A DNA stretch of 64,000 nt, from NCBI GenBank assembly GCA_905221605.1, contig CAJNDS010001657.1, positions 1 to 64,000 of the forward strand. The letters run 5' to 3'. The stretch is from Symbiodinium natans (taxonomy: Eukaryota > Sar > Dinophyceae > Suessiales > Symbiodiniaceae). A model generated the notes under the pieces. That model saw only the letters and a list, made by a program, of their open reading frames with translations. It had not been told where the DNA came from and searched no databases. Shown here piece after piece: positions 1 through 64,000 of the stretch. Within the stretch, counting starts at the first letter, position 1, and every line of letters starts with the position of its first letter. The translations under genes and the position numbers were made by a program.

Positions 1-326
1 ATACCAACCAAAGACCAGACTGGTAAGCCAAACACAAATATCGACGGTTTTTTTACTGAATTATATTTCAAACGTTAAGTGCGCTCGCCAAGTGACTTCA
101 TCCCGTTGTGAAAGCAGACTGGGCCCGGAACCTTGCTTCAAGAACAAAAAACGAAATCCACAATCCAGGGCCCGGTGTCCGGCATGCAGCTGTTTTTTGG
201 AACCTGTTTAAATTCAAAAAAAGCTGCAGTCAATTCACACAAGAAAATTTTTTTTGCCTCACACTGTCTAGACAAAAAACCGTCAATATTTGTGCGTGGC
301 TTGCCAATCTGGTCTTTGGTTGGCAT
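1..326. repeat. Foldback (inverted-repeat) element, cut by window edge
   Basis: Bases 1-54 are an imperfect inverted copy of bases 272-326; both arms contain the core GGTCTTTGGTTGG when read on the same strand. About 45 of 52 positions pair. The roughly 215-base centre has no convincing ORF. The layout is that of a MITE or foldback element, but the left end may lie outside the window, so length and target duplication cannot be judged. Confidence 0.6.
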
Positions 327-895
327 CCAAGACAAGCTGCAGTGCTCCCCGTAAACTCTTTCTCGCACTGCGAGGTCACGTGACGCGTCCTACGTTCCGA
401 CAAGTATCGTCGGAAAAAATCAATGCTTTCTAGAAACAAGCAAATCATAAAGTTGACATTTCGGTGTTCAATGTTTGAAAATTATTTGACAGGTTACGAC
501 TTGCTCCCACTTCCGCCCATGCAACCGAGACCCAGTCTTCTGCCAAGATTGAACAGCAGGTTTTGTCAACGTTTTGATTGTCGGTTGACACTCCAACAAG
601 AACACGAAGTCAAAGCTGCACGATTGCCGTCACTTTTAGAATGTGAACGCGCGAGACCACGAGCTTCTACGCGCATGACGAAACAGCACGGATTCACGAG
701 TTATCACGACTTCACAATAGATTGCTCAAAACAGACCGGAAAACATAAAATCGTGTGTTAGACCTTTTTTGAAACAAAAATAAACACTTGTAAAATTTCC
801 ACTTTGCGATTTTCGGCTTGTGAATCTTGGATCCCAAAATCAAATGGAGGATTGGTCTTTTGGTAAACCAATTGACGATTTTCACACCGTGAACA
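327..895. other. No recognisable gene
   Basis: Only short ORFs without recognisable domains on either strand. The right end (about 896-940) is the 45-bp segment that returns at 2868-2911 in the tandem repeat. Confidence 0.5.
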
Positions 896-3391
896 CCAGA
901 AACATGGCTGGACGTCAAGGACAAGACCCAGGCACACCACCCTGGACAGAAGCAGAACAGCAACACGTTGCATCGCAAGCTCAGTAGCACAAGACGGGAT
1001 CTGTCTGACTTTCCGACTCTGCGCTCCGGGACGAACGGAATGGATGCCTTTTCTCGGTTGCCGCTTTGCGGCGCGGATCAAGCTACATAAGAGTTCGCGA
1101 TCACCTCAGACTGAGAGTGCTGAAGGATTGCTTGCGTCCTCACACTCATCCAAAACGACCGCAGCAGCTACTTGCAGCTGCCCCTTTTCGGAGGCCCCAA
1201 ACTTTCCTTACGGTCCTGTCTGACATACCACTCACTGCTACACATGGCAACCGCAAGCCAATTGCCTGAAGCTCGAAAGGATGAAACAAGGATAACGCAT
1301 GGCCCCTGCCAGACTGGAATAGTGGAACCAGCATCCGCCACTGCGTCTAGCCTCCTAGCAGGTATTCATGCATTGAGTGAAGGCAAACTCTTTACCAGGA
1401 AGAGCCTGTTCATGCACCCTACACTTGAAGACTTCTTCTGGGCGACCTTCAGTTGGACAGCGGCTGAGCTGCTGCACATCTACACCGAATTGGAACGCAA
1501 GTCAGCTCTCCTCTCCCTGTGCACGGACTGATTGGGCTATTGCCCAGCACACCGTGAACAACAAGGAAAGGAAAATTGCGGCCCTGGACAGAAGCAGAAC
1601 AGCAACACGTTGCATCGCAAGCTCAGTAGCACAAGACGGGATCTGTTTGACTTTCCGACTCTGCGCTCCGGGACGACTGGAATGGATGCCTTTTCTCGGT
1701 TGCCGCTTTGCGGCGCGGATCAAGCTACATAAGAGTTCGCGATCACCTCAGACTGAGAGTGCTGAAGGATTGCTTGCGTCCTCACACTCATCCAAAACGA
1801 CCGCAGCAGCTACTTGCAGCTGCCCCTTTTCGGAGGCCCCAAACTTTCCTTACGGTCCTGTCTGACATACCACTCACTGCTACACATGGCAACCGCAAGC
1901 CAATTGCCTGAAGCTCGAAAGGATGAAACAAGGATAACGCATGGCCCCTGCCAGACTGGAATAGTGGAACCAGCATCCGCCACTGCGTCTAGCCTCCTAG
2001 CAGGTATTCATGCATTGAGTGAAGGCAAACTCTTTACCAGGAAGAGCCTGTTCATGCACCCTACACTTGAAGACTTCTTCTGGGCGACCTTCAGTTGGAC
2101 AGCGGCTGAGCTGCTGCACATCTACACCGAATTGGAACGCAAGTCAGCTCTCCTCTCCCTGTGCACGGACTGATTGGGCTATTGCCCAGCACACCGTGAA
2201 CAACAAGGAAAGGAAAATTGCGGCCCTGGACAGAAGCAGAACAGCAACACGTTGCATCGCAAGCTCAGTAGCACAAGACGGGATCTGTTTGACTTTCCGA
2301 CTCTGCGCTCCGGGACGACTGGAATGGATGCCTTTTCTCGGTTGCCGCTTTGCGGCGCGGATCAAGCTACATAAGAGTTCGCGATCACCTCAGACTGAGA
2401 GTGCTGAAGGATTGCTTGCGTCCTCACACTCATCCAAAACGACCGCAGCAGCTACTTGCAGCTGCCCCTTTTCGGAGGCCCCAAACTTTCCTTACGGTCC
2501 TGTCTGACATACCACTCACTGCTACACATGGCAACCGCAAGCCAATTGCCTGAAGCTCGAAAGGATGAAACAAGGATAACGCATGGCCCCTGCCAGACTG
2601 GAATAGTGGAACCAGCATCCGCCACTGCGTCTAGCCTCCTAGCAGGTATTCATGCATTGAGTGAAGGCAAACTCTTTACCAGGAAGAGCCTGTTCATGCA
2701 CCCTACACTTGAAGACTTCTTCTGGGCGACCTTCAGTTGGACAGCGGCTGAGCTGCTGCACATCTACACCGAATTGGAACGCAAGTCAGCTCTCCTCTCC
2801 CTGTGCACGGACTGATTGGGCTATTGCCCAGCACACCGTGAACAACAAGGAAAGGAAAATTGCGGTCCAGAAACATGGCTGGACGTCAAGGACAAGACCC
2901 AGGCACACCACCCTGGACAGAAGCAGAACAGCAACACGTTGCATGCCTTTTCTCCGTTGCCGCTTTGCGGCGCGGATCAAGCTACATAAGGGTTCGTGAT
3001 CACCTCAGACTGAGAGTGCTGAAGGATTGCTTGCGTCCTCACACTCATCCAATACGACCGCAGCAGCTACTGGCAGCTGTCCTTTTCGGAGGCGACATGC
3101 CGCTGCTACAAATGGCAACCGCAAGCCAATTGCCTGAAGCCCGAAAGGATGAAACAAGGATAACACATGGCGCCTGCCAGACTGGAATATAGAACCAGCA
3201 TCCGCCACTGCGTCTAGCCTCCTAGCAGCTATTCATACATTGAGTGAAGGCAACTCTTTGCCAGGAAAAGCCCATTCATGCATCCTACACTTGAAGCCTT
3301 CTTCTGGGCAACCTTCAGTTGGACAGCGGCTGAGCTGCAAGTCTACACCGACTTGGCATGCAAGTCAGCTCTCCTCTCCCTGTGCACGGGC
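896..3391 (+). repeat. 642-bp tandem repeat: three close copies plus a degenerate fourth
   Basis: The same sequence starts at 941, 1583 and 2225, an exact 642-base step. Copies 2 and 3 look identical by eye. Copy 1 differs from them at only a few bases near its start. A fourth copy (about 2867-3391) is degenerate, with internal deletions and many substitutions. A 45-bp segment beginning CCAGAAACATGGCTGGACG lies just before copies 1 and 4 but not before copies 2 and 3, so the inner copies arose by a later duplication. Near identity implies recent amplification or gene conversion. Confidence 0.9.
1172..1531 (+). CDS. Unrecognised 119-aa ORF repeated in each 642-bp unit
   Basis: This frame is open for 119 codons and recurs unchanged at 1814-2173 and 2456-2815. 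In the fourth unit it is broken by a stop soon after the start. Its second half (for example LEDFFWATFSWTAAELL) is the most protein-like frame of the repeat, but a second overlapping frame of 162 codons (1377-1865) is also open, so neither can be called coding with assurance. I recognise no domain, signal peptide or membrane segment. It could be an exon of a tandemly repeated gene, a common arrangement in dinoflagellates, or a chance ORF in a satellite. Confidence 0.2.
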   Translation: MQLPLFGGPKLSLRSCLTYHSLLHMATASQLPEARKDETRITHGPCQTGIVEPASATASSLLAGIHALSEGKLFTRKSLFMHPTLEDFFWATFSWTAAELLHIYTELERKSALLSLCTD

Positions 3392-3557
3392 TGAGAACAG
3401 GGTTGAAAAATGAGAAGAAGATGGGCGCCCCGATGGAGATCATAGCACTCCACGTCTTTGACAAGAATCTCAAGGCGTTGGCGTTTGCATTGTGTGAAAT
3501 GGCGACCACAGGCGAGGACCATGCATGTTTGTGCCCTTTCTTTGCGTATCGTCAGCC

Positions 3558-3558
<1 letters not shown>

Positions 3559-3614
<56 letters not shown>
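3559..3614. repeat. (TG)n microsatellite
   Basis: Uninterrupted TG dinucleotides over 56 bases. It produces spurious Cys-Val and Thr-His repeat ORFs on both strands. Confidence 0.98.
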
Positions 3615-3615
<1 letters not shown>

Positions 3616-4273
3616 CAGGAAGTGCCGTCTTATCATATACAAAAAAGGTTCATCCCAAAAGTGATAAACAGTTAAATGTATTAAGTGACAATATGAAGTT
3701 CTATACCCAGTGCAATGCTCACTGCAATTCTCACTGATGCACAGTTGTGGTGGCAATTGCGTAAACTGCTTCTGGATTGTGTACATATTGAGGCTCCAAG
3801 TACCATATACTTTAGAAGTCATAATTTTAGCAAGGTAGCATATATATAAAGAGCAAGCCAGCGCAGTCACTGCATAGTGGCTGGAAAGCCACGGAGAGGA
3901 TGGAAAATGAACATGCGCACGGCGAATGGTGTTGTGTGTCTCTGTGTGCACATAGTGCACAAAATTCAATGGTTTGAACACACACGTTGTGAGCCCTTCA
4001 CGGGCACACACACACCACAGCTGTATATGTGTGCACAGTACAAGAGCAAAGAAATGTGCTGCTCAGCAGTTGTGAAAGAAGAGGTCTGTGTGGGGATGCT
4101 GTCTGGGCTGGATGGCCCCTTGTGTGGCGCGTGTGTGCATATCTGCAGCTCACACACATGATTTATGTGGAGATCATGTGCCACTTTTCGGACTCTTGTT
4201 TGTGTCCTGATCCTGCAGCTGTTCTGGGTTCAAGCGTGTATACAACGTAGTGTATATATAGGTAGAGAATCTC
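3615..4273. other. TG-rich stretch, no recognisable gene
   Basis: Contains short TATATA runs and scattered TGTG words. No domain seen on either strand. It may be the 5' flank or an intron of the broken gene that follows. Confidence 0.4.
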
Positions 4274-4581
4274 ATGGCAGCCGCTGTTCATGCAGACAAA
4301 AAAAGGTCTGGCATTCATGTTGGAGACCCTTCCATTCGAAAAGAGGAAGCTGGATCAGAACTGAGGATGTGGTTATTGGAGCAGTTTGCATGGGGGCTGC
4401 TGAGCACAATGCAGGTACAGAAGATTGCAGAGCTGGCTGTGTTGGATGCGAGGTCTGTGAAGATTTTGGACCTGGATACTCTTGGAAATTCTGGCAATTG
4501 TGGCAAACATGTAGCTCAGTTGTGGTGTTGAATTTATTGTGTCATGCATGTTCTCTCTAGATATGTATACAGTGTGTATAC

Positions 4582-4585
<4 letters not shown>

Positions 4586-4614
<29 letters not shown>
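4586..4614. repeat. (GA)n microsatellite
   Basis: Pure GA dinucleotides between two coding segments of the broken gene, flanked on the left by ATATGTATAC/GTGTATACATAT, a small inverted repeat. Confidence 0.95.
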
Positions 4615-4618
<4 letters not shown>

Positions 4619-4935
4619 GAAAAATATTACACAGTCCACACCATGTGTATTTGTGTGCATCTAAGGCCAACAACATCAACAGAGACATCATGAGACAAGT
4701 TCGGCACATGCCTCGGATGGAATTGGGAAGCAGAATTTTCAATGAGGAAGGACAAAGGGCTAGGCACTTGCCACAGTGGGATGTGCATGGGGTGAAGGAT
4801 ATGACATTGGATGAGTTTCAGAAGCTCGTTCCGATTCTGCACCATGGGGATGAGACGCCGATCACTGGGAGGAGCAGCAGTGTTAAGCATGATGAGCAAC
4901 TTTGGTACACAAGCAGCATGGCTCCCACATAGATG

Positions 4936-4962
4936 TTTTTGTTTGTTTGTTTGTTTGTTTGT
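4936..4962. repeat. (TTTG)n microsatellite
   Basis: Six TTTG units directly after the second coding segment of the broken gene; AT-rich repeats follow at 5047-5063. Confidence 0.95.
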
Positions 4963-6119
4963 TGGTGTGTTGGTTTATTTGTTGTGTTTCCTGATTTATA
5001 CCTCACATGCACATTAGTATATAAACACCTGAACAAATACATATCTACATATATATATATATCTATTAATATGGGAAAAGAGCAGAAAACCAGACAAGGT
5101 CAAAAGGAACTACATGTGGGCTTGTTGGAACAAGAGTTGGACGAAGGAGACCAATAAGGATTATTTCTCGGTATTGGAATGGACTTTGGATGCAATGTGG
5201 AAAGGAACCTATCCTGAAAAGGATTGGAGAGGGATCGACTTTCCTGCAGGGACTTTGGGCAAAGACCGGCTGGGAAGCCATCGGCTGATGGTTGGAGAGC
5301 AGTGGTGGTGGCATAGCCTGGAGATTTGTATTTTTATGCCCAGCTTTTACAGTTAGCCAGATTCTCGGCCAAGGAACCATGTGCTTTATGCAGGTGCTGC
5401 ATCAATGGAGACCCGAGCTGGCATGACTTCAGTGCAACTGGCCCATGGAGGACTACAGAATGGAGACCTGCAGCTGGGCAAATCGCAGCAAACGCACCAT
5501 CTTCCAGGAAGGCCTCACAATTTGCCATGTGCACCATGACATCATGCACACCAAGTGCGTGGGTTTGCCCAGCATATGTTTGGATCAGTCTTTGAATTGT
5601 TGTGTCGACATATCATGGAGCAGGAGCCGTTGGCAAATCAGAAAAAGTTGCGGAGGTTCAGCAAGAAGCACCAGAAGGAGAACAACATCCAGAATAGGTA
5701 CCAGCAAGGGTTGTCCAAGCTGTCCATGCTTCAGAAAAAGAAGGATTTTCCCAAGTTGAAGGGCAAGGCTGCTGAGATCAAGGGTCTTTCCTCGACAGTA
5801 TATGCCATGCGGGACCGGTTTGCCCCAGACACAGATGAGTACAAGAAAATCAAGCTGCTCTGGAAACTGAACAATCGGTTTGAGGACATCCTGAATCAGT
5901 ACCCGGTGTCGCGTGGACATGCAGCAAGGAGGCTGAAAGAAATTTATGGACTTCGAAACATTGTATGTATAGTATATTTATTTATATGGCTTCTACAAGG
6001 ATGCGAATATTCGAGTTTTCAATGTCACCTGGGAGTTGCATGCTACACAGCCCACAGTGGGGGGTTTTCGAGGCTCAACTGATATGAGCATGGCCGGGAT
6101 GCATTACACGAGTCGAAAA

Positions 6120-6330
6120 GTCTCAACCTTAAACCTCAAACCCCTGCCCCCCCCACCCCCCCTACCCCCCCCCTGAGGGGCCTGGCTCAACCCTACGATC
6201 AATCCAATCCGAACCGTCTTGAACAAAGCGTGAACCTTGAGCCCTAAGCCCTCAATCCTAAACTAACCCTCAACCCTAAACCCCAAACCATAAACCATAA
6301 ACCCGGAACCCTAAACCCTAAACCCAACCC
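6120..6330. repeat. C-rich tract and degenerate telomere-like (CCCTAAA)n
   Basis: Starts with long C runs (6145-6172), then variants of CCCTAAA such as CCCTAAACCCTAAACCC, CCATAAA and CCCTCAA up to about 6330. The degenerate spacing marks an old interstitial array, not a chromosome end. It abuts the 3' end of the broken multicopy gene. Confidence 0.8.
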
Positions 6331-6539
6331 TTATTGCTTGGGGTCCAGCGACTTGGGCGCTGCGGAATCACCACGCTCACGCGGATGCGCTGGGCCGGGC
6401 CGAGGCGGGTCGCGTAGCGTTAAAATTAATATTGCTGCCAAAAAACATGGCCTTGCAATAGTTTTGCAATATTTAGCAGTTTGCCAGGTTTATTTGTGCA
6501 ATATTTCTTTGACAACTGGTTTTTTTTACTACGATATTG

Positions 6540-6785
6540 TAGGCATGTTGTAGATGCAATGTAATTCCTGGCCTCTTCCTGATGTCTTCTTGGCTTCTTT
6601 TTTGGCTTCTTTCGAACCTCTTTTCGTGCCTCTTTTCCTGCTATCCTTCCTGGCCCTTGCCTCTTCCTGACCTCTTCCTGGCACCTTCCGGCCTCTTCCT
6701 GGCTTCTTCCTGGTCTCTTCGGCCCCCGGGCCTCTTTTGGCCTCTTCCTGGCCCCGTCGTTTCACAGGAGCGGTGAAAGGCTGCA
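6540..6785. repeat. CCTCTTCCTGG-type polypyrimidine minisatellite
   Basis: Irregular repeats of CCTCTTCCTGGC and CTTCTTGGC. The minus-strand 92-codon ORF across it (Arg/Lys/Gly/Glu-rich) is a by-product of the purine-rich strand, not a likely gene. Confidence 0.8.
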
Positions 6786-7559
6786 TGGGGACAGGTGGTG
6801 CGGCCATTTAGTTTCAACATACCCGTTGTAGCATACCCACTTTAAACATGTTGCTCTCCCCTCCCGCCTGGGTGTCTCGAAACCCGCATCTATGTCGTTT
6901 CCCCAGGTGCTGGCCTCCACACAGGTTGAACATCACAGCTTACATCCCAAGACTAAACACCACAGCGTATCACCTGTATTCCATCGAGGCTTGTCCCGAT
7001 CTTCCCCTGTCTTCCATCGAGGCTTTTCCCGATCTTGCAAACTCAAAGGTATGACATTCGCATGAAATGTGTTCCCTACCTGCGCAAAAGGCGAGCATTT
7101 GCCTCAAGACTTTGTCTTAAGACGCTCCGAATGAGAAGGAGAGTGCAGCAACCCAGATAGAACGGCGTGAAAGCACTTGAGACCTGGTTTCAATGATCCC
7201 AACATGCAGAACATACTTGTTCCATCCCATCATGTGCCACCTCTTAAACCTCAAGGTGGTCGCAAGCTCATTCAGAAAGACCCCAGCTTAGACCCTGAAT
7301 ACCATCGCTACCTGACCTTTCCCTCATCCCTTACGAAGCCAGAAACGGAATCGAAATTCTGGGGCTCAAGCTTTAGTCAGGTTATGGCCATGACCGCTAC
7401 CCTATCTGGATCCTGATCAAGCAGTTCGTAGTTGAATCTACACCTTCAACCGGCCAACTATGAGACGTCCTGGTGCTCGACTGCTGAAAGTGTTCCACCT
7501 GATATGGCAAAGGGGCTGTATCATGATGGTACGACATTTCCATTTTGCTGCGCCTCTTC
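6786..7559. other. No recognisable gene
   Basis: Short ORFs only; no domain, RNA gene or repeat recognised on either strand. Confidence 0.4.
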
Positions 7560-8085
7560 TTCCGGGTCTTGAACCTGTCCTAGACATCCTGGAGTTGGTG
7601 CAAATCGGTGTCACATACTTCGTTCTGCTATGGACCTCTTCACCCACCGGTGCGATCCAAGATAACCGTAAACCCGACACCCAAAACCCCTCTTGGGAGT
7701 GATACAGGGAGCGTTAAAGGCTTTCTATTGTTGATTCTGGAAGTCTGAAGACCTTCAAATCCGTAAACCCTACAATCCTACACCGCTAAACCCTAGAATC
7801 CTAAACCCTAATCCCTACTCTAATCCCTACACCCTACAAGCACACACCCTTATCCCTCATCCCTAACTAGACCCTCCGGCCCTGGAAGTCTTGAACGAGT
7901 CGTAGACATCCTGGAATGGGTGCAAATTGGTGTCACATAAAGCTTTCTGCTATGAACCTCTCTATGGCCTGGACCAACGAACCTAGACTATCTAGCCCCC
8001 AGGGTGTACTCACTCACCGGTACGATCGAGATCTCACTAGTATACGAGGATTGGTCCTTGGAGTGATACAGCGACAAAGGTTCAC
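7560..8085 (+). repeat. Diverged direct duplication around a telomere-like tract
   Basis: The block at about 7560-7720 returns at about 7880-8085. Shared words include TAGACATCCTGGA, GGTGCAAAT, GGTGTCACATA, CACCGGT and GAGTGATACAG. Between the copies (7755-7870) lies a degenerate run of CCCTAAA, CCCTACA and CCCTAAT units. The duplication therefore flanks a telomere-like insertion. Confidence 0.65.
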
Positions 8086-8146
8086 TACTGGCTGTAGACA
8101 GGATCTGGGGGGTCTGGAATGACTTTCAGGGAAGCGGCTGCAGCTC

Positions 8147-9001
8147 CTAGAACCATCCTTCCTCCTGCCCGGTCCTGCCCCCCCAAGATTCAACAGCTTC
8201 TACATGAACGCTTGCATCATCATCCTTCGGGATACTCCCCTTCTCACTTCGCACATCCATGTCAGAAGAAAGCTCCACCCAGGAAGCGAAGGCCCCGGCA
8301 ACAAAGGATGCGGCTAGGCCGCCCCCCGGCGCAGACAGGCACAAGAAGACACAAATTTCCGCGCTGAAGGTTCGCACCCAAGCGCTTCACTAAGTTGAAC
8401 GAAGGTGTCAACAGGGCTACGCCTCAACGCACGAAGTGACACTGCACGACACCAAGTTGCCAAATCTCCCGTGACCCACATGGCGCATACCCAGATATCC
8501 GAACATCGCTCTGACTTTGGTTTACTTGACTGACTTCGTCGCTCGGCCGCAATAGATTTGAGTTGCTCGAACTGGCAGCTTGCTGCAGCGTCTATTGAAT
8601 TCTGGCGCATCTCTTGAAGATGCGTGTAATTTGACCTTCCGACTATGCAGCTGAGCGCAGCTTATTCAGGGCATACCTTGAAAAGAACATGCGGTACCAA
8701 CGGTGTCAACCTGGGCCGCGGTTGCAACACCAACTCGAATCTGAGAATCAATGGGCTCATGTGATTTCATGACATGTCTTGAGCAGACCTGCCTTGTTGC
8801 GTACAGCTCGCCGAACCAGCTGCGAAACAGACACAACAACAGGCATGACAAATGAAGAGCCACAATCACAGTAATGGTCAGAATTGCACTACTTGGTGCG
8901 ACCATGACAAACAAGACAACAATGAGGATGAGCTTGCTCAGGCTGATACGGATCGTGGTTACACTGCCGGATATCCTCGTGGTTGCACCTTGGTAATGCA
9001 A
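8147..9001 (-). CDS. Possible membrane protein exons, unidentified
   Basis: The minus-strand frame ending at 8666 codes two adjoining hydrophobic stretches, LILIVVLFVMVA and ILTITVIVALHLSCLLLCLF, followed by a basic, polar tail. This is what a pair of membrane helices looks like. Further minus-strand open frames at 8314-8610 and 8147-8377 may be later exons. No family is recognised. The competing plus-strand frame (8852-9133) is polar and low in information. A 13-nt piece of spliced-leader-like sequence lies upstream at 9787-9799 in the same orientation. Hydrophobicity alone is weak support. Confidence 0.3.
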
Positions 9002-9786
9002 GCTGTACGCGATCCTTCTAGGATCTTACAGCGTCGCACTGCTTCACAGCCTCAAGGCAACGGTGGCGAGGATGTGAAAGACCTGGCTGTATCTGGTTGT
9101 GCTTCTGAAGCCGACGTCGGACCCCCAAGCTAGTACCATCTAGTACCTACTGGTGTACATCATACTACTCAAAGCTCTGGGTCCAGCCAGGCCTAAGCCC
9201 TCTGGTCTTGGCCTGACCTAAAATTCAGGCGTGCAACTTAAGGGCAGGCCAGCATGAGAAGCGGTGTCTCAGCACTATCCAGACAATCTATTTAGCCTTC
9301 CTTTCGAGATGACATGCTTTGCAGGCATGCAGAGGCATTTCAAACTAGACCACATCTCGAAGTTTGCCAGGCCTTACAAGGAGTAGAGTGGAAAACATGC
9401 GAAAGGGATAGGGCTGTCATTGATAAGGTGGGGAGCCCCGTCGCTGTGCTGGTGGCCACGTGCTGGTGGCCACATGCACTGGCTGAAACGTTTGCAGGGG
9501 TTAGTTACGCACCATGATTTCCAGGGACAGTATGTGCCTTGTCCTTGAATTCGAGACTGAGGGATCTCCTGCATCTCGAAGAGAGCGGCCGGCCTGTTGC
9601 AAGGCAGCTGCCGTCACAAAACCCCAGAAGCAGACAGCTATCCTTTGTTCGTACGGATCACCGTTGGAGCCCCCATGTCTACCACCAGGACTCACAACTG
9701 TTGGGCAACTGGACCAAATAACACGCACGGGAGGACCACCCTGCAGATCATTGCCAAGATGACCGAAGGACCACTCCAAGACCGGA
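9002..9786. other. No recognisable gene
   Basis: Holds a minus-strand 92-codon ORF (9501-9779) that starts next to the spliced-leader-like motif and has no recognised domain; otherwise nothing seen. Confidence 0.35.
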
Positions 9787-9799
9787 TTGAGCCAAAATG
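9787..9799 (-). other. Short spliced-leader-like match
   Basis: On the minus strand this reads CATTTTGGCTCAA, identical to 13 consecutive bases of the dinoflagellate spliced leader (CCGTAGCCATTTTGGCTCAAG). The bases on both sides do not match. It might be a relict leader left by reinsertion of a trans-spliced mRNA, or chance. Confidence 0.3.
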
Positions 9800-10526
9800 T
9801 ACACTGTTACTTACATGCCGGGAGCGTTCTAGGACGGGGCAGCAGAAGCTTGTGAAAATCTCTTCTCTACAACGGCATGCAAAGAGTATAAAAGCTCACA
9901 AAGGCTCAACGCATGTTCGAAAATAGTTGAAGCAACCAGGAAAATGCACACTTCGCAGCACTTGTCTTGTGCAGCGCGCCAAACTCCACCAAGGTGTCCG
10001 TCATGTGGCAAAGCATTGCCAACAACTTCTTGTCCGTGTTCATTCGCTTACAGCCAAAAACACTGCCGGCAGCGCTGGCTCGAGATCGTTATTGAAATTG
10101 AGCTTACTTACAGCACTGCAGCTCGCAGTTGGGCCCTAGCAGCCGCGCCAGGCCAGCATCATGAGCATCGTTGGATCTACATTTCTCTCCTGATACCGCA
10201 CATGTGCCCTTCCAACAAGCTGAATGTGCTGAGGCCACTGACAATGAGAAACGGAGACCACATGAATATTGATCATGTTGATGCCAAATCGAGCCCAAAA
10301 GGCATTAGCTTCAAAAACGTGCAAAAGTTGATGACCGAAACTTGCAAACTTCGAGATTTGGCACCTGGCTATTACTTCCTGTGCAGATCCAGTGTAATAG
10401 TTTTGTTGTTGCTGTTGCTTTGAGGCGGATGCCTTCGTGGACTGCATGTTGACTAGGGCCTGTGACACAGCGCAGCAAGACACACACTGTGCCACTGTGC
10501 AGAGCTTATTCAGCAACAGACCCACA
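9800..10526. other. 3' flank of the first TIR-like exon; no clear gene
   Basis: A minus-strand open frame continues from the duplicated TIR region to 10136 with a short poly-Gln stretch (about 10400-10420), but it is not in the TIR frame and shows no domain. Confidence 0.35.
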
Positions 10527-11093
10527 CTATGAGCCTGTCTGGCACGAACATGTGAAGTGCTTCGCATGCTGCCTCGCCCTGAGCCCTGCCTTCTCGATGC
10601 CCAATCTCCCAGCGACATCATACGCGATCTGGACCGCTGTTTTACCCCGACAGTCCAAAGGGACAAGCGATGGTGGCAGCTTCATGTGGACAAGGGCCTG
10701 ACCCACCCCGTGTTGATCGTGGGGATGATTTTCACCGAAGGGGGGCATTGGAGGATAGGTCTCTTCCACTCGCAGGGGAAGCACGTCGATGTCGTTGTCC
10801 AGCGCGTATCGAAGCTCCTTGTGCGAGGAGTACTGTGACGATGTCACTTCGGCATAATCCCAGGTACAAACTCCCAGGATGATGCCTTGTTCACGCTTAA
10901 TCCGGCCTAGGCAGGCCATCGTATTGTGTCCCAGGTCAGCTCCCGCATCTGTATCCACCACCACCACCTCGTAGTTGCGCAAGGTCAGGATCTGTTGCAC
11001 AGCCTGCATCTGCCTCATCACCGATGCATTGTTGAATCGTCGCGCGGATAGCATAGCCAGGCGAGTGCCAACGCCATCTGGGATGTCGCTGAC
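10527..11093 (-). CDS. TIR-like domain exon, copy 1
   Basis: The exon starts after the acceptor-like GCCAG at 11094 with residues VSDIPDGVGTRLAMLSARRF, homologous to copy 2, and stays open for 188 codons. Order of elements: strand A (RLAMLSAR), helix, strand B with a loop (VVVVDTDAGADLG, BB-loop position), strand C (IILGVCTWDYAE), then SSQYSSHKELRYALD and a hydrophobic strand before EETYPP. This matches the TIR fold; the Glu in SSHKE sits where NAD-cleaving TIR domains carry their catalytic Glu. TIR domains act in innate immune signalling or as NADases; which applies here is not shown. The frame ends at a TAG where copy 2 reads GAG, followed by a small deletion, so the C-terminus may be truncated. 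Other exons were not found. Confidence 0.6.
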   Translation of the reverse strand, partial: VSDIPDGVGTRLAMLSARRFNNASVMRQMQAVQQILTLRNYEVVVVDTDAGADLGHNTMACLGRIKREQGIILGVCTWDYAEVTSSQYSSHKELRYALDNDIDVLPLRVEETYPPMPPFGENHPHDQHGVGQALVHMKLPPSLVPLDCRGKTAVQIAYDVAGRLGIEKAGLRARQHAKHFTCSCQTGS

Positions 11094-13208
11094 CTGGCGC
11101 GTTTCGACGGAACGCTTCACTGCACAGACATACCCCCGATTTCTTGACCCAAACGCGGTGGGCAGGTCCTGTGGGCTTGTCTCCGCGGATATTTCTTCTA
11201 CCTTGTAAAGAAGCGAGGGCTTATCCTAAATGGAGCTGCGCATAAAGTTGACCCCCCCGACGCTACCGGGCCCCACAGTAAAACAGTTGATGACAACAGC
11301 ATAGAAAATGAAGGTAGTACATGTGGACTTGGTGCTCAAAATCGACTTGGACGTGTTATGCTTGGAATGAAGATTGGACTGTGAGCTGCTTTGCCTTAAT
11401 TCGGGTCATGCAGGACTTGGCATGTTTCGAGGCTCTCTAAGCGCTCGCAGCTGCGACGAACTATTGTATCTATAAGTGTTGCCGCATATTGTTTGGAATT
11501 GTCAGATCTAGCTGAACACTCGTCAGGGGTATGAGCAAAGTGGCACCCATGTTTTTTTGTGCCTACGGCGGACACTCAGGAAAATCAGGGCATGGATCTT
11601 GTCATACTTTCTTGTGTGAATGCATGTTGCCAAGCTCATCAGAATCATGCACCACCTACCAGGGCTTCTGGCAACTTCGGAAAGAAGCGAGTCTGCTTTA
11701 CATCCGGCAGTCCCTGCACTCGACAATCCCGAAGCATGAGGGACGCCGCCTTCTAACCCCGAAAACTCCTACATTCACTCCAAACGAAACAGATCACCAC
11801 GGGAGATGAAAGAATCCAAGGGTCAACGACCAGCGTATCATCCGCCCCCTGACCAAAGTACGCATCAGAAGGAATGTGCAGCATATCCAACCAACCTAAC
11901 CCGCCTAGCATAAGGAACCCCACGTCGCATCTTGTTTTGGACAAGTGGCTGGTGGGGGCTATGTCTGGCCTGTGTCTTATGAGCATACTGAAACACGTAG
12001 CCTGCTGACGGTGTTGCGAAGCAGAGAGGGATTAAGAAACTCGTCGTGGTAGCCCCTGCCAATAATTCGACCAGGGGTTGACCGGACGCATGCTTGCTAC
12101 TGGTAGATCTTAACAGGCTGTACAACAATGGCTTAAACAGACTACCAGGCTTCGTGCAAGCTGTCAATCGAGCATACTTTCACACCTGAAATGTTACGGG
12201 TGAACCAGCTATCTGCACAGGATTGAAGCCTAAAGCGAAGTCTGCAAGCCAACTGTGAGGCGTGCATGTCCTGCAAAAAATGCGCAGCAGTCCCCGGAGG
12301 CACGCCAGGAAGTCTGGGAAGAGTGCTTCGGAACAGTGTTCGCTGGCCACACAGTCTGGACAAGAAATGGCTTGTACTACAGCGGTGAATCCCGGCTGTG
12401 AGTTTCCTTCTTGTTGCCTGTGTGCAGATGCGCAGCCACGTGGCAAAGCAAACAAGCGTGCCGTCAACTACGACGATCGCCACCGTGCAGTGCAGCATGC
12501 AGCGCAGGCCACACGGATACACGGGATCTGGTCATCAGCAACCGTGCGAAGCATTTATTTGTGTCTGACTGTGTAGCTGCTAGTGTGGCGAAAGTGCAAC
12601 TATTGGTCCCGCTGCCCTTGCTTTGGCGGATGCTGTCTCTTTGCAGCCTTCATCATGGGCAGGATGAAATGCTCAAGCCGCCTCCGCCTCCATGCTTGAG
12701 ACAGGCCTGGTCACGCAAAGAAAGCTGTTGAAGCTGTTGAAGACCAAGCCCAAGTTCCTGGTGCGGTATCGCCTGAAGAGACTGAGGGAACGCGTCAGGC
12801 AGTGAAGACACTGCTTGTGGATTCCTCCTTCTCTTCTAAAGCAGGCCAGTCAAAGCACGAGCAGAGCTCACAGCCCAAGATTGTACTTACACCTACACAC
12901 GGTCCTATGCAAGCATTAGTGATTGCGGGATGTTGTTGCAGATAAACGTGTTGGGCACCTTTGTGCTGCAAATACCAAGTCTTTCCTGTCACTGGCTGTC
13001 GGAGCTTGGTTGCGTCCCTGTGCAGAAGACGAGAACGATGGGACGGTCCAGGCCGCACTTGCAATGGTACTCAAGTTCGGCATGACCCTGGACCATGCAA
13101 GAATGTGACCTATGCAACACATGGCCCAGGTAAGTTCACCGACCCATCTCATGTTTTTCCTTTAAAAAAATGACGTGTGAGGCACCTCCTCACCCCAAAG
13201 CCTGAGCC
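11094..13208. other. Between the TIR-like copies; no recognisable gene
   Basis: 11094-11180 (start of intron upstream of copy 1) is clearly related to 13989-14130, so the duplication includes non-coding DNA. The rest has short ORFs on both strands without recognised domains. Confidence 0.4.
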
Positions 13209-13988
13209 CTAGGTGTCCTCTGACCCTAAACAAAGAAGCACATCGCATTCCTGCTTCGGTGCATGCAAACAGGGGCTGCGATTGTGAGCAGGTGAATGCT
13301 TGTGGCTGAAGGCTTTCAAGCTCTGGCCTCTGCTTCTCGAGGCCGGTTCGATGCCAACGATGTCGTGGAGCGCATCTTCACCAGAGCCTGTGACCCAGAG
13401 CTTACTCAGCAACAGACTCCCACACTCTGAGCCTGTCAGGCACGAACATGTGAAGTGCTTCGCATGCTGCCTCGCCCTGAGCCCCGCCTTCTCGCTGCTC
13501 AATTCTTTAGCCACAGCGGTTGCAATCTGCATGGAAGTCTTTTCTCTGCAGTCTAGATAGACAAGCGATGGTGGCAGCTTCATGTGGACAAGGGCCTGGC
13601 CCACCCCCTGTTGATCATGGGGATGATTTTCACCGAAGGGGGGCTGTGGAGGGTAGGTCTCTTCCACTCGCAGGGGAAGCACGTCGATGTCGTTGTCCAG
13701 CGAGTAGCGAAGCTCCTTGTGCGAGGAGTACTGTGACGATGTCATCTCGGCGTAGTCCGCTGTGCAGACTGCCAGCATGACTCCATTCTCTTCTTTGACT
13801 TGGTGCAGGTACTTCAACGTCAAGTCACCAAAGTCGTCGCCCGCACTTGCCTGGACAACTAGAACCCTGTAGTTGCGCTCTGCCAGGATCTTCTGCACAC
13901 TTCGCATCTGCATCTCTACTGGCCCACCATTAAATCTCGCGGAGATCATGGCCAGACGAGAGCCGGAGCCATCTGGGATACTGCTCGC
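13209..13988 (-). CDS. TIR-like domain exon, copy 2
   Basis: Starts after acceptor-like GCCAG with ASSIPDGSGSRLAMISARF and runs 259 codons. It has the same TIR-like plan as copy 1: strand A, helix (MQMRSVQKILAERNYR), loop ASAGDDFGD, strand C VMLAVCTADYAE, then SSQYSSHKELRYSLD with the putative catalytic Glu, and LPLRVEETYPP. From SSQYSS to HAKHFTCSC the two copies are nearly identical, while their first halves differ at many residues. It continues about 80 residues beyond the copy 1 stop, with a Ser/His-rich, featureless tail. The donor site may lie before the ORF end, so part of that tail could be intron. Function as a TIR signalling protein or NADase is inference. Confidence 0.6.
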   Translation of the reverse strand, partial: ASSIPDGSGSRLAMISARFNGGPVEMQMRSVQKILAERNYRVLVVQASAGDDFGDLTLKYLHQVKEENGVMLAVCTADYAEMTSSQYSSHKELRYSLDNDIDVLPLRVEETYPPQPPFGENHPHDQQGVGQALVHMKLPPSLVYLDCREKTSMQIATAVAKELSSEKAGLRARQHAKHFTCSCLTGSECGSLLLSKLWVTGSGEDALHDIVGIEPASRSRGQSLKAFSHKHSPAHNRSPCLHAPKQECDVLLCLGSEDT

Positions 13989-15125
13989 CTGGCACGAGTC
14001 CGATTTGCTAGATTAGGGTAGGGAAATGAAAGGGCGGAAAGACACCAGGGCGACCGAACGCTTCACTGCACAAACACACCCCAAATTCCTGACCTAAACG
14101 TGGCTGGCAAGTCCTGGGCTTTGGCATCCTCGAATTCAGGCACCTCAAAATGCGAGATTTTGGACCTCAATAAAAATGATACTGCTGCTTCCGGGACCAG
14201 GTCCCCATGGAGACCAAGCCGAGAGCAGCACGACACGCTGCTTGCGCTTGCACAAGCACCAAACCAAGAAGCAGCAGGATACCAGGAGGCAAGTGGACCT
14301 GGAGTCTTGCTGCAACATCACCGTGCCTGCAAATAGCGATCCCCCCAAAACTGCTTAGCTGGAAGAACATGCCTTCACAACCATGCATTTGCGATGGTTC
14401 CCAGCACCTCGATAAGCCCGGCCAGGCCTTGCCTAGGCCTCTGCAGCTGAGGGGCAGCGAGGATATGACCACGACGACAGCGACATCTGCCTCGCAGCAG
14501 ACTTTCAAATCGTGAAAGGAAAGTTTTCTCAGATCAAGGCAGACACGGGGCCTTGTCCTGGCTCTCGCTTTCGCCATCGGCCTGGAGAGCCAAAATCTTT
14601 GACAGATCTTCTTCGCCCTGACAGACTCAACAACACTTCGCCCCAACCATCTAATTCATGCTGTACCAACAGAATCCTCGGCGCAAGTACCGCAAACAGC
14701 AACCGATTGACAGGTTGGCCTCCTGGTCGTCCACTTCCTGCCAGGGAAAAGTGGTCGGGCAAGGCCTTTCTCAGGCCTTATGCTGATTCTTGGCCTCTCC
14801 TTTGAAGCCCCACCTCCCCCAACTTCCTGGCAGCTTTCTGCACCCATAGTTTTTACCCAGATTGTCCCTTGGCCTCACGAGCCGCTGGATGATGTCTCTG
14901 AACTCTGGCGAATTGCCGACACGAAGAGAATTCCGAATTCACTTCAACATGGTCTGCTGGCTACAGGATCTGCCCAGTCGGGCGTTATACGAGAGATTGG
15001 TTTGGTCCTAGTTCTGCACCCATAGCAAGAGCCATCGTCATAGACTGTGAGGGTGAGTACCCAAGAAGAGTGCGTTGTTCGGGGCTTGCGCTGTTTCTTG
15101 GGGTCTCCTTCCCACCCACACCGCC
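13989..15125. other. No recognisable gene
   Basis: Upstream flank of TIR copy 2. A 159-codon minus-strand ORF (14167-14646) with a hydrophobic stretch (PPGILLLLGLVLVQA) could contain an exon, but no domain is recognised. Confidence 0.35.
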
Positions 15126-15449
15126 CTAATGCGGATGTTGATGAAAAGCTTGTCTTCTAGAACGCCATCCTGAACACTCTTCAGCCCAATTAGGGGCCCC
15201 ACAGTCCTCTGGCAGCAGCAGGATATGCTGTGTGTCAACGCTGGCAAATGCCTCACCAGATGCATGCTGCAGCTTACATCTCTGCTCAGAGACTGGGGAT
15301 TTCTTGAGGAGCATGCGAGCGGTAATCCAACAGGGTCCAGAACTTGCCACAACGACGGGCTTCTGCGAGCTGCCTGTCGCACCAAACCGGCTTGTCCAGA
15401 GCGTCACTTGTGAGCGTCCGCTTCCCTGGACCTTGTCCCTCAAGCGCAA
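15126..15449 (-). CDS. Possible exon, unrecognised
   Basis: A 107-codon minus-strand frame with protein-like composition (for example LILRLRDKV just upstream, and DTQHILLLPEDCG). A second minus-strand frame takes over near 15200 (GPLIGLKSVQDGVLEDKLF), which would fit an intron or frameshift. No family is recognised. Confidence 0.2.
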   Translation of the reverse strand: MRLRDKVQGSGRSQVTLWTSRFGATGSSQKPVVVASSGPCWITARMLLKKSPVSEQRCKLQHASGEAFASVDTQHILLLPEDCGAPNWAEECSGWRSRRQAFHQHPH

Positions 15450-15897
15450 GATGAGGTCGCTGGGATCCTCCCAGGTGCCTAGGCGTCAAAACAAGGGGCG
15501 CATGGCATGATCGAGCGGAAGAGCAAATTCTGATGCAAGCCGCCTGCATTGCCCTTTAAACGCCTCTCAGCACTGCCAAGCTGTCCTGGCCAATGCTCGG
15601 GCAGAAGCTGTCAGCTCTCTCTGGTTACCTGCCAGTCCTGATCCATCCGGGCCGGTGACCGCAAACCTTAGGCGGACTGTGAACACCGACTCCACTGTGA
15701 GATTCATCATATATACTGCCAAGTAGCGACAGGATTTTGCCTTTCAAACTGATGGCCGTTGTCATCCTGAGACAGAAGCCCCTTGAAAAGCCAAATAGCC
15801 TGCAGAACTAGCAGGATTTAATGCCAGCTGCTGCTGTTCCTTTTTCCACGTCGCTTACCTGAAAATTGGAAAAGTGCTCAGAGTCCTTGTTGATTTG

Positions 15898-15955
15898 TGT
15901 CTCGAGGTGCTGCGGATGACAAGCACAACTCGAGATTGTTTGGCAACATGATCGG
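15898..15955 (+). repeat. LTR remnant, left end of decayed copia element
   Basis: TGTCTCGAGGTGCT at 15898, then CACAACTCGAGATTGTTTGGC; both words recur at 17511-17582 with small changes. The repeat starts with TG as an LTR should. Confidence 0.5.
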
Positions 15956-16139
15956 CCCACTGTTCTGAGTGCAGGCCCCCAGCAAAAAACAACTCACTAG
16001 TGCAAGTGAAAGAGGATCCGACAAATCCGTTAACACCCGCTATGGCACCAATGTGTAGCTCAGTTTTTGCAGCAAGCGGGCATTACATCACAAAGGAAGT
16101 GGCGAATCGATTGCTGGCCGTGCAGCAGGTAGACAGTCA

Positions 16140-17395
16140 GCTCCAACAGCAGCAGCGGCTGTTATGATGCGAGCTTTGCAAGGTCAGCTCAGTGATGCTA
16201 TGTCCAGACTGCAAGCGGCAGAGCAAGAGAGGAGAGATGCATTGAGGGTTGCAGCAGCGCAGTGATGCGGGTAAAGTACAACGGTGGAGCTGATCAAGAT
16301 TTCATTGAGTGCAACCATGAAATCACCACGTGCCTGAAGGCCAAGTTCGGCTTTGAAGATGGAACGTCTCCCAGGAGGGGCGCTTACCAGCACAGACAGC
16401 CGCCAGATTGCGTTTGACCCTGTCTACGGCCTACGGAGAGCTGGCAGATGAAATGGACCACATTCCCAATCTTTCAAGGACCGTCGTTGGCATCTACATG
16501 TTGAAGTCGCGTTACTCAGTCCGTGAGAGCCACAGGCTTGGGTTCGGCGAATGTTGCACACAGCATGCTACAATCTTGAACGGGTCGTGAGCTTGGGAGA
16601 GATCAATGGCCCTCGCGTCCATCGCAAGCCGGATAAGCGCCATGTTGAGCTCATCGTGTCTTCGCTGGGGTTAGACGACGGCAACACGAAGAGTGCAACT
16701 ACTCCTTCTGTCAGGCCCTCGGATGCTGAAGCTGAGCAGCTTCTGCATGGCCCCAAGCTGTCTGCAAGTGAGACGTCGCTGTACCGATCGTGTGTAATGA
16801 GAGTCAGTTTTCTTAGTCAAGATCGTGCTGATTTGGGTGAATCCGTGAAGGCCCTTGCTCAGGGCATGGCTTCACCCGCCCGTGCGCACCTGCAAGCTTT
16901 GCAGCGCTTAGGGCGATTCCTGCATCGCTCCACTGTGCAGTTAGATTCTGGCAGCAAGCGTTCTGCCCCACCATCACCTGTATGGTGGATTCAGACCATG
17001 CATTGTAGTGCGCATCGGCACTCACATACCATCAAGTCCACATCTAATCTCCAGACTTCGTGGTTTTGATTGTTTCAGAGGCTGAATACATCCGAATACT
17101 ATGTGCTCGTCCATGGGGCTGCGCATGGTTTAACCTTCCGCTCCTACTTCGCTGATCTGGGACTCGCGATGGATGTGGTCCGGGCGGCTCAAACACCGCT
17201 CGAGCTTTTGCTTCACGCAGAGGTTTGAGCAAGCAGTGACATGTCATGACTTGTTGTCTCTGGCTCCAAGAATGCGTTCGAGGCAAGCGTCTGCAGATTA
17301 TAAGGATCCAGGCCGACACCTGCTCGGATATACTCACGAAGAGTGTATTTAGCAAGGAACTCTTGAGAAGCACCTGAAGAGCATGGGCTTCTGAG
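16140..17395 (+). pseudogene. Decayed Ty1/copia polyprotein (gag scrap, RT end, RNase H)
   Basis: 16150-16260 codes a gag-like helix (MRALQGQLSDAMSRLQAAEQ) that ends in stops. 16570-16960 holds the reverse-transcriptase C-terminus (KRHVELIVSSLGL, then YRSCVMRVSFLSQDRADL and RLGRFLHRS, matching the copia pattern YR..VG.L.YL...RPD). 17070-17390 holds the RNase H end (EAEYIRIL, SNTARAFASRRGLSK, CLWLQECV, ADTCSDILTK). It is read in at least three frames and interrupted by stops near 17147, 17227 and 17389. The integrase and most of the RT are missing. This was a copia element related to those of other dinoflagellates, long inactive. Confidence 0.75.
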
Positions 17396-17510
17396 TCGTG
17401 GAAGCTTCGGTCTTTCACAAGTCAACCAAGGCGTAAAGGTGTAACACAAATCACGCGTGACTCGACGTTACTGAGCCCGAACACGCGGGCCCAGCAACGA
17501 GCGGTGATCG

Positions 17511-17582
17511 TGTCTCGAGGTGCTACGGCCGAATAGCCCATGCGCAAGGCCGCACAATTCGGGATTGCTTGGCAGCATTGGC
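17511..17582 (+). repeat. LTR remnant, right end of decayed copia element
   Basis: TGTCTCGAGGTGCTACGG followed by CACAATTCGGGATTGCTTGGC, the partner of 15898-15955. It lies about 120 bases after the RNase H end, where a 3' LTR is expected. Confidence 0.5.
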
Positions 17583-18900
17583 ATGTGTCACTTGTCAAAC
17601 GGCGTAGTAGCGGTTGAGATGCTGCTGCCAGTCTGTCGTTGCATTCTCATTTCGCGCCGATGAAGATTGGATCTCTCACTTGCACGCATCTCCCACATCC
17701 TGGTGTGCTTTACATCTGTAGCCATAGGTCGCCGTCTCACGCAATCTGGAACAAAATTCAGGGAGTGAGCAAGACTGAAGAGCACACCACACCGATTCAA
17801 AAGACTTGGGAACTAAACGCCACCGAAGGCGCTCATTTGGGATTTCGAGCAGGAATTGGAGTGCAAGTGCCACCGTGGCTAAAGACTCCGTCGCACCCGT
17901 CCGCAACCTCAGCCACACTCCACTGCCTCGTAGAACAGATACTTGCTCAGGCTTTAAGGGTCTGGCCACTCCATCGGTATGATCCTGAGTTGCTGTCATC
18001 TCCCGAGCTTCTTCGCTCACCCAAACAAAGCCAAGCTCGCGAAGAAGTCTCCCCCCTTCCCGTTCTGTTGCAAGGCTCGCCGTTGCAACCTCCAGCACCT
18101 CAATGCTGGTGTTGCCTCTGGAAGCACGGCCGAACTCACAGGGCTGCCAAACAGGTATCGCGGCGCCAGAGGGACCTGCAAGCACGGATAGCCGGACTCC
18201 ACTGCAGCTCCCCTGTAAGGCACGGGGCCCTGGCAGGTCTTCATTGGCATGCCGGCGTCGCAAAGGCCGAACGGCAAGCAACCTGACCAGTGCGAAAAAC
18301 CGGAACTGAAAATGCAGGAGCCTGGCTGTCAGCAGAAGCCTTCAAGAAATGGGCAATGGAATGCTTGATCCATTCTACCACATGCGAAGCAAGCTAACAG
18401 CACAAAGCCAATCATGAGAGTTCATATGAGGTGCTCGTTCTTTGGATGTGCAGCGTCTCAGAGAGGATGTCAAGCCTCAGCACACACAGCAGGACTGGAC
18501 TTAGAAGAATTAAGCAGAAGCCTTACCCGACCATTAGAGGTCGTGTCGGACCGGATAATACAGTGTTCTGGGAATCCGCCGTCTCCCCCCTCACGATTTC
18601 CCTCTGAATCTCTTGTTCATGCTGCACCGCTCCCTGCAACTTGTCTGCTTGCCCGCTTGAAGTTGAAGCGTTTGCAATGCAGTAGTACTGGCAAGTTGTG
18701 AGGACAAGAGGAACAACTCCTGCGACACTCCGTTTGGGGAGATATGATAAATATGAGACTGCTGGTCCTGGATGCGGCGCTGAGGCTGAGAAAGTGATCT
18801 ACATGGCTGCCATGGGACCGTTTACAGCCTGCTTCGATGTAGTATGGACTGCTAGACGTGCTAAACGAGGCGCATCTGATGTTCCTGCCAGGAAGCTGCA
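17583..18900. other. No recognisable gene
   Basis: Overlapping open frames of about 200 codons on both strands (17639-18286 plus, 17676-18281 minus) lack any recognised domain; neither is preferred. The minus frame could belong to the cysteine-rich gene that lies upstream on that strand. Confidence 0.35.
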
Positions 18901-21900
18901 CGCAGGTCTGGCTGCCTCGAGCCAACTCGTCTCGGGAGCATGGCGTCGGACATGAGTTTGCAATGCCACCTGGGCGTCTCCGGTCGACTCGCAGTTGGGG
19001 CAGGTCCGCGCTTTTCCACTTCCCTGGTGCTGAGTATGAGTCTCTTGAACACAACACACTTCAGTAATGTCGTTGCCTAACCTCGCCACAGCTGCAGCGC
19101 GACTATGTCGAAGCGGCTCGAGTTCAGGCGAAATGCCACTGCTCTCTTGCATGATGATTCAGGCTGAGATTCAAGCGGCTTGGATTCTCGGATTGGGCTC
19201 AAATGTGTGGATGGAGCCGAACGAATATAACGACATCACCAGCAAGTCAGCAAAGCGACTGATGACCTTCGCCACGCACAGCGTGCCGTTCGCATCCTTG
19301 GAAACAGTGATGACATGAACGTTGCTGAAAGAGTGTCAAAGGGCAGGTTGCATCACTGAGGCTGGGTCCAGTGGGTCTGGGCAGCGCAGCCTAAGTTACC
19401 ATGGCTAGGACAAGGAGGCATTCCGAAGACGGTCGTCTTGGCCGTCGGCGAATTCCGGCCGCACGGACAAGGCGCTTCCCTGTCCACGCAAAGCTTCCAG
19501 GACATCTCCGGCACACCTGCGTGGAGGCACAGAGTGTCAGGCTGACCCGCGCAAGATGCGGGAAGACCTCACCTGGCCTGCCGTGCTGTACTCCGTGATC
19601 TCGCAGGGTTTCTGCCTAAGAGAAAGCTGGAGGAAACAATGCGGCACTTCCGCGTGCAACCCTTCTTGCCACAGAGCTGCCGATGCTCGCAGGGGCACAC
19701 GGCGGCCTTCTGCAACCTGATGGACACTGTTCCCCCGAATGTCCCAACATGTCGCCACCGAGAATCTCTGGATGGAGCAGATGCATCACATGATATCCGC
19801 CTGAACGGCTAATCCTACCGCCTTCCGTGCTACTTCGCAAAGCCAACAACTGCTAAATCTGGCGCCTCATCCATGGAATCCATAGAGGAAGCTAGAGACG
19901 CATGAGCAGTCGCACACCCTGAACAGAAATCAGTCAAACCTGGTTTGATCCGTAGCTTTTCAGGCAGCTTGGTGACGCAGGGAGGCAAAGCTCTGCTCCG
20001 GGGCAGCGCTGCGTGTTTGCGCCACACGGACACGGTACGCCCAATGCCCAGCAGATCTCTCGAGAGCCTGCCACAGGTCTTGCTGTTGACAGCGGCTGCT
20101 TGCGCTCGTCTTCATCAGGCTCGCCAACAGCACCTGCCTGTGAAGTTCCCGTCGGGAGTGTAGTCCACGACGACACACGTCTTCTCATCAATCGCGCAGC
20201 AGGCCGCACCCTGTGAAGTCTTGGCATAATGTGATGATGCTTCAAACGAGAGGACCGGCGTTTTATGATATCGATCGCGGCAGGAGCGCTGCAAGACCCC
20301 CAGAGAGCAAAGCTTGCAGCTGGTGGGGGCTGTGCATGTGGGAAAGTTACAAAAACCATTCCAGCCCAATTCCCCGCCCGCCCTCTGCCTTGAAGATGCA
20401 GCGATTGAGGGCTGCACACATTGTCGCCCCGTGCCCACACGGGCAGTCGAGCAAGCTGCCAGCGCACTGCCTGCTGGGAGGCACCATGCCTGAGATGCCC
20501 AACGCAGTACGCAGTTGCTCGTAGGATCACATGCTACCAGCAAGCTCCTGCCAAGCCTCCGTGCAGGAAGCACAAAGATCCCAGGGCCTTTCTGAGCGCG
20601 TGCCAACGCAGCCAAGGCGCTATCTTCCATGCCGTCCGGGAAGAAGTTTTGCACCAGCGGGCACTCGATTTCGCCAGGTGCGCAGGCGGGACAGTAGCCT
20701 GCGCACATCAGCAGCACAGGCCTTTGCTACGCAAACTGGTGGAACGATCTACAACGTATCACGCGACGGCCACCGACCTTCCGCAGGTAGGCACTCTGGT
20801 TCGCCCTGCCCCTGACAAGAAAGTCGGAGCTCATTTGAGGATGCGGCATGCCGAAGCTCATGGTGCAGGCGAGGCACAGTGCTGCACGGGAAGGAGCCTT
20901 GTCCGCAGCCGCACCAGGTCCCGATTGGCACCTGACGAGCAGCCCCAACGTTGCAATGTTGCAGGCGACGTGGTTTGCAAAGAGGTCACCAAGCTTAGCA
21001 AGCATCAATCTGCGAGGACTCTTTAGGACTCTTTCTGCCAAGGCTCACAAGTCTCTTCTGCGGGTAGGCGATTGCCCTGAGCATCAAAACCTCACCAATC
21101 ATGCAAACGGCGCAGTCAGGCCAAACAGTGGCCAAGCAGGGGAAGGCAACCCTTGGGTCTCTCGCCGCTACTGCATAACTTCCTCAGCCGTGCAGGGCCT
21201 TGACTCACGGAGCAAGAACAGGGCATCCTAGAATGAGAGTGCCGTAGAATTGTAGAGTATCTCCTCCAACGAAACCCGACACTTCTTCGATCCCACGGCG
21301 CACTGAAATCCATTCTCTCGCTTGGTCCGGGTTGCTCGGTCGGTAGCAGGGCTCTTCGCCGTCTGGACAGACCAGGGGACAACGGCTGAGCCCGAGACCT
21401 CATTGAGTCGCAGATAGAAACACAACAAACAGAATGCTCTTGCCATTTTCAAGCCCCTTCCTGCAGCAAAGCCTCGCGGAAGGCAGTAAGATTCCTGCAT
21501 AGAGCTCACAACTCACAGCTGCGGCCCCCACACTTTAGAAACTTCGCCCTCGCGGGACGCGTTCAGAGAGAACTGGCATGCAGAAGGAGCTTACAGCTCA
21601 GAGGCTCCAAATCCAGTAAATCACCAAGTCTGAATCTCAAGTTCGCTGCTTGCTGCAACCCGAAGCTCCTGACCCGCACCGCACGTCATGGTGTTCCGCC
21701 CACAAGGGCAGGCGACATCGGCGTTCAGGCACTCCTCTCGAATGCCTTGAATCGCGCCGGAAACGCTGTAGTCCTCAGCGGATTCGATGGCTTCGCAGCT
21801 CCCCACTTCCCTTGAGCTTGGCACAACTCCTTCATTGTGGAAGGCTTTCGGTCCTTCTGCAAAACATGCATAACTCGAGATCTCATCCAAGGCGCGACAA

Positions 21901-24530
21901 TGAGGCAGGTCTTGCCCACACAGACTTCAGGACATGAATCAGCTGCTGGCAAGCACTCTTCCCTCTGGCGCCTCGTGACTGCTTCCGACTGGTTGCAGCT
22001 GCAGCAGCATTGCAGCCAGTGCGAATGCGACAACGACTGAGCTCCATACCCGCTTGCATCCTGAGCTCATTGAAGCTTGCAGGCTCAGCGCAAGACTCTT
22101 CGGGAATTTCTGAGAAGTCGCCGTCCAGTTGCATGCCATCGCATGCTCCCCGCAGATGCACGGCCTTGCAGCCATGCTCTTGGCAAGAAAAACACGTGGT
22201 ACAAGTGCCAAGCCATGAGGTGCCGGCTGCGACTTGGCAACGCAACTCGTCATCACTGTGCCTGGGTCGCGCCTGCCTCATGAGACTGAGACGGGGTCGG
22301 TCCGCGGCTTTGCGGAACTTGCAGAACTTTAGACGAAGCTTGCACAAGCTGGACAAGCTGGGTGGGCCGGCCATCGGCTGTGAAGGACAGGCCATAGCAC
22401 CAGCGGTGCGTTGCCAGGTCGCAGATCTCAGGACAGCCTTCGCTCTCCTCAGCATCAGCGCAGGACTCACGCTGAGCCCAAGCCCAGGAAGGCTTCCCTT
22501 GCCAAAGCGCCGCCACACAGAAGTCCACACGCTGGCGGGTGCAGCGAAGAGCATTGTCGCCGCAAGGGCAGTCTGCTCCATCAGGAATGCCTGCAGAGGA
22601 GAGGTCGGACCTAGAACGTGACACTGCACTGCGTGCAAGGGTTTGAGACAATGGAGCTGCCGTGGCTTTTACAGCTGGGTGTCATGTAGTGGAAGAGTTC
22701 TGCAATCGTCCTTGCTCATCGAAGTTGTCCTTGCTTGAGCTTCGCTGATGTGCGCAAGCCGATCGGCAGGCGACAAGCCACAAGCAGACGCGGGCACTGC
22801 GTCGGTGAATCTTCACCAAGGCGCAACAAGACATTCTTGTCCCTGACATACTTCAGGGCAGTCGAACTCCCGAGGGACACAGAAGGTCCCGGAAGCACCA
22901 GCGCACCTCAACTTGTCAAGTAGCCACGCCGCTCTGCTTCGCTTTAACACTTAACTATGCCTCACGTTTCAAATCGTCTCAACGTCTCGTCTCTCAAGTC
23001 CCAGAAGCTGCTTGGCAGTGCTGTCGCACCACGGGTCTGGGCACGGTCCGGGGTAGCACTCCTCGACGAAGTGCCTCGGGCTATGAACAGCAGATTTCGA
23101 CACGGTGCCTGAAGCATTTGGCCAGGCGGCTGCACTCCTTCCGCAAAGTACGTCTTGCTGCAGAGCTGGTCGTCTCCACAAGTCTGCGGGCAGGCCTGGA
23201 ACCGCTCCTGAGCAACTTCTTGCTTGTTGCTTGGCGAGCACGTCCGCTCTTGAGCAAGTACCCCCGTCACCCTGCGTGCCTTCCACAGGCAGATGTGCAG
23301 ACCCGAATCCTGAAGGCACGACCGCTCTCGGGCCTTTCGCTGGACTTGCTACAGCTGATTCTTCAGAACCTGAAAACACGAGCTGGCACGCTCACCAGGG
23401 CCTTGCCCTACCGGCAGATGCACGAAGTACATGCAGCTGCTGAGTGTCACCCTGCCCTGCACGTCCTGGTGTCGGCATTGGTGCTCGTTGTCTTCGCAGC
23501 TGCACCCAGCACTGTCGGCACAACTCTTGTTGCCTCGGTCAAAGCGTCAAGGCTGACCAAACAGGCAGAGACCACAGGATTCTTGAGGCCAAAGAACCCG
23601 AAGCGTGATGGCAAATAGGATACTTGCCGCAGTCCAGGGGACCTTATAGTTCCAGGACATGATGAGGCATGCCCTTGTTTCTTCTTCGTGGGTATGCAAT
23701 GGCATGCATGTTCTGAAGACCACATTGAAGGCTCCTTGCCTGCCTCGGCCTCCAACAGCTTCTGTGAAGTTCATGCCGTAAACTTGCCAAACGTGGGCCC
23801 TGCTTGTGTGTTGCTGGCTCTAAGGGTGGGACACTTGTAGCTACACTGTGTGCACTTGGAGACTTCGTTTGCCCTGAGGGAACTTAGCCTTTGAACCCCT
23901 GCCAAGTTCAAGGTTTCAGTTTCGCTGCGGCCGGAGGACAGTCTTGGGCCTTGAGATAGCACGAAGATGACCCCTGGAACTGACACCTCTTCTCCCAGGT
24001 GTCATCACAAGGGCAGCCTGCCAAAAAGCCAAACTGATAGCAACCCCTGTGTTGCATGAAGTATGCAAACGGTCCTGTAGCTGTTGCATGGCAGCTCTTC
24101 TCCGGCAACTGGCCACCATCGACTCGGCCCACGTCCTTGGGGCCATGTAGGTGCCGGCACCGGTACTCGATGCGAAGTGAAATGCCGCCACGTTGCATCG
24201 TAGGGGGTTGACCAGCATGGGAGCCTCGAAGCCGAAGGTAGGGAGGAGGGAGGGGGTGAACCAGGCTACGCACAAGTTCGCATCTTGCCACGGACAACTA
24301 AAGCCGGCCGAATTCGATCCAGGCGCTCTTCAGCGCTGCAGTACCTCACAGCGATGACCAATCGCACTTCTGACGCACCCCAGCTCATCCGACCAAGGAC
24401 AGTAGATGCATCTGGAGTGCACGGGACAGGGCCCGAGAATCTTTGGCTGGCAGGACACTGTTGAGTTGTTGGGTTTGCCTGAGCCGTGCAACTGACATGA
24501 CACAAGAATAACCACAGCAACGTTCAAGAA
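18901..24530 (-). CDS. Cysteine-rich modular protein gene, many small exons
   Basis: Minus-strand frames repeatedly code the motif C-P-C-(G/D/E)-x-N-x3-C. Examples are CPCDDTWEKRC (24016), CSCEDNEHQC (23500), CPCGDNALRC (22578), CICGEHAMAC (22165), CPCGRNTMTC (21708), CGCGQGSFPC (20925), CPCGHGATMC (20442), CPCGANTQRC (20032) and CPCGRN (19470). Between them lies a second half-module CPxxC...C: CPQTCGDDQLC (23192), CPEICDLATHRWCY (22436), CPEVCVGKTC (21934), CPLVCPDGEEPCY (21380), CPTPCSRDELARGSQTC (18953). Spacing is mostly 400-500 bases, as for one module per exon-intron pair, and the frame changes between modules. At the 5' end (24530-24480) a hydrophobic FLNVAVVILVSC may be a signal peptide or membrane segment. 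Paired cysteines suggest disulphide-bonded extracellular repeats. I know similar repeats from dinoflagellate predicted proteins but cannot name the family. Exon ends are not resolved. Confidence 0.6.
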
Positions 24531-25512
24531 CGAAGAAGACCTCTCATGTCATTGCAGGACAAAGTGCGTGTCAAGGCTCTGCAATGCTGAGATCCCAAAA
24601 TTTATGACGGCAGGATGGCTTTAGCAGACTGCCGGGACTTTGCACAATGCTGAGGAGAAACCGGCGTGACGTGCTCATGCAGGCGGGTGAATGTACAAAT
24701 CCACGAGACGCAAAACCACATACCACGCAATCGATGCAGGCATCAAAACGTTATGATGTTGCGAGAACGCGGCGTGCCACGTTTCAGTGCTGAATCCCCA
24801 AAAGGCGACTTTGGACTCGTCCCGTTGGGTAACAACTAATTCAATTCCCCGGGAGTGCTTGCATCAGCATCATCATCATCAACAAGGCCTGAGGTCCCGA
24901 CAGACCCGCTCGTAGAGGTCGTTGCAGGGGCACGGTCTTGGTTCATGGTTCAAAGGCTGTGGATACAAGGGGGCCTTCGAGGACCATTTACTAATTTCCT
25001 TTCAGGGCGATGGTACTGCTTGAAACTCGGAGATGCCGAGGCCACTTGGCCGAAACAATCTACACACCAAACGTCCGACCAAATTCATAGCCAAATCTTC
25101 AGGACGGCACTGCGCACACGTGCTGACATGGTGTTGGAAGCTTTACAATCTGGGGGCTGGGCAAAGACGTGTCCATGCAACGCTGCTCGGGCGGTGGCAG
25201 GTCGGTCGGCCGGCCTCGCCATTGTTCCGAGCACTGTTCGGAGAATTGTTCCCATATTCCAGGGCCGCAGCCCTGAATGTCGTAGGCTGTGATGGAACAA
25301 ACCTGGGGTCAACTTTGGACTGCAACATGCTCAACACCGGTGTGCTGGGGGCTCTGGCACGTTGGCCCGGAGGGCAGAACAGTCCTGGCAAAGCCCTACC
25401 GAGGTATCACAGTCTCAGAGTCGCAGTGCCTCTGATATCCCCGACCACACCTCCAGGGTTGGCTGAGCTGACCTGCCCAGAATGGTGAACAAGTATGGCT
25501 CCTTATGGCTCC
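24531..25512. other. No recognisable gene
   Basis: Short ORFs only. It lies between the Ser/Thr-rich ORF and the cysteine-rich gene (both minus strand) and could be an intron or an intergenic spacer. Confidence 0.4.
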
Positions 25513-25571
25513 TCACTCTGATGCTCTCCTGCTACAGGCCTCGATGGTGGTTGTGCCAGCACTGCTAGTAC

Positions 25572-25608
<37 letters not shown>

Positions 25609-26412
25609 AGTCGCGGCGCCAGCGACGCTGCTCGTAGTAGTGCTGCGGATAGTGGCAGTACCGGTGCAGCTGCGGGTAGTGGCAGTAGCAGTGCTGCCGG
25701 TGGTCGTGGCAGTGCCAGTGCTGGTGGTACGAGTGCTAGTGCTGGTGCTGCTGCTGGTGCTGGTGCTGGTGCTGGTGGTGGTGGTGGTGGTGCTGCTGCT
25801 GCTGGTGGTAGTCGCGGCGCCAGCGACGCTGCTCGTAGTAATGCTGCGGATAGTGGCAGCACCGGTGCTGCTGCGGGTAGTGGCAGTAGCAGTACTGCTG
25901 GTGGTGCTGGTGGTCGTGGCAGTGCCAGTGCTGGTGGTGGTGGTGGTACGAGTGCTAGTGCTGGTGCTGGTGCTGCTGCTGCTGGTGGCAGTCGCGGTGC
26001 CAGCGATGCTGCTCGTAGTAGTGCTGCGGATAGTGGCAGTACCGGTGCTGCTGCGGGTAGTGGCAGTAGCAGTGCTGTTGGTGGTCGTGCCAGTGCCAGT
26101 GCTGGTGGTGGTAGTGGTGGTCGTGGTCGTGGTGGTGGTGCTAGTGGTCGTGGCGGTACCGGTGCTGCTGCTGGTGGAAGTGCTGGATGTACTGGTAGAA
26201 GAGGTCGACGTGCTTGTCGCGCTGGAAGATGAACTGGTCGTGGATGTTGTGCTCAAAGACGTACTTGTGGCAGAAGTGCTAGATGTACGTGTTGATGAAG
26301 TCGACGTGCTGGTTGTAGATATGGACGCGGTGGTTGTGGAACTCTTTGAAGCGCTTGTGCTTGTGGCCGTCTGGCGGCGGACACGCTTTACAGAATCCAG
26401 GTGGTGTTAAAA
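25513..26412 (-). CDS. Ser/Thr-rich low-complexity ORF on a trinucleotide repeat
   Basis: About 300 codons open on the minus strand, starting after a stop near 26412 with a short mixed sequence (SVKRVRRQTATSTSAS) and then almost only Ser, Thr, Ala and Gly. At DNA level it is an AGC/ACC-type trinucleotide array with a higher-order period of about 200-230 bases (shared blocks at about 25610, 25815 and 25990). Such Ser/Thr tracts can be O-glycosylated stalks of surface proteins, and the ORF sits on the same strand as the kelch gene upstream and the cysteine-rich gene downstream. The opposite strand is equally open (Val/Leu-rich, 301 codons), so translation is uncertain. Confidence 0.35.
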
Positions 26413-26695
26413 CAAGATAGCACACTAACAACTAACAACGTCACGAAGGTAGAGGAGAGCGTTTCTGCGTTCAGCGCTGTCATGCAGGGCTCAGCCTTGG
26501 AGCATTGCCGTTTTGCCACTTCTGGGGTTGAGGGTGTCTACACCTTCTTTTAGTTCAGGCTTGCCGAGTTCAGGCTTGCCACCTCGTCCTGGTGAAGGGT
26601 CTGTCGCTAGGGATCTCAAAAAAGTTGCACTCTCATTCCCACAATTTAATTAGCCGGTCGAATACATTGCAAAAGACGGTCAAACAGCACCTAAT

Positions 26696-29600
26696 CTACA
26701 CGGCCTCAGTGTCCAAGGACCGAAGGTCGTTCGGGTAGCCTCGGCCGCAGCACCGCTCTCAAAATCCCTCCGCTCGCTCAACAAGCATGCAAGAATCGCC
26801 GAGGACCTGACCGCTGCCATCGAGTCCGCCGAACACCCACATCTCCCCGGCTGTGGTAACCACAGCGGCGTGATACATCCGGGCACTGGGCGAAGTGCCA
26901 CCAGGGCTCCTGTCCACCCACGTGGGCGTTGCAGCCTGCCAGCAGAGAAGGCAGAGCTCGCCGCAACACAGGGCGACTCGAGGGTGCCTGCATGGGGGCT
27001 GGCGCCCTCCATTAACAGCTCCAGATGCGCAAAAAAACACATCAAGCAGCAACGATGTGACGGGCACCGCAAGGTTGAGATGAAGCGCTGTAGAGGGGAA
27101 GCTGTGTAGCAAATGCCAGACATCGCATTCTGCTCGCTCTCGAAATTTCCCTTGAAAACGGTATTTCTCCATGACGCATGCTTTGCAGCTTTGGGCCTAC
27201 CTTGCTGAAGCCTTTGGAAGGCGCAATTCGAGACCAACTTGAACCCTCGAATGCCACCTAGAATCCCTAATTGGGGTTTGCACATTTTTGCACCATTTCC
27301 ACCCTGCATCCCGGCAGGCCCTCACATGTGTGATGAACCTTGGAGAATTTCAGAAACTGCGATGGCCACCCTGATCCATGCCTGGGTGTCCAAGGACCAA
27401 AGGTCATTCAGCCTGGGGCCTCGGCCGCAGCACTGCTCTCAAAATCCCTCAGCTCGCTCAACAAGCATGCAAGAATCGCCGAGGATCTGGCCAGCGTGTC
27501 CGCCGAACACCCACATCTCCCCGGCTGTGGTAACCACAGCGGAGTGACCATACCGGGCACTGGGCGAAGTGCCACCAGGGCTCCTGTCCACCCACGTGGG
27601 CGTTGCAGCCTGCCAGCAGAAAAGGCAGTGCTCACCGCAACACAAGGCGACTCGAGGGTGCCTGCATGGGGGCTGGCGCCCTCCATTAACAGCTCCAGAT
27701 GCGCAAAAAACACACATCAAGCAGCAACGATGCGACGGGCACCGCTACTCCGACGTGGCTCAAACAACGCTCCGATAACACGGGTCACCTCCCGCAAGGC
27801 TGGGATGAAGCGCTGTAGAAGGGAAGCTGCATAGCAAATGCCAGACATCGCATCGCATTCTACCTTGCTGAAGCCTTTGGAAGGCGCAATTCGAGACCAA
27901 CTTGGCTTCAAACTTATGTTCCCTCGAATGCCACCTAGAATCCCTAATTGGGATTTACACATTTTTGCACCATTTCCACCCTGCATCCCGGCAGGCCCTG
28001 CACATGTGTGATGAACCTTGGAGAATTTCAGAAACTGCGATGGCCACCCTGATCCATGCCTGGGTGTCCAAGGACCAAAGGTCATTCAGGAAGCCTCAGC
28101 CGCAGCACTGCTCTCAAAATCCCTCCGCTCGCTCAACAAGCATGCAAGAATCGCCGAGGACCGAACTGCTGCCATCGTATCCGCCGAACACCCACATCTC
28201 CCCGGCTGTGGTAACCACGGCGGAGTGACGAGACCGGGCACTGGGCGAAGTGCCACTAGGGCTCCTGTCCACCCACGTGGGCGTTGCAGCCTGCCAGCAG
28301 AGAAGGCAGAGCTCGCCGCAACACAGGGCGACTCGAGGGTGCCTGCGGCTGGCGCCTTCCATTAACAGCTCCAGATGCGCAAAAAAACACATCAAGCAGC
28401 AACGATGTGACGGGCACCGCTACTCCGACGTGGCTCAAACAACGCTCCGATAACACGGGTCACCTCCCGCAAGGTTGAGATGAAGCGCTGTAGAGGGGAA
28501 GCTGTGTAGCAAATGCCAGACATCGCATTCTGCTCGCTCTCGAAATTTCCCTTGAAAACGGTATTTCTCCATGACGCATGCTTTGCAGCTTTGGGCCTAC
28601 CTTGCTGAAGCCTTTGGAAGGCGCAATTCGAGACCAACTTGAACCCTCGAATGCCACCTAGAATCCCTAATTGGGGTTTGCACATTTTTGCACCATTTCC
28701 ACCCTGCATCCCGGCAGGCCCTCACATGTGTGATGAACCTTGGAGAATTTCAGAAACTGCGATGGCCACCCTGATCCATGCCTGGGTGTCCAAGGACCAA
28801 AGGTCATTCTGCCTGCCTCGGCCGCAGCACTGCTCTCAAAATCCCTCCGCTCTCTCAACAAGCATGCAAGAATCGCCGAGGACCTGGCTGCTATTGTCTC
28901 CGCCGAACACCCACATCTCCCCGGCTGTGGTAACCACAGCGGAGTGAAAATACCGGGCACTGGGCGAAGTGCCACTAGGGCTCCTGTCCACCCACGTGGG
29001 CGTTGCAGCCTGCCAGCAGAGAAGGCAGAGCTCGCCGCAACACAGGGCGACTCGAGGGTGCCTGCGGCTGGCGCCTTCCATTAACAGCTCCAGATGCGCA
29101 AAAAAACACATCAAGCAGCAACGATGTGACGGGCACCGCTACTCCGACGTGGCTCAAACAACGCTCCGATAACACGGGTCACCTCCCGCAAGGTTGAGAT
29201 GAAGCGCTGTAGAGGGGAAGCTGTGTAGCAAATGCCAGACATCGCATTCTGCTCGCTCTCGAAATTTCCCTTGAAAACGGTATTTCTCCATGACGCATGC
29301 TTTGCAGCTTTGGGCCTACCTTGCTGAAGCCTTTGGAATGCGCAATTCGAGACCAACTTGGCTTTCAACTTATGTTCCCTCGAATGCCACCTAGAATCCC
29401 TAATTGGGGGGTTCACACATTTTTGCACCATTTCCGCCCTGCATCCCGGCAGGCCCTCACATGTGTGATGAACCCTGGAGAATTTCAGAAACTGTGACGG
29501 CCACCCTGATCCATGCCTGGGTGTCCAAGGACCAAAGGTCATTCAGCCTGGGGCCTCGGCCGCAGCACTGCTCTCAAAATCCCTCAGCTCGCTCAACAAG

Positions 29601-30476
29601 CATGCAAGAATCGCCGAGGATCTGGCCAGCGTGTCCGCCGAACACCCACATCTCCCCGGCTGTGGTAACCACAGCGGAGTGATATTGCCGGGCACTGGGC
29701 GAAGTGCCACTAGGGCTCCTGTCCACCCACGTGGGCGTTGCAGCCTGCCAGCAGAGAAGGCAGAGCTCGCCGCAACACAGGGCGACTCGAGGGTGCCTGC
29801 GGCTGGCGCCTTCCATTAACAGCTCCAGATGCGCAAGAAAACACATCAAGCAGCAACGATGTGACGGGCACCGCTACTCCGACGTGGCTCAAACAACGCT
29901 CCGATAACACGGGTCACCTCCCGCAAGGTTGAGATGAAGCGCTGTAGAGGGGAAGCTGTGTAGCAAATGCCAGACATCGCATTCTGCTCGCTCTCGAAAT
30001 TTCCCTTGAAAACGGTATTTCTCCATGACGCATGCTTTGCAGCTTTGGGCCTACCTTGCTGAAGCCTTTTCAATGCACAATTCGAGAAGCGGATGAAGCA
30101 GTTGTCCAACTTAGCTTCGAACTTCTGTACCCTCGAATGTCACCTAGAAGCCCGATTGGAGTTTGCACTATTTCCGCCCTGCATCCCGGCAGGATGAACC
30201 TTGGAGAATTTCAGAAACTGTGACGGCCACCCTGATCCATGCCTGGGTGTCCAAGGACCAAAGGTCATTCAAAAAGGGGCCTCGGCCGCAGCACCGCTCT
30301 CAAAATCCCTCCGCTCGCTCAACAAGCATGCAAGAATCGCCGAGGACCGAACTGCTGCCATCGTATCCGCCGAACACCCACATCTCCCCGGCTGTAGTAA
30401 GCACAGCGGAGTGACTATGCCGGGCACTGGGCGAAGTGCCACTAGGGCTCCTGTTCACCCAGGTGAATGTTGTGGC
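26696..30476 (-). repeat. Six tandem exon-intron units, 674-735 bp each, one kelch blade per unit
   Basis: Unit starts, taken at the acceptor-like GGCAG|GCTGCAACG on the minus strand, lie at 30476 (variant GCCACAACATT), 29744, 29009, 28290, 27609 and 26935. Coding and intron parts are nearly identical between units 1-5. Differences are mostly small intron indels, for example a 72-base segment missing from unit 2, and three short variable segments in the coding parts. This is an internal tandem duplication of whole exon-intron units. Confidence 0.9.
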
Positions 30477-30699
30477 CTGGCGGCTCGAGCGTCCAAAAAT
30501 CGGTCAGAGCTGCAAACATGTCCGAATCCCCTCTTGCAGCCTGCAGTCCCACAAAGATGTCAACAGACGGGCAGTAGCCTTGAAGAAGAATATGCCCAAG
30601 AAAAATCCACTGCCCGTCCACGTGTGATAACAATAGGAGAATTGGGTTCGGGATCCTGCCTGAGGACAATAATGGAAAACAATTGGAAGCAATGGGCAA
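26696..30699 (-). CDS. Kelch-repeat (beta-propeller) protein, six tandem blades
   Basis: Each unit codes TPTWVDRSPSGTSPSAR, two variable residues, HSAVVTTAGEMWVFGG and a variable loop, then, about 75 bases on, a variable start to NDLWSLDTQ. This matches the kelch pattern (double Gly, later Trp, Ar-x-x-His before the strand). Joining GG-loop to NDLWSLDT requires removing a short segment containing an in-frame TGA; GT or GC donors with a GAG|GC acceptor fit in phase. An AG|GC donor after SLDTQ joins in phase to the next AG|GCTGCAACG acceptor. The last blade ends NDLRSLDTEAV and a stop at 26696-26698. An upstream exon (about 30484-30550) has LTDFWTLE, half a blade, but meets unit 6 out of frame. 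Six blades would close a propeller, a binding scaffold. No BTB, F-box or other partner domain was found; 5' exons may lie beyond 30.7 kb. Binding partner is unknown. Confidence 0.65.
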
Positions 30700-30849
30700 T
30701 GGTGGAACTCATGGAACAAGAGTGGAACACTAGTGAAAACAGAATGTGAATAGAATGAGAACAGCCTGAAAGAACGACAAACCTACCCAAGCAATACTGC
30801 CATCGGCCTACGATGGTCAGGTGATACAAGGGCCATGCCTCTGGCATCC

Positions 30850-32215
30850 TCTTATAATCTCTTGCACAACCACACGAGAAGCCCTACAACATGTGCAAGC
30901 TGAGGTTGTACTTGTCATTCTGGTAGATAGGTTTCGCCTCTACTGTTTTGGACTCATCATACTCAAACAACCGCTTTCCTTCTCGCTCTGATAATCACTT
31001 GGCCCTGTTGAAAAGGCTAAGGATAACGACGTCAATGACACTGCCAATAATCTTCACAGTAGTCCCTAAACCCTAAAATCCCCCTCTAGGGGCCGCTGGG
31101 GTCCCGGCCACTGGCAGCTTTGAGCAGAGCCTGAGCCCGGAGACTGCAAACTTCGAGAAGTAGAAAGGGTCAGTTGCGGCAGTGGTGATGAAAGGGTCAA
31201 TTCTAGTAATATTAGTAGTGGTGGTGGTGGTTTTACTAAAGCAAAGCCATCTCCTGCCATCCGTATGGTTTGTTTTTGTACTCACGAGGGGAATCCAAAG
31301 AGCCTGCGCCCTCCTCGTCCTCCAGCTCCCCCCACGCTCTTCTACTCCACAAAACTTCGGCAGGCAGCGGGAGAGGACATTCGATGCCGGAGAGAATCTT
31401 AAAATCATGGCCATTGGACCCGATGTCTCAGCGATCTATAGGATTCCCTATCGTTTGGGAGATCTGGGGTTAAGCGTGGGCCTTCGACAACAACCGACAG
31501 GAAACTTTGAACGCTGGCTGGTTGACAGCGGGCAGCGCCACCTGGTTTTTTTGTGGATCTCCGGGCAGAAAGAACCAATGCGCGTCCTAACAGTGATATG
31601 TCAAAACTAGATCTCGCTCGAAACACTGCATACATACAACAGTCATAGTCTTGAGTTCATTCATTCTGGCACCGTCCACTTGGGGCCATTTGTCCAGAGT
31701 CAAACACTGGATTTTGCGGTGGCCTTGACAGCGCTGGCAGCACATGTAGTGTTTGCAGCAGTGGGTTCAGCCCCATAGGCAATAAGAGCTACAAGCCTTA
31801 TGCCAGCCCAAACCGTTTGTAGCCAACAAGGAATACAACAACGACTACACTCCCAGCCACAGCGCAACATCACATGGGAATAGCTGTTGAAATGCTCAGC
31901 TGATGTGGCAACATACAGCAACACTTGAGAAGGGGCTACGAAAGCTAGTCACCACAGGGGGGTGGCAGGCAGCGAGTCGGCAGGACTTGGAGCCGCCGGC
32001 GCAGCTTTTTCCGTATTTCAGGCACATGCCTCAACCGGTTAGTCAGGTAAGATCGAAGACCCCTAAATTCGAAATCTGAAGCCCTAAACTCCTTCAGCCC
32101 CCTTGCTGCCCCCGCTGGAACCCCGTGTCGCAAACGAAGTTTAGGTACAGGGACGCTCTGTTCAGTACGACCTCTGCAAAGTACCACAGACCTTCAGAGC
32201 ATGGTGACTGTGGGG
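30850..32215. other. No recognisable gene
   Basis: Holds a short telomere-like scrap (CCCTAAACCCTAAAATCC near 31065) and a plus-strand 142-codon ORF (31182-31610). The first third of that ORF is a GGT repeat translation; its last part (IMAIGPDVSAIYRIPYRLGD) is protein-like but unrecognised. Confidence 0.35.
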
Positions 32216-32412
32216 GGCGGGGGAGGACCTTGGGGGGGGGTGGGGGGGGACCTTGTGGGGGGGGGGGACCTGAAGGTGGTAGGGGGGGGGCGCTCCCTTA
32301 TCCCACGCGCAACCACCTTAAAGGAGGGGGGGGGGGGGGGCGCCGGCACCTTATCCTTCGAAAATGCTTCATGGTGAGGTGAGGGGGGGGGGGGGGGGGC
32401 CCCCCCCCCCAC
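32216..32412. repeat. Poly-G tract cluster
   Basis: At least seven runs of 7-18 G within 200 bases, separated by words such as ACCTT, followed directly by a run of C. Could form G-quadruplexes, and could equally be a region of poor sequencing accuracy. Confidence 0.85.
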
Positions 32413-32617
32413 CCCCACCTTAAGTCTTGGGTTTCGGACCTGTTAAGGTGTGGAACCCTTTTTTTCCCTGGAAGCTTCTTAACAAGGTGAATACCAGTGC
32501 ATGGGTAAACGACAACTCCCGCCAGCTCCACAGAGCTAGCTTTCGTGACAGCTGAAGCCATATATATACATATATATATATATGGATATATAACATGGTT
32601 CAGCGTCGGGCGTTCCC

Positions 32618-32619
<2 letters not shown>

Positions 32620-32654
<35 letters not shown>
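32620..32654. repeat. Poly-C homopolymer (35 bases)
   Basis: Uninterrupted C run just left of the telomere-like tract that hosts the LTR element. Homopolymers of this size are prone to length errors. Confidence 0.9.
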
Positions 32655-32656
<2 letters not shown>

Positions 32657-32667
32657 GTCTACTCTAC

Positions 32668-32718
32668 GGTCCCTAAACCCTAAACCCTAAACCCTAAACC
32701 CTAAAGCCCTAAACCCTA
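32668..32718. repeat. Telomere-like (CCCTAAA)n, left flank of LTR element
   Basis: Five nearly perfect CCCTAAA units ending in CCCTA, which is the 5-bp target duplication of the retrotransposon. The same array resumes at 38030 on the other side. Confidence 0.9.
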
Positions 32719-32936
32719 TACGGGGGGCAACCGAAGGAGGACAGGGAACAAAACAGTCAACCCCAACAGAAGCCCTTGATCCCCTGGACCAACCAACAAC
32801 AAACCAACCCAAAACACCAAGCACCCTTTCTTCTCTAGGCGCATGGCCCGATCTTGAGCCAAAATGGTAGCGGGTACATTGACCCCTTTATCCTTCTACA
32901 CCAACTTTTTCCTTCAATACAAATTGCAGCTCCGCA
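32719..32936 (-). repeat. 3' LTR of the copia element
   Basis: Same 218 bases as the 5' LTR. Absence of visible differences points to a recent insertion, since the two LTRs are copied from one template and diverge afterwards. Confidence 0.92.
32853..32873 (-). promoter_or_regulatory. Dinoflagellate spliced-leader-like sequence in 3' LTR
   Basis: Same motif, at the same offset, in the second LTR. Confidence 0.75.
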
Positions 32937-32946
32937 CTCCCCCTGT
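32937..32946 (-). other. Polypurine tract
   Basis: Sense strand ACAGGGGGAG abuts the 3' LTR, the expected position for plus-strand priming. Confidence 0.75.
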
Positions 32947-33127
32947 CCTAGGATTTCCTAGGACACAAACTGGAGGTGCAGACTTTTGGGCCAAAAGCTG
33001 TCATTAAGGCAGCAGCCAGCTGCTTGGAATGCATGTTATGGTTTAACGTCTTTCCAGGACGAACCTTCAGCTCATTGGCCGAATCCCTTACCATTGAGGA
33101 TTTTTTCACCTCACATTTGAAAAAAGT

Positions 33128-33769
33128 CTACGTTCCAGCGACCCGTTCCTCACCAAGGAACTCAGCATTCACCACCCAGCCATCCTTGAGGCAATGCTTA
33201 CAAAGCGTCTTAGCCCTGGGCTGTGAATGTGGAAAAACATCACAGTCACTGCTTGCGTGCATACAGTTTCCACCCACCGTTGTATACAAAGTGGCACTCG
33301 CGGGAATAACCACCACTTTCTTGACCCACAGCCATCTATACAGCCGCCGAAAGAGGCACCAGGCCAATTCCCAGAGTATAATCGCTGCCACCAAATATGC
33401 AACAAGGTCTGCATTGCTGGTAACCATTTCAATACCTTGAGCCAGAACCATCACCGCAGATGTGTTGGCGACCCTGCACACCCCTTCTTCGGAGCAAAAG
33501 AATCCAGCAATCGACGCTTCTTCCCCACCAGTTGCCATCCCTTGCAGAGATGCAGCCACCATCATGACCGCCATTGCAAGAGAGGCCCTTTTCAAGTCAG
33601 TTCCTTGCACCAACATTTGGAGACCCCAAAGCGCCTTTTGCTTTGCATAAACCTGTCCACTCATCAATTTTGTCAACAGGTCCGCAATCATATACTCACC
33701 ACGAAGGTGCGCTATCACCATGTAACCACTCATCAGCAGTTCCACACCTTGAATGCACCGCCACGTCAT
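33128..33769 (-). CDS. RNase H remnant fused to C-terminal membrane/Cys region
   Basis: The start holds the end of copia RNase H (GEYMIADLLTKLMSGQVY, KALWGL). Then come a hydrophobic stretch (LVAYLVAAIILWELAWCLF) that could span a membrane, a basic RRLYRWLWVKK, and CMHASSDCD with a later CKHC that may bind zinc. Similar tails occur after RNase H in other dinoflagellate copia polyproteins as I recall them. The fragment overlaps the end of the protease/methyltransferase frame by about 70 bases and is +1 to it, the scar of the internal deletion. Confidence 0.65.
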   Translation of the reverse strand: MTWRCIQGVELLMSGYMVIAHLRGEYMIADLLTKLMSGQVYAKQKALWGLQMLVQGTDLKRASLAMAVMMVAASLQGMATGGEEASIAGFFCSEEGVCRVANTSAVMVLAQGIEMVTSNADLVAYLVAAIILWELAWCLFRRLYRWLWVKKVVVIPASATLYTTVGGNCMHASSDCDVFPHSQPRAKTLCKHCLKDGWVVNAEFLGEERVAGT

Positions 33770-36158
33770 ATAGGAAAAGCATCTTCAGAAGTAAAACACC
33801 ATCCTTTTGAGCTAATTCTTGATGTGGCCAAGGAAGACTTTTTAATCCCAACCGTTCAGGTCCACAGCGCCGGCGTAGTACAGGTGGACCACCGTCTTCA
33901 CCTCTCAACCTTGACACTGTCCTGCATGGAGGTCCTCCAACCACAGCAACCACCTTTCCTTCAGCCGCCAGATGCAGAAGATACTTCCAGACGCTCGAAT
34001 TATGTAGGTCTCCGCCTTTCTTCAAATCCAGCTCCAGTACCTCCACATCCCGACTGGGAAAATGCCATTTTTGTTTTCCTGAAAATAGGTGTACCACCAC
34101 CCTTTTTGCTCGTGCCAGCCGTCTCCGTTTATGACGGTTGAAAGGCAACGCCGCAATATCTCCACGTGGCAACAGCTCCATCAGCATATTTTCTGGTATA
34201 TCCCCATAATACCACCGAAGAAATCGCCAACATGCCTGGACGAACTCCTCCTCATTCGCTGACGCTGTCCGCGCTGCGCTTTGCAACGACGCTTTTACGG
34301 CCACCTCATTGTCCGTATTCGGACACCCTTGAACCATACGTGCCACCTTCAATGCTTGCTTTGGTGAACACCAATCCATTTCATCAATGATCTGAAGCGC
34401 CACCTCCTTTTCCAAACAAGGGCACCCATTCAGATCACGAACGCGAAGTTCCCCCAGAACAGGATGTGAGGCTGTGCACTTGCCACCACGCCACTGAACT
34501 CTGAGACCAACCAAAGCGCTCGCTTTGCCAATTGGCACTAGTGGATCTACCATTTCAGGAGTTACCAGGGTCCCACCTGGGGTAATACACATCTCCCGAG
34601 ACCCAACAGCTAAAGACACCAACACCTTTTGCTGCGGAAGCTGTTCACCAGGACGAAGTGATCTGAGAGGATGTGATGCTCCCGAGTCCAACATGCCCAT
34701 TCCCGAACACTCATTGGTGTCAGAAACCCTGGCCACATGTAGAACGCATACTCCTCGGCCTTCTCCCTGCTTCGGCAACAACGTGGCATCAGACGAACCG
34801 ACTCCACAGTCCGCCCTTCCATTCCTCCATTGAGAATGGGACCAAGATGCACACTGCCTTTCAGCATGCAAAACCATCTTTTCAGCTGTTTTGTAATCCA
34901 TAACCAAACAGCCATGTTCAAACCACAAGAGCTGGTCCAGCGAAGATTTTGCACTCACGTGACACATCCCATTGATCACGGTGAGGTTCGCCCCAAACTC
35001 AAAAATCAACCAGAGAGGGATAATCAGATTGTCTTGCCTGATCAATGTCCCTTTCTCTGTAATCCTCATTGTCACACCACCAAGTGCGCTTTGCACCATA
35101 ACAGTAGTGTCGGGTAAACATTCCCATGGAAAAAGCGTCCGCACAAGATGCGTAGCAGCTGTATCCACCAACGCCACTCTCCCTTCCTGCTGAAACAACC
35201 CAGAGCCACATAACATTCGAACACTGGGATCCCCGCTTGATGCTGACTGCGCTGATGACAGTTTCATAGATTTCAGCACCTCTAACGCTTCAGCAAGGAC
35301 CTGATTGGGTGTTGATGGTGATGAGGGACTTGCAGAACCTTTCTCCAATCCCGCATTAGCCGTCTCATCTCCCCCTTCAGCCACTTCTGCCTTTTTGGCA
35401 TTTCCCCATTTTGCACCTTTGCCGCCCTTTCCCCCTTTGGGAGAATTCCCTTTAGATCTATTCCTTTCGGGATTTGAGTCCACATTGGAACTTGCACCAT
35501 CTTTGTATGGACACTGCGGCTGTAGATGGCCAACGGCCCCACATTCAAAACATCTTCCACGCTCCAGGGAGTCCTTGTCATGGCGAAATTTGCAGCGTGA
35601 TCCGAACTTGCAGCCTGCATCTGTCTTCCCAAATATCCAACAGAATGGACGTTCACCATCACCGCTGTACCTTTTTCCTTTCCCTTTGCCTTTGTCACCC
35701 TCCTCTGTCTCGTCACCAGTTCCCTTTTGGGCCTTGTTTAACCTTGCCCTTTTCTTGGCGTCCGAGTCCTGCTTCACCTCTGGGTCACCAGCGCTATGCA
35801 ATAGCAGTTCAAACTCTGCTTGTAACATTTCAGCTAGTTGTGTCGCAGTTTCAGAGGTCGGCGAGTAGTCCACCCCCAATTTCTCCCGAAAGGATGCCAC
35901 TCTGAAATGCACCGTAGGGTGTTTTGCCAGCGACGCGGATGATAAAGCATCCAATCCCCTGATAAGCAAGGTAGCGTCCGGCTCGGATGCTCGCAGCTCG
36001 CTTAATCGGGAACGCCATTGCGCCCATTGACGCACTCCCTTAATAGCCTCTGAGATCGAGGTTGCTGAAGATGGTTGCACCAAGAAGTTTAACATTGTGC
36101 TGCGCTCGTTTGCTCCACCTGGTTGGTAGACTGTCAGCAACTTGTAACATATCATCAC
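33696..36158 (-). CDS. pol: Gag end, zinc knuckles, tandem retropepsins, C5-methyltransferase-like domain
   Basis: 820 codons in the frame -1 to gag. Order: rest of gag (YKLLTVYQPGG); a CCCH finger (C-x9-C-x5-C-x3-H, about residues 173-194); a CCHC knuckle (CFECGAVGHLQPQC); Ser/Gly/Lys-rich linker; a first protease-like segment (ALVDTAATHLVR); a second with the standard active site (GMLDSGASHPLRSL); then a helical spacer and a segment with VVHLFSG and VVGGPPCRTVSRLRG. The last pair resemble motif I and the catalytic Pro-Cys motif IV of cytosine-5 methyltransferases, which have been reported in retrotransposons of dinoflagellates. Integrase and reverse transcriptase should follow, but the frame enters RNase H sequence out of phase near 33770 and stops. 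The protease would cut the polyprotein; methyltransferase activity is inferred only from motifs. Confidence 0.8.
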   Translation of the reverse strand: MMICYKLLTVYQPGGANERSTMLNFLVQPSSATSISEAIKGVRQWAQWRSRLSELRASEPDATLLIRGLDALSSASLAKHPTVHFRVASFREKLGVDYSPTSETATQLAEMLQAEFELLLHSAGDPEVKQDSDAKKRARLNKAQKGTGDETEEGDKGKGKGKRYSGDGERPFCWIFGKTDAGCKFGSRCKFRHDKDSLERGRCFECGAVGHLQPQCPYKDGASSNVDSNPERNRSKGNSPKGGKGGKGAKWGNAKKAEVAEGGDETANAGLEKGSASPSSPSTPNQVLAEALEVLKSMKLSSAQSASSGDPSVRMLCGSGLFQQEGRVALVDTAATHLVRTLFPWECLPDTTVMVQSALGGVTMRITEKGTLIRQDNLIIPLWLIFEFGANLTVINGMCHVSAKSSLDQLLWFEHGCLVMDYKTAEKMVLHAERQCASWSHSQWRNGRADCGVGSSDATLLPKQGEGRGVCVLHVARVSDTNECSGMGMLDSGASHPLRSLRPGEQLPQQKVLVSLAVGSREMCITPGGTLVTPEMVDPLVPIGKASALVGLRVQWRGGKCTASHPVLGELRVRDLNGCPCLEKEVALQIIDEMDWCSPKQALKVARMVQGCPNTDNEVAVKASLQSAARTASANEEEFVQACWRFLRWYYGDIPENMLMELLPRGDIAALPFNRHKRRRLARAKRVVVHLFSGKQKWHFPSRDVEVLELDLKKGGDLHNSSVWKYLLHLAAEGKVVAVVGGPPCRTVSRLRGEDGGPPVLRRRCGPERLGLKSLPWPHQELAQKDGVLLLKMLFLYDVAVHSRCGTADEWLHGDSAPSW

Positions 36159-37651
36159 CGACCCAACATTCGAGTGGAAACGATCTCGGTCTTCAATCTC
36201 TCCGGAATCGCCTGTAGCAGCAAAGACACCGCTCTCTGCTCCAACAAAACATGCACAGTTCGAACCACCTTGAGCCCTTCCAGCTCAGCCTTGATGCCCA
36301 ACCTTTCCAGCGGAGAGACACTCAACCATTTGGCGTACGCCTGATACGCCTTTGTATAGACGGATTGCCACCACACTCTTCCTGTATCTGTCAGCGAAGA
36401 CAACATTGGCTCGATCATTGCGATCCAATCACCTAGTGCCGTCGGATTGCTTGGTGTGTAGTCTGCCAAAGTAGGAAGGCTCATCACATGCTTCCCAAGA
36501 GCCTCCGGACGTTCAGTTCCAGAACTATCACCAATGTTTGGCATACCACGTGGCACTACTGCTCCAGGAGGTAAGCTGACCCTTCCACCAGGCCCTTGAG
36601 GCAGTCCATGTCCCATTCCAGGCGTAAAAGCTGTGAGCGGAACCTTTTCTAATTCCAACTTCCCAGCGATCATTTTCCACCGATATGGAACATCATCCAC
36701 CATTGTATATCCACCCGATCCTGCTGGGTTCTCTTGCGTCGAAGTTTCCCGAGCTGAAACAAAACCGGGCTGATTTCCCATCGGTGCGGCAGAACCATCA
36801 ACACCTGACGGCAAGGAAGGAATCGGAACATGTGTTAAACCAGGTGGTCCACTTGCATATCCACCACTTGCAGAACCTCCCATGGGGTAATTCAATGGAG
36901 GCAATCTGGAGGGTTTCTTCCCTTCAGCTACGTGCATCATTGGCACTTCTTTTTCATCCTCCACATGAGCATCCCCTTTCCTGGGCTCAGGCAAGGGTTG
37001 AAGGTCACAACCCTTGGGCAGGTCGTAGCCCTCAATCGGCAGCCATGTCCCATCAGGCAACACAGTCCAAAAACCACCCATACCATCAGTGTAGAAAACT
37101 TGTCCTGGCGGGTACTGTTTCTCTGGAGTCATTCCCAAAGGATATGCAGCATTTGCGTCCACCACTCCAGTGCTCCGTGCTCTTGAAGCTGACCCAGATG
37201 CAGCAGAGGTATAGCTTTTCTCCTCCACCCGATGCAACCTGTTTCCCAGCTCCTTTGTTTGCACAAGCAACTCTTTAAGTGCACGCTTAACCACTGCCAT
37301 ATCTTCACCTTGTTCTTCACCACTCAGATCAGGAATAAGCTCTTCCTCGCCTTGTGTCTCACCAATATTACCTCTTTCCATCTGGCCCATTAAACCTGAC
37401 GATGGCCTCTCAGCTGGTGCAGGTTCCCGATCCCGAAGTTCTGGCAACGACGGTGGCCTTCTTGTTTCTTCACCACTTCTATCCCCTCCGCTCGCAGGAA
37501 GACTTGCTGGCCTTGATTGCCTCAGTCTCATTTCTTCATGAGCCCGCTCGCTCCAGAAAGGATTCGCTGCTGGAAACGGAACGGCTTCATTTTCCACCTG
37601 AGACGTTTGTTGTATCATTGCAACTTCCCTACCATCTGTCAGTGCTTGCAC
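36155..37651 (-). CDS. gag: Gag, N-terminal part
   Basis: This 498-codon frame codes a capsid-type protein. A low-complexity, Pro/Gly/Glu-rich N-terminal half with a short coiled coil (VKRALKELLVQTKELGNRL) is followed by a helical region, IAMIEPMLSSLTDTGRVWW and ERLKTEIVSTRML, typical of copia gag in dinoflagellates. The first codon shown is GTG; the first in-frame ATG is a few residues later, and the frame is open upstream to a stop near 37795, so the start is not fixed. It ends in TGA while the next frame continues the same domain at -1. The join therefore is either a programmed frameshift or a single-base loss in the TTGGGTCGG stretch. Confidence 0.8.
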   Translation of the reverse strand: MQALTDGREVAMIQQTSQVENEAVPFPAANPFWSERAHEEMRLRQSRPASLPASGGDRSGEETRRPPSLPELRDREPAPAERPSSGLMGQMERGNIGETQGEEELIPDLSGEEQGEDMAVVKRALKELLVQTKELGNRLHRVEEKSYTSAASGSASRARSTGVVDANAAYPLGMTPEKQYPPGQVFYTDGMGGFWTVLPDGTWLPIEGYDLPKGCDLQPLPEPRKGDAHVEDEKEVPMMHVAEGKKPSRLPPLNYPMGGSASGGYASGPPGLTHVPIPSLPSGVDGSAAPMGNQPGFVSARETSTQENPAGSGGYTMVDDVPYRWKMIAGKLELEKVPLTAFTPGMGHGLPQGPGGRVSLPPGAVVPRGMPNIGDSSGTERPEALGKHVMSLPTLADYTPSNPTALGDWIAMIEPMLSSLTDTGRVWWQSVYTKAYQAYAKWLSVSPLERLGIKAELEGLKVVRTVHVLLEQRAVSLLLQAIPERLKTEIVSTRMLGR

Positions 37652-37797
37652 CCCTTGCTGTCGTTCTTCACCCCCATCACCACGATTTTCTTCGGCTTCA
37701 TTGGCCGCGGATGAAGTCCAGGTTCTGAGCGACGCCGCAACATGTCCATGGCGCGGAACAAACCAAAAATCCTTACCTATTCCGCAGGAAGCCTAAT

Positions 37798-37811
37798 TTG
37801 GGCTCATAACC
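37798..37811 (-). other. Primer-binding site, half-tRNA(Met) type
   Basis: Directly after the 5' LTR the sense strand reads GGTTATGAGCCCAA, complementary to the anticodon arm of tRNA-Met (GGGCTCATAACC). Priming by a cleaved tRNA-Met half is known for the copia element of Drosophila; the match here is not to a tRNA 3' end. Confidence 0.7.
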
Positions 37812-38029
37812 TACGGGGGGCAACCGAAGGAGGACAGGGAACAAAACAGTCAACCCCAACAGAAGCCCTTGATCCCCTGGACCAACCAACAACAAACCAA
37901 CCCAAAACACCAAGCACCCTTTCTTCTCTAGGCGCATGGCCCGATCTTGAGCCAAAATGGTAGCGGGTACATTGACCCCTTTATCCTTCTACACCAACTT
38001 TTTCCTTCAATACAAATTGCAGCTCCGCA
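37812..38029 (-). repeat. 5' LTR of the copia element
   Basis: Reads TGCGGAGC...CCCCCCGTA on the minus strand. It appears identical to 32719-32936. The 3' end is TA instead of the usual CA. Contains a spliced-leader-like motif at 37946-37966. Confidence 0.92.
37946..37966 (-). promoter_or_regulatory. Dinoflagellate spliced-leader-like sequence in 5' LTR
   Basis: On the element's sense strand this reads CCGCTACCATTTTGGCTCAAG (plus-strand start 37946). It differs from the published leader CCGTAGCCATTTTGGCTCAAG only at positions 4-6; the final 15 bases are identical. It sits about 64 bases inside the LTR start, a plausible place for the RNA 5' end (start of R). Confidence 0.75.
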
Positions 38030-38185
38030 CCCTAAACCCGAAACCCTAAACCTTAAGTCTTAAACCTCAAACCCTAAGGGGGGGGGGGGGGTATGATCTT
38101 AGTACCCATTGGGGGGGGGGGGTAGGGGGGGGGGGCCCGCCGGGGCTGAACCATATATGCTCACCCCCCCCCCCCCCCCATGATC
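38030..38185. repeat. Telomere-like tract, then poly-G/poly-C runs
   Basis: 38030-38077 continues the CCCTAAA array interrupted by the LTR element (CCCTAAACCCGAAACCC). Then G runs of 13, 14 and 11 bases and a C run of 18 at 38164-38180. Confidence 0.85.
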
Positions 38186-39609
38186 TAGGTCGGAAGGCCT
38201 TCCGGGCACATCAAAGCGAGATTTAAACCTAACTCGGAATTTAAATTAAAAGGCCACACCCTCTGAGAAAGCCTCTGGCCTCATTCGTTTTCAAAAGCTA
38301 AATTTGCTTCTTAAAAGCCGCGCCCTATGAAAGCCTCTTCTGGTGCCTGCAAGTCCGTAGCAAAATCTCACAAGAACTTTATATGCGAAATCCTCATCTG
38401 GGCTTCCTTTCTAGGTTATTGAAAAACTGCTTCTACATAAGAAGCCCACACCCTAGGAAAAGAATTCTATACTTAAAGGCCACACCCTATGAAATCCTCT
38501 TCTGGGCCCTCTTGATGAAATTTCAGTAGTTAACCCAAGTAAAAAAACATATTAAGAGGCCCCGCCCAAGACATCCTCTTCTCAGCCTCATTGGTTAATA
38601 CCTACTTAGAATTTTTGTTTTTCCCACACCCTGTGAAATCCTCCTCTGGCCCCATTCGTACTGAAACGTAATTTGATTTCGTATGATAAACCCACACCCT
38701 GAGAAATCCTCTTCTGGGCTTCGTTCGTAATTAAAACCAAGTAAAGCAAGTGTATATTAAGAGGCCAACCCCAGGACACGCAACGAAACTGTTAGAATTT
38801 AATACTGCAGACCATACCCTATGAAATCCCTTTCTGGCCCCTATTTGTACTGAAGATTAATTAGAAGTCTGTAGAAGAAAGCCGCACCCCGAAAAATCCT
38901 CAGTAGACCTTCGTTTGTAATCAGACTTATTTTCGATTTGCCTAGATGCTTACCATTCTGGGGTCTGGTCGTAACAGAATCTCATAAGAAGTTTATAATT
39001 AGGTAAGAAGCCCACATGTTAAGAAGTTCTGATCTAAGCTAGGTTCGTATGTAACTTTTGGACAGAACTTTATATCATCTTCTGAGCCCCCATTCGTATT
39101 TAAATGTACTTACACTTCCATATTTAACAGCCACACCCTATGACATCCTCTTCTGGGGCCTCTTAATGAAATATCAGTAGACTTGTGTATGATAAAATCA
39201 AACCCAATTAAAACAAACAAATTAAGAGGCCCCGCCCCAAAACATCCTCTTCTAAGCCTCATTGTTTCATACTTCTTGGAGGTTTGCTTTGCAGACCACA
39301 CCCTATGAAATGTAATTTGAGGTTTGTATTAGAACACCACACCCTAAGAAATCCTCATCTGGACTCGTTTGTAATTCCACTCAAATTGAATTTTAAGTTA
39401 AGAGGCCACACCCTAAGATGGCATCTTGTAAGCCGTGTTTACATGTGCCTAGAATTATATTTAACGGCCACCCCCTTCTGGGGCCTCTTAATGAATGTCA
39501 ATAGACTTGTGTATGATAAAGCCACAGCTTCGTTCGTAAAAACAAACCTGTTAGGATCCACGCAGAAAGCAGTCACCTATAACGTAAATATAACGCAATA
39601 TAAACGAAA

Positions 39610-40135
39610 CGTCGGTGGCGGGCGGACGGACCACCGTCACGGCCCCACGGACCACCACCACGGACCACCACCACGCACCACCGCCACGGGACCACCACCA
39701 CGGACGTCCACCACGGACCACCACTACGGGACCACCGCCACGGAGCACCACCACGGGACCACCACCACGGGACCACCACCGCGGGACCACACCATGGGAT
39801 CACCACTACGGGACCGCCACCACGGGACCACCACCACGGACCCCACTTAGAACCACCACCACGGCCCACCACACGGACCACCACCACCACGGGACCACCG
39901 GACTACCACTACGGGCCATGGACCACCACTACGGGACCACCACCACAGGACCGCCAGGACCACCGCCACCACCACCACGGGCACGGGACCACCACCGCGG
40001 ACAACCACCTGCAACCACCACCACGGACCACCACCACGGGACCATTTATGGGACCACCACCACGGCCGACCACCACGGACCACCACTACGGGACCACCAC
40101 CACGGACCCCAACGGACCACCACCACGGGGCACCA
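39610..40135. repeat. GGACCACCACCAC minisatellite
   Basis: About forty irregular units of GGACCACCACCACGG and variants. All frames on both strands stay open over long distances because the unit lacks stop codons; the predicted His/Thr-rich or Trp/Gly-rich ORFs are not credible genes. Confidence 0.92.
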
Positions 40136-41090
40136 CCTGTGGAGTTCCCCCTTAGCTTGACGGATTCGGAACGCCGCGGAATGCCACGTAGAACGCCACG
40201 GCGGCGTGTGTCCTGTGGAGTTTCCCCTTAGCTTGACAGATGCGGAACGCCAAGTGGAACGCCACGTGGAACGCCACGGCGGCGCGCGTCCTGTGGAGTT
40301 CCCCCTTAGCTTGACGGATTCGGAACACCGCGGAACGCCACGTCGAACGCCACGGCGGCACGCGTCCCGTGCAGTTCCCCCTTAGCTTGACGGATTCGGA
40401 ACGCCGCGGAACGCCGCGTGGAACGCCACGGAGGCGCGCGTCCTGTGGAGTTCCCCCTTAGCTTGACGGATTCGGAACGCTACAGAACGCCACGTCGGCG
40501 CGCGTCCTGTGGAGTTTCCCCCTTAGCTTGACGGATTCGGAACGCTACGGAACGCCGCGCCCTGTGGAATTCCGGAACACTACGGAACGCCGCGTCGGCG
40601 CGCGTCCTGTGGAATTCCCCCTTAGCTTCACGGATTCGGAACGCGACGGAGCGCCGCGTCGGCCGCGCGTCCTGTGGAGTTCCCCCTTAGCTTGACGGAC
40701 TCGGAACGCTACGGAACGCCGCGTCGGCGCGCCTCCCGTGGATTTCCCCCTTAGCTTGACGGATTCGGAACGCTACGGAACGCCGCGTCGGCGCGCGCCC
40801 TGTGGAATTCCCCCTTAGCTTGACGGATTCGGAACGCGACGGAGCGCCGCGTCGGCGCGCGTCCTGTGGAGTTCCCCCTTAGCTTGACGGATTTGGAACG
40901 CTGCGGAACGCCGCGTCGGCGCGCGTCCTGTGGAATTCCCCCTTAGCTTCACGGATTCGGAACGCCACGCAACGCCGCGTCGGCGCGCGTCCTGTGGAAT
41001 TCCCCCTTAGCTTGACGGATTCGGAACACCACGGAACGCTGCGTCGGCGCGCGTCCTGTGGACTTCCCCCTTAACAGCACGCGTTACGCC
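40136..41090. repeat. Tandem satellite, 60-80-bp units
   Basis: About fourteen copies of a unit containing TTCCCCCTTAGCTTGACGG, ATTCGGAACGC and GCGTCCTGTGGA. Early units (40136-40440) are about 75-85 bases, later ones 63-65, owing to an extra AACGCCACG segment in the early ones. Confidence 0.92.
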
Positions 41091-41529
41091 ACTCGCGAAC
41101 GCTTGCGAACGCTTTGCGGACGCTTGCGAAAGCTTTGCGAAAGCTTGCGGACACTTTGCGGACACAACGCAACGACGTTTGGTAACCTCCCAACCCAACT
41201 TTAAAACGGGAACCCTTCTGCGGAGCATTCGGGAATCAAGTAATCCAAAAACATATTAAGAGGCCACGCCCTTCTAAGCCTCATTCGTTATATTACCTCT
41301 TTGGAACCCTCTCTTAAACTTCATTTCTTTGAAAATTACTTTCTACATTAAGATGCCAGATCCCAAGACATCCTCTTCTAAGCCTCATTCGAAATTAAAT
41401 CTAATGGAACTGTACATGTTAACGCCACGCCCTACATACCGAATAGGCTGAATTTAAATTAAAACGATTTGGTGGGTGTGTCTGTGTGTGTTTTCTCTCT
41501 GTGTGTGTGCAAAGCAGTCACATTAGAAG

Positions 41530-42100
41530 AAACAACTTATAACAACACACATTCTTTATACAAGAAAAGCAATTTTTTTGCAACATTTGCCACAAAACCC
41601 AAAAGTTCAAAACCATGGAGCCGGGAGGCCGACTTTTTTTGTTTCTTTTTTGTTTTCTCGGGGTTTTCTTGGATTTTTTTGGAAAAATCCAAAAACAACC
41701 ATGTGTTTTTTTGAATTTTGCTTTCCGGGGGGCTGCAAATCCGAAAAAAAAGAGTTTTGTTTATTTTTGGATTTTGAGTGAGAATCCAAAAAACCCATGT
41801 GTTTTTTGGTTTCTGAGACCAGGAGCACCTGAAATCAAAAAAACACGAGGGTTTTTTTGGATTTTCACTCAAAACCCAAAAAAAGAACCATGTGTTTTCT
41901 TTGGTTTTTGAGGCCAGGAACAAGTAAAACACCCAAAAAAACATGTTTTTTTTTTTTTTAAAGTTTAAATTTTTCAAAAAAACCAAAAAACTCGAGAAAA
42001 CCAAAAAACCCAAAAAAGTCGGCCTCCCGGCTCCATGGTTTTTTTGAGTTTTTGGATCTTGTGGCAAATTTTGCAAAAAAGAGTGCTTTTTGCATACAAT
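41530..42100. repeat. Long terminal-inverted-repeat (foldback) element
   Basis: The arm at about 41535-41640 is matched in inverted orientation by about 42000-42100. Both contain the perfect word CCATGGAGCCGGGAGGCCGA next to poly-A/T runs and TTTGCCACAA. The 360-base centre is made of shorter, alternately inverted motifs (ACCATGTGTTTTTTTGG, CCAAAAAAAC) so most of the element can pair with itself. No transposase. It resembles a MITE or a snapback element. Confidence 0.8.
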
Positions 42101-42372
42101 TCTATGTTTATAAGCCTGGCCTATGTAAATACTTCACAGACATGTTCACCAAATTAAATTTTCCTGCTTTTTTTGGTGTTTTTTCATGTGATGATGTGCG
42201 AGTAGTGCTAAATACACGAGTTTTTCACAATTTACAGGTTTTCTCGCATAGGACGAGACGTGCAAAAACAGGACATCGCCTAACGTAGCCAGCATGTCAT
42301 TTTAATCGGTATTTACGAGGGTTTTTAAGGGACAAAGCAAAACCTAGATCATGGGCGGGGGGGGGTGATCAT

Positions 42373-42374
42373 CC

Positions 42375-42413
<39 letters not shown>

Positions 42414-42422
42414 TATAATATA
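42373..42422. repeat. (AT)n with central GTATAT, palindromic
   Basis: About 45 bases of AT dinucleotides. Similar short runs occur at 32563-32592 and 56800-56830. Confidence 0.95.
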
Positions 42423-45400
42423 GGCTGTCCCAGGCCCCCAGCACGAACGTGATGTGCAGGAGGAGCTTCATCACTTCCATGATAAAGATCGACTGAGGCT
42501 AGCGGCAACAGTGATGTCACACTCAGGGCATGCCAGCGTCACTAGTTGCACAATGACTGTCCGGCTCTTCATGAAGATGTGCAATAGCATACGGCTGTGC
42601 TGCTCGTCTGGATGACTGGTGCAAAGACCTGGCTAAACCCGTGCGCCATGAGCCCGTCGTGAGCAACGGTATGGGCCTCAGGACCTGAGCCTGCATTACA
42701 CTAGCTTCGGATTTCAAGGCGCATGCTAGCAGCATCTCACGTCCTAAATTGCCTCGGGAACATGTCCCTTCAACTCTCGCCATCTGTCATATTCTAAGAG
42801 TATTGCAATAAGTCGAAGAAGAAATGGAATGATCACGCAAACCGCGACAAAAGACACGATGCTAACGACAACATGGCGTCAAGATGAATGACCACCGTCA
42901 ACCATCAGCATCACAACCATCAGAGGTCTGGATAGTTGCACTCCTACCTTCAGCCCTGCTTACCTAAAGGCCTACCTGGAAAGCCTAGGTTACTAAAATG
43001 GGCAACTTCTCAAAAAAGCATGTTCTCGTGCGCAGGACACACGCCCGCCTCGAAAGCAGCGAAGTAGTCATTTCTGTGTCTTCAGGAGCACCAGTTTATG
43101 TTAGTCTATGTCGCATCTTTGGAAGAGAAGATATCAAGATTGAGTAGTGAGTGCTGTGCGCCGTCCCCCACCCCCTCCCCTGTAAGCTGGAGTGCCCTCC
43201 TCTGGTAAAAGCTTTAGCAGCTCCCAGTGTGGGGTTTTCAAAGGCTCGCCTTGCACTGTGAGCTTTGTGTTGTGAGTTCTACACCTTGCCGAAAACTGCT
43301 GAAGCCAGGGTTGGCCAACAGTGCAGTTTTCTTTGGGACCATTACTTGTCCCGAAGGCCGTTTGTTGAGATTTCGGCTGTAAAAGTTGCATGCCTTTCTG
43401 CCTCCACAGGAGGTGGTCTGGCACTGCTGAAAGATCTCAAACCCAAACCTCAACAACAACCTCACACACCCAAGAATACGTGTTGAAGTAAACTGTCTCA
43501 GAACCACCCTGAATCTTCCAGCTTGTGTGTTTGGAGTGTCTGGCGCAGAAATCGACCAGCCAGAAGCAAATCACATCAGCAAAGGTGGAAAGAAGTGGTG
43601 TAGGGATCTGGTCTTTCAGTATTTATACCGCCAACAAGCCCTGAACCTTGCAACTCAGACACCTGCAAGGCACCACGCTTCCAGACCTGACTGCCTCGGA
43701 GCCCCACCCGCCTACAAACCCCCCAAAACAACCCTGAAACCTCCGTGGCCCCGGCGTTCGGTCACTACCTCCCTGTGTCAGGACTGGTGTGCTTGCTGTT
43801 TTCGTTAGTTTTGGTAGTGCTTCTCTGTTACATGTCATGCCACCCATCTGTCTGGAAACTTGGAAGATGCATCGTCGGCCAAGCAAGCCATATCAAAATC
43901 AATGCAAACCAAGCACGACATCAAGCAAAAAGCATTCCAAAGTCGAAATCAAGCACCAGTGCCAAACAGAAAGGCAAGCTTTGTTTTTGCAGGGTTCAGG
44001 GAGTGTTTAAGGCCTGCTGCAGAGCAGTGAGTCAGAGAGAGGTGCCGGACGACTCGAAGGCCGCTGTCATTTTGTCACTCGAGGCACCCCTGCTGACTTT
44101 ATACCCCCACTGAGATCGGTCATATGTTTGCAGGCTCCGCCTGCGCATGACCTTTGGGATCCGTACTTCGCGCAGGGGCTTCGTATACTCAAGCTTTATT
44201 TGACAGGGCGTGGTGCTTCCCAACTAGAAAGCAGGCTTTTTCAAGATAAGTATGTGAAGCAAGTGCGTTAATAGTCCGAGTATGTTGTGCTTGGCAAGGT
44301 TAAGAGTGGTAAGTGTGGCCGGAAGAATAGTATACATGGTAACTAAACAGGTGAGGTCATTCAATACACAATATGCGGAGTATCTGTTAAGACAAGACAG
44401 AAGCCTTGGAACTAGGCTGACGCCACCAAGTTAGCCTTCTTAGCTGGGGTGAGAGAAACAACATAGCAAAGTGTCAGGCCGGGCACGAATGCTCCCCGGC
44501 AGTATGTATGTATATACATGTGCATGGCTACTAAATCTCAACCTCGACGTGAAACCGAAGGGGAATCTGGTTTTAGGGGATACGGGGATCCGGGAGGCTG
44601 GGGCGACCCGCTCCCGAATACGCACGTCCTAAGAAATTGCCAACAATACACCTCGAGTGGCGCGCAAGGCTGACGTCGTAGCCACTTTTTGATCCTCACA
44701 TGCACTGCTGCATGCGGAAGTACTCCTTGACCTTCTGGCCATATCGAAGCACCCGGCACTTGCCTTGCAGGCTCACATCTCAGGCAGCACAGAAACAAAC
44801 GAGGCAAAAACACTGAAACCGTCTCTTGCTGATTTCGAAGGGCGACAAGGCTGCAAGTCTCAAACCAACAGCCAACGCAAGCAGCTTTCTGCTAAGGCAG
44901 AACAGCAACGCAACCTAGCCATCCAAAAAAGGCCAGCCTAAGTTTCACACATCTGTCTACAAATCCTGACTCGAGTCCGAGGCTGGCTACGTTAGGCCCC
45001 CCCACGATTGACGCATGCAGCAAACATCCCCCAGCTCCAACCAGGCAACGCTCATCCCTGGTTTCACGATTCAGCATACCAAGAGAGTTTTGAACTATCC
45101 ACACGGCTAAATTCTGATCCTGCTTAACAATGAATTAAAATGGGAATTCAGAGCCTGCTTAAATATGGAGCATGCGTGGAAGCCATGAACATCCGGAACC
45201 CAACGAACACGCAGACTGCTACATAGTGCCTACAGAAACTTAAACCTGACTTTGCCCCAGCCGCAGCAGTCATTGCAGCCCAAGCAGACGCCGCAGCGGA
45301 AGAACCCTTGGGCCTGGGTATGCGTTGAGTTTCGGGGTTAAGGGGTTGATTGGGCGTCAGGGTTTGGTGCCTTTGTTGAACCTGCGCTATGCTACTGCCT

Positions 45401-46755
45401 GAGACGGGAATGCGACTGCACCATCGCTCCACGACAGCACCAGTGCACATGAACAAGACTAAGCAGACAAAGCCCTATCAGCAACGGTGCCTCAAAGTAC
45501 AAACCTTCTTGAAACTAAGAGTATTCCTAGTAAAGTTCACAACAAAAACTGTTGCTTCCGTCAGGCCTTTGTCAAAAGGCCTCGGCAATCTGTAAAAAAT
45601 GGCTCAGACAACATAGTACTGCACTTTCATTTCAGCTCCCCCAAGTCTTGAGAGTCTAATTCGTCCAGGTTCAACATGCCCATTTGACGAGAAGGATTTT
45701 TACAGCTTAGTGTTGGCACTATGCCTTGAAAACGAGAACTAGGATTGAAAATGGCGAGGCCACCCCATCTGTAGAGCAGGTTGGATCTATAGATTCGGTT
45801 GGATGCCTTTGGTCGGTTCAGTGCATTATGCCAGCGTAGACTTCAAATGAGAGACCATGTGAGCCAGCAGCCCAAAAGCGGGCGACAGTTATGCATAAAA
45901 ACTATGCATGGTCTGCAGGGGGCACGCCGCGGGCTCGCGCCGATCTAGCCCCTCTTACTCGTTACGTTCGAAACCCCTTTCGTGTTGACACACTGTGTGG
46001 GGAAACTCCATGTTTATCTAGGGCGACCTGATTTCGAATCGACCCCAAAACAGATTGCGTTATATAAGATTGCGTCATGTATTGTTTTGGGCTTCAGTTG
46101 GATGGTGGGCAGGCCAAAGCCCAGAATTCAAAACAAAAACCATGCAGTGAGCGGCCGTGCACCAGCTGAGCCCAAACCCGACATCGGTTCAAAAGATCTA
46201 TATACCAACAGCCTGTGCTTATTGCTAACAACTCAGTGACCAAATCCGACAAACCAGCCTTTGTGACTTCGTCCGTGCAGAACTCCCTCTCAAACGTCCG
46301 GTTTCCGACATCGTAGTCCTGAGTTCTGCTGCTGGTCGCTATTCGTCTCTATGGCCCGCTTGGTACTTTGAAAGCGGTCCGCCCTGCCCGTGTCGCGCAA
46401 AACCGCGATCAAACACAGCAACATCCTTGAAGCCTGCGTCCAGCGTTCGGAAAGGTTTGGGGATCAGGGGATCGAGCAGATTGGTTCGAACCCACAAGTT
46501 CGTGCGAGTAATGGGATCGTGTGATCCTTGTTACACAAACTGTGGTGTGTGGTACACCAAACCCATGATGGGTGTTCGGTGTATCATGTGCATCTAAAGC
46601 CATGCTCTCTTTTCGCTCTCTTGCCCTCGGTGCTCACCACGAGCCAAGAAGATAGAAGCGCTACAGAATCCTCCATAGAAGAAAGTGTAAGGCGGTCGAA
46701 GATGGGAATCTCCAAACTCCTTTTGCAGCTGGCTCACCAGAGCCAGACCTGAACC
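42423..46755. other. No recognisable gene
   Basis: Short ORFs only. The minus frame 43134-43424 (LTVQGEPLKTPHWELLKLL) looks protein-like but has no known domain. No RNA gene or repeat recognised. Confidence 0.35.
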
Positions 46756-48334
46756 CTAGATCTGAACCTTCATATTGCATCTAAGCCTGTAAACTGCAGA
46801 CTCCAGGTAGAAGGTTGGAGACCTCCCGGCAAACTTCAGAGATGGAGTCGCAACCTCCACAAGAAGCCATGCCTTTTTGGCTTCATAGTGAACGCAGCGA
46901 TTCGGATAAGTGCGAAAAGACAAACATGTTATACCAACCAGTAACCAGGTCTGGTCCGTTCCAACCATCGTAACGAACATCCATGCTGTGCCTGGCTCGT
47001 GTTGGGCCGGGTGTCCACGCTGCGATAGAGGCACTGCGGGACGGGATAAGTCGCCTCGGTCCATTTCTTCACGAGGTATCCTACCTACTGTTTGTCGTTT
47101 CCCACGCGCCTAAAGGAAAAGGAGGAAGAGTTCGCAAGGCCGAACGAACCATTAAATTGTGCCTGACGCCCCCACTGTGACAGGGACCTGACTGCTCTTT
47201 TTCTGTGGTCGGGGGGGGGGGGGGGGTTTCCGTCTGGATGTACTCAAAACTGATGTGCTGGTCAGTTCAATACTGTGTTTTTGCACTACCCGCTGTAACC
47301 AGTTCCGGCATGACAAACGTCACCAGAACCATCAGCAGAAGCGACAGCGAGTTCAGAGAGGGTACACCACAAACCTTCTGAAGCATCATTGAGTGCTTTA
47401 GAAGGGAATGAAAAGGCCATGAGCGCACATCCTGTCAAACCAAAGTGGCGTGACGCTTAACCGGCAGGATCTCCATCATGTGTTGCAGCTCCGTGTCTGT
47501 CTCCTGAAATCAAGGAAAGAGCTGAAAGCCAAACCCAAGTGGTAAGCTGTTAGAGCCACGCTCGTACAACTCATTTGGCCAAGGATTCGGCCTGCCCCTT
47601 CCGGCAAAGTCTGGGCTTTCAGTGAGGATCTGTTTGAAGGGATATGTTCTAGCATTTAGAAAAGGACGCTGCATGGCGTGAGGCGCACGCCCCATCGAAC
47701 CTAGCAACGGGTAGGTTCCCTCAGTTGAGCAATTGACTTCTTGGTGCACTTGCTCACCACCTACCACTACCATGCAGCACCAACGAGACTCACCCGAAAG
47801 GGTGCGCCCCCACCCGCTGAGACCTGCGCGATACCTGCCTGAGTCAGTGTACAGCAGGCAAGGCACTCGGTGTGTCGCAGCGAAAAGATTTACCAGGCTC
47901 AACTCCGTTCCTTTGAAACTCGTCATCCATTGGCGACCAACGCCTTCATTGCGAAAGCAAAGTACGGAATGCAACGACCAAGAGAGGAAGCTTGTCCCAG
48001 GCTGCTGCCAAGCCCACTGTATCCAAAGCGTGCGTACACCTCACATGACGAGCCGTGCTCTGAGCCAATCTGGGCTCCCGCTACAACCAGTGGCTGCATA
48101 CACACGAGGGAAGTCAGCATTGGCATGTGCTTTTATGATCTCCGACAATAGCGACTCGAGAGGTATTGACTTGTGTTGGGCCGGGGGGGGGGGGGGTGCG
48201 TGCAGCCCGGGGCATGGTGGCCGCTCCGCAAGTTGGCCAAGCATCTCAAGCAAGGGACTAGCGGCGGCGCTGGAAGCGAACAAAAGCAAACCATCGAACA
48301 GAAACCATAGAAGCGCAAGCAACGAACACACCAT
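46756..48334 (-). CDS. Possible secreted or membrane protein, unidentified
   Basis: An ATG at 48334 opens with MVCSLLALLWFLFDGLLLF followed by small residues (ASSAAAS), a good signal-peptide shape. The frame then passes a poly-Pro stretch coded by the 15-G run at 48183-48197, whose length may be wrong. Further protein-like minus-strand segments follow: up to about 47974 ending at a strong donor (CGG|GTGAGT, 47794), with KGTELSLVNLFAATHRVPCL; 47510-47700, with ILTESPDFAGRGRPNPWPN; and 46756-47064, with MVGTDQTWLLVGITCLSF. They may be exons of one gene. No domain is recognised, and the exon joins are not proven. Confidence 0.3.
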
Positions 48335-49089
48335 TCGGGCAACAACGCTGAAGCTTGTGTGGCCATGAACTTTCTGTGGACCTTGTGAACTAGAACCCTA
48401 AACTTCAAGCAGAAGCCCCTGAAGCCTTCCTTCTGGCAAGCTGGAGCAGTTTGCCGTATCCCTGCGGATGGGAGTCCGTCACTACCCAAGCCTGCCCAAT
48501 AGGATTCCGACGCCCACAAGGAAAACATCAGTTCGTCTAATTCTAGGCAATCATCTCAAAATCGTCCAGCCAAATCCAGCCTCACACCTTACGAAACCAG
48601 AACCATGAACCCACAGCGACATGTCGTGTTGAAAACGCTGAAGCAAAATGTGCTGTTCATTGACACCTAATCGTGCTGCTTCACGAACAACCGAGACTCG
48701 CATTGCACCCACGTGTGTCTACCATGCGCAGCTGCCACGTTTAGGGAAAACTTCGGCAAAATTCCCGATCTTCAACACCACCATTCGGTCCTATTTATCA
48801 AAGACAAGGATCGTAGCCAGGATTATCGTCTTTGATGATTATGTCCAGGAGGGCAAGCACGCCATCGATGCCCACGCGCATCCCTGACTGGAGCATCGGT
48901 TTCAACAACCGAGGCTAGGCGACACATGCATCAACACTAATTATGGCAGTTACGGGGCTCCAGCAAACTTCTGGCTGCAATGCGGGAAGGCATGCAAGCA
49001 AAACAGCCCAACGCTGCTTCGCTTCTTGGGAATCCGGGCTGCTGAGAATCTGCATCCTAGCGGTCCTAGCAGAACTCCTGATCTTGTGT
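48335..49089. other. No recognisable gene
   Basis: Nothing beyond short ORFs; may hold later exons of the kinase gene or 5' flank of the possible secreted-protein gene. Confidence 0.35.
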
Positions 49090-51127
49090 GGCCTGGGTCA
49101 GGGTCCAGCATCTGTGTGATGAGGATATCCAGCGTCGTCTGTTTTGATGGGATATTGCCATCCTGGAGCGGACGGTAAGCGACCTGGGCCCGGCCAGTGG
49201 CATCTGTCAAGAAGGGCGGATAGCTGGAGTAGGTCAGAAGGTAGAGCATGACGCCCAGCGACCACACCTGAAGCCACTGCAAGCTTTCTAGCCTTTCTTG
49301 GGTGCTGACTGAGACTGTTGATGCCGTTTTTGACCCATTGGGTTTCGTTCACGTTCAGGTGCGGACGGTCTAGCGCCGGACGTCTCCAAAATGTCCGGGC
49401 CCCGGACGTTCACGGACGCTGCCGAGCCGTCGCGCACCCTCTTAGGTCGCCAGAGTTGTCCGCGAGCAAGTATGAAACCTTTAGCCATGTTCCACGCAAC
49501 CATCGTGCACCATCGGAGGCCGCCACGGATGTTTATGAACTCTCCGAACGGTTTCCAAACCCTTATGCATATACTTGGCAGACCGGCGGGGCAATAAGAC
49601 TTTGGAAGTTATCAAGAAGTTGTGCATTGCGCTAAGTTCGGTGTTCGGTTCATATGCTTGCAAAACTTACTTATAAGCCTTGCAAGTAAGAGATTGCTTA
49701 TGGAAATCATTGGCAGCGGTTTAAGTTGTTGCATTGAATACTCGAGGCGGCAGGGGTTTTCGTGACTCGCTGCCTGGGATGTTTTTTTGCCATATTCGAG
49801 CTCCGAAAAAAGTTTTCGTTTGAGTGGAGTTCTCTTTGCCGGCATTTCAACCGCTGGCTCGCGACGCCGGCTGCTTGCAGGGGAGTCGTGAGCTACTCGT
49901 CATAGTAAAAACATGGCAATCGCAACATAAGAAGTAACAGAAACAGTTGGAGCAATTTTTCTCGATAGCACGATGTATTTTGGGGCACGGGCACTCGCCG
50001 ACATTCTCTGTGGGATTCGAGGCGTCGGGCGAGGAGAGTGGCTAAACTGAAATTTAGCAACCCCAACCTGAAGGAGGGAAGGATTGCAAAATCTAAGCCC
50101 GCCTTATGCCAAAGGCTGAATTAATGAAGCCCGGCAACATCGCGCTTCGGACTCGCAAGTGCGCCCTTCGCTTCCTTCCACACTTCCGGAGCGACGTAGG
50201 AGGGCGTGCCGCTGGCTTCTCGGTGGGAAGGCTGTGGAGGCTTTGAGTAGAGGTTCGGATTAAGGTCAGCATTCTTTCGGAGGCTGAGATTAGGATATGC
50301 CCTCTCGCAACTTGGTACTGTATAACGTAGTGTGCTGCAGGTAAACGATGCGTGGCTCAATTGTAAATGCCCAGCATCTGCAAGAGCCTTTCACCTTCGG
50401 CTCGCATGAAAGGCCCAGGTCAATCACAGAGGCGAAGCCTGGGTTGCCGAGGGTTCTGAGGCCAATTTGCCGGTCTCAAGACTTCAAGCTGCCGGCATCC
50501 GTGTTCGTATTGTAGGGGAATCTTACACGCCTGTCAAAACTCCAGGAATATCTTAGTCTTAACTTACTGAAGAAATTGAGGGGCCTTTGTAACGTAGAGC
50601 TGCACTCATGAACAGCACAGTGGCGTAGTACCACAGCAAACTTCACGTCATGGCAGTATCTTGCAAGCAGCTTGTGGGGTGAGTTAGGGCTACAAGTGGG
50701 GTCTACTGGGTTTTTGAGGATTCAGGGCCATTCAGGGGCTTCGGCTCTGGTTTACTCTTGAGAAATTCTAGCCAGTGAGTGCGAACGGTTCCAGTTCTCG
50801 ATGCGCAGGATGACGACCCCTCTATTCACGTTTCACTGTGCTGTGCGTTCACTTTACTTTCGCAGCCAGCTAGGAGCAACTTCTGGAACATGCTCAAGCC
50901 CAAGTTCAGAGACGCACCTTGCTCGCAAGGTGGGGTCGTGAGGCTTCGTAACTTCAACACTGCCCCAGCATCTCTTAAAGCCTTGATCCAGAAACTTTCC
51001 CTCGAAGCTGCAGAGCCAAACTCCCATGACTCCGGGGGACAGTTGTTGCTGCCTTGGCAGTTGATCATGGCGTTTTCCAGCTTCAGGTCAGTATGGATAA
51101 TGCCGTTGGCGTGCAAGGCCTCCACGC
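49090..51127 (-). CDS. Serine/threonine protein kinase, four small exons seen (partial)
   Basis: Minus-strand segments follow kinase subdomain order. 51127-51053: ALHANGIIHTDLKLENAMI, the catalytic loop with Asp and Asn kept and HRD changed to HTD. 50438-50395: FASVIDLGLSCEPK, with DLG in place of DFG. 50211-50139: GTPSYVAPEVW...PKRD, the APE motif. 49267 to about 49090: VWSLGVMLYLLTYSSYPPF and LDILITQMLDPDP, subdomains IX-XI. The join of the first two, CAAG|GC...CCAG|GC, restores a perfect spacing from Asn to DLG (12 residues, as in PKA). The third join, GAT|GT...CAG|GTG, restores D-VWSLG. This layout is closest to CAMK/PKA-like kinases. The Gly-rich loop and Lys exons were not found; a frame near 51200-51400 may hold subdomain V. 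Most catalytic residues visible are intact, so activity is plausible. Confidence 0.8.
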
Positions 51128-51732
51128 CTGCGTGCCGTGGTCGCCGCAGGCGCTGCGACAACCAGCGAGGCATGGTCTTTCGATGATTGCTGGGTTCGGA
51201 TGGTTTTGATGCTCGGGAGTCGGTTCCAAAGCAAAAAGGAGTATGACAAGGCTCGGCCCTAGCCAACGCCGACTTCCGCAACCTACGAACATCTACGGAC
51301 ATAACTGGCAAAAGGTCCCGGCTAGTGAACAAGCGTAACCAGCAGAGCTGAAGTGAACCCTGAACCACATAAGCTTCTTCGACCGTTGGCAACAAACGCA
51401 TTGCCACAAGTCCAAGCGCGCGAGGCAAAATTGGCCTGTGTCTGCGTGTTGCTTTGTTGTGGTTTGTTGTTGCTTTGTGGTGGCTTCAAGTGGCCCTCTC
51501 AGAATCAAGGCCAACGGGGCAACATTGCATGCGCACTAAACGGTTTCAGCCTGGACTGCCCTTCTGACGTACACGTGCCCTTATTTGCCGGCCCTGAACT
51601 CTGAACACCCAACCTGGCCTGATCCCAACCCTCAACGGCACAAACCTTGCGAGCCTCTCACCAACTGGTAGAACAAAGCCAGGATGTAATCGTTGCCTCA
51701 TCCCAAGTGAAACTGCTCCCAGGCTCTTCTGG

Positions 51733-52134
51733 CTAGGGATATACGAGGGAGTCGGGATCAGATGCAGCGTCCGCCTCCTTGACTCTGCAACAAGCGGTGG
51801 AGAAACAAAAGCAAGACATGTTGCTGTAGTTCAAGGGCTTGTCAGAGCTCCGTCGGACCCGGTCCCAGCAATTCCTCTTGCCGCTGCAGGTCTTGCATTC
51901 TCCTTTCAGGGTGGCAGCGGAAGAGTGTCTAGTAGACCCAGAACTCATCTCGTCACTCTTGTATTCAAGACCAACCCCGAACTTCCCCGTGTCAAAGTGG
52001 CTTGTCCAAGCGCGCCTGGGAAGTGCAGTAAGTGCTGCTTCTACTTTGCTGAGGATGACAACTCGATCACAGACCACGCTTGGCTTTAAGTTTGAACGGT
52101 AACGACACGGAACCAAAACCCCAGCTTCCAACAC
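51733..52134 (-). CDS. Possible exon, Cys-rich, unrecognised
   Basis: A 133-codon minus-strand frame upstream of the kinase exons, with protein-like composition (RVVILSKVEAALTAL, then GECKTCSGKRNC and MSCFCFSTACC). It could be an N-terminal exon of the kinase gene or of a neighbour. No kinase N-lobe motif is visible in it. Confidence 0.25.
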   Translation of the reverse strand: MLEAGVLVPCRYRSNLKPSVVCDRVVILSKVEAALTALPRRAWTSHFDTGKFGVGLEYKSDEMSSGSTRHSSAATLKGECKTCSGKRNCWDRVRRSSDKPLNYSNMSCFCFSTACCRVKEADAASDPDSLVYP

Positions 52135-53215
52135 CCCCTCAACACGCTAAACCCTGGATGTCCCTGCTGGGTCCCAAACCCGCCTTGGCACTTCATCCAA
52201 AGGTCACGAAAATCGCCACCATTGAGGTAAGGCATCCTTGCCGGCAACCCCCTTAAGGCCCTGACCACCAGAAGGAGAATCAGGGACCGCAACTTGAGAC
52301 CCTACGGGGCGCCATAGTTTTTGCTGAATTCAAAGGTGTGGGATGTTGATGTCGACTTGACAAGTGTCTCTGCACCCTACGCCCTTAAGCTTCCCGTGGT
52401 TAGAAATGTTGCAAACCAAGGAACTTAAATACCTGAAAAACAAAGCCGCTCCTTTCGTCTGGTTTGGATGGCATCAGGCTATTGGCATCAGGGTTCATTG
52501 CAAGTGCTTTATGGTGACACGGTGACACGGCTCAGATTTGCAAAGCTTGACGAGTTCCACGCGCTCCCCCGCCCCCACAGCTTCAATGCATAGGAGTTTT
52601 TGTTATGTTCACAAACATTGACCCTGCTCACAGGAGCAAGTGACAGCTTCGGAAGCATGTGGCGCACCAAGCCGAGATGACAGCGCAAGACCCGGTTGCG
52701 CAGATGAAGCAGGCCAGGGAGCTCAAGGATTCCCGTCGCCGTGAGCAAACCACACACTTTAAGGCTTTAAGGTGAACTCGGCGGGTGATGAAAAGATATA
52801 TGTTGCCACTATCTGAAACTCGGTTTGTTCCTCCCTTGATAAAGTACAGTTCAGGCAAGAATAGTTTCAGAACAAAGCTGGTTTGCTCTTCCAAGACTTG
52901 AAACTCTCGCATCCGTGATTAAAAACTTCAGAGACTGATTTCACGTGGTCCTTGGCACCAGTTCTTACGACAAACCCCGCAGAGTCGGAGCCCTGAGGGA
53001 TAAAAACACGGTTGCTACTTTATGCTGCATCGAGATTCAGGATCCAGGTGCCTTCCTCGGTCTTGAAGCTCGAAGGCGAGCCGAGGGCAGAGGTGCAGTA
53101 GTCGCTGACCTGAACTCCCAAACATATCTCACAGGCACGTTCTTGAACCGAATTTCAAGACTCATAACTGCCCTGCAGAAAGGCAATGCAAACTGAGCAC
53201 AGGAATCGGCACTGC
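52135..53215. other. No recognisable gene
   Basis: Competing short frames on both strands, including a charged plus-strand stretch near 52650-52770 and a minus-strand stretch near 52800-52910; none has a recognised domain. Confidence 0.35.
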
Positions 53216-53219
53216 CGAC

Positions 53220-53765
53220 TGATTTCTGCCACTTGCCCCGCTTGCCCCACTGGCTCTGGCCTAGATGCGGAAACCAATATGTGCCACTTGCCTTTCCAGA
53301 TGAGCTAGTTGATCTTGTCCCGCTTGCCCCACTTGCCCCAGGAGAGGGGAGCCCTCTGCAAAAGAGGCCAAAGTGTTCGAGAACGAGCTTTGCCTCATGT
53401 TTGTAGCCACAAGTCTGCCTGTAAAGAACCTCTTTCCCCTGGCCGAGTCAGCTTGGTGAATACAATAGAAACGCGGTAGGACCCACTTGCTCCCATTTGC
53501 CCCACATGCGGGATTGCCCCAAGCTTTGGCTAGGATCTGGAAAAGAACCCAATTTCCGGGGCCAGGAAGTCGTAAATGACCTCAAGAATTGGAGAGAACA
53601 AGTCTGCCTGACACTGCGCCGACCGCTACGCTGCAAGCTAGGTGACGTGGGGAGGCAGGGGCGGGGTCTTTCCACTTGTCCGTGGGGCAAGTGAGGCAAG
53701 TGGGGCAAAATGAATTGGCTTTCGGACGAGCAAGTGGGGCAAGTGGGGCAGAATGAAGTAGTTCT
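53220..53765. repeat. CACTTGCCCC minisatellite, dispersed
   Basis: Recurring CCACTTGCCCC at 53228-53345 and 53485-53515, and its complement GGGGCAAGTGG at 53680-53750. The two halves are in opposite orientation, so the block is partly an inverted repeat. Confidence 0.7.
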
Positions 53766-54086
53766 TTCGGCAAGACCTGCTCTCACGAAATGACAACATC
53801 CTACTAAGACAACACTCAGGGTGTGAATGCAGTTAAAAACGCCCTGCTGCGCATGGAGAACTGTGTTGCACTGTGTTGCTCAGCGCCAGGGATAGCACAG
53901 CAGTGGCCCAACACATCTCTCATCTCACTGGCCTAAAGTAACCAAGGCAATATCAACTGATGCCATGATGAGGAGAGATATTTTCAAGACAGATATCAGT
54001 CAGGCTTGATGCTCGCCAGTTTTCTTAGTCGAAAAGTGCGAAATCACGAGAAATCACCACCGATGCATCTGCAAATGAAGTTTGCA

Positions 54087-54161
54087 TAGCCCGTGATACA
54101 GCCGTAAACAGCGAGTACATGACTAGCGTGTGATCGCGAGTCACGGCTGTGTCGTGGGCTA
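54087..54161. repeat. 19-bp inverted repeat with 37-base loop
   Basis: TAGCCCGTGATACAGCCGT at 54087-54105 pairs with 54143-54161 at 16 of 19 positions, and the mismatches include G-T type changes. It could be a structured RNA or a small foldback; there is no terminator-like U tract. Confidence 0.45.
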
Positions 54162-54723
54162 TAGAACGGAATAAGGGAACGGAATAAGGGTGGCGGGTGA
54201 GGAGAGGAAGCCATGAAAGAAGAGAGGGGAAACGACGAGCAACTCGGGCATCCTTCATGCCTTCTTGGGCTTCCTTGAGAAACGGGACACGTTCTTCACT
54301 TCCCGACTCCTTCTTTCCCTTCATCCTCCTCCTTTCTTCCATGTTTTAGTTTCCTGTTTTGTCGAGAGATTGAATCGGCCATTTTCTCGCCCTCTCCTTT
54401 CCTTTTTGCATTTTCAATCGAGCAAAGGGAAATGAACAATAAGAAGAGGAATCTCCAAGCTTAGTCTTCCTTGTTTGTTCTTTCGCGCATCTTTCACGGT
54501 TTTCTCTTCTCACACACTGAAACATGGAAGACTGAACCGAACACATGAAGAACAACAGGGAAACACACCAGCGGAAGAAACTAAACTTCGAACAGGGAAT
54601 CAGTAGCCCTCAGACTCTTTGGTCTCTAGGCCCGTCCTTGTTCATCTTTTGCAGGTATGCTATCTCGCTCTTGGTCCATTCTGACCTGGTTCAACAGTTC
54701 ACGGACTTGCGATATGGCAGCGC

Positions 54724-55098
54724 TCAGCTCAATGGCTCGTCGCATACCCGCATCACGCATACCCGCATCAACCCTGGAAGCACACACGCGTCTTGCCAAT
54801 GTTCGGAAAGTTTTGATCGAAGCCTCAAAGCAATTATGGCCAAAGATAAGATCGTATACCTTGCGTCCAGCACGACTTCAGGGCCCGGAGTGCTGTTGGA
54901 CACGGGTCCCGGCTCAACGCAAATTGACGACTCAGGGCAAACCAGTGGCTGTCCCTTGATCAGCTTCAATGTGGCCAAGAGCTCGGCTTGAGGGTCACAC
55001 CTCGAGTCGAGCTGGAGCCCGATAAAAACACACCACAGAAGCACTCGAAAGTCAAGTGCACGAACCCCCCACGAACACCCCCCCCCCCCCCCCCCCAA
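54724..55098 (-). CDS. Possible exon, unrecognised
   Basis: Minus-strand 124-codon frame. The stretch from ELLATLKLIKGQPLVCPE to YTILSLAIIALRLRSKL is protein-like. The frame begins inside a poly-C/poly-G run (55078-55098), so the start is not real. No family recognised. Confidence 0.2.
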   Translation of the reverse strand: MGGGGGGCSWGVRALDFRVLLWCVFIGLQLDSRCDPQAELLATLKLIKGQPLVCPESSICVEPGPVSNSTPGPEVVLDARYTILSLAIIALRLRSKLSEHWQDACVLPGLMRVCVMRVCDEPLS

Positions 55099-58000
55099 CC
55101 CCCTTCCGCAGTGCTCAGTCAGGCTTCGCGTTTTGAAACTCCAGCCGGGAGTCTGGAAATGCCTAGTTCGTAAGTCTTATCATTGAAAGACCAAGATGAT
55201 CCCATGCCGACACCACAGCACCCGCAATCCTCGTTCGAGTCCAAGTGACAGCACAGCGACTTTGAAGACTTCCTCTGGGGTTTAACATGTCGTGCTTCAC
55301 GGTTCTTGATGGATGCAGGGAACGTAGGTCCAGGTGGGAGTTCAATAACTTATGGTACAACGCCGGTGAGGAACTACAGTAGCTGCTCGAAGCCGGCCGT
55401 GGCTCAGCGGGTCCCCGAAACGAGCACAAAACCCAGGAGAATTTGAGACGCTTGCTTGACTTGTTCATCTCGAGATCGCCTTTGCTAAGGTTTGCTCTTT
55501 GAACAGATAGGACCCGACGAGGACCCGATAAGCGCTTGCAAGTACATCGCGCTGCCTCCACTTTGCATCACCTTGGCCCGACCGCGGGCCATCTCCCTGA
55601 AACCTTAGACTGGATGAGCTGAGGTTCTCCAAAAGCGCCACTTCCCAGCTCCTGGATGATGCGAAGCCTTTGCTTGCAGGTTTCGACTTTCATGAACTAT
55701 CATGCCCGGGCTTGAACATCGCCACTCAACAACTCAGCAAGACTTCCATACTCTGTCAAGGCTTTGACGGCTTTGACGCATCTTAAGGAGGCACCCGGGT
55801 CTCAGGGTGACGAGTTCAACCCCCCGATCCTTAAGCAGTTTGTGAGCAGCCCGCACGCCTTCCACAAAACCACAAAGAATCAGAAACACGCAGCCCAGTT
55901 CTTAAGCAAGTGTGGGCTGCCAAACCGCGCGGGCTGGCAACCCATTAGCTTAACAGTTGGGGGGGGGGGGTGTTTTGTGGTAAAGTGGAAGGCGTCTGGC
56001 AGCCTGCGCTTGCTTAAGAGTTGCAGCTTGGTCACCGACTCCTCCAGAAGAATGGCATCTGTGGGAACGTAGTCCTCTCAGTGAAGCCTGGGACTCAAGG
56101 TGCTCATATACTCCCCTATGATTGTCCAACGAACTGCGCCCGAAGCAACGTTAAGTGCACGAGTCGACTATGTCAAGTAGGACGCACATGGCACGAGCAC
56201 AACACATTCTAGAAATGTACGAGTGACTCACAAGTGGGCATCTTCCTTTCGAAGAAAAGCCACGCCTATCTATCTTAGCAAAGTGACATGTTTGTTGTTG
56301 ACAAGTCGCTCATGTGCCCGCAGTAATCGCAGCCCCTAACCCTGGACAGTCATCTTTGTTCCAGGAAGCGGGAAAAGGGAACGCTAGGAAACTTAGGAAA
56401 CCGAAACTCCTGAACAGGCTGCTTGCCCTTGAGCCGGCGGGTACCTACGAAGCTGGAAACATTGACGTCTTTCTGATTCCTAAGCCCTAAGCCCTACAGT
56501 CTTGAAAAGGTTCGCCGTAAAAAGGTATCAAACGCATGGGCATGTGGGCTGCGATGTTTCTTAGGTTCCTGCCGTGTTCTGTGTTGACACGCGCTGCACT
56601 TGTTTACAGCCTGCCGCAAGGGTCTCTGTGCCGCAAGCCCTCAGCCCCGCCTTTTTGCATCCGGGCTTGCGCAGTCGCTAAGAGACTCGATTCGAAGGAT
56701 TGGCGATCCAAGCGCTGCAGGGTGCTCTTGTCGACATCGCCGGCTGTCGCCAGCGTTCAGTTTCGGGCTGAGGGTTCAGGATGGTTCATAATCTTGCCAT
56801 GAATATATATATACATATATATATATACACATACTTTTCTCTCTTCTCTTGTGGATCTCAGCCGAGATTGCTGGGATTGCTTTGAACGTCTTGAAGGGGC
56901 AGTGCAATAAACTATATCTGCACGTGTACCCCGGTCTCCGAAAGGCCTGAAGGCCTGGAAGGGCTTGAAGACTATGGCTGCAGGGCTGTAGAATGCCGAG
57001 AGGCTAGAGACCGCCAACGGAAGCTTCTCGCCATTCACGAGCATGCGCAAGCCTGTCTCCTCTGCCACACCGTGCTGCTGGGAAAGGTGGTAGAAATTTC
57101 TATGCAAGTTCAGCCTTCTCTACAATCAACAGGGTCGACAAACTGGGACCCTGTGAGCTCTGTTGACTCTGTTATCTCGAGGTCGTAACAGGTAGCGATT
57201 CTACCTACGAAAAACGCACGCAAATTGCGCTAAGGACACCAGTCAGAAGGCACCATGCGCAGCCCTGCCTACTTCCAGTTAGTCCCGAACTGCACGCTTG
57301 AAGCAAGACACTGCAGTGAAGGGGTCATCGAGTCTTCTACATTAAGCCCTGAACCCTCACAACCACACATTCCAGCGGCTTACGCCTCGAGCTCGGGTGG
57401 CTTAGGTTTTATTTGGAGATGAGACCTAGATTTTTTGTCAACATATGGTACTCGGACCGAGCATCGTTGAAGGCTCGTAGGCGCGGGAGAGTGAGATCAT
57501 CATCTTGCAAAGAAGTGTGCCTTCAGAGATTGGAGGGCTTAGGGTTCGGGACATATTCTGGGAAATCAGCAAGGAGTGAACAGGGATTTGCTTGTGACAG
57601 CATGTGCAAGGCAAAGGCGAATCGGCATCTCAGAGATTTCGGAACGGAAAAAACATTGAGGCTCTGACCTCCTTAAGTCTGGAACCTTGACGCCCGAAGC
57701 CCCGGTGCACAACACGAAAGACTTTCAACAGGCATAGGAGCTCGAATCGCATGGCATGGTCCACCGGCAGACATGCGAGCAGCGAGAGAAGTGCTCCAAA
57801 CATGAAGGCGTATTGCCCAGGACGTGCTGGAATCTGGCTCCTGTGCAATGCAGGCATGTGAGCAGAGGCAGTTTCGGGATTCACATGTGTGCAAGGGGGT
57901 CACACACCATACCATAACCACCCTGACTCCTGGACCTTTTCCATGCCCCGGACAAGCCTGCAGAAGACTTCTAGGTGTCAGCCCAAGGGGCTTAGAAACC

Positions 58001-60039
58001 AAGATGCCTGTTGCAGCTCCAAAAAAGCACTTGTAGTTACGTAGTTCAAGTGCTAGAATGACTAGGGAACCCTTGCCTTGGCTTGGACACGCAGGCAGCT
58101 GGTACTCTAGGCCCCTTACCCTTTACCCTTCTGTGACAATCCATGTCTGCGAGTGTAAAGGTCCTATTTTGTAGAGTTCCCTCTCAACATGTGAATGGAA
58201 TAGAGGTTCTCCTAGGAAACACGAAGAAAAAAAAACATCCAAAACAAAAGGCAGGCTTATGCAAAGCCCTTCAGTCTCCAAAGCCTGCAAACTCGAGCAC
58301 GATAATGGCAAGAACGGTGTAGATCTGGCAGTCAAACCTTCGTCGGTCTTGCACAAATCTAAATAAGTTGTCGGATCTTCCAGTTTTCGACGGAGAGCAC
58401 TTGGGATGTGAGGTGCGTATTTTACTTTAGTAGTCAAAATTGCCATTCATCAAGTAACGACCAAAGTCTTGGCGTGAGCACAACGAAAAAGCCTAGACTT
58501 CCCACAAACTACAGCAATGCTTGGATGCTGTGACATTCGCCCAAGGAGCCCTCGCAATTTTGGGGAATTGTTGGGTTAATGGTTGCATCAGGCCTACAAA
58601 GGGCCTACTCGGCGCTGCTCGGCTTGTCGGCTTGGGTACAGGGCTTGTAAAAGCTCAGGCGCGGCAGCGACTGTAGTTGCCCCAGGCAGCGCAGAAGCAA
58701 AAAAAGCTCTGGAGCCAAGAGGGGCTGCGATCAAAAGGACGTGCTTTGGGATTCTGGGGCTGAAGTTTCTAAGGTTGGAGGTTTCAAGTTTGGGTCCAAA
58801 GCTTTTTTCTCTGTGAGGCTGTGCGATCTAGCTGGGCCAAAAAACACCCAACATTTCTGAACAGATTGCGGCAACACTATTTGGGGATCTAGGAAAAGCT
58901 GTTTCGGGTTTGTGTGTGCAATGTCCACACCTAACGCAAATGCCTATGCGTAGGTCGGTGCGGGGTCCATGACAGTATGACAGATTCAATGAGGCCATTG
59001 GGGGATGCAGTATTCTCAAAACGAAACAGTACTGGAACAAACTCCAAGGCTGAAACCAAATATAAACTCCAAAATCAGTCCACCTCCATTGCGACGCGGA
59101 GGGTCTCAACTTGTTTAGGTCGGGCTCTTTCAACATCGGGACCAAGGGTTTTGGCTTGTGGTGAGAATCTGCCCTTTTCCATCGGAGCATGTCATGGACC
59201 CGGCTGCGCTGCTGCAGCCATTCTGACTGAACTGGGCGGATGATGTCGAATGAAGGCATTGGTGCTCAGGCACGCGGCTAGGTCTGCACAAGCCTTTTTG
59301 AACTACAGTGCAAAGAATTTGATACTGAGACTTCTCTTAGACAACCATTTTTCGACGCAGCAACGTCTCCTGCTCAGCGCACAGCACCTTTGCAGCAGTC
59401 AGGCAAATCCAAGGAATGTGTTGCGCCCCAAGTGGGTCGTAGGGTGATCAGACGTGACTGACTCCATGAGCCCTTTCTACAGCAAGCGCTCAAGCATAAT
59501 ATCCAATACCACCAATAATGCACTTCCTGCTGCACTCCCTCCGGGCCAAACAACATGCAAATCTCACATACAAGAGCCTTCACTCCGAAAGTGCTCTCGA
59601 CGTCCTGAGGTTGTGGAGGCTTATTTGTTTGCTCTCTATACAGCCGTAATGGGGGATGGGGCGGGTCTCAGCTCTTCTTCAACTGCTCAATCTTCTGCTT
59701 GCGAAAAGCTGTGTTTCTTTCACGAGCACGGCATCTCACTGGTCCGTGGTTCTTTGCTTTATTCGGTGTCTTCCGGTTTCTACGAATCTCTCTTGGGACA
59801 GCTTTTTGTATCTTTTGGGAGAGGGTGGGTGGGTGGTCGGGGGCGGGGGGTAAGATGGAAATCCAGAGGCTATGCCGCAGGTGCGTGTGTTGTAGACATG
59901 TTACGTTTAGAGGAAACACCCGCAGAACAGATGCAACACACACGCGGCGTATGCACACTGTGCCGGGAACGCACAGGGCACGGAGGGCGCGCAAAGCATG
60001 CGGCAGGTGCAAGGCCCAAGGACGAATTTGTATAGAGCC
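55099..60039. other. No recognisable gene
   Basis: Only short ORFs. A minus-strand stretch near 56950-57107 (HGVAEETGLRMLVNGEKL) and one at 58828-59259 look protein-like but have no recognised domain. Small repeats: (AT)n at 56800-56830, G run near 55961, and CCTAAGCCCTAAGCCC near 56482. Confidence 0.35.
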
Positions 60040-60310
60040 GGCGCTCTTCCTAAGCCCTAAGCCCGCCCTCAACCCGCTCTCTCTAAATCCTAAGCCCTAG
60101 ACCCTGAGCCTTAAACCCGAAACCATAAGCCCTGACCCCTAAACCTTAATACAGTAATCCTGAGCCCGAAGCCCTAAGCCCTAAACCCAAAGCCCTAAGA
60201 CGTAAACCCTAAACCCAATGCCAAAAACCCAAGCCTTAAATCCTAAGCCCTCAGACCTAAACCCTAAGCCTTGAGCCCCAAACCCTATACAGATTGAACC
60301 TTGAGCTCTA
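60040..60310. repeat. Degenerate telomere-like (CCCTAAA/CCCTAAG)n
   Basis: About thirty diverged units such as CCCTAAGCCCTAAACCC and CCTTAAACCC over 270 bases. Many A-to-G changes mark it as old. Confidence 0.85.
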
Positions 60311-63300
60311 AACCCTTTGCGTTCAACCCAAAAGAGTCTTATGCCCTTCTGTCCGATCCGAAAAACGATGAGAGTTCGAGTATGGCGACGATGGCACGCC
60401 ACGCACACGCGAGTGCTGTCACTGAGTTTAAAGTGCGAGAGAAGCGCGCTGTTGAAAGGTATAAACGTGGCGTGAGCGAAGCGGCAGGATCTCCTGACGG
60501 TCTCGCCTCTTGTTTTGAGCTCTCTCTTCTCTCTCTGTGTACATCGTACTGCATTAATAAAGTTCTTTCAACCATTCGTTGTTTCAAATTTGTTGCTTTC
60601 TCTCTCCTTCTGCATTTCTCAATTATCTCTCTCGTTCCGCTCTGCATTTCTTGCTTTCCGGCCTTTCCCTCTGTGAAACAGCGCCCTCTCCCCACGAACA
60701 CGCAGATCCAAAGCGTAGGTCCGTGTGGTAGGTTCAAATAGATGCCGGGTCTTCGAGGTCGGGCTTTAGAGCTCGAAGTCGCTTGGACTGAAGTTGTTAG
60801 AGTTCAGAGGGTTCAGCAACTCGGCTGTTCGTAGAACCCAATCCTCAACTCTAGAACCGGTAAGTCAAATCAAGTATGACAGCAAAGGTTTGGGGCTTTC
60901 GCGTCTTGACAAGTCTTTGGGGCTCAAGCACCCTGCAAACCGACTAAACCGACAGTCCTTGATGTCTTGGATGAAGCGCTCCACGGAAGCATTGTACAGC
61001 TGTCTTAGTGTGGCAAGCAATCCGGCACAATCATTCCCACAGCGGTGTAGGCAACGAAACATTGAACGTCTCGCGTCGACCATACGCGGTCAACTCTGCA
61101 TCAAAACTGGCAAGGGTTGTCCGATGCCTGCGCTCTCCATGGGCTTCACTCTAAGCCATTTTGAAGCCTCCAATAGTTGTGGTCGCAGGCACCGGTCGGC
61201 TTGCGTCAGGTAATCGACTCCTACAGTCACTTGCGACCAGCTGCTTGCAGTCGAATCAAAGGTGCTCTCTTTATTTGCGCAGTCTGCTTACCAGCTAGGA
61301 AACCTTTCAGACTTCGATTCATGAATGCAAGCCCTTTCTGAGTCTCTCCACATTGGGCATACTTTTTCCGAACGCTGTCCTTCGAGAACATTTTGCGGCT
61401 GGGCCTCGACGGTGTCGTTGTAGCTGACCTTTGATAGGAGTGGCTTTTTTTGGCCGGTCTTAATTTGTTTTCGGTCCCTGTTTACTTGCTTCTACAGTAT
61501 ATCGTCTTGTGCAGCGAAATATTCGCGGAGGTTGGTCAAGGGACCTAGGACACGGGGTCCGAGGGTAGGCGGGATAGGCGGGAGGTGTGCTGGACGCCCT
61601 GTTTTCAGTCCTCCCCCGATGCCCCCAGAACCCGACATGTTGTGTTCGGCTCGCCTGTTTGGAAAGATGATCTGTGGCAAGAGGATTTTCGGAGGTTGGT
61701 CAAGGGGCCCTAGTGTGCTGCTCAGAACACTGTGTCAGCCTCAGCTTGCAACGTCACTCAACTTTTCGTGTGCCTGAGTAAGGCAACAAATGGCAGTCGA
61801 TATCGCATCGTTCGCAGATCGTCACTGCTTGTGCAAATATGCAATCCTAATCCTAAGAGGCTTGCGCCTGCACGCAGTCAAAAGGCATGCGCTGTACAGC
61901 GTACGTTGTTAGCTGCTCGTTGTTGGACAGACCACGGTCGAAATCGCGATCCAAACCTCTATTTCCAACAACAAGCAAAATTCGTACGACTGGCCGGGCC
62001 ACCTTCTCTCTTGGTCCAAGAACCACTTTTAAATTCTGCCCTGAGGTTTCGTCAGCAGATCTGGTGCAGTTTGCTGGACATGCAGCAGGCCATAGCAGTG
62101 GTAGTCATAGCTCCTTCACTACACAAGAACTCGCACATTCCCTGGTTAGTGTTCCCCTTCTTGAGAGTTTAGGACTCTAGGGTTCAATCGGCTCTGTTGG
62201 TTCTTTAGGCTTGAGGCCTTCCTGCCTCCCTGCCTTCCTTCTAGATCGATTTGATTCTGTTTGACCATTTGTGTGGTCTTTTGCTTGCTTCTTCTTCCCA
62301 ATTTCCTGTGGCCCCTGTCCCGTATGTCAAGGTCTTGTAATGTGTATGTCCACCTCTCGCTTCCGTCCGAGAGGCGCCGTGGTCCTCATCGGTGCCCTGG
62401 CAAAAAAGGGAACAGCAGTGCAAAACGGATCTTCAACACTGAGGATCCAAGTGAGATCACAACGACGAGTCATCGTTCTCTTGGCATCTAGTAGCTCAGA
62501 GCCCACTGTCTTGGAGAGACCCATGACGCTGCACCAGCACCCCGAAAAAAAACTGCTGAATGCCAACACGCTTTATTGCTCATTTTCTGAACTTGTAAAT
62601 GTAAGCTGAACCTCGAAGCCTCAGACACAAGCTTTCATTGACGCCCCAGCCTCAAACTTGCTCCAAGCTTCGAGGTCCGTGCAGTCGCAATGGCTGGGGA
62701 GGCTGCCTTCACAAAGGCATCGAGGGGTAGTCCGGTAGGGGATTCTGGGTCGAGCCCACTCAAAGAGAGGGGCATAGGGAAGATGCGGGAAGCTAGCCAT
62801 TTAAGACGCATCCTGCACAGGAGTTCGCAGCTTCGGATCACCCATGTGAGCCAAAGGCCTAAGTAAGCCCCAAACCTCTAAAGGCATTCAGAACAGCAGA
62901 AACAATTTCAAGCAGCACCGGCCCTCTGCCCGATGCCAGAAGCAGCCGAGTTTGTTTTGTGCATTTTCTTGGTCTCATGCGTGCAAAGGAGACCAGGTTC
63001 AAACAAAATCCTAACACTTTCTCCCAAAATTCACTACATGTAGATGTACTATATGTTCAGTCTGGGCACTCATGCCAGGCTAAGGGCTTAGGATTTCGGG
63101 TTGGTGACAACATGCGGAGGCGCCTTTAAGCTTTGCTGAGAAGAGGCACATGGTCTCGTGGTACGCCTGCATGGGCAGAATCTACTGAAAATGCTTTGAA
63201 GTTCTCATCGACACGCGCGCGCACGCACGCGATGACCATTGGAGAGTTTCCGACCTCACAGTGACGGGAGCAGAGAGTGGGGTTAGCAGAATTTCATGCA

Positions 63301-64000
63301 CATGACGGACTGGAAAGACAAATCCAGAATCTTGAAGCCGAAACCGCAGTGCTCTGGCCTCTGTCACCCCTACCAAGGAGGCCGACTTCATGTTCCGAAT
63401 GGCCGCGACTACCTTGGCAACGGTTGGACATTTCTTCGTCCAGCTTCGCACACCTCAAAATACTGTGGCGACTGAACTGCAACCCCAAACTGCCCACACC
63501 AAACCCAGGCAAGAATCTTCTCTCTGGAAGCACCGCCTCAAGTTCCAAAAGGTCGGACCCTCGAAAGGATTAAGGTAAGGCTCTATGCCGTTCCTGACGC
63601 CCCCCCAACTGGCAAGAAAACAGGCTCGACGAGCGACGTCAGCAGTAGCTCCTCGTTCGTGTGGGCTTTGGCACGTCAACCGTGAGCATTGCCTGAAGCA
63701 AGGACGTGGGCCCGGCGACTGAGGGTCAAGAGACACTTGTTAGCGGCTCTTGGCTTGTCGCATGAACACAAGCCTGTCGAAACAGCAGCTTGCCCTGCAA
63801 AGCAGCATCGTCCCAGGAACTCACTCAAGTAAGCGCCAAGTCCTCCCTTGGCGGAGCCCGAAAAGCTAAACACACTAAACACGCCGAATTCGACCGAAGC
63901 AGCCCCTAAGCCTCATCCAGCCAAGGTTCATGTCTTGAGGGAAGTAGCAATGGAACTTGTCGAGGGAGATGCTGTAATTGCCATAGTGGGGTTCCCGGAT
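60311..64000. other. No recognisable gene
   Basis: Candidate exons without recognised domains: minus 60865-61083 (RFIQDIKDCRFSRFAGCL) and minus 62327-62569 (MTRRCDLTWILSVEDPFC). 60490-60680 is pyrimidine-rich. A short direct repeat, GGAGGTTGGTCAAGGG, occurs at 61528 and 61692. Confidence 0.35.

Follow-up and report, generated by a model that had tools for sequence, protein, structure and literature searches.

Six near-identical kelch units with divergent loops at a predicted binding face in a tandem array of the dinoflagellate Symbiodinium natans

How can six tandem units of one gene be almost identical, introns included, and still differ at three short segments that are expected to face a ligand? 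This question is raised by the minus strand of positions 26696-30476 in the window, that is, the whole stretch of 64,000 nucleotides analyzed here, at the start of a Symbiodinium natans contig (C1657). Each of the six tandem kelch units was found to comprise an exon A of 130, 133 or 136 bases and an exon B of 35 or 38 bases, separated by intron 1 (60 bases). Intron 2, of 446-507 bases, lies between units and is present in five of them. When joined, the 12 exons of this predicted gene give a single open frame of 340 residues, followed by AV and a TAG stop. In the order of the protein, and all on the minus strand, unit 6 (the first blade) consists of exon A at 30341..30476, encoding ATTFTWVNRSPSGTSPSAR-HS-HSAVLTTAGEMWVFGG-loop, and exon B at 30243..30280, encoding G-PFL-NDLWSLDTQ. 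It is followed by unit 5 (exon A 29615..29744, exon B 29517..29554), unit 4 (28877..29009 and 28782..28816), unit 3 (28155..28290 and 28060..28094), unit 2 (27480..27609 and 27382..27419) and unit 1, the last blade (26800..26935 and 26696..26739), whose exon B encodes G-YP-NDLRSLDTEAV and the TAG stop.

A GC-AG reading is possible for 11 of the 11 introns, including intron 1 of unit 4 (28817..28876, minus strand; 60 bases, as in all six units) and intron 2 of unit 5 (29010..29516, minus strand), and the same splice sites are usable in every unit. GT-AG boundaries for intron 1 were considered by eye and dropped: a GT is missing at this place in units 2 and 5, and the frame is broken in units 1 and 3. 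For unit 4 alone, the GT-AG choice would preserve the frame. GC-AG was adopted because it fits all six units, which GT-AG does not. The preliminary description had taken length changes in multiples of three as a sign of coding constraint, and this holds, as all exon length changes preserve the frame, which stays open through the 12 exons. This open frame and the kelch matches described below rule out a chance match or a non-coding repeat. The ends of intron 1 are complementary (CCTCGGC / GCCGAGG in five units, one base off in unit 3; read by eye, with flanking exon bases counted), and a GGC repeat at both edges of the intron (e.g. 28817-28876) gives it, by eye, an introner-like look.

The C-terminus of the kelch gene, LDTEAV, resembles the LNTEV end of its Durusdinium relative P0001, and both stop at the same place. 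Directly downstream of the stop lies a Ser/Thr-rich open frame of 297 residues (25516-26406, minus strand), beside Cys-rich frames at about 20-24 kb, and this frame is perhaps another surface gene. Its fusion to the kelch frame was not adopted because the TAG at 26696-26698 falls where P0001 also ends. On the opposite side, a start scan of 30476-33200 gave 14 starts, the most hydrophobic of which (32844, 42 residues) could, judging from its sequence, be a signal or membrane segment. Elsewhere in the window, the minus-strand frames at 10530-11225 and 13212-14012 look related, and the latter matches TIR_2 weakly, at 20.1 bits against a cut-off of 28. Long minus-strand frames at 33131-37792, among which 33699-36284 has zinc-knuckle and CCCH matches below cut-off, perhaps belong to a retroelement, and a direct repeat with a 642-base period at about 1124-2996 carries the same open frames in three successive copies. 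Nothing was found when the whole 64,000-nucleotide window was scanned for Rfam families and tRNAs.

With regard to the variable segments, the two codons after Ala-Arg encode six dipeptides that are all different, at the positions given in the preliminary description: from the N- to the C-terminal unit, HS at the end of the DA loop of unit 6 (30414..30419), QY in unit 5 (29682..29687), YF in unit 4 (28947..28952), SR in unit 3 (28228..28233), YG in unit 2 (27547..27552) and MY in unit 1 (26873..26878), all on the minus strand. The BC loop, on the same strand, reads YDGSSS in unit 6 (30347..30365), HAGQ in unit 5 (29621..29633), DNSSQ in unit 4 (28883..28898), YDGSSS in unit 3 (28161..28179), HAGQ in unit 2 (27486..27498) and LDGSGQ in unit 1 (26806..26824). 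From unit 1 to unit 6, the loop lengths of 18/12/18/15/12/18 bases stated previously were found again; the boundary used here takes in one additional base, which is a G or an A. Likewise, the linker before NDLW has 6 or 9 bases by our boundary and 5 or 8 by the earlier one.

The proposal that these units form a kelch propeller was borne out by Pfam, which matched the 340-residue frame with PF24681 (247.2 bits, cut-off 50) and Kelch_1 (119.3 bits, cut-off 20.1), and by the presence of six blades, as in a six-bladed kelch fold. RCC1_2 (46.3 bits, cut-off 22) and Pro_racemase (60.5 bits, cut-off 27) also scored above cut-off, and we take both as repeat artefacts because no stretch passed alone. 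Among the Pfam matches of this frame, which covers the 12 kelch exons without an N-terminal exon, there was no NACHT/STAND or death-effector domain, and no BTB/BACK or EloB/C-box. The AB turn, TTAGE, is identical in six of the six blades. In a structural model of the relative P0001 (pLDDT 90.9), the variable sites either immediately precede strand A or lie between strands B and C, and in published kelch structures the substrate face is formed by the DA and BC loops. On the basis of this model and these structures, the variable segments are expected to be the DA and BC loops and to line the ligand face, in keeping with the KEAP1-type ligand face to which they had been assigned.

The distribution of the differences was examined by counting variable gap-free columns, in the inner units U2-U5 unless U6 is named. 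The named loop segments together vary in 17 of 26 columns (two-codon site 5/6, BC loop 8/13, linker 4/7), compared with 2 of 138 in the remaining exon frame and 29 of 440 in the introns (intron 1 3/60, intron 2 26/380). Aligned base by base, substitutions are thus not evenly spread: as had been claimed, the units are near-identical except at three segments, and the loops have diverged more than the introns. A Fisher test of loops against introns gave p = 6e-13, a value that is too small because the segments were named after seeing these data. When positions were shuffled, the densest window of 6, 13 and 20 columns was reached in 151, 5 and 192 of 20000 shuffles, respectively. The statement that introns are as conserved as exons stands roughly when U6 is added (rest of the exons 11/138 vs introns 39/415 variable, p = 0.73), but not within U2-U5, where variable columns are rarer in the exon frame than in the introns (p = 0.017). 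Most exon-frame changes sit in the end units U6 and U1, and intron 2 has several indels.

The contrast is also visible between single units. Unit 4 differs from unit 2 at 1 of 441 positions in intron 2, 2 of 60 in intron 1 and 1 of 138 in the frame, with 2 differences in the 6 bases of the two-codon site and quite different loops. Across all six units, 4 of the 60 columns of intron 1 vary, and as this near-constant intron lies between two variable segments, the variation follows the codons, or the protein, rather than the DNA neighbourhood. A cluster of changes in intron 2, seen by eye beside a deletion (columns 518-522), also reaches 5 in 6 columns and counts against loop specificity.

At the codon level, the changes in the loops mostly alter the protein. 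Of the 30 codon pairs at the two-codon site, 28 are nonsynonymous, two are identical and none is synonymous; the 12 aligned codons of loop and linker give 147 pairs, 97 nonsynonymous and 8 synonymous, and the differences number 78, 61 and 29 at the first, second and third codon position. The nine DA and BC codons have 7, 5 and 2 variable columns at the three positions and require at least 11, 7 and 3 changes, of which, by our own count, 1 in 21 is synonymous. With about 4.8 synonymous and 19.7 nonsynonymous sites, the nonsynonymous excess that had been predicted for the loops was found, at a crude ratio near 5 for this small sample of nine codons. At the two-codon site, T occupies ten of the 12 third positions, whereas the first and second positions vary.

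Several observations concern exchange between the units. In the four-gamete test, 94 of 253 pairs of informative intron columns fail, a count in which the columns of one indel were entered singly, so that the pairs are not independent. Unit 2 has a mosaic structure: the stretch that runs from its BC loop across intron 1 as far as the linker matches unit 5, whereas in its intron 2 the 5' part matches unit 4 and the 3' part matches unit 3. The mutually incompatible intron columns and the mosaic unit 2 indicate that the units have exchanged pieces. Units 2 and 5 have identical loops and units 3 and 6 the same BC loop, yet the two-codon sites differ within both pairs; judging from these sequences, loop segments can be transferred as cassettes. 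Near-identical introns and mosaic units also support the earlier suggestion that whole units, introns included, were copied or homogenised. A DNA search of the 759-Mb assembly (2543 contigs) with unit 4 returned this array only, at 7 places; as one first-look candidate was scored, further copies are not strictly excluded.

At the protein level, a search of the genome with two blades gave at least 95 matches, six of them in the window array (best 150 of 232 candidates scored). A second array, on contig C2461 (78001-98000; loci L046 and L047), has 12 single-blade exons with variable loops and an intron that seems to be at the same place. Between its blades, identity averages 0.86 over the 16 strand A and B residues and 0.08 at the two-residue site. 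Four of six aligned copies from this array of twelve were compared, k01 (other frame) and k04 (deletion) having been left out: they differ at 0-2 of 48 strand bases, at 1-4 of the 6 bases of the two-codon site and, over the 70 bases that follow the loop, at 15-28 of 63-70. This array therefore repeats the contrast between frame and loops, but its loops are not clearly beyond its introns. One of its units, at contig position 88449, shows a partial loss of the segment that precedes the variable site. In a pair of whole-gene paralogues on C240, nonsynonymous change was not significantly higher in the loops (p = 0.12 and 1.0), and positive selection was thus not seen in these paralogues. Eight loci with PF01344 matches elsewhere in the genome were examined: L001, L003, L004 and L006 look like ordinary diverged kelch proteins, and L002, L005, L007 and L008 gave no frame by the filter used.

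To place the gene among other kelch proteins, blades were surveyed in 268 proteins (267 among the matches listed in three lists, and this one), of which 187 gave four or more blades by a regular-expression pattern; only frame positions were scored. The kelch-gene product ranked first of these 187 in frame identity between blades, at 0.95, the others among the matches listed having a median of 0.43, a 95th percentile of 0.66 and a maximum of 0.91. Such blade identity, far above the usual, is that of a highly repetitive propeller. Identity between blades at the two-residue site is 0.07, and the median for the 68 other kelch proteins scored is 0.08. The two-residue site varies in kelch proteins generally, so that what is odd here is the homogenised frame in which these loops, of ordinary-looking variability, are set. 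Four other kelch proteins (P0004, P0005, P0149 and P0167), probably of bacterial origin, likewise have a conserved frame together with loops and two-residue sites that vary.

The best match in a first search of a large protein set was P0001 of Durusdinium trenchii, with 50 percent identity. Other matches carried the label Symbiodinium, which, like the GC-AG introns, is in keeping with the dinoflagellate origin of the window. At the protein level, P0001 and P0134 have the same blade plan as the window gene. The source label of P0134, symbB.v1.2, is one that we take to be Breviolum minutum; its four scored blades share their frame (0.91), making it the runner-up of the survey. Each dinoflagellate relative seems to have a frame of its own, which its blades share. 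Translations read by eye show a hydrophobic N-terminus with Ser/Thr-rich stretches in P0001 and C240, and a hydrophobic N-terminus with a hydrophobic stretch nearer the C-terminus in P0134, and C1288 has an ephrin-receptor-like domain (28.5 bits, cut-off 23.1). On these features the relatives look extracellular, and by analogy the product of the window gene may be extracellular as well.

We consider it probable that this gene encodes a six-bladed kelch propeller in which recombination makes the frame and introns uniform and selection maintains the differences between the loops. In such a mechanism, the propeller would bind some putative partner through the face formed by its DA and BC loops. 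As each blade corresponds to one exon pair, whole units could duplicate, recombine and convert each other, and this exchange would keep the blade frame and introns nearly identical, while selection would keep or drive differences at the loop codons and give each blade a different contact patch. The support comes from six units of one haplotype, and in one array selection and recombination are not cleanly separable. A recent amplification of a single blade, followed by fast, positively selected point mutation of the loops with little later exchange, would account for a frame private to each dinoflagellate relative, as in published independently amplified propellers, and the third-position T in 10 of 12 cases at the two-codon site fits recent common descent. 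We nevertheless regard it as rather unlikely, since the incompatible intron columns and the mosaic unit 2 attest to exchange and the loops are identical in 2/5 and 3/6 with differing two-codon sites; mosaic units favour ongoing exchange over amplification with fast loop change. Both of these readings need something that favours loop differences because drift should not pass the intron rate. That the loops are merely free of constraint and drift around a conserved frame, with nothing favouring differences, would agree with C2461, where loops and introns are about equally divergent and strand codons nearly constant, and with the general variability of two-residue sites in kelch proteins. For the window array, in which loop divergence is about ten times that of the introns (17/26 vs 29/440) and so exceeds what drift should give, this reading is already disfavoured, and we hold it to be improbable.

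The very sharp edges of the variable segments might point to a mutational mechanism aimed at the loops, through a hotspot or templated replacement. A targeted mutator is unlikely because few of the changes fall on third codon positions and because the 60-base intron that separates two variable segments hardly varies; the genome search moreover gave no second unit copy as donor (one first-look candidate scored), and we find this reading barely credible. Finally, near-identical tandem units are hard to assemble, and the scan of 30476-33200 gave no assigned N-terminal exon, as might be expected of an assembly artefact or a decaying pseudogene. This is very doubtful in view of the in-frame length changes, the common splice sites, the 12 open exons, the stop where P0001 ends and the presence in the genome of another array that follows this exon plan.

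The arrangement had been presented as not described previously, which needs to be qualified. In the WD40 NLR sensors het-d/het-e (HNWD) of Podospora anserina, concerted evolution maintains the high identity of the repeats, and particular codons at the predicted interaction surface are under diversifying selection (PMC12222747, PMC4986451), and highly repetitive beta-propellers, kelch included, have been amplified from single blades (PMC9218822). As in HNWD, the blades of the window gene are nearly identical, exchange between repeats has occurred (four-gamete test, mosaic unit 2) and a few codons at the predicted binding face are hypervariable. The HNWD repeats are WD40 repeats, vary in number in populations and form part of a NACHT receptor; the window gene, in contrast, is a kelch gene with intron-split blade exons, no NLR domain found in its frame and one haplotype known. 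The propellers of PMC9218822 likewise have near-identical blades within each protein and a frame private to each; the word 'intron' is absent from its main text, whereas the introns of the window gene provide a neutral yardstick, which the loops exceed. No kelch case like this one was found in the literature, among the listed matches of open-licence PMC papers as represented by title and start of abstract.

The kelch receptors KLHDC2, LZTR1 and KEAP1 have diverged blades and serve ubiquitin ligases; for the window gene, the Pfam matches of the 340-residue frame formed by the 12 kelch exons gave no BTB domain. As its blades are split by introns, a neutral yardstick lies inside the repeat, and selection on a propeller binding face becomes measurable in one gene. 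Dinoflagellates, coral symbionts included, must recognise partners and prey, and to our knowledge they have few known receptor families whose faces are diversified. The combination of a uniform frame and a varied binding face suggests a recognition protein. More tentatively, and with the odds against it, the gene may belong to a dinoflagellate family of surface kelch propellers whose exon cassettes each encode one blade and whose arrays exchange cassettes and keep the DA and BC residues diverse, as a kelch equivalent of the WD40 sensors of fungi. If so, such a family would provide a variable, strain-specific repertoire for the recognition of mates, prey, symbiosis partners (symbiont-host) or pathogens.

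Follow-up and report, generated by a model that had tools for sequence, protein, structure and literature searches.

Six near-identical kelch units in Symbiodinium natans and a predicted propeller face that is likely kept diverse

The dinoflagellate Symbiodinium natans carries a tandem array of six kelch units in which introns and framework are near-constant while three short segments differ strongly from unit to unit. We consider it probable on balance that the units form a predicted six-bladed propeller, with one face likely kept diverse by selection for varied partners. Each blade has its own introns, and the array thus holds a near-neutral internal clock that intronless repeat arrays lack. 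With this clock, a single gene suffices to measure selection on a repeat face. Should strains prove to differ in their loops or unit number, the array would become a candidate that can be tested for a part in recognizing self and non-self, prey or symbionts. Dinoflagellates include symbionts, parasites and bloom formers.

Layout of the array and its predicted protein

Six tandem units, near-identical even in their introns, can be delimited by reading frame and kelch pattern on the minus strand at 30476-26696 of the window (the whole 64,000-nucleotide stretch analyzed here). Units are named B1 to B6 in transcription order. Each has an exon A of 130-136 nt, an intron 1 of 60 nt, and an exon B of 44-50 nt. 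An intron 2 of 434-495 nt follows exon B in five of the six units; the last unit has no intron 2. Three segments are named for their position: V1 is the codon pair after Ala-Arg, V2 the b-c loop, and V3 the residues just before NDLW.

All coordinates of the units are on the minus strand. Unit B1 (30231-30476) comprises exon A at 30476-30341, intron 1 at 30340-30281, and exon B at 30280-30231; it carries the pair HS (30419-30414), the loop YDGSSS, and the pre-NDLW residues PFL. In B2 (29505-29744), exon A spans 29744-29615, intron 1 29614-29555, and exon B 29554-29505, with pair QY, loop HAGQ, and pre-NDLW PRL. B3 (28770-29009) has exon A at 29009-28877, intron 1 at 28876-28817, exon B at 28816-28770, pair YF, loop DNSSQ, and pre-NDLW RQ. 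For B4 (28048-28290), the corresponding positions are 28290-28155, 28154-28095, and 28094-28048, and the segments read SR, YDGSSS, and FL. B5 (27370-27609; 27609-27480, 27479-27420, and 27419-27370) reads YG, HAGQ, and PRL. B6 (26696-26935) has exon A at 26935-26800, intron 1 at 26799-26740, and a last exon at 26739-26696 that includes the stop codon; its segments are MY, LDGSGQ, and YP. This stop lies a few residues past strand c, as it does in the Symbiodinium relative P0121.

Reading frame and kelch pattern also set the ends of both introns. On that basis, the five copies of intron 2 (30230-29745, 29504-29010, 28769-28291, 28047-27610, and 27369-26936; 486, 495, 479, 438, and 434 nt) would be GT-AG introns in phase 0, and the six copies of intron 1 (within 26740-30340; 60 nt each) would be GC-AG. 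Every copy of intron 1 holds an in-frame TGA, so the kelch frame stays open only with intron 1 removed. All 12 exons are open, the putative splice ends are kept in every unit, and the joined exons give a predicted spliced protein of 362 residues. A probe of the window with intron 1 recovers the six units and no further copy, and an exact intron 1 probe finds no match in viral contigs. Inverted ends, CTCGGC ... GCCGAG, enclose intron 1 in five of six copies (GCTGAG in B4), and four of these bases are exonic. Intron 1, at 60 nt and GC-AG, might be an introner-type insertion.

Pfam profile matches bear out the first-pass annotation of these units as kelch. The predicted spliced protein matches PF24681 (E=6e-73; 245.2 bits, cut-off 50), PF01344 (123.4 bits, cut-off 20.1), and PF13415 (E=4.7e-48). 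By sequence, it also matches the LZTR1 kelch domain (E=8.4e-28), with KLHDC2 likewise among the top matches. A profile scan finds no BTB domain in the six-unit protein, upstream exons lying outside the query, and no NB-ARC or NACHT domain appears at E<=0.001 in nine proteins scanned from the window, upstream exons again lying outside the scan.

Judging from a relative's predicted model, V1 and V2 would lie on the same side of the propeller. Because splicing breaks the letter-for-letter correspondence between window and protein, the relative P0121 was modeled instead, aligned with 13 others (mean pLDDT 84.2, pTM 0.81); among PDB structures it matches the LZTR1 kelch domain best, and KLHDC2 also ranks high. 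In the four framed units of P0121, the two residues after Arg immediately precede the main stretch of strand a, and the segments from GG to the next strand fall between strands b and c. By propeller geometry, V1 and the loop between b and c would then share one face. In kelch propellers, d-a and b-c loops do share one face, and in KEAP1-type propellers the corresponding positions are those we take to line the ligand face. The proposal that the variable positions line such a face thus carries over as a statement about one face, through the predicted model of a relative and propeller geometry.

Loop divergence against a near-constant background

The differences between units are concentrated in the loops. 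As the first-pass annotation described, the codon pair after Ala-Arg is different in every one of the six units, and the loop after Phe-Gly-Gly is 18, 12, 15, 18, 12, and 18 bases long in transcription order. The start of the NDLW segment, given there as 5 or 8 bases, reads as two or three codons, a matter of where the boundary is drawn. Exon length changes are multiples of three, also as described; the indel runs of intron 2 include 1, 2, 5, 14, and 62. The annotation's reading that coding is under constraint is thereby supported. Pooled over 15 unit pairs, the loops differ at 160/396 bases (V1, 52/90; V2, 63/207; V3, 45/99), the framework at 121/2280, and intron 1 at 26/900; intron 2 differs at 173/4289 over 10 pairs. 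The introns are therefore as conserved as the exon framework, in agreement with the annotation. Per base, the difference is 0.029-0.040 in introns, 0.40 in loops, and 0.58 in the codon pair. The annotation had named an even spread of substitutions over exons and introns as the outcome that would tell against it; the alignment shows an excess in the loops instead.

Near-identity describes B2 to B5 best, where the framework differs at 1-3/153 bases. B1 and B6 are more diverged in framework (B1 versus B2-B5, 9-11/153; B6 versus the others, 12-21/150). Within B2-B5, columns vary at 16/24 in loops, 3/153 in framework, 3/60 in intron 1, and 26/367 in intron 2. Fisher tests of loop columns give P values of 2.8e-14 against framework and 2.6e-12 against introns (29/427), values that take columns as independent, which in mosaic units they are not. 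A scan of 6-nt windows points to the codon pair. Six different words occur in five of 212 such windows across the two exons and intron 1, and all five overlap V1. Over the whole unit in B1-B5, six of 524 windows are all-different, each overlapping V1. The scan takes gap-free windows only, which excludes the gapped ones at V2 and V3, with their unequal loop lengths.

We find the sharpest local contrast between B2 and B5. Four of the six V1 bases differ between these units, against 1/57 upstream and 0/177 downstream (1/234 flanking; Fisher P=5.5e-7, for a pair picked after the data were seen). Loop variants recur between units: V2 is common to B1 and B4, and V2 together with V3 is common to B2 and B5. 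Thus, V1 alone takes a different form in every unit.

Synonymous and nonsynonymous changes were compared by Nei and Gojobori counting, which has no recombination model and here draws on few sites in units that are not independent. For V1, pN is 0.725 and pS 0.088 across the six units (pN/pS 8.2). V2 has pN 0.327 and pS 0.216 (1.5), and V3 has pN 0.536 and pS 0.239 (2.2); with all loops pooled, pN is 0.466 and pS 0.193. In the framework, pN is 0.039 and pS 0.071 (0.55). The expectation of a dN/dS well above 1 at the loops is therefore borne out for V1, while the ratio is modest for V2 and V3, because their pS is raised. By the standard applied to the fungal HNWD family, the d-a loop codons (V1) show positive selection on simple counting, with a pN far above the intron value of 0.03-0.04. 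The b-c loop codons also have a pN far above the introns, yet their pS is raised too (0.216 and 0.239; small counts). With pS raised in V2 and V3, loops that are old and protected would explain the data no worse than rapid recent change. The comparison suggests that the loop variants in V2 and V3 may be older than the homogenized remainder.

The units look like mosaics. The first exon block (F1) puts B5 with B6 on one diagnostic base; in the b-c loop, intron 1, and exon B the same unit goes with B2 (0 differences), and its intron 2 goes with that of B3 (1/429). B1 has the b-c loop of B4 but groups with B6 by intron 1. Such a pattern is most naturally read as exchange between units, and the mosaic matches within the array are what concerted evolution, as defined for HNWD, would leave. 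The 48-nt framework between V1 and V2 (F2) is identical in B2, B3, and B5, even though B3 differs in V1 and V2. Homogenization thus seems to reach the framework but not the loops, whose escape is most simply put down to selection. The annotation had the units copied recently, with the loops changed afterwards or kept different. The likeness of the units agrees with this, but the mosaics and the raised pS speak against a simple order of copying and then change.

Origin and maintenance of the variable loops

An array of near-identical units, introns included, implies an origin by tandem copying. Unequal crossing-over or gene conversion has probably homogenized framework and introns while shuffling loop variants, a process that would account for the observed mosaic pattern. 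Selection probably favors different residues at V1 and the b-c loop, so that both escape homogenization; the excess of change over the introns is seen directly, and selection is its putative cause. By prediction, the blades are staggered against the units: the first strand of a unit is d of one blade, and its other three are a-c of the following blade. The first strand of B1 would then close the ring with B6 to make six blades. The protein may be secreted or on the cell surface, acting in recognition or capture. A secreted or surface location is likely given two of the nearest dinoflagellate relatives; the Symbiodinium proteins P0121 and P0030 begin with a hydrophobic, signal-peptide-like stretch, as judged by eye. 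A role in recognition is what we infer from where selection seems to act.

Four other explanations bear on the same pattern. The array could be old, with blades that diverged long ago and loops fixed for one constant, asymmetric partner under purifying selection on each blade, the rest having been homogenized later by gene conversion. The raised pS in V2 and V3, the mosaic flanks, and the six distinct codon pairs all agree with such a history. Reuse of b-c loop variants (B1 with B4, B2 with B5) would be unexpected if the role of each blade were fixed, and V1 differs between B2 and B5 beside 177 identical downstream nucleotides. We regard an old array as unlikely, if worth serious attention. 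Relaxed constraint, whereby loops tolerate change that the framework does not and nothing selects for difference, draws on the variation of loops and of the R-x-x-H pair in other kelch proteins with enough units. Free sequence should nevertheless change at the intron rate, which the loops and the codon pair exceed by far. If introns are near neutral, this clock rules out relaxed constraint as the sole cause, and we find it very improbable overall.

Targeted mutation, or templated copying from other loci such as donor genes or by a retroelement, could also write new loops, and multi-base clusters within 6 nt beside nearly untouched flanks are what it would produce. The intron 1 probe of the window returns the six units only, and the six codon pairs show no base bias by eye; we give this mechanism the least credence. 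The array might instead be decaying, a pseudogene expansion with a lost 5' end. Eight candidates for a 5' exon with a signal peptide lie between 36000 and 30476, none of them convincing, which would fit a partly decayed gene, and B1 and B6 are more diverged. On the other side stand the 12 of 12 open exons, indels in multiples of three, a framework pN/pS below 1 (0.55), and splice ends preserved in every unit, and decay seems improbable. Selection for a diverse face thus stays our preferred explanation.

Relatives, known systems and surroundings

The window array is more repetitive than its relatives. We detected 443 protein relatives at E<=0.001; among the best 120 of these, the top identity is ~40%. 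A profile search adds Symbiodinium and Cladocopium proteins (best 120 of 345; top identity ~40%). The window's own protein or a near ortholog is not among the matches listed, for which proteins longer than ~630 aa were not candidates. Mean blade identity in the window is 0.864 (range 0.82-0.935; five script-framed units), which passes the threshold for highly repetitive domains in PMC4986451, where the available text sets high internal conservation at >85% identity over at least 100 aa. On this measure, 161 scorable relatives have a median of 0.36 and a maximum of 0.748. P0053 reaches 0.78 on three units with alternative anchors and falls outside the top twelve with the main anchors.

The dinoflagellate relatives P0121 and P0030 and the eukprot protein P0012 share the pattern around R-x-x-H, MW-FGG, and NDLW with the array, and P0121 also has a similar end. 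These relatives differ in having more diverged blades where these were measured (P0012, mean identity 0.49); P0121 and P0030 yielded too few units for scoring. Distinct codon pairs are found in 4/4, 4/4, 6/6, 7/8, 7/9, 5/7, 3/4, and 6/6 units of eight comparators, which are of bacterial or other origin and include P0127 from Cladocopium. The full set held ten proteins, of which P0012 and P0129 yielded too few units, and one anchor-artifact row was removed from P0008 (6/6, not 7/7). V1 and the b-c loop are thus variable in kelch proteins at large, including P0122, whose blades are well diverged.

Bacterial repetitive kelch loci offer a second comparison. DNA of 47 loci gave 88 framed units and 109 pairs, with two or more units at 23 of the 47 loci; the anchors demand Arg and His around V1, and pairs whose strand a-b lengths were unequal were left out. 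Eight pairs with framework pS of 0.1-0.2 (0.16 for the bin) have a pN of 0.841 at V1 and 0.540 in the b-c loop. For eight pairs at 0.2-0.3 (0.27), the values are 0.569 and 0.485; for 48 pairs at 0.3-0.5 (0.395), 0.666 and 0.610; and for 45 pairs above 0.5 (0.619), 0.701 and 0.692. None of the 109 pairs has a framework pS below 0.1. Loop change exceeds synonymous change in the framework by a clear margin where pairs are least diverged, and by very little where they are most diverged. By title, 29 of the 47 loci come from Candidatus Eisenbacteria genomes, and the metagenome-assembled genome CAIXRL01 supplies 11.

The closest analogy is the sensor domain of the fungal HNWD family. In the accessible text of PMC1805685, the WD40 repeats of HNWD genes undergo concerted evolution and contain four codons under positive selection, two of them in the d-a loop and two in the b-c turn; these two loops lie on one face of WD40 propellers. 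WD40 repeats of high internal conservation are described for the HNWD/NWD receptors HET-D, HET-E, and HET-R in the available parts of PMC1805685, PMC12222747, PMC2873952, and PMC4986451. The array resembles these receptors in its tandem near-identical blades, in exchange between units, and in diversified residues of the d-a and b-c loops on one face; it is the use of the same two loops that makes the analogy close. It differs in being kelch rather than WD40, in having blades split over exons with near-identical introns, in varying a codon pair and loops of unequal length where HNWD has four single codons, and in showing no NLR part (upstream exons outside the scan). The array would therefore work like an HNWD sensor domain without being a member of that family, as the fold differs and the NLR part is not seen.

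More tentatively, and with more doubt than confidence, a dinoflagellate may have evolved a repertoire-making kelch receptor independently of fungi, with a homogenized scaffold that keeps its introns and a ligand face diversified and reshuffled in each blade, and the same rule in bacterial repetitive kelch proteins would then mark a general variable-face class. Were the bacterial parallel true, kelch would be a second propeller family, beside WD40, used for diversified recognition. The Kelch superfamily is named among highly repetitive beta-propellers in PMC9218822, and the array shares recently amplified blades with the propellers treated there; the parts of that paper covered here report no variable kelch face, and the words 'intron', 'hypervariable', and 'dinoflagellate' have 0 occurrences in its text. 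For related dinoflagellates, the accessible part of PMC10522408 reports mostly purifying selection on tandem-duplicated genes, which weighs against our preferred explanation. In the open-access literature searched (titles and abstract starts), we found no diversified kelch or propeller receptor for dinoflagellates and no such hypervariable or concerted-evolution kelch case. The annotation's claim of novelty accordingly holds, within these searches, for a dinoflagellate kelch array, but fungal WD40 receptors already provide a published case of the principle (PMC1805685), and repetitive kelch propellers are on record too (PMC9218822).

The kelch domains of LZTR1, KLHDC2, and KEAP1-type proteins have the same fold as its predicted protein. 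These domains have diverged blades and known partners. BTB-kelch proteins carry an N-terminal BTB domain, and none is seen in the six-unit protein, upstream exons lying outside the query. The designed SAKe propellers (PDB 7opu, 7onc, and 7ong) are kelch propellers found among the structure matches of P0121; they are man-made, not natural. Their six blades are reportedly identical by design.

Several other features lie in the window, which holds no tRNA and no Rfam family at the gathering threshold. Just upstream of B1, a minus-strand frame at 30480-30620 reads DGQWIFLGH ... ALTDFWTLEP, out of frame with B1, and faintly resembles an older blade. A long Ser/Thr-rich, low-complexity ORF at 25513-26406 (minus) starts ~290 bases past the stop codon of the array. 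This ORF was set aside as a stalk, reached by splicing out the B6 stop, since overlapping frames are open too and its complexity is low. The last blade of the relative P0129 is directly followed by a short Thr/Ser run that closes the protein.

Two direct repeats of 219 nt (32719-32937 and 37812-38030) are 100% identical and lie 5093 apart, with two minus-strand ORFs between them (862 and 545 aa). Situated ~2.2 kb upstream of B1, the bracketed segment has the appearance of a mobile element that inserted recently. The 862-aa ORF has no Pfam match; its relatives in ENA contigs are 93-95% identical over 14-54% of its length, and there is a weaker match in Symbiodinium KB8. A 267-aa ORF at 13209-14012 (minus) scores 20.1 bits for TIR_2, below the curated cut-off of 28, with nothing firm in NCBIfam. 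Tandem repeats are dense at 39645-41073; their periods include 13 and 64 nt.
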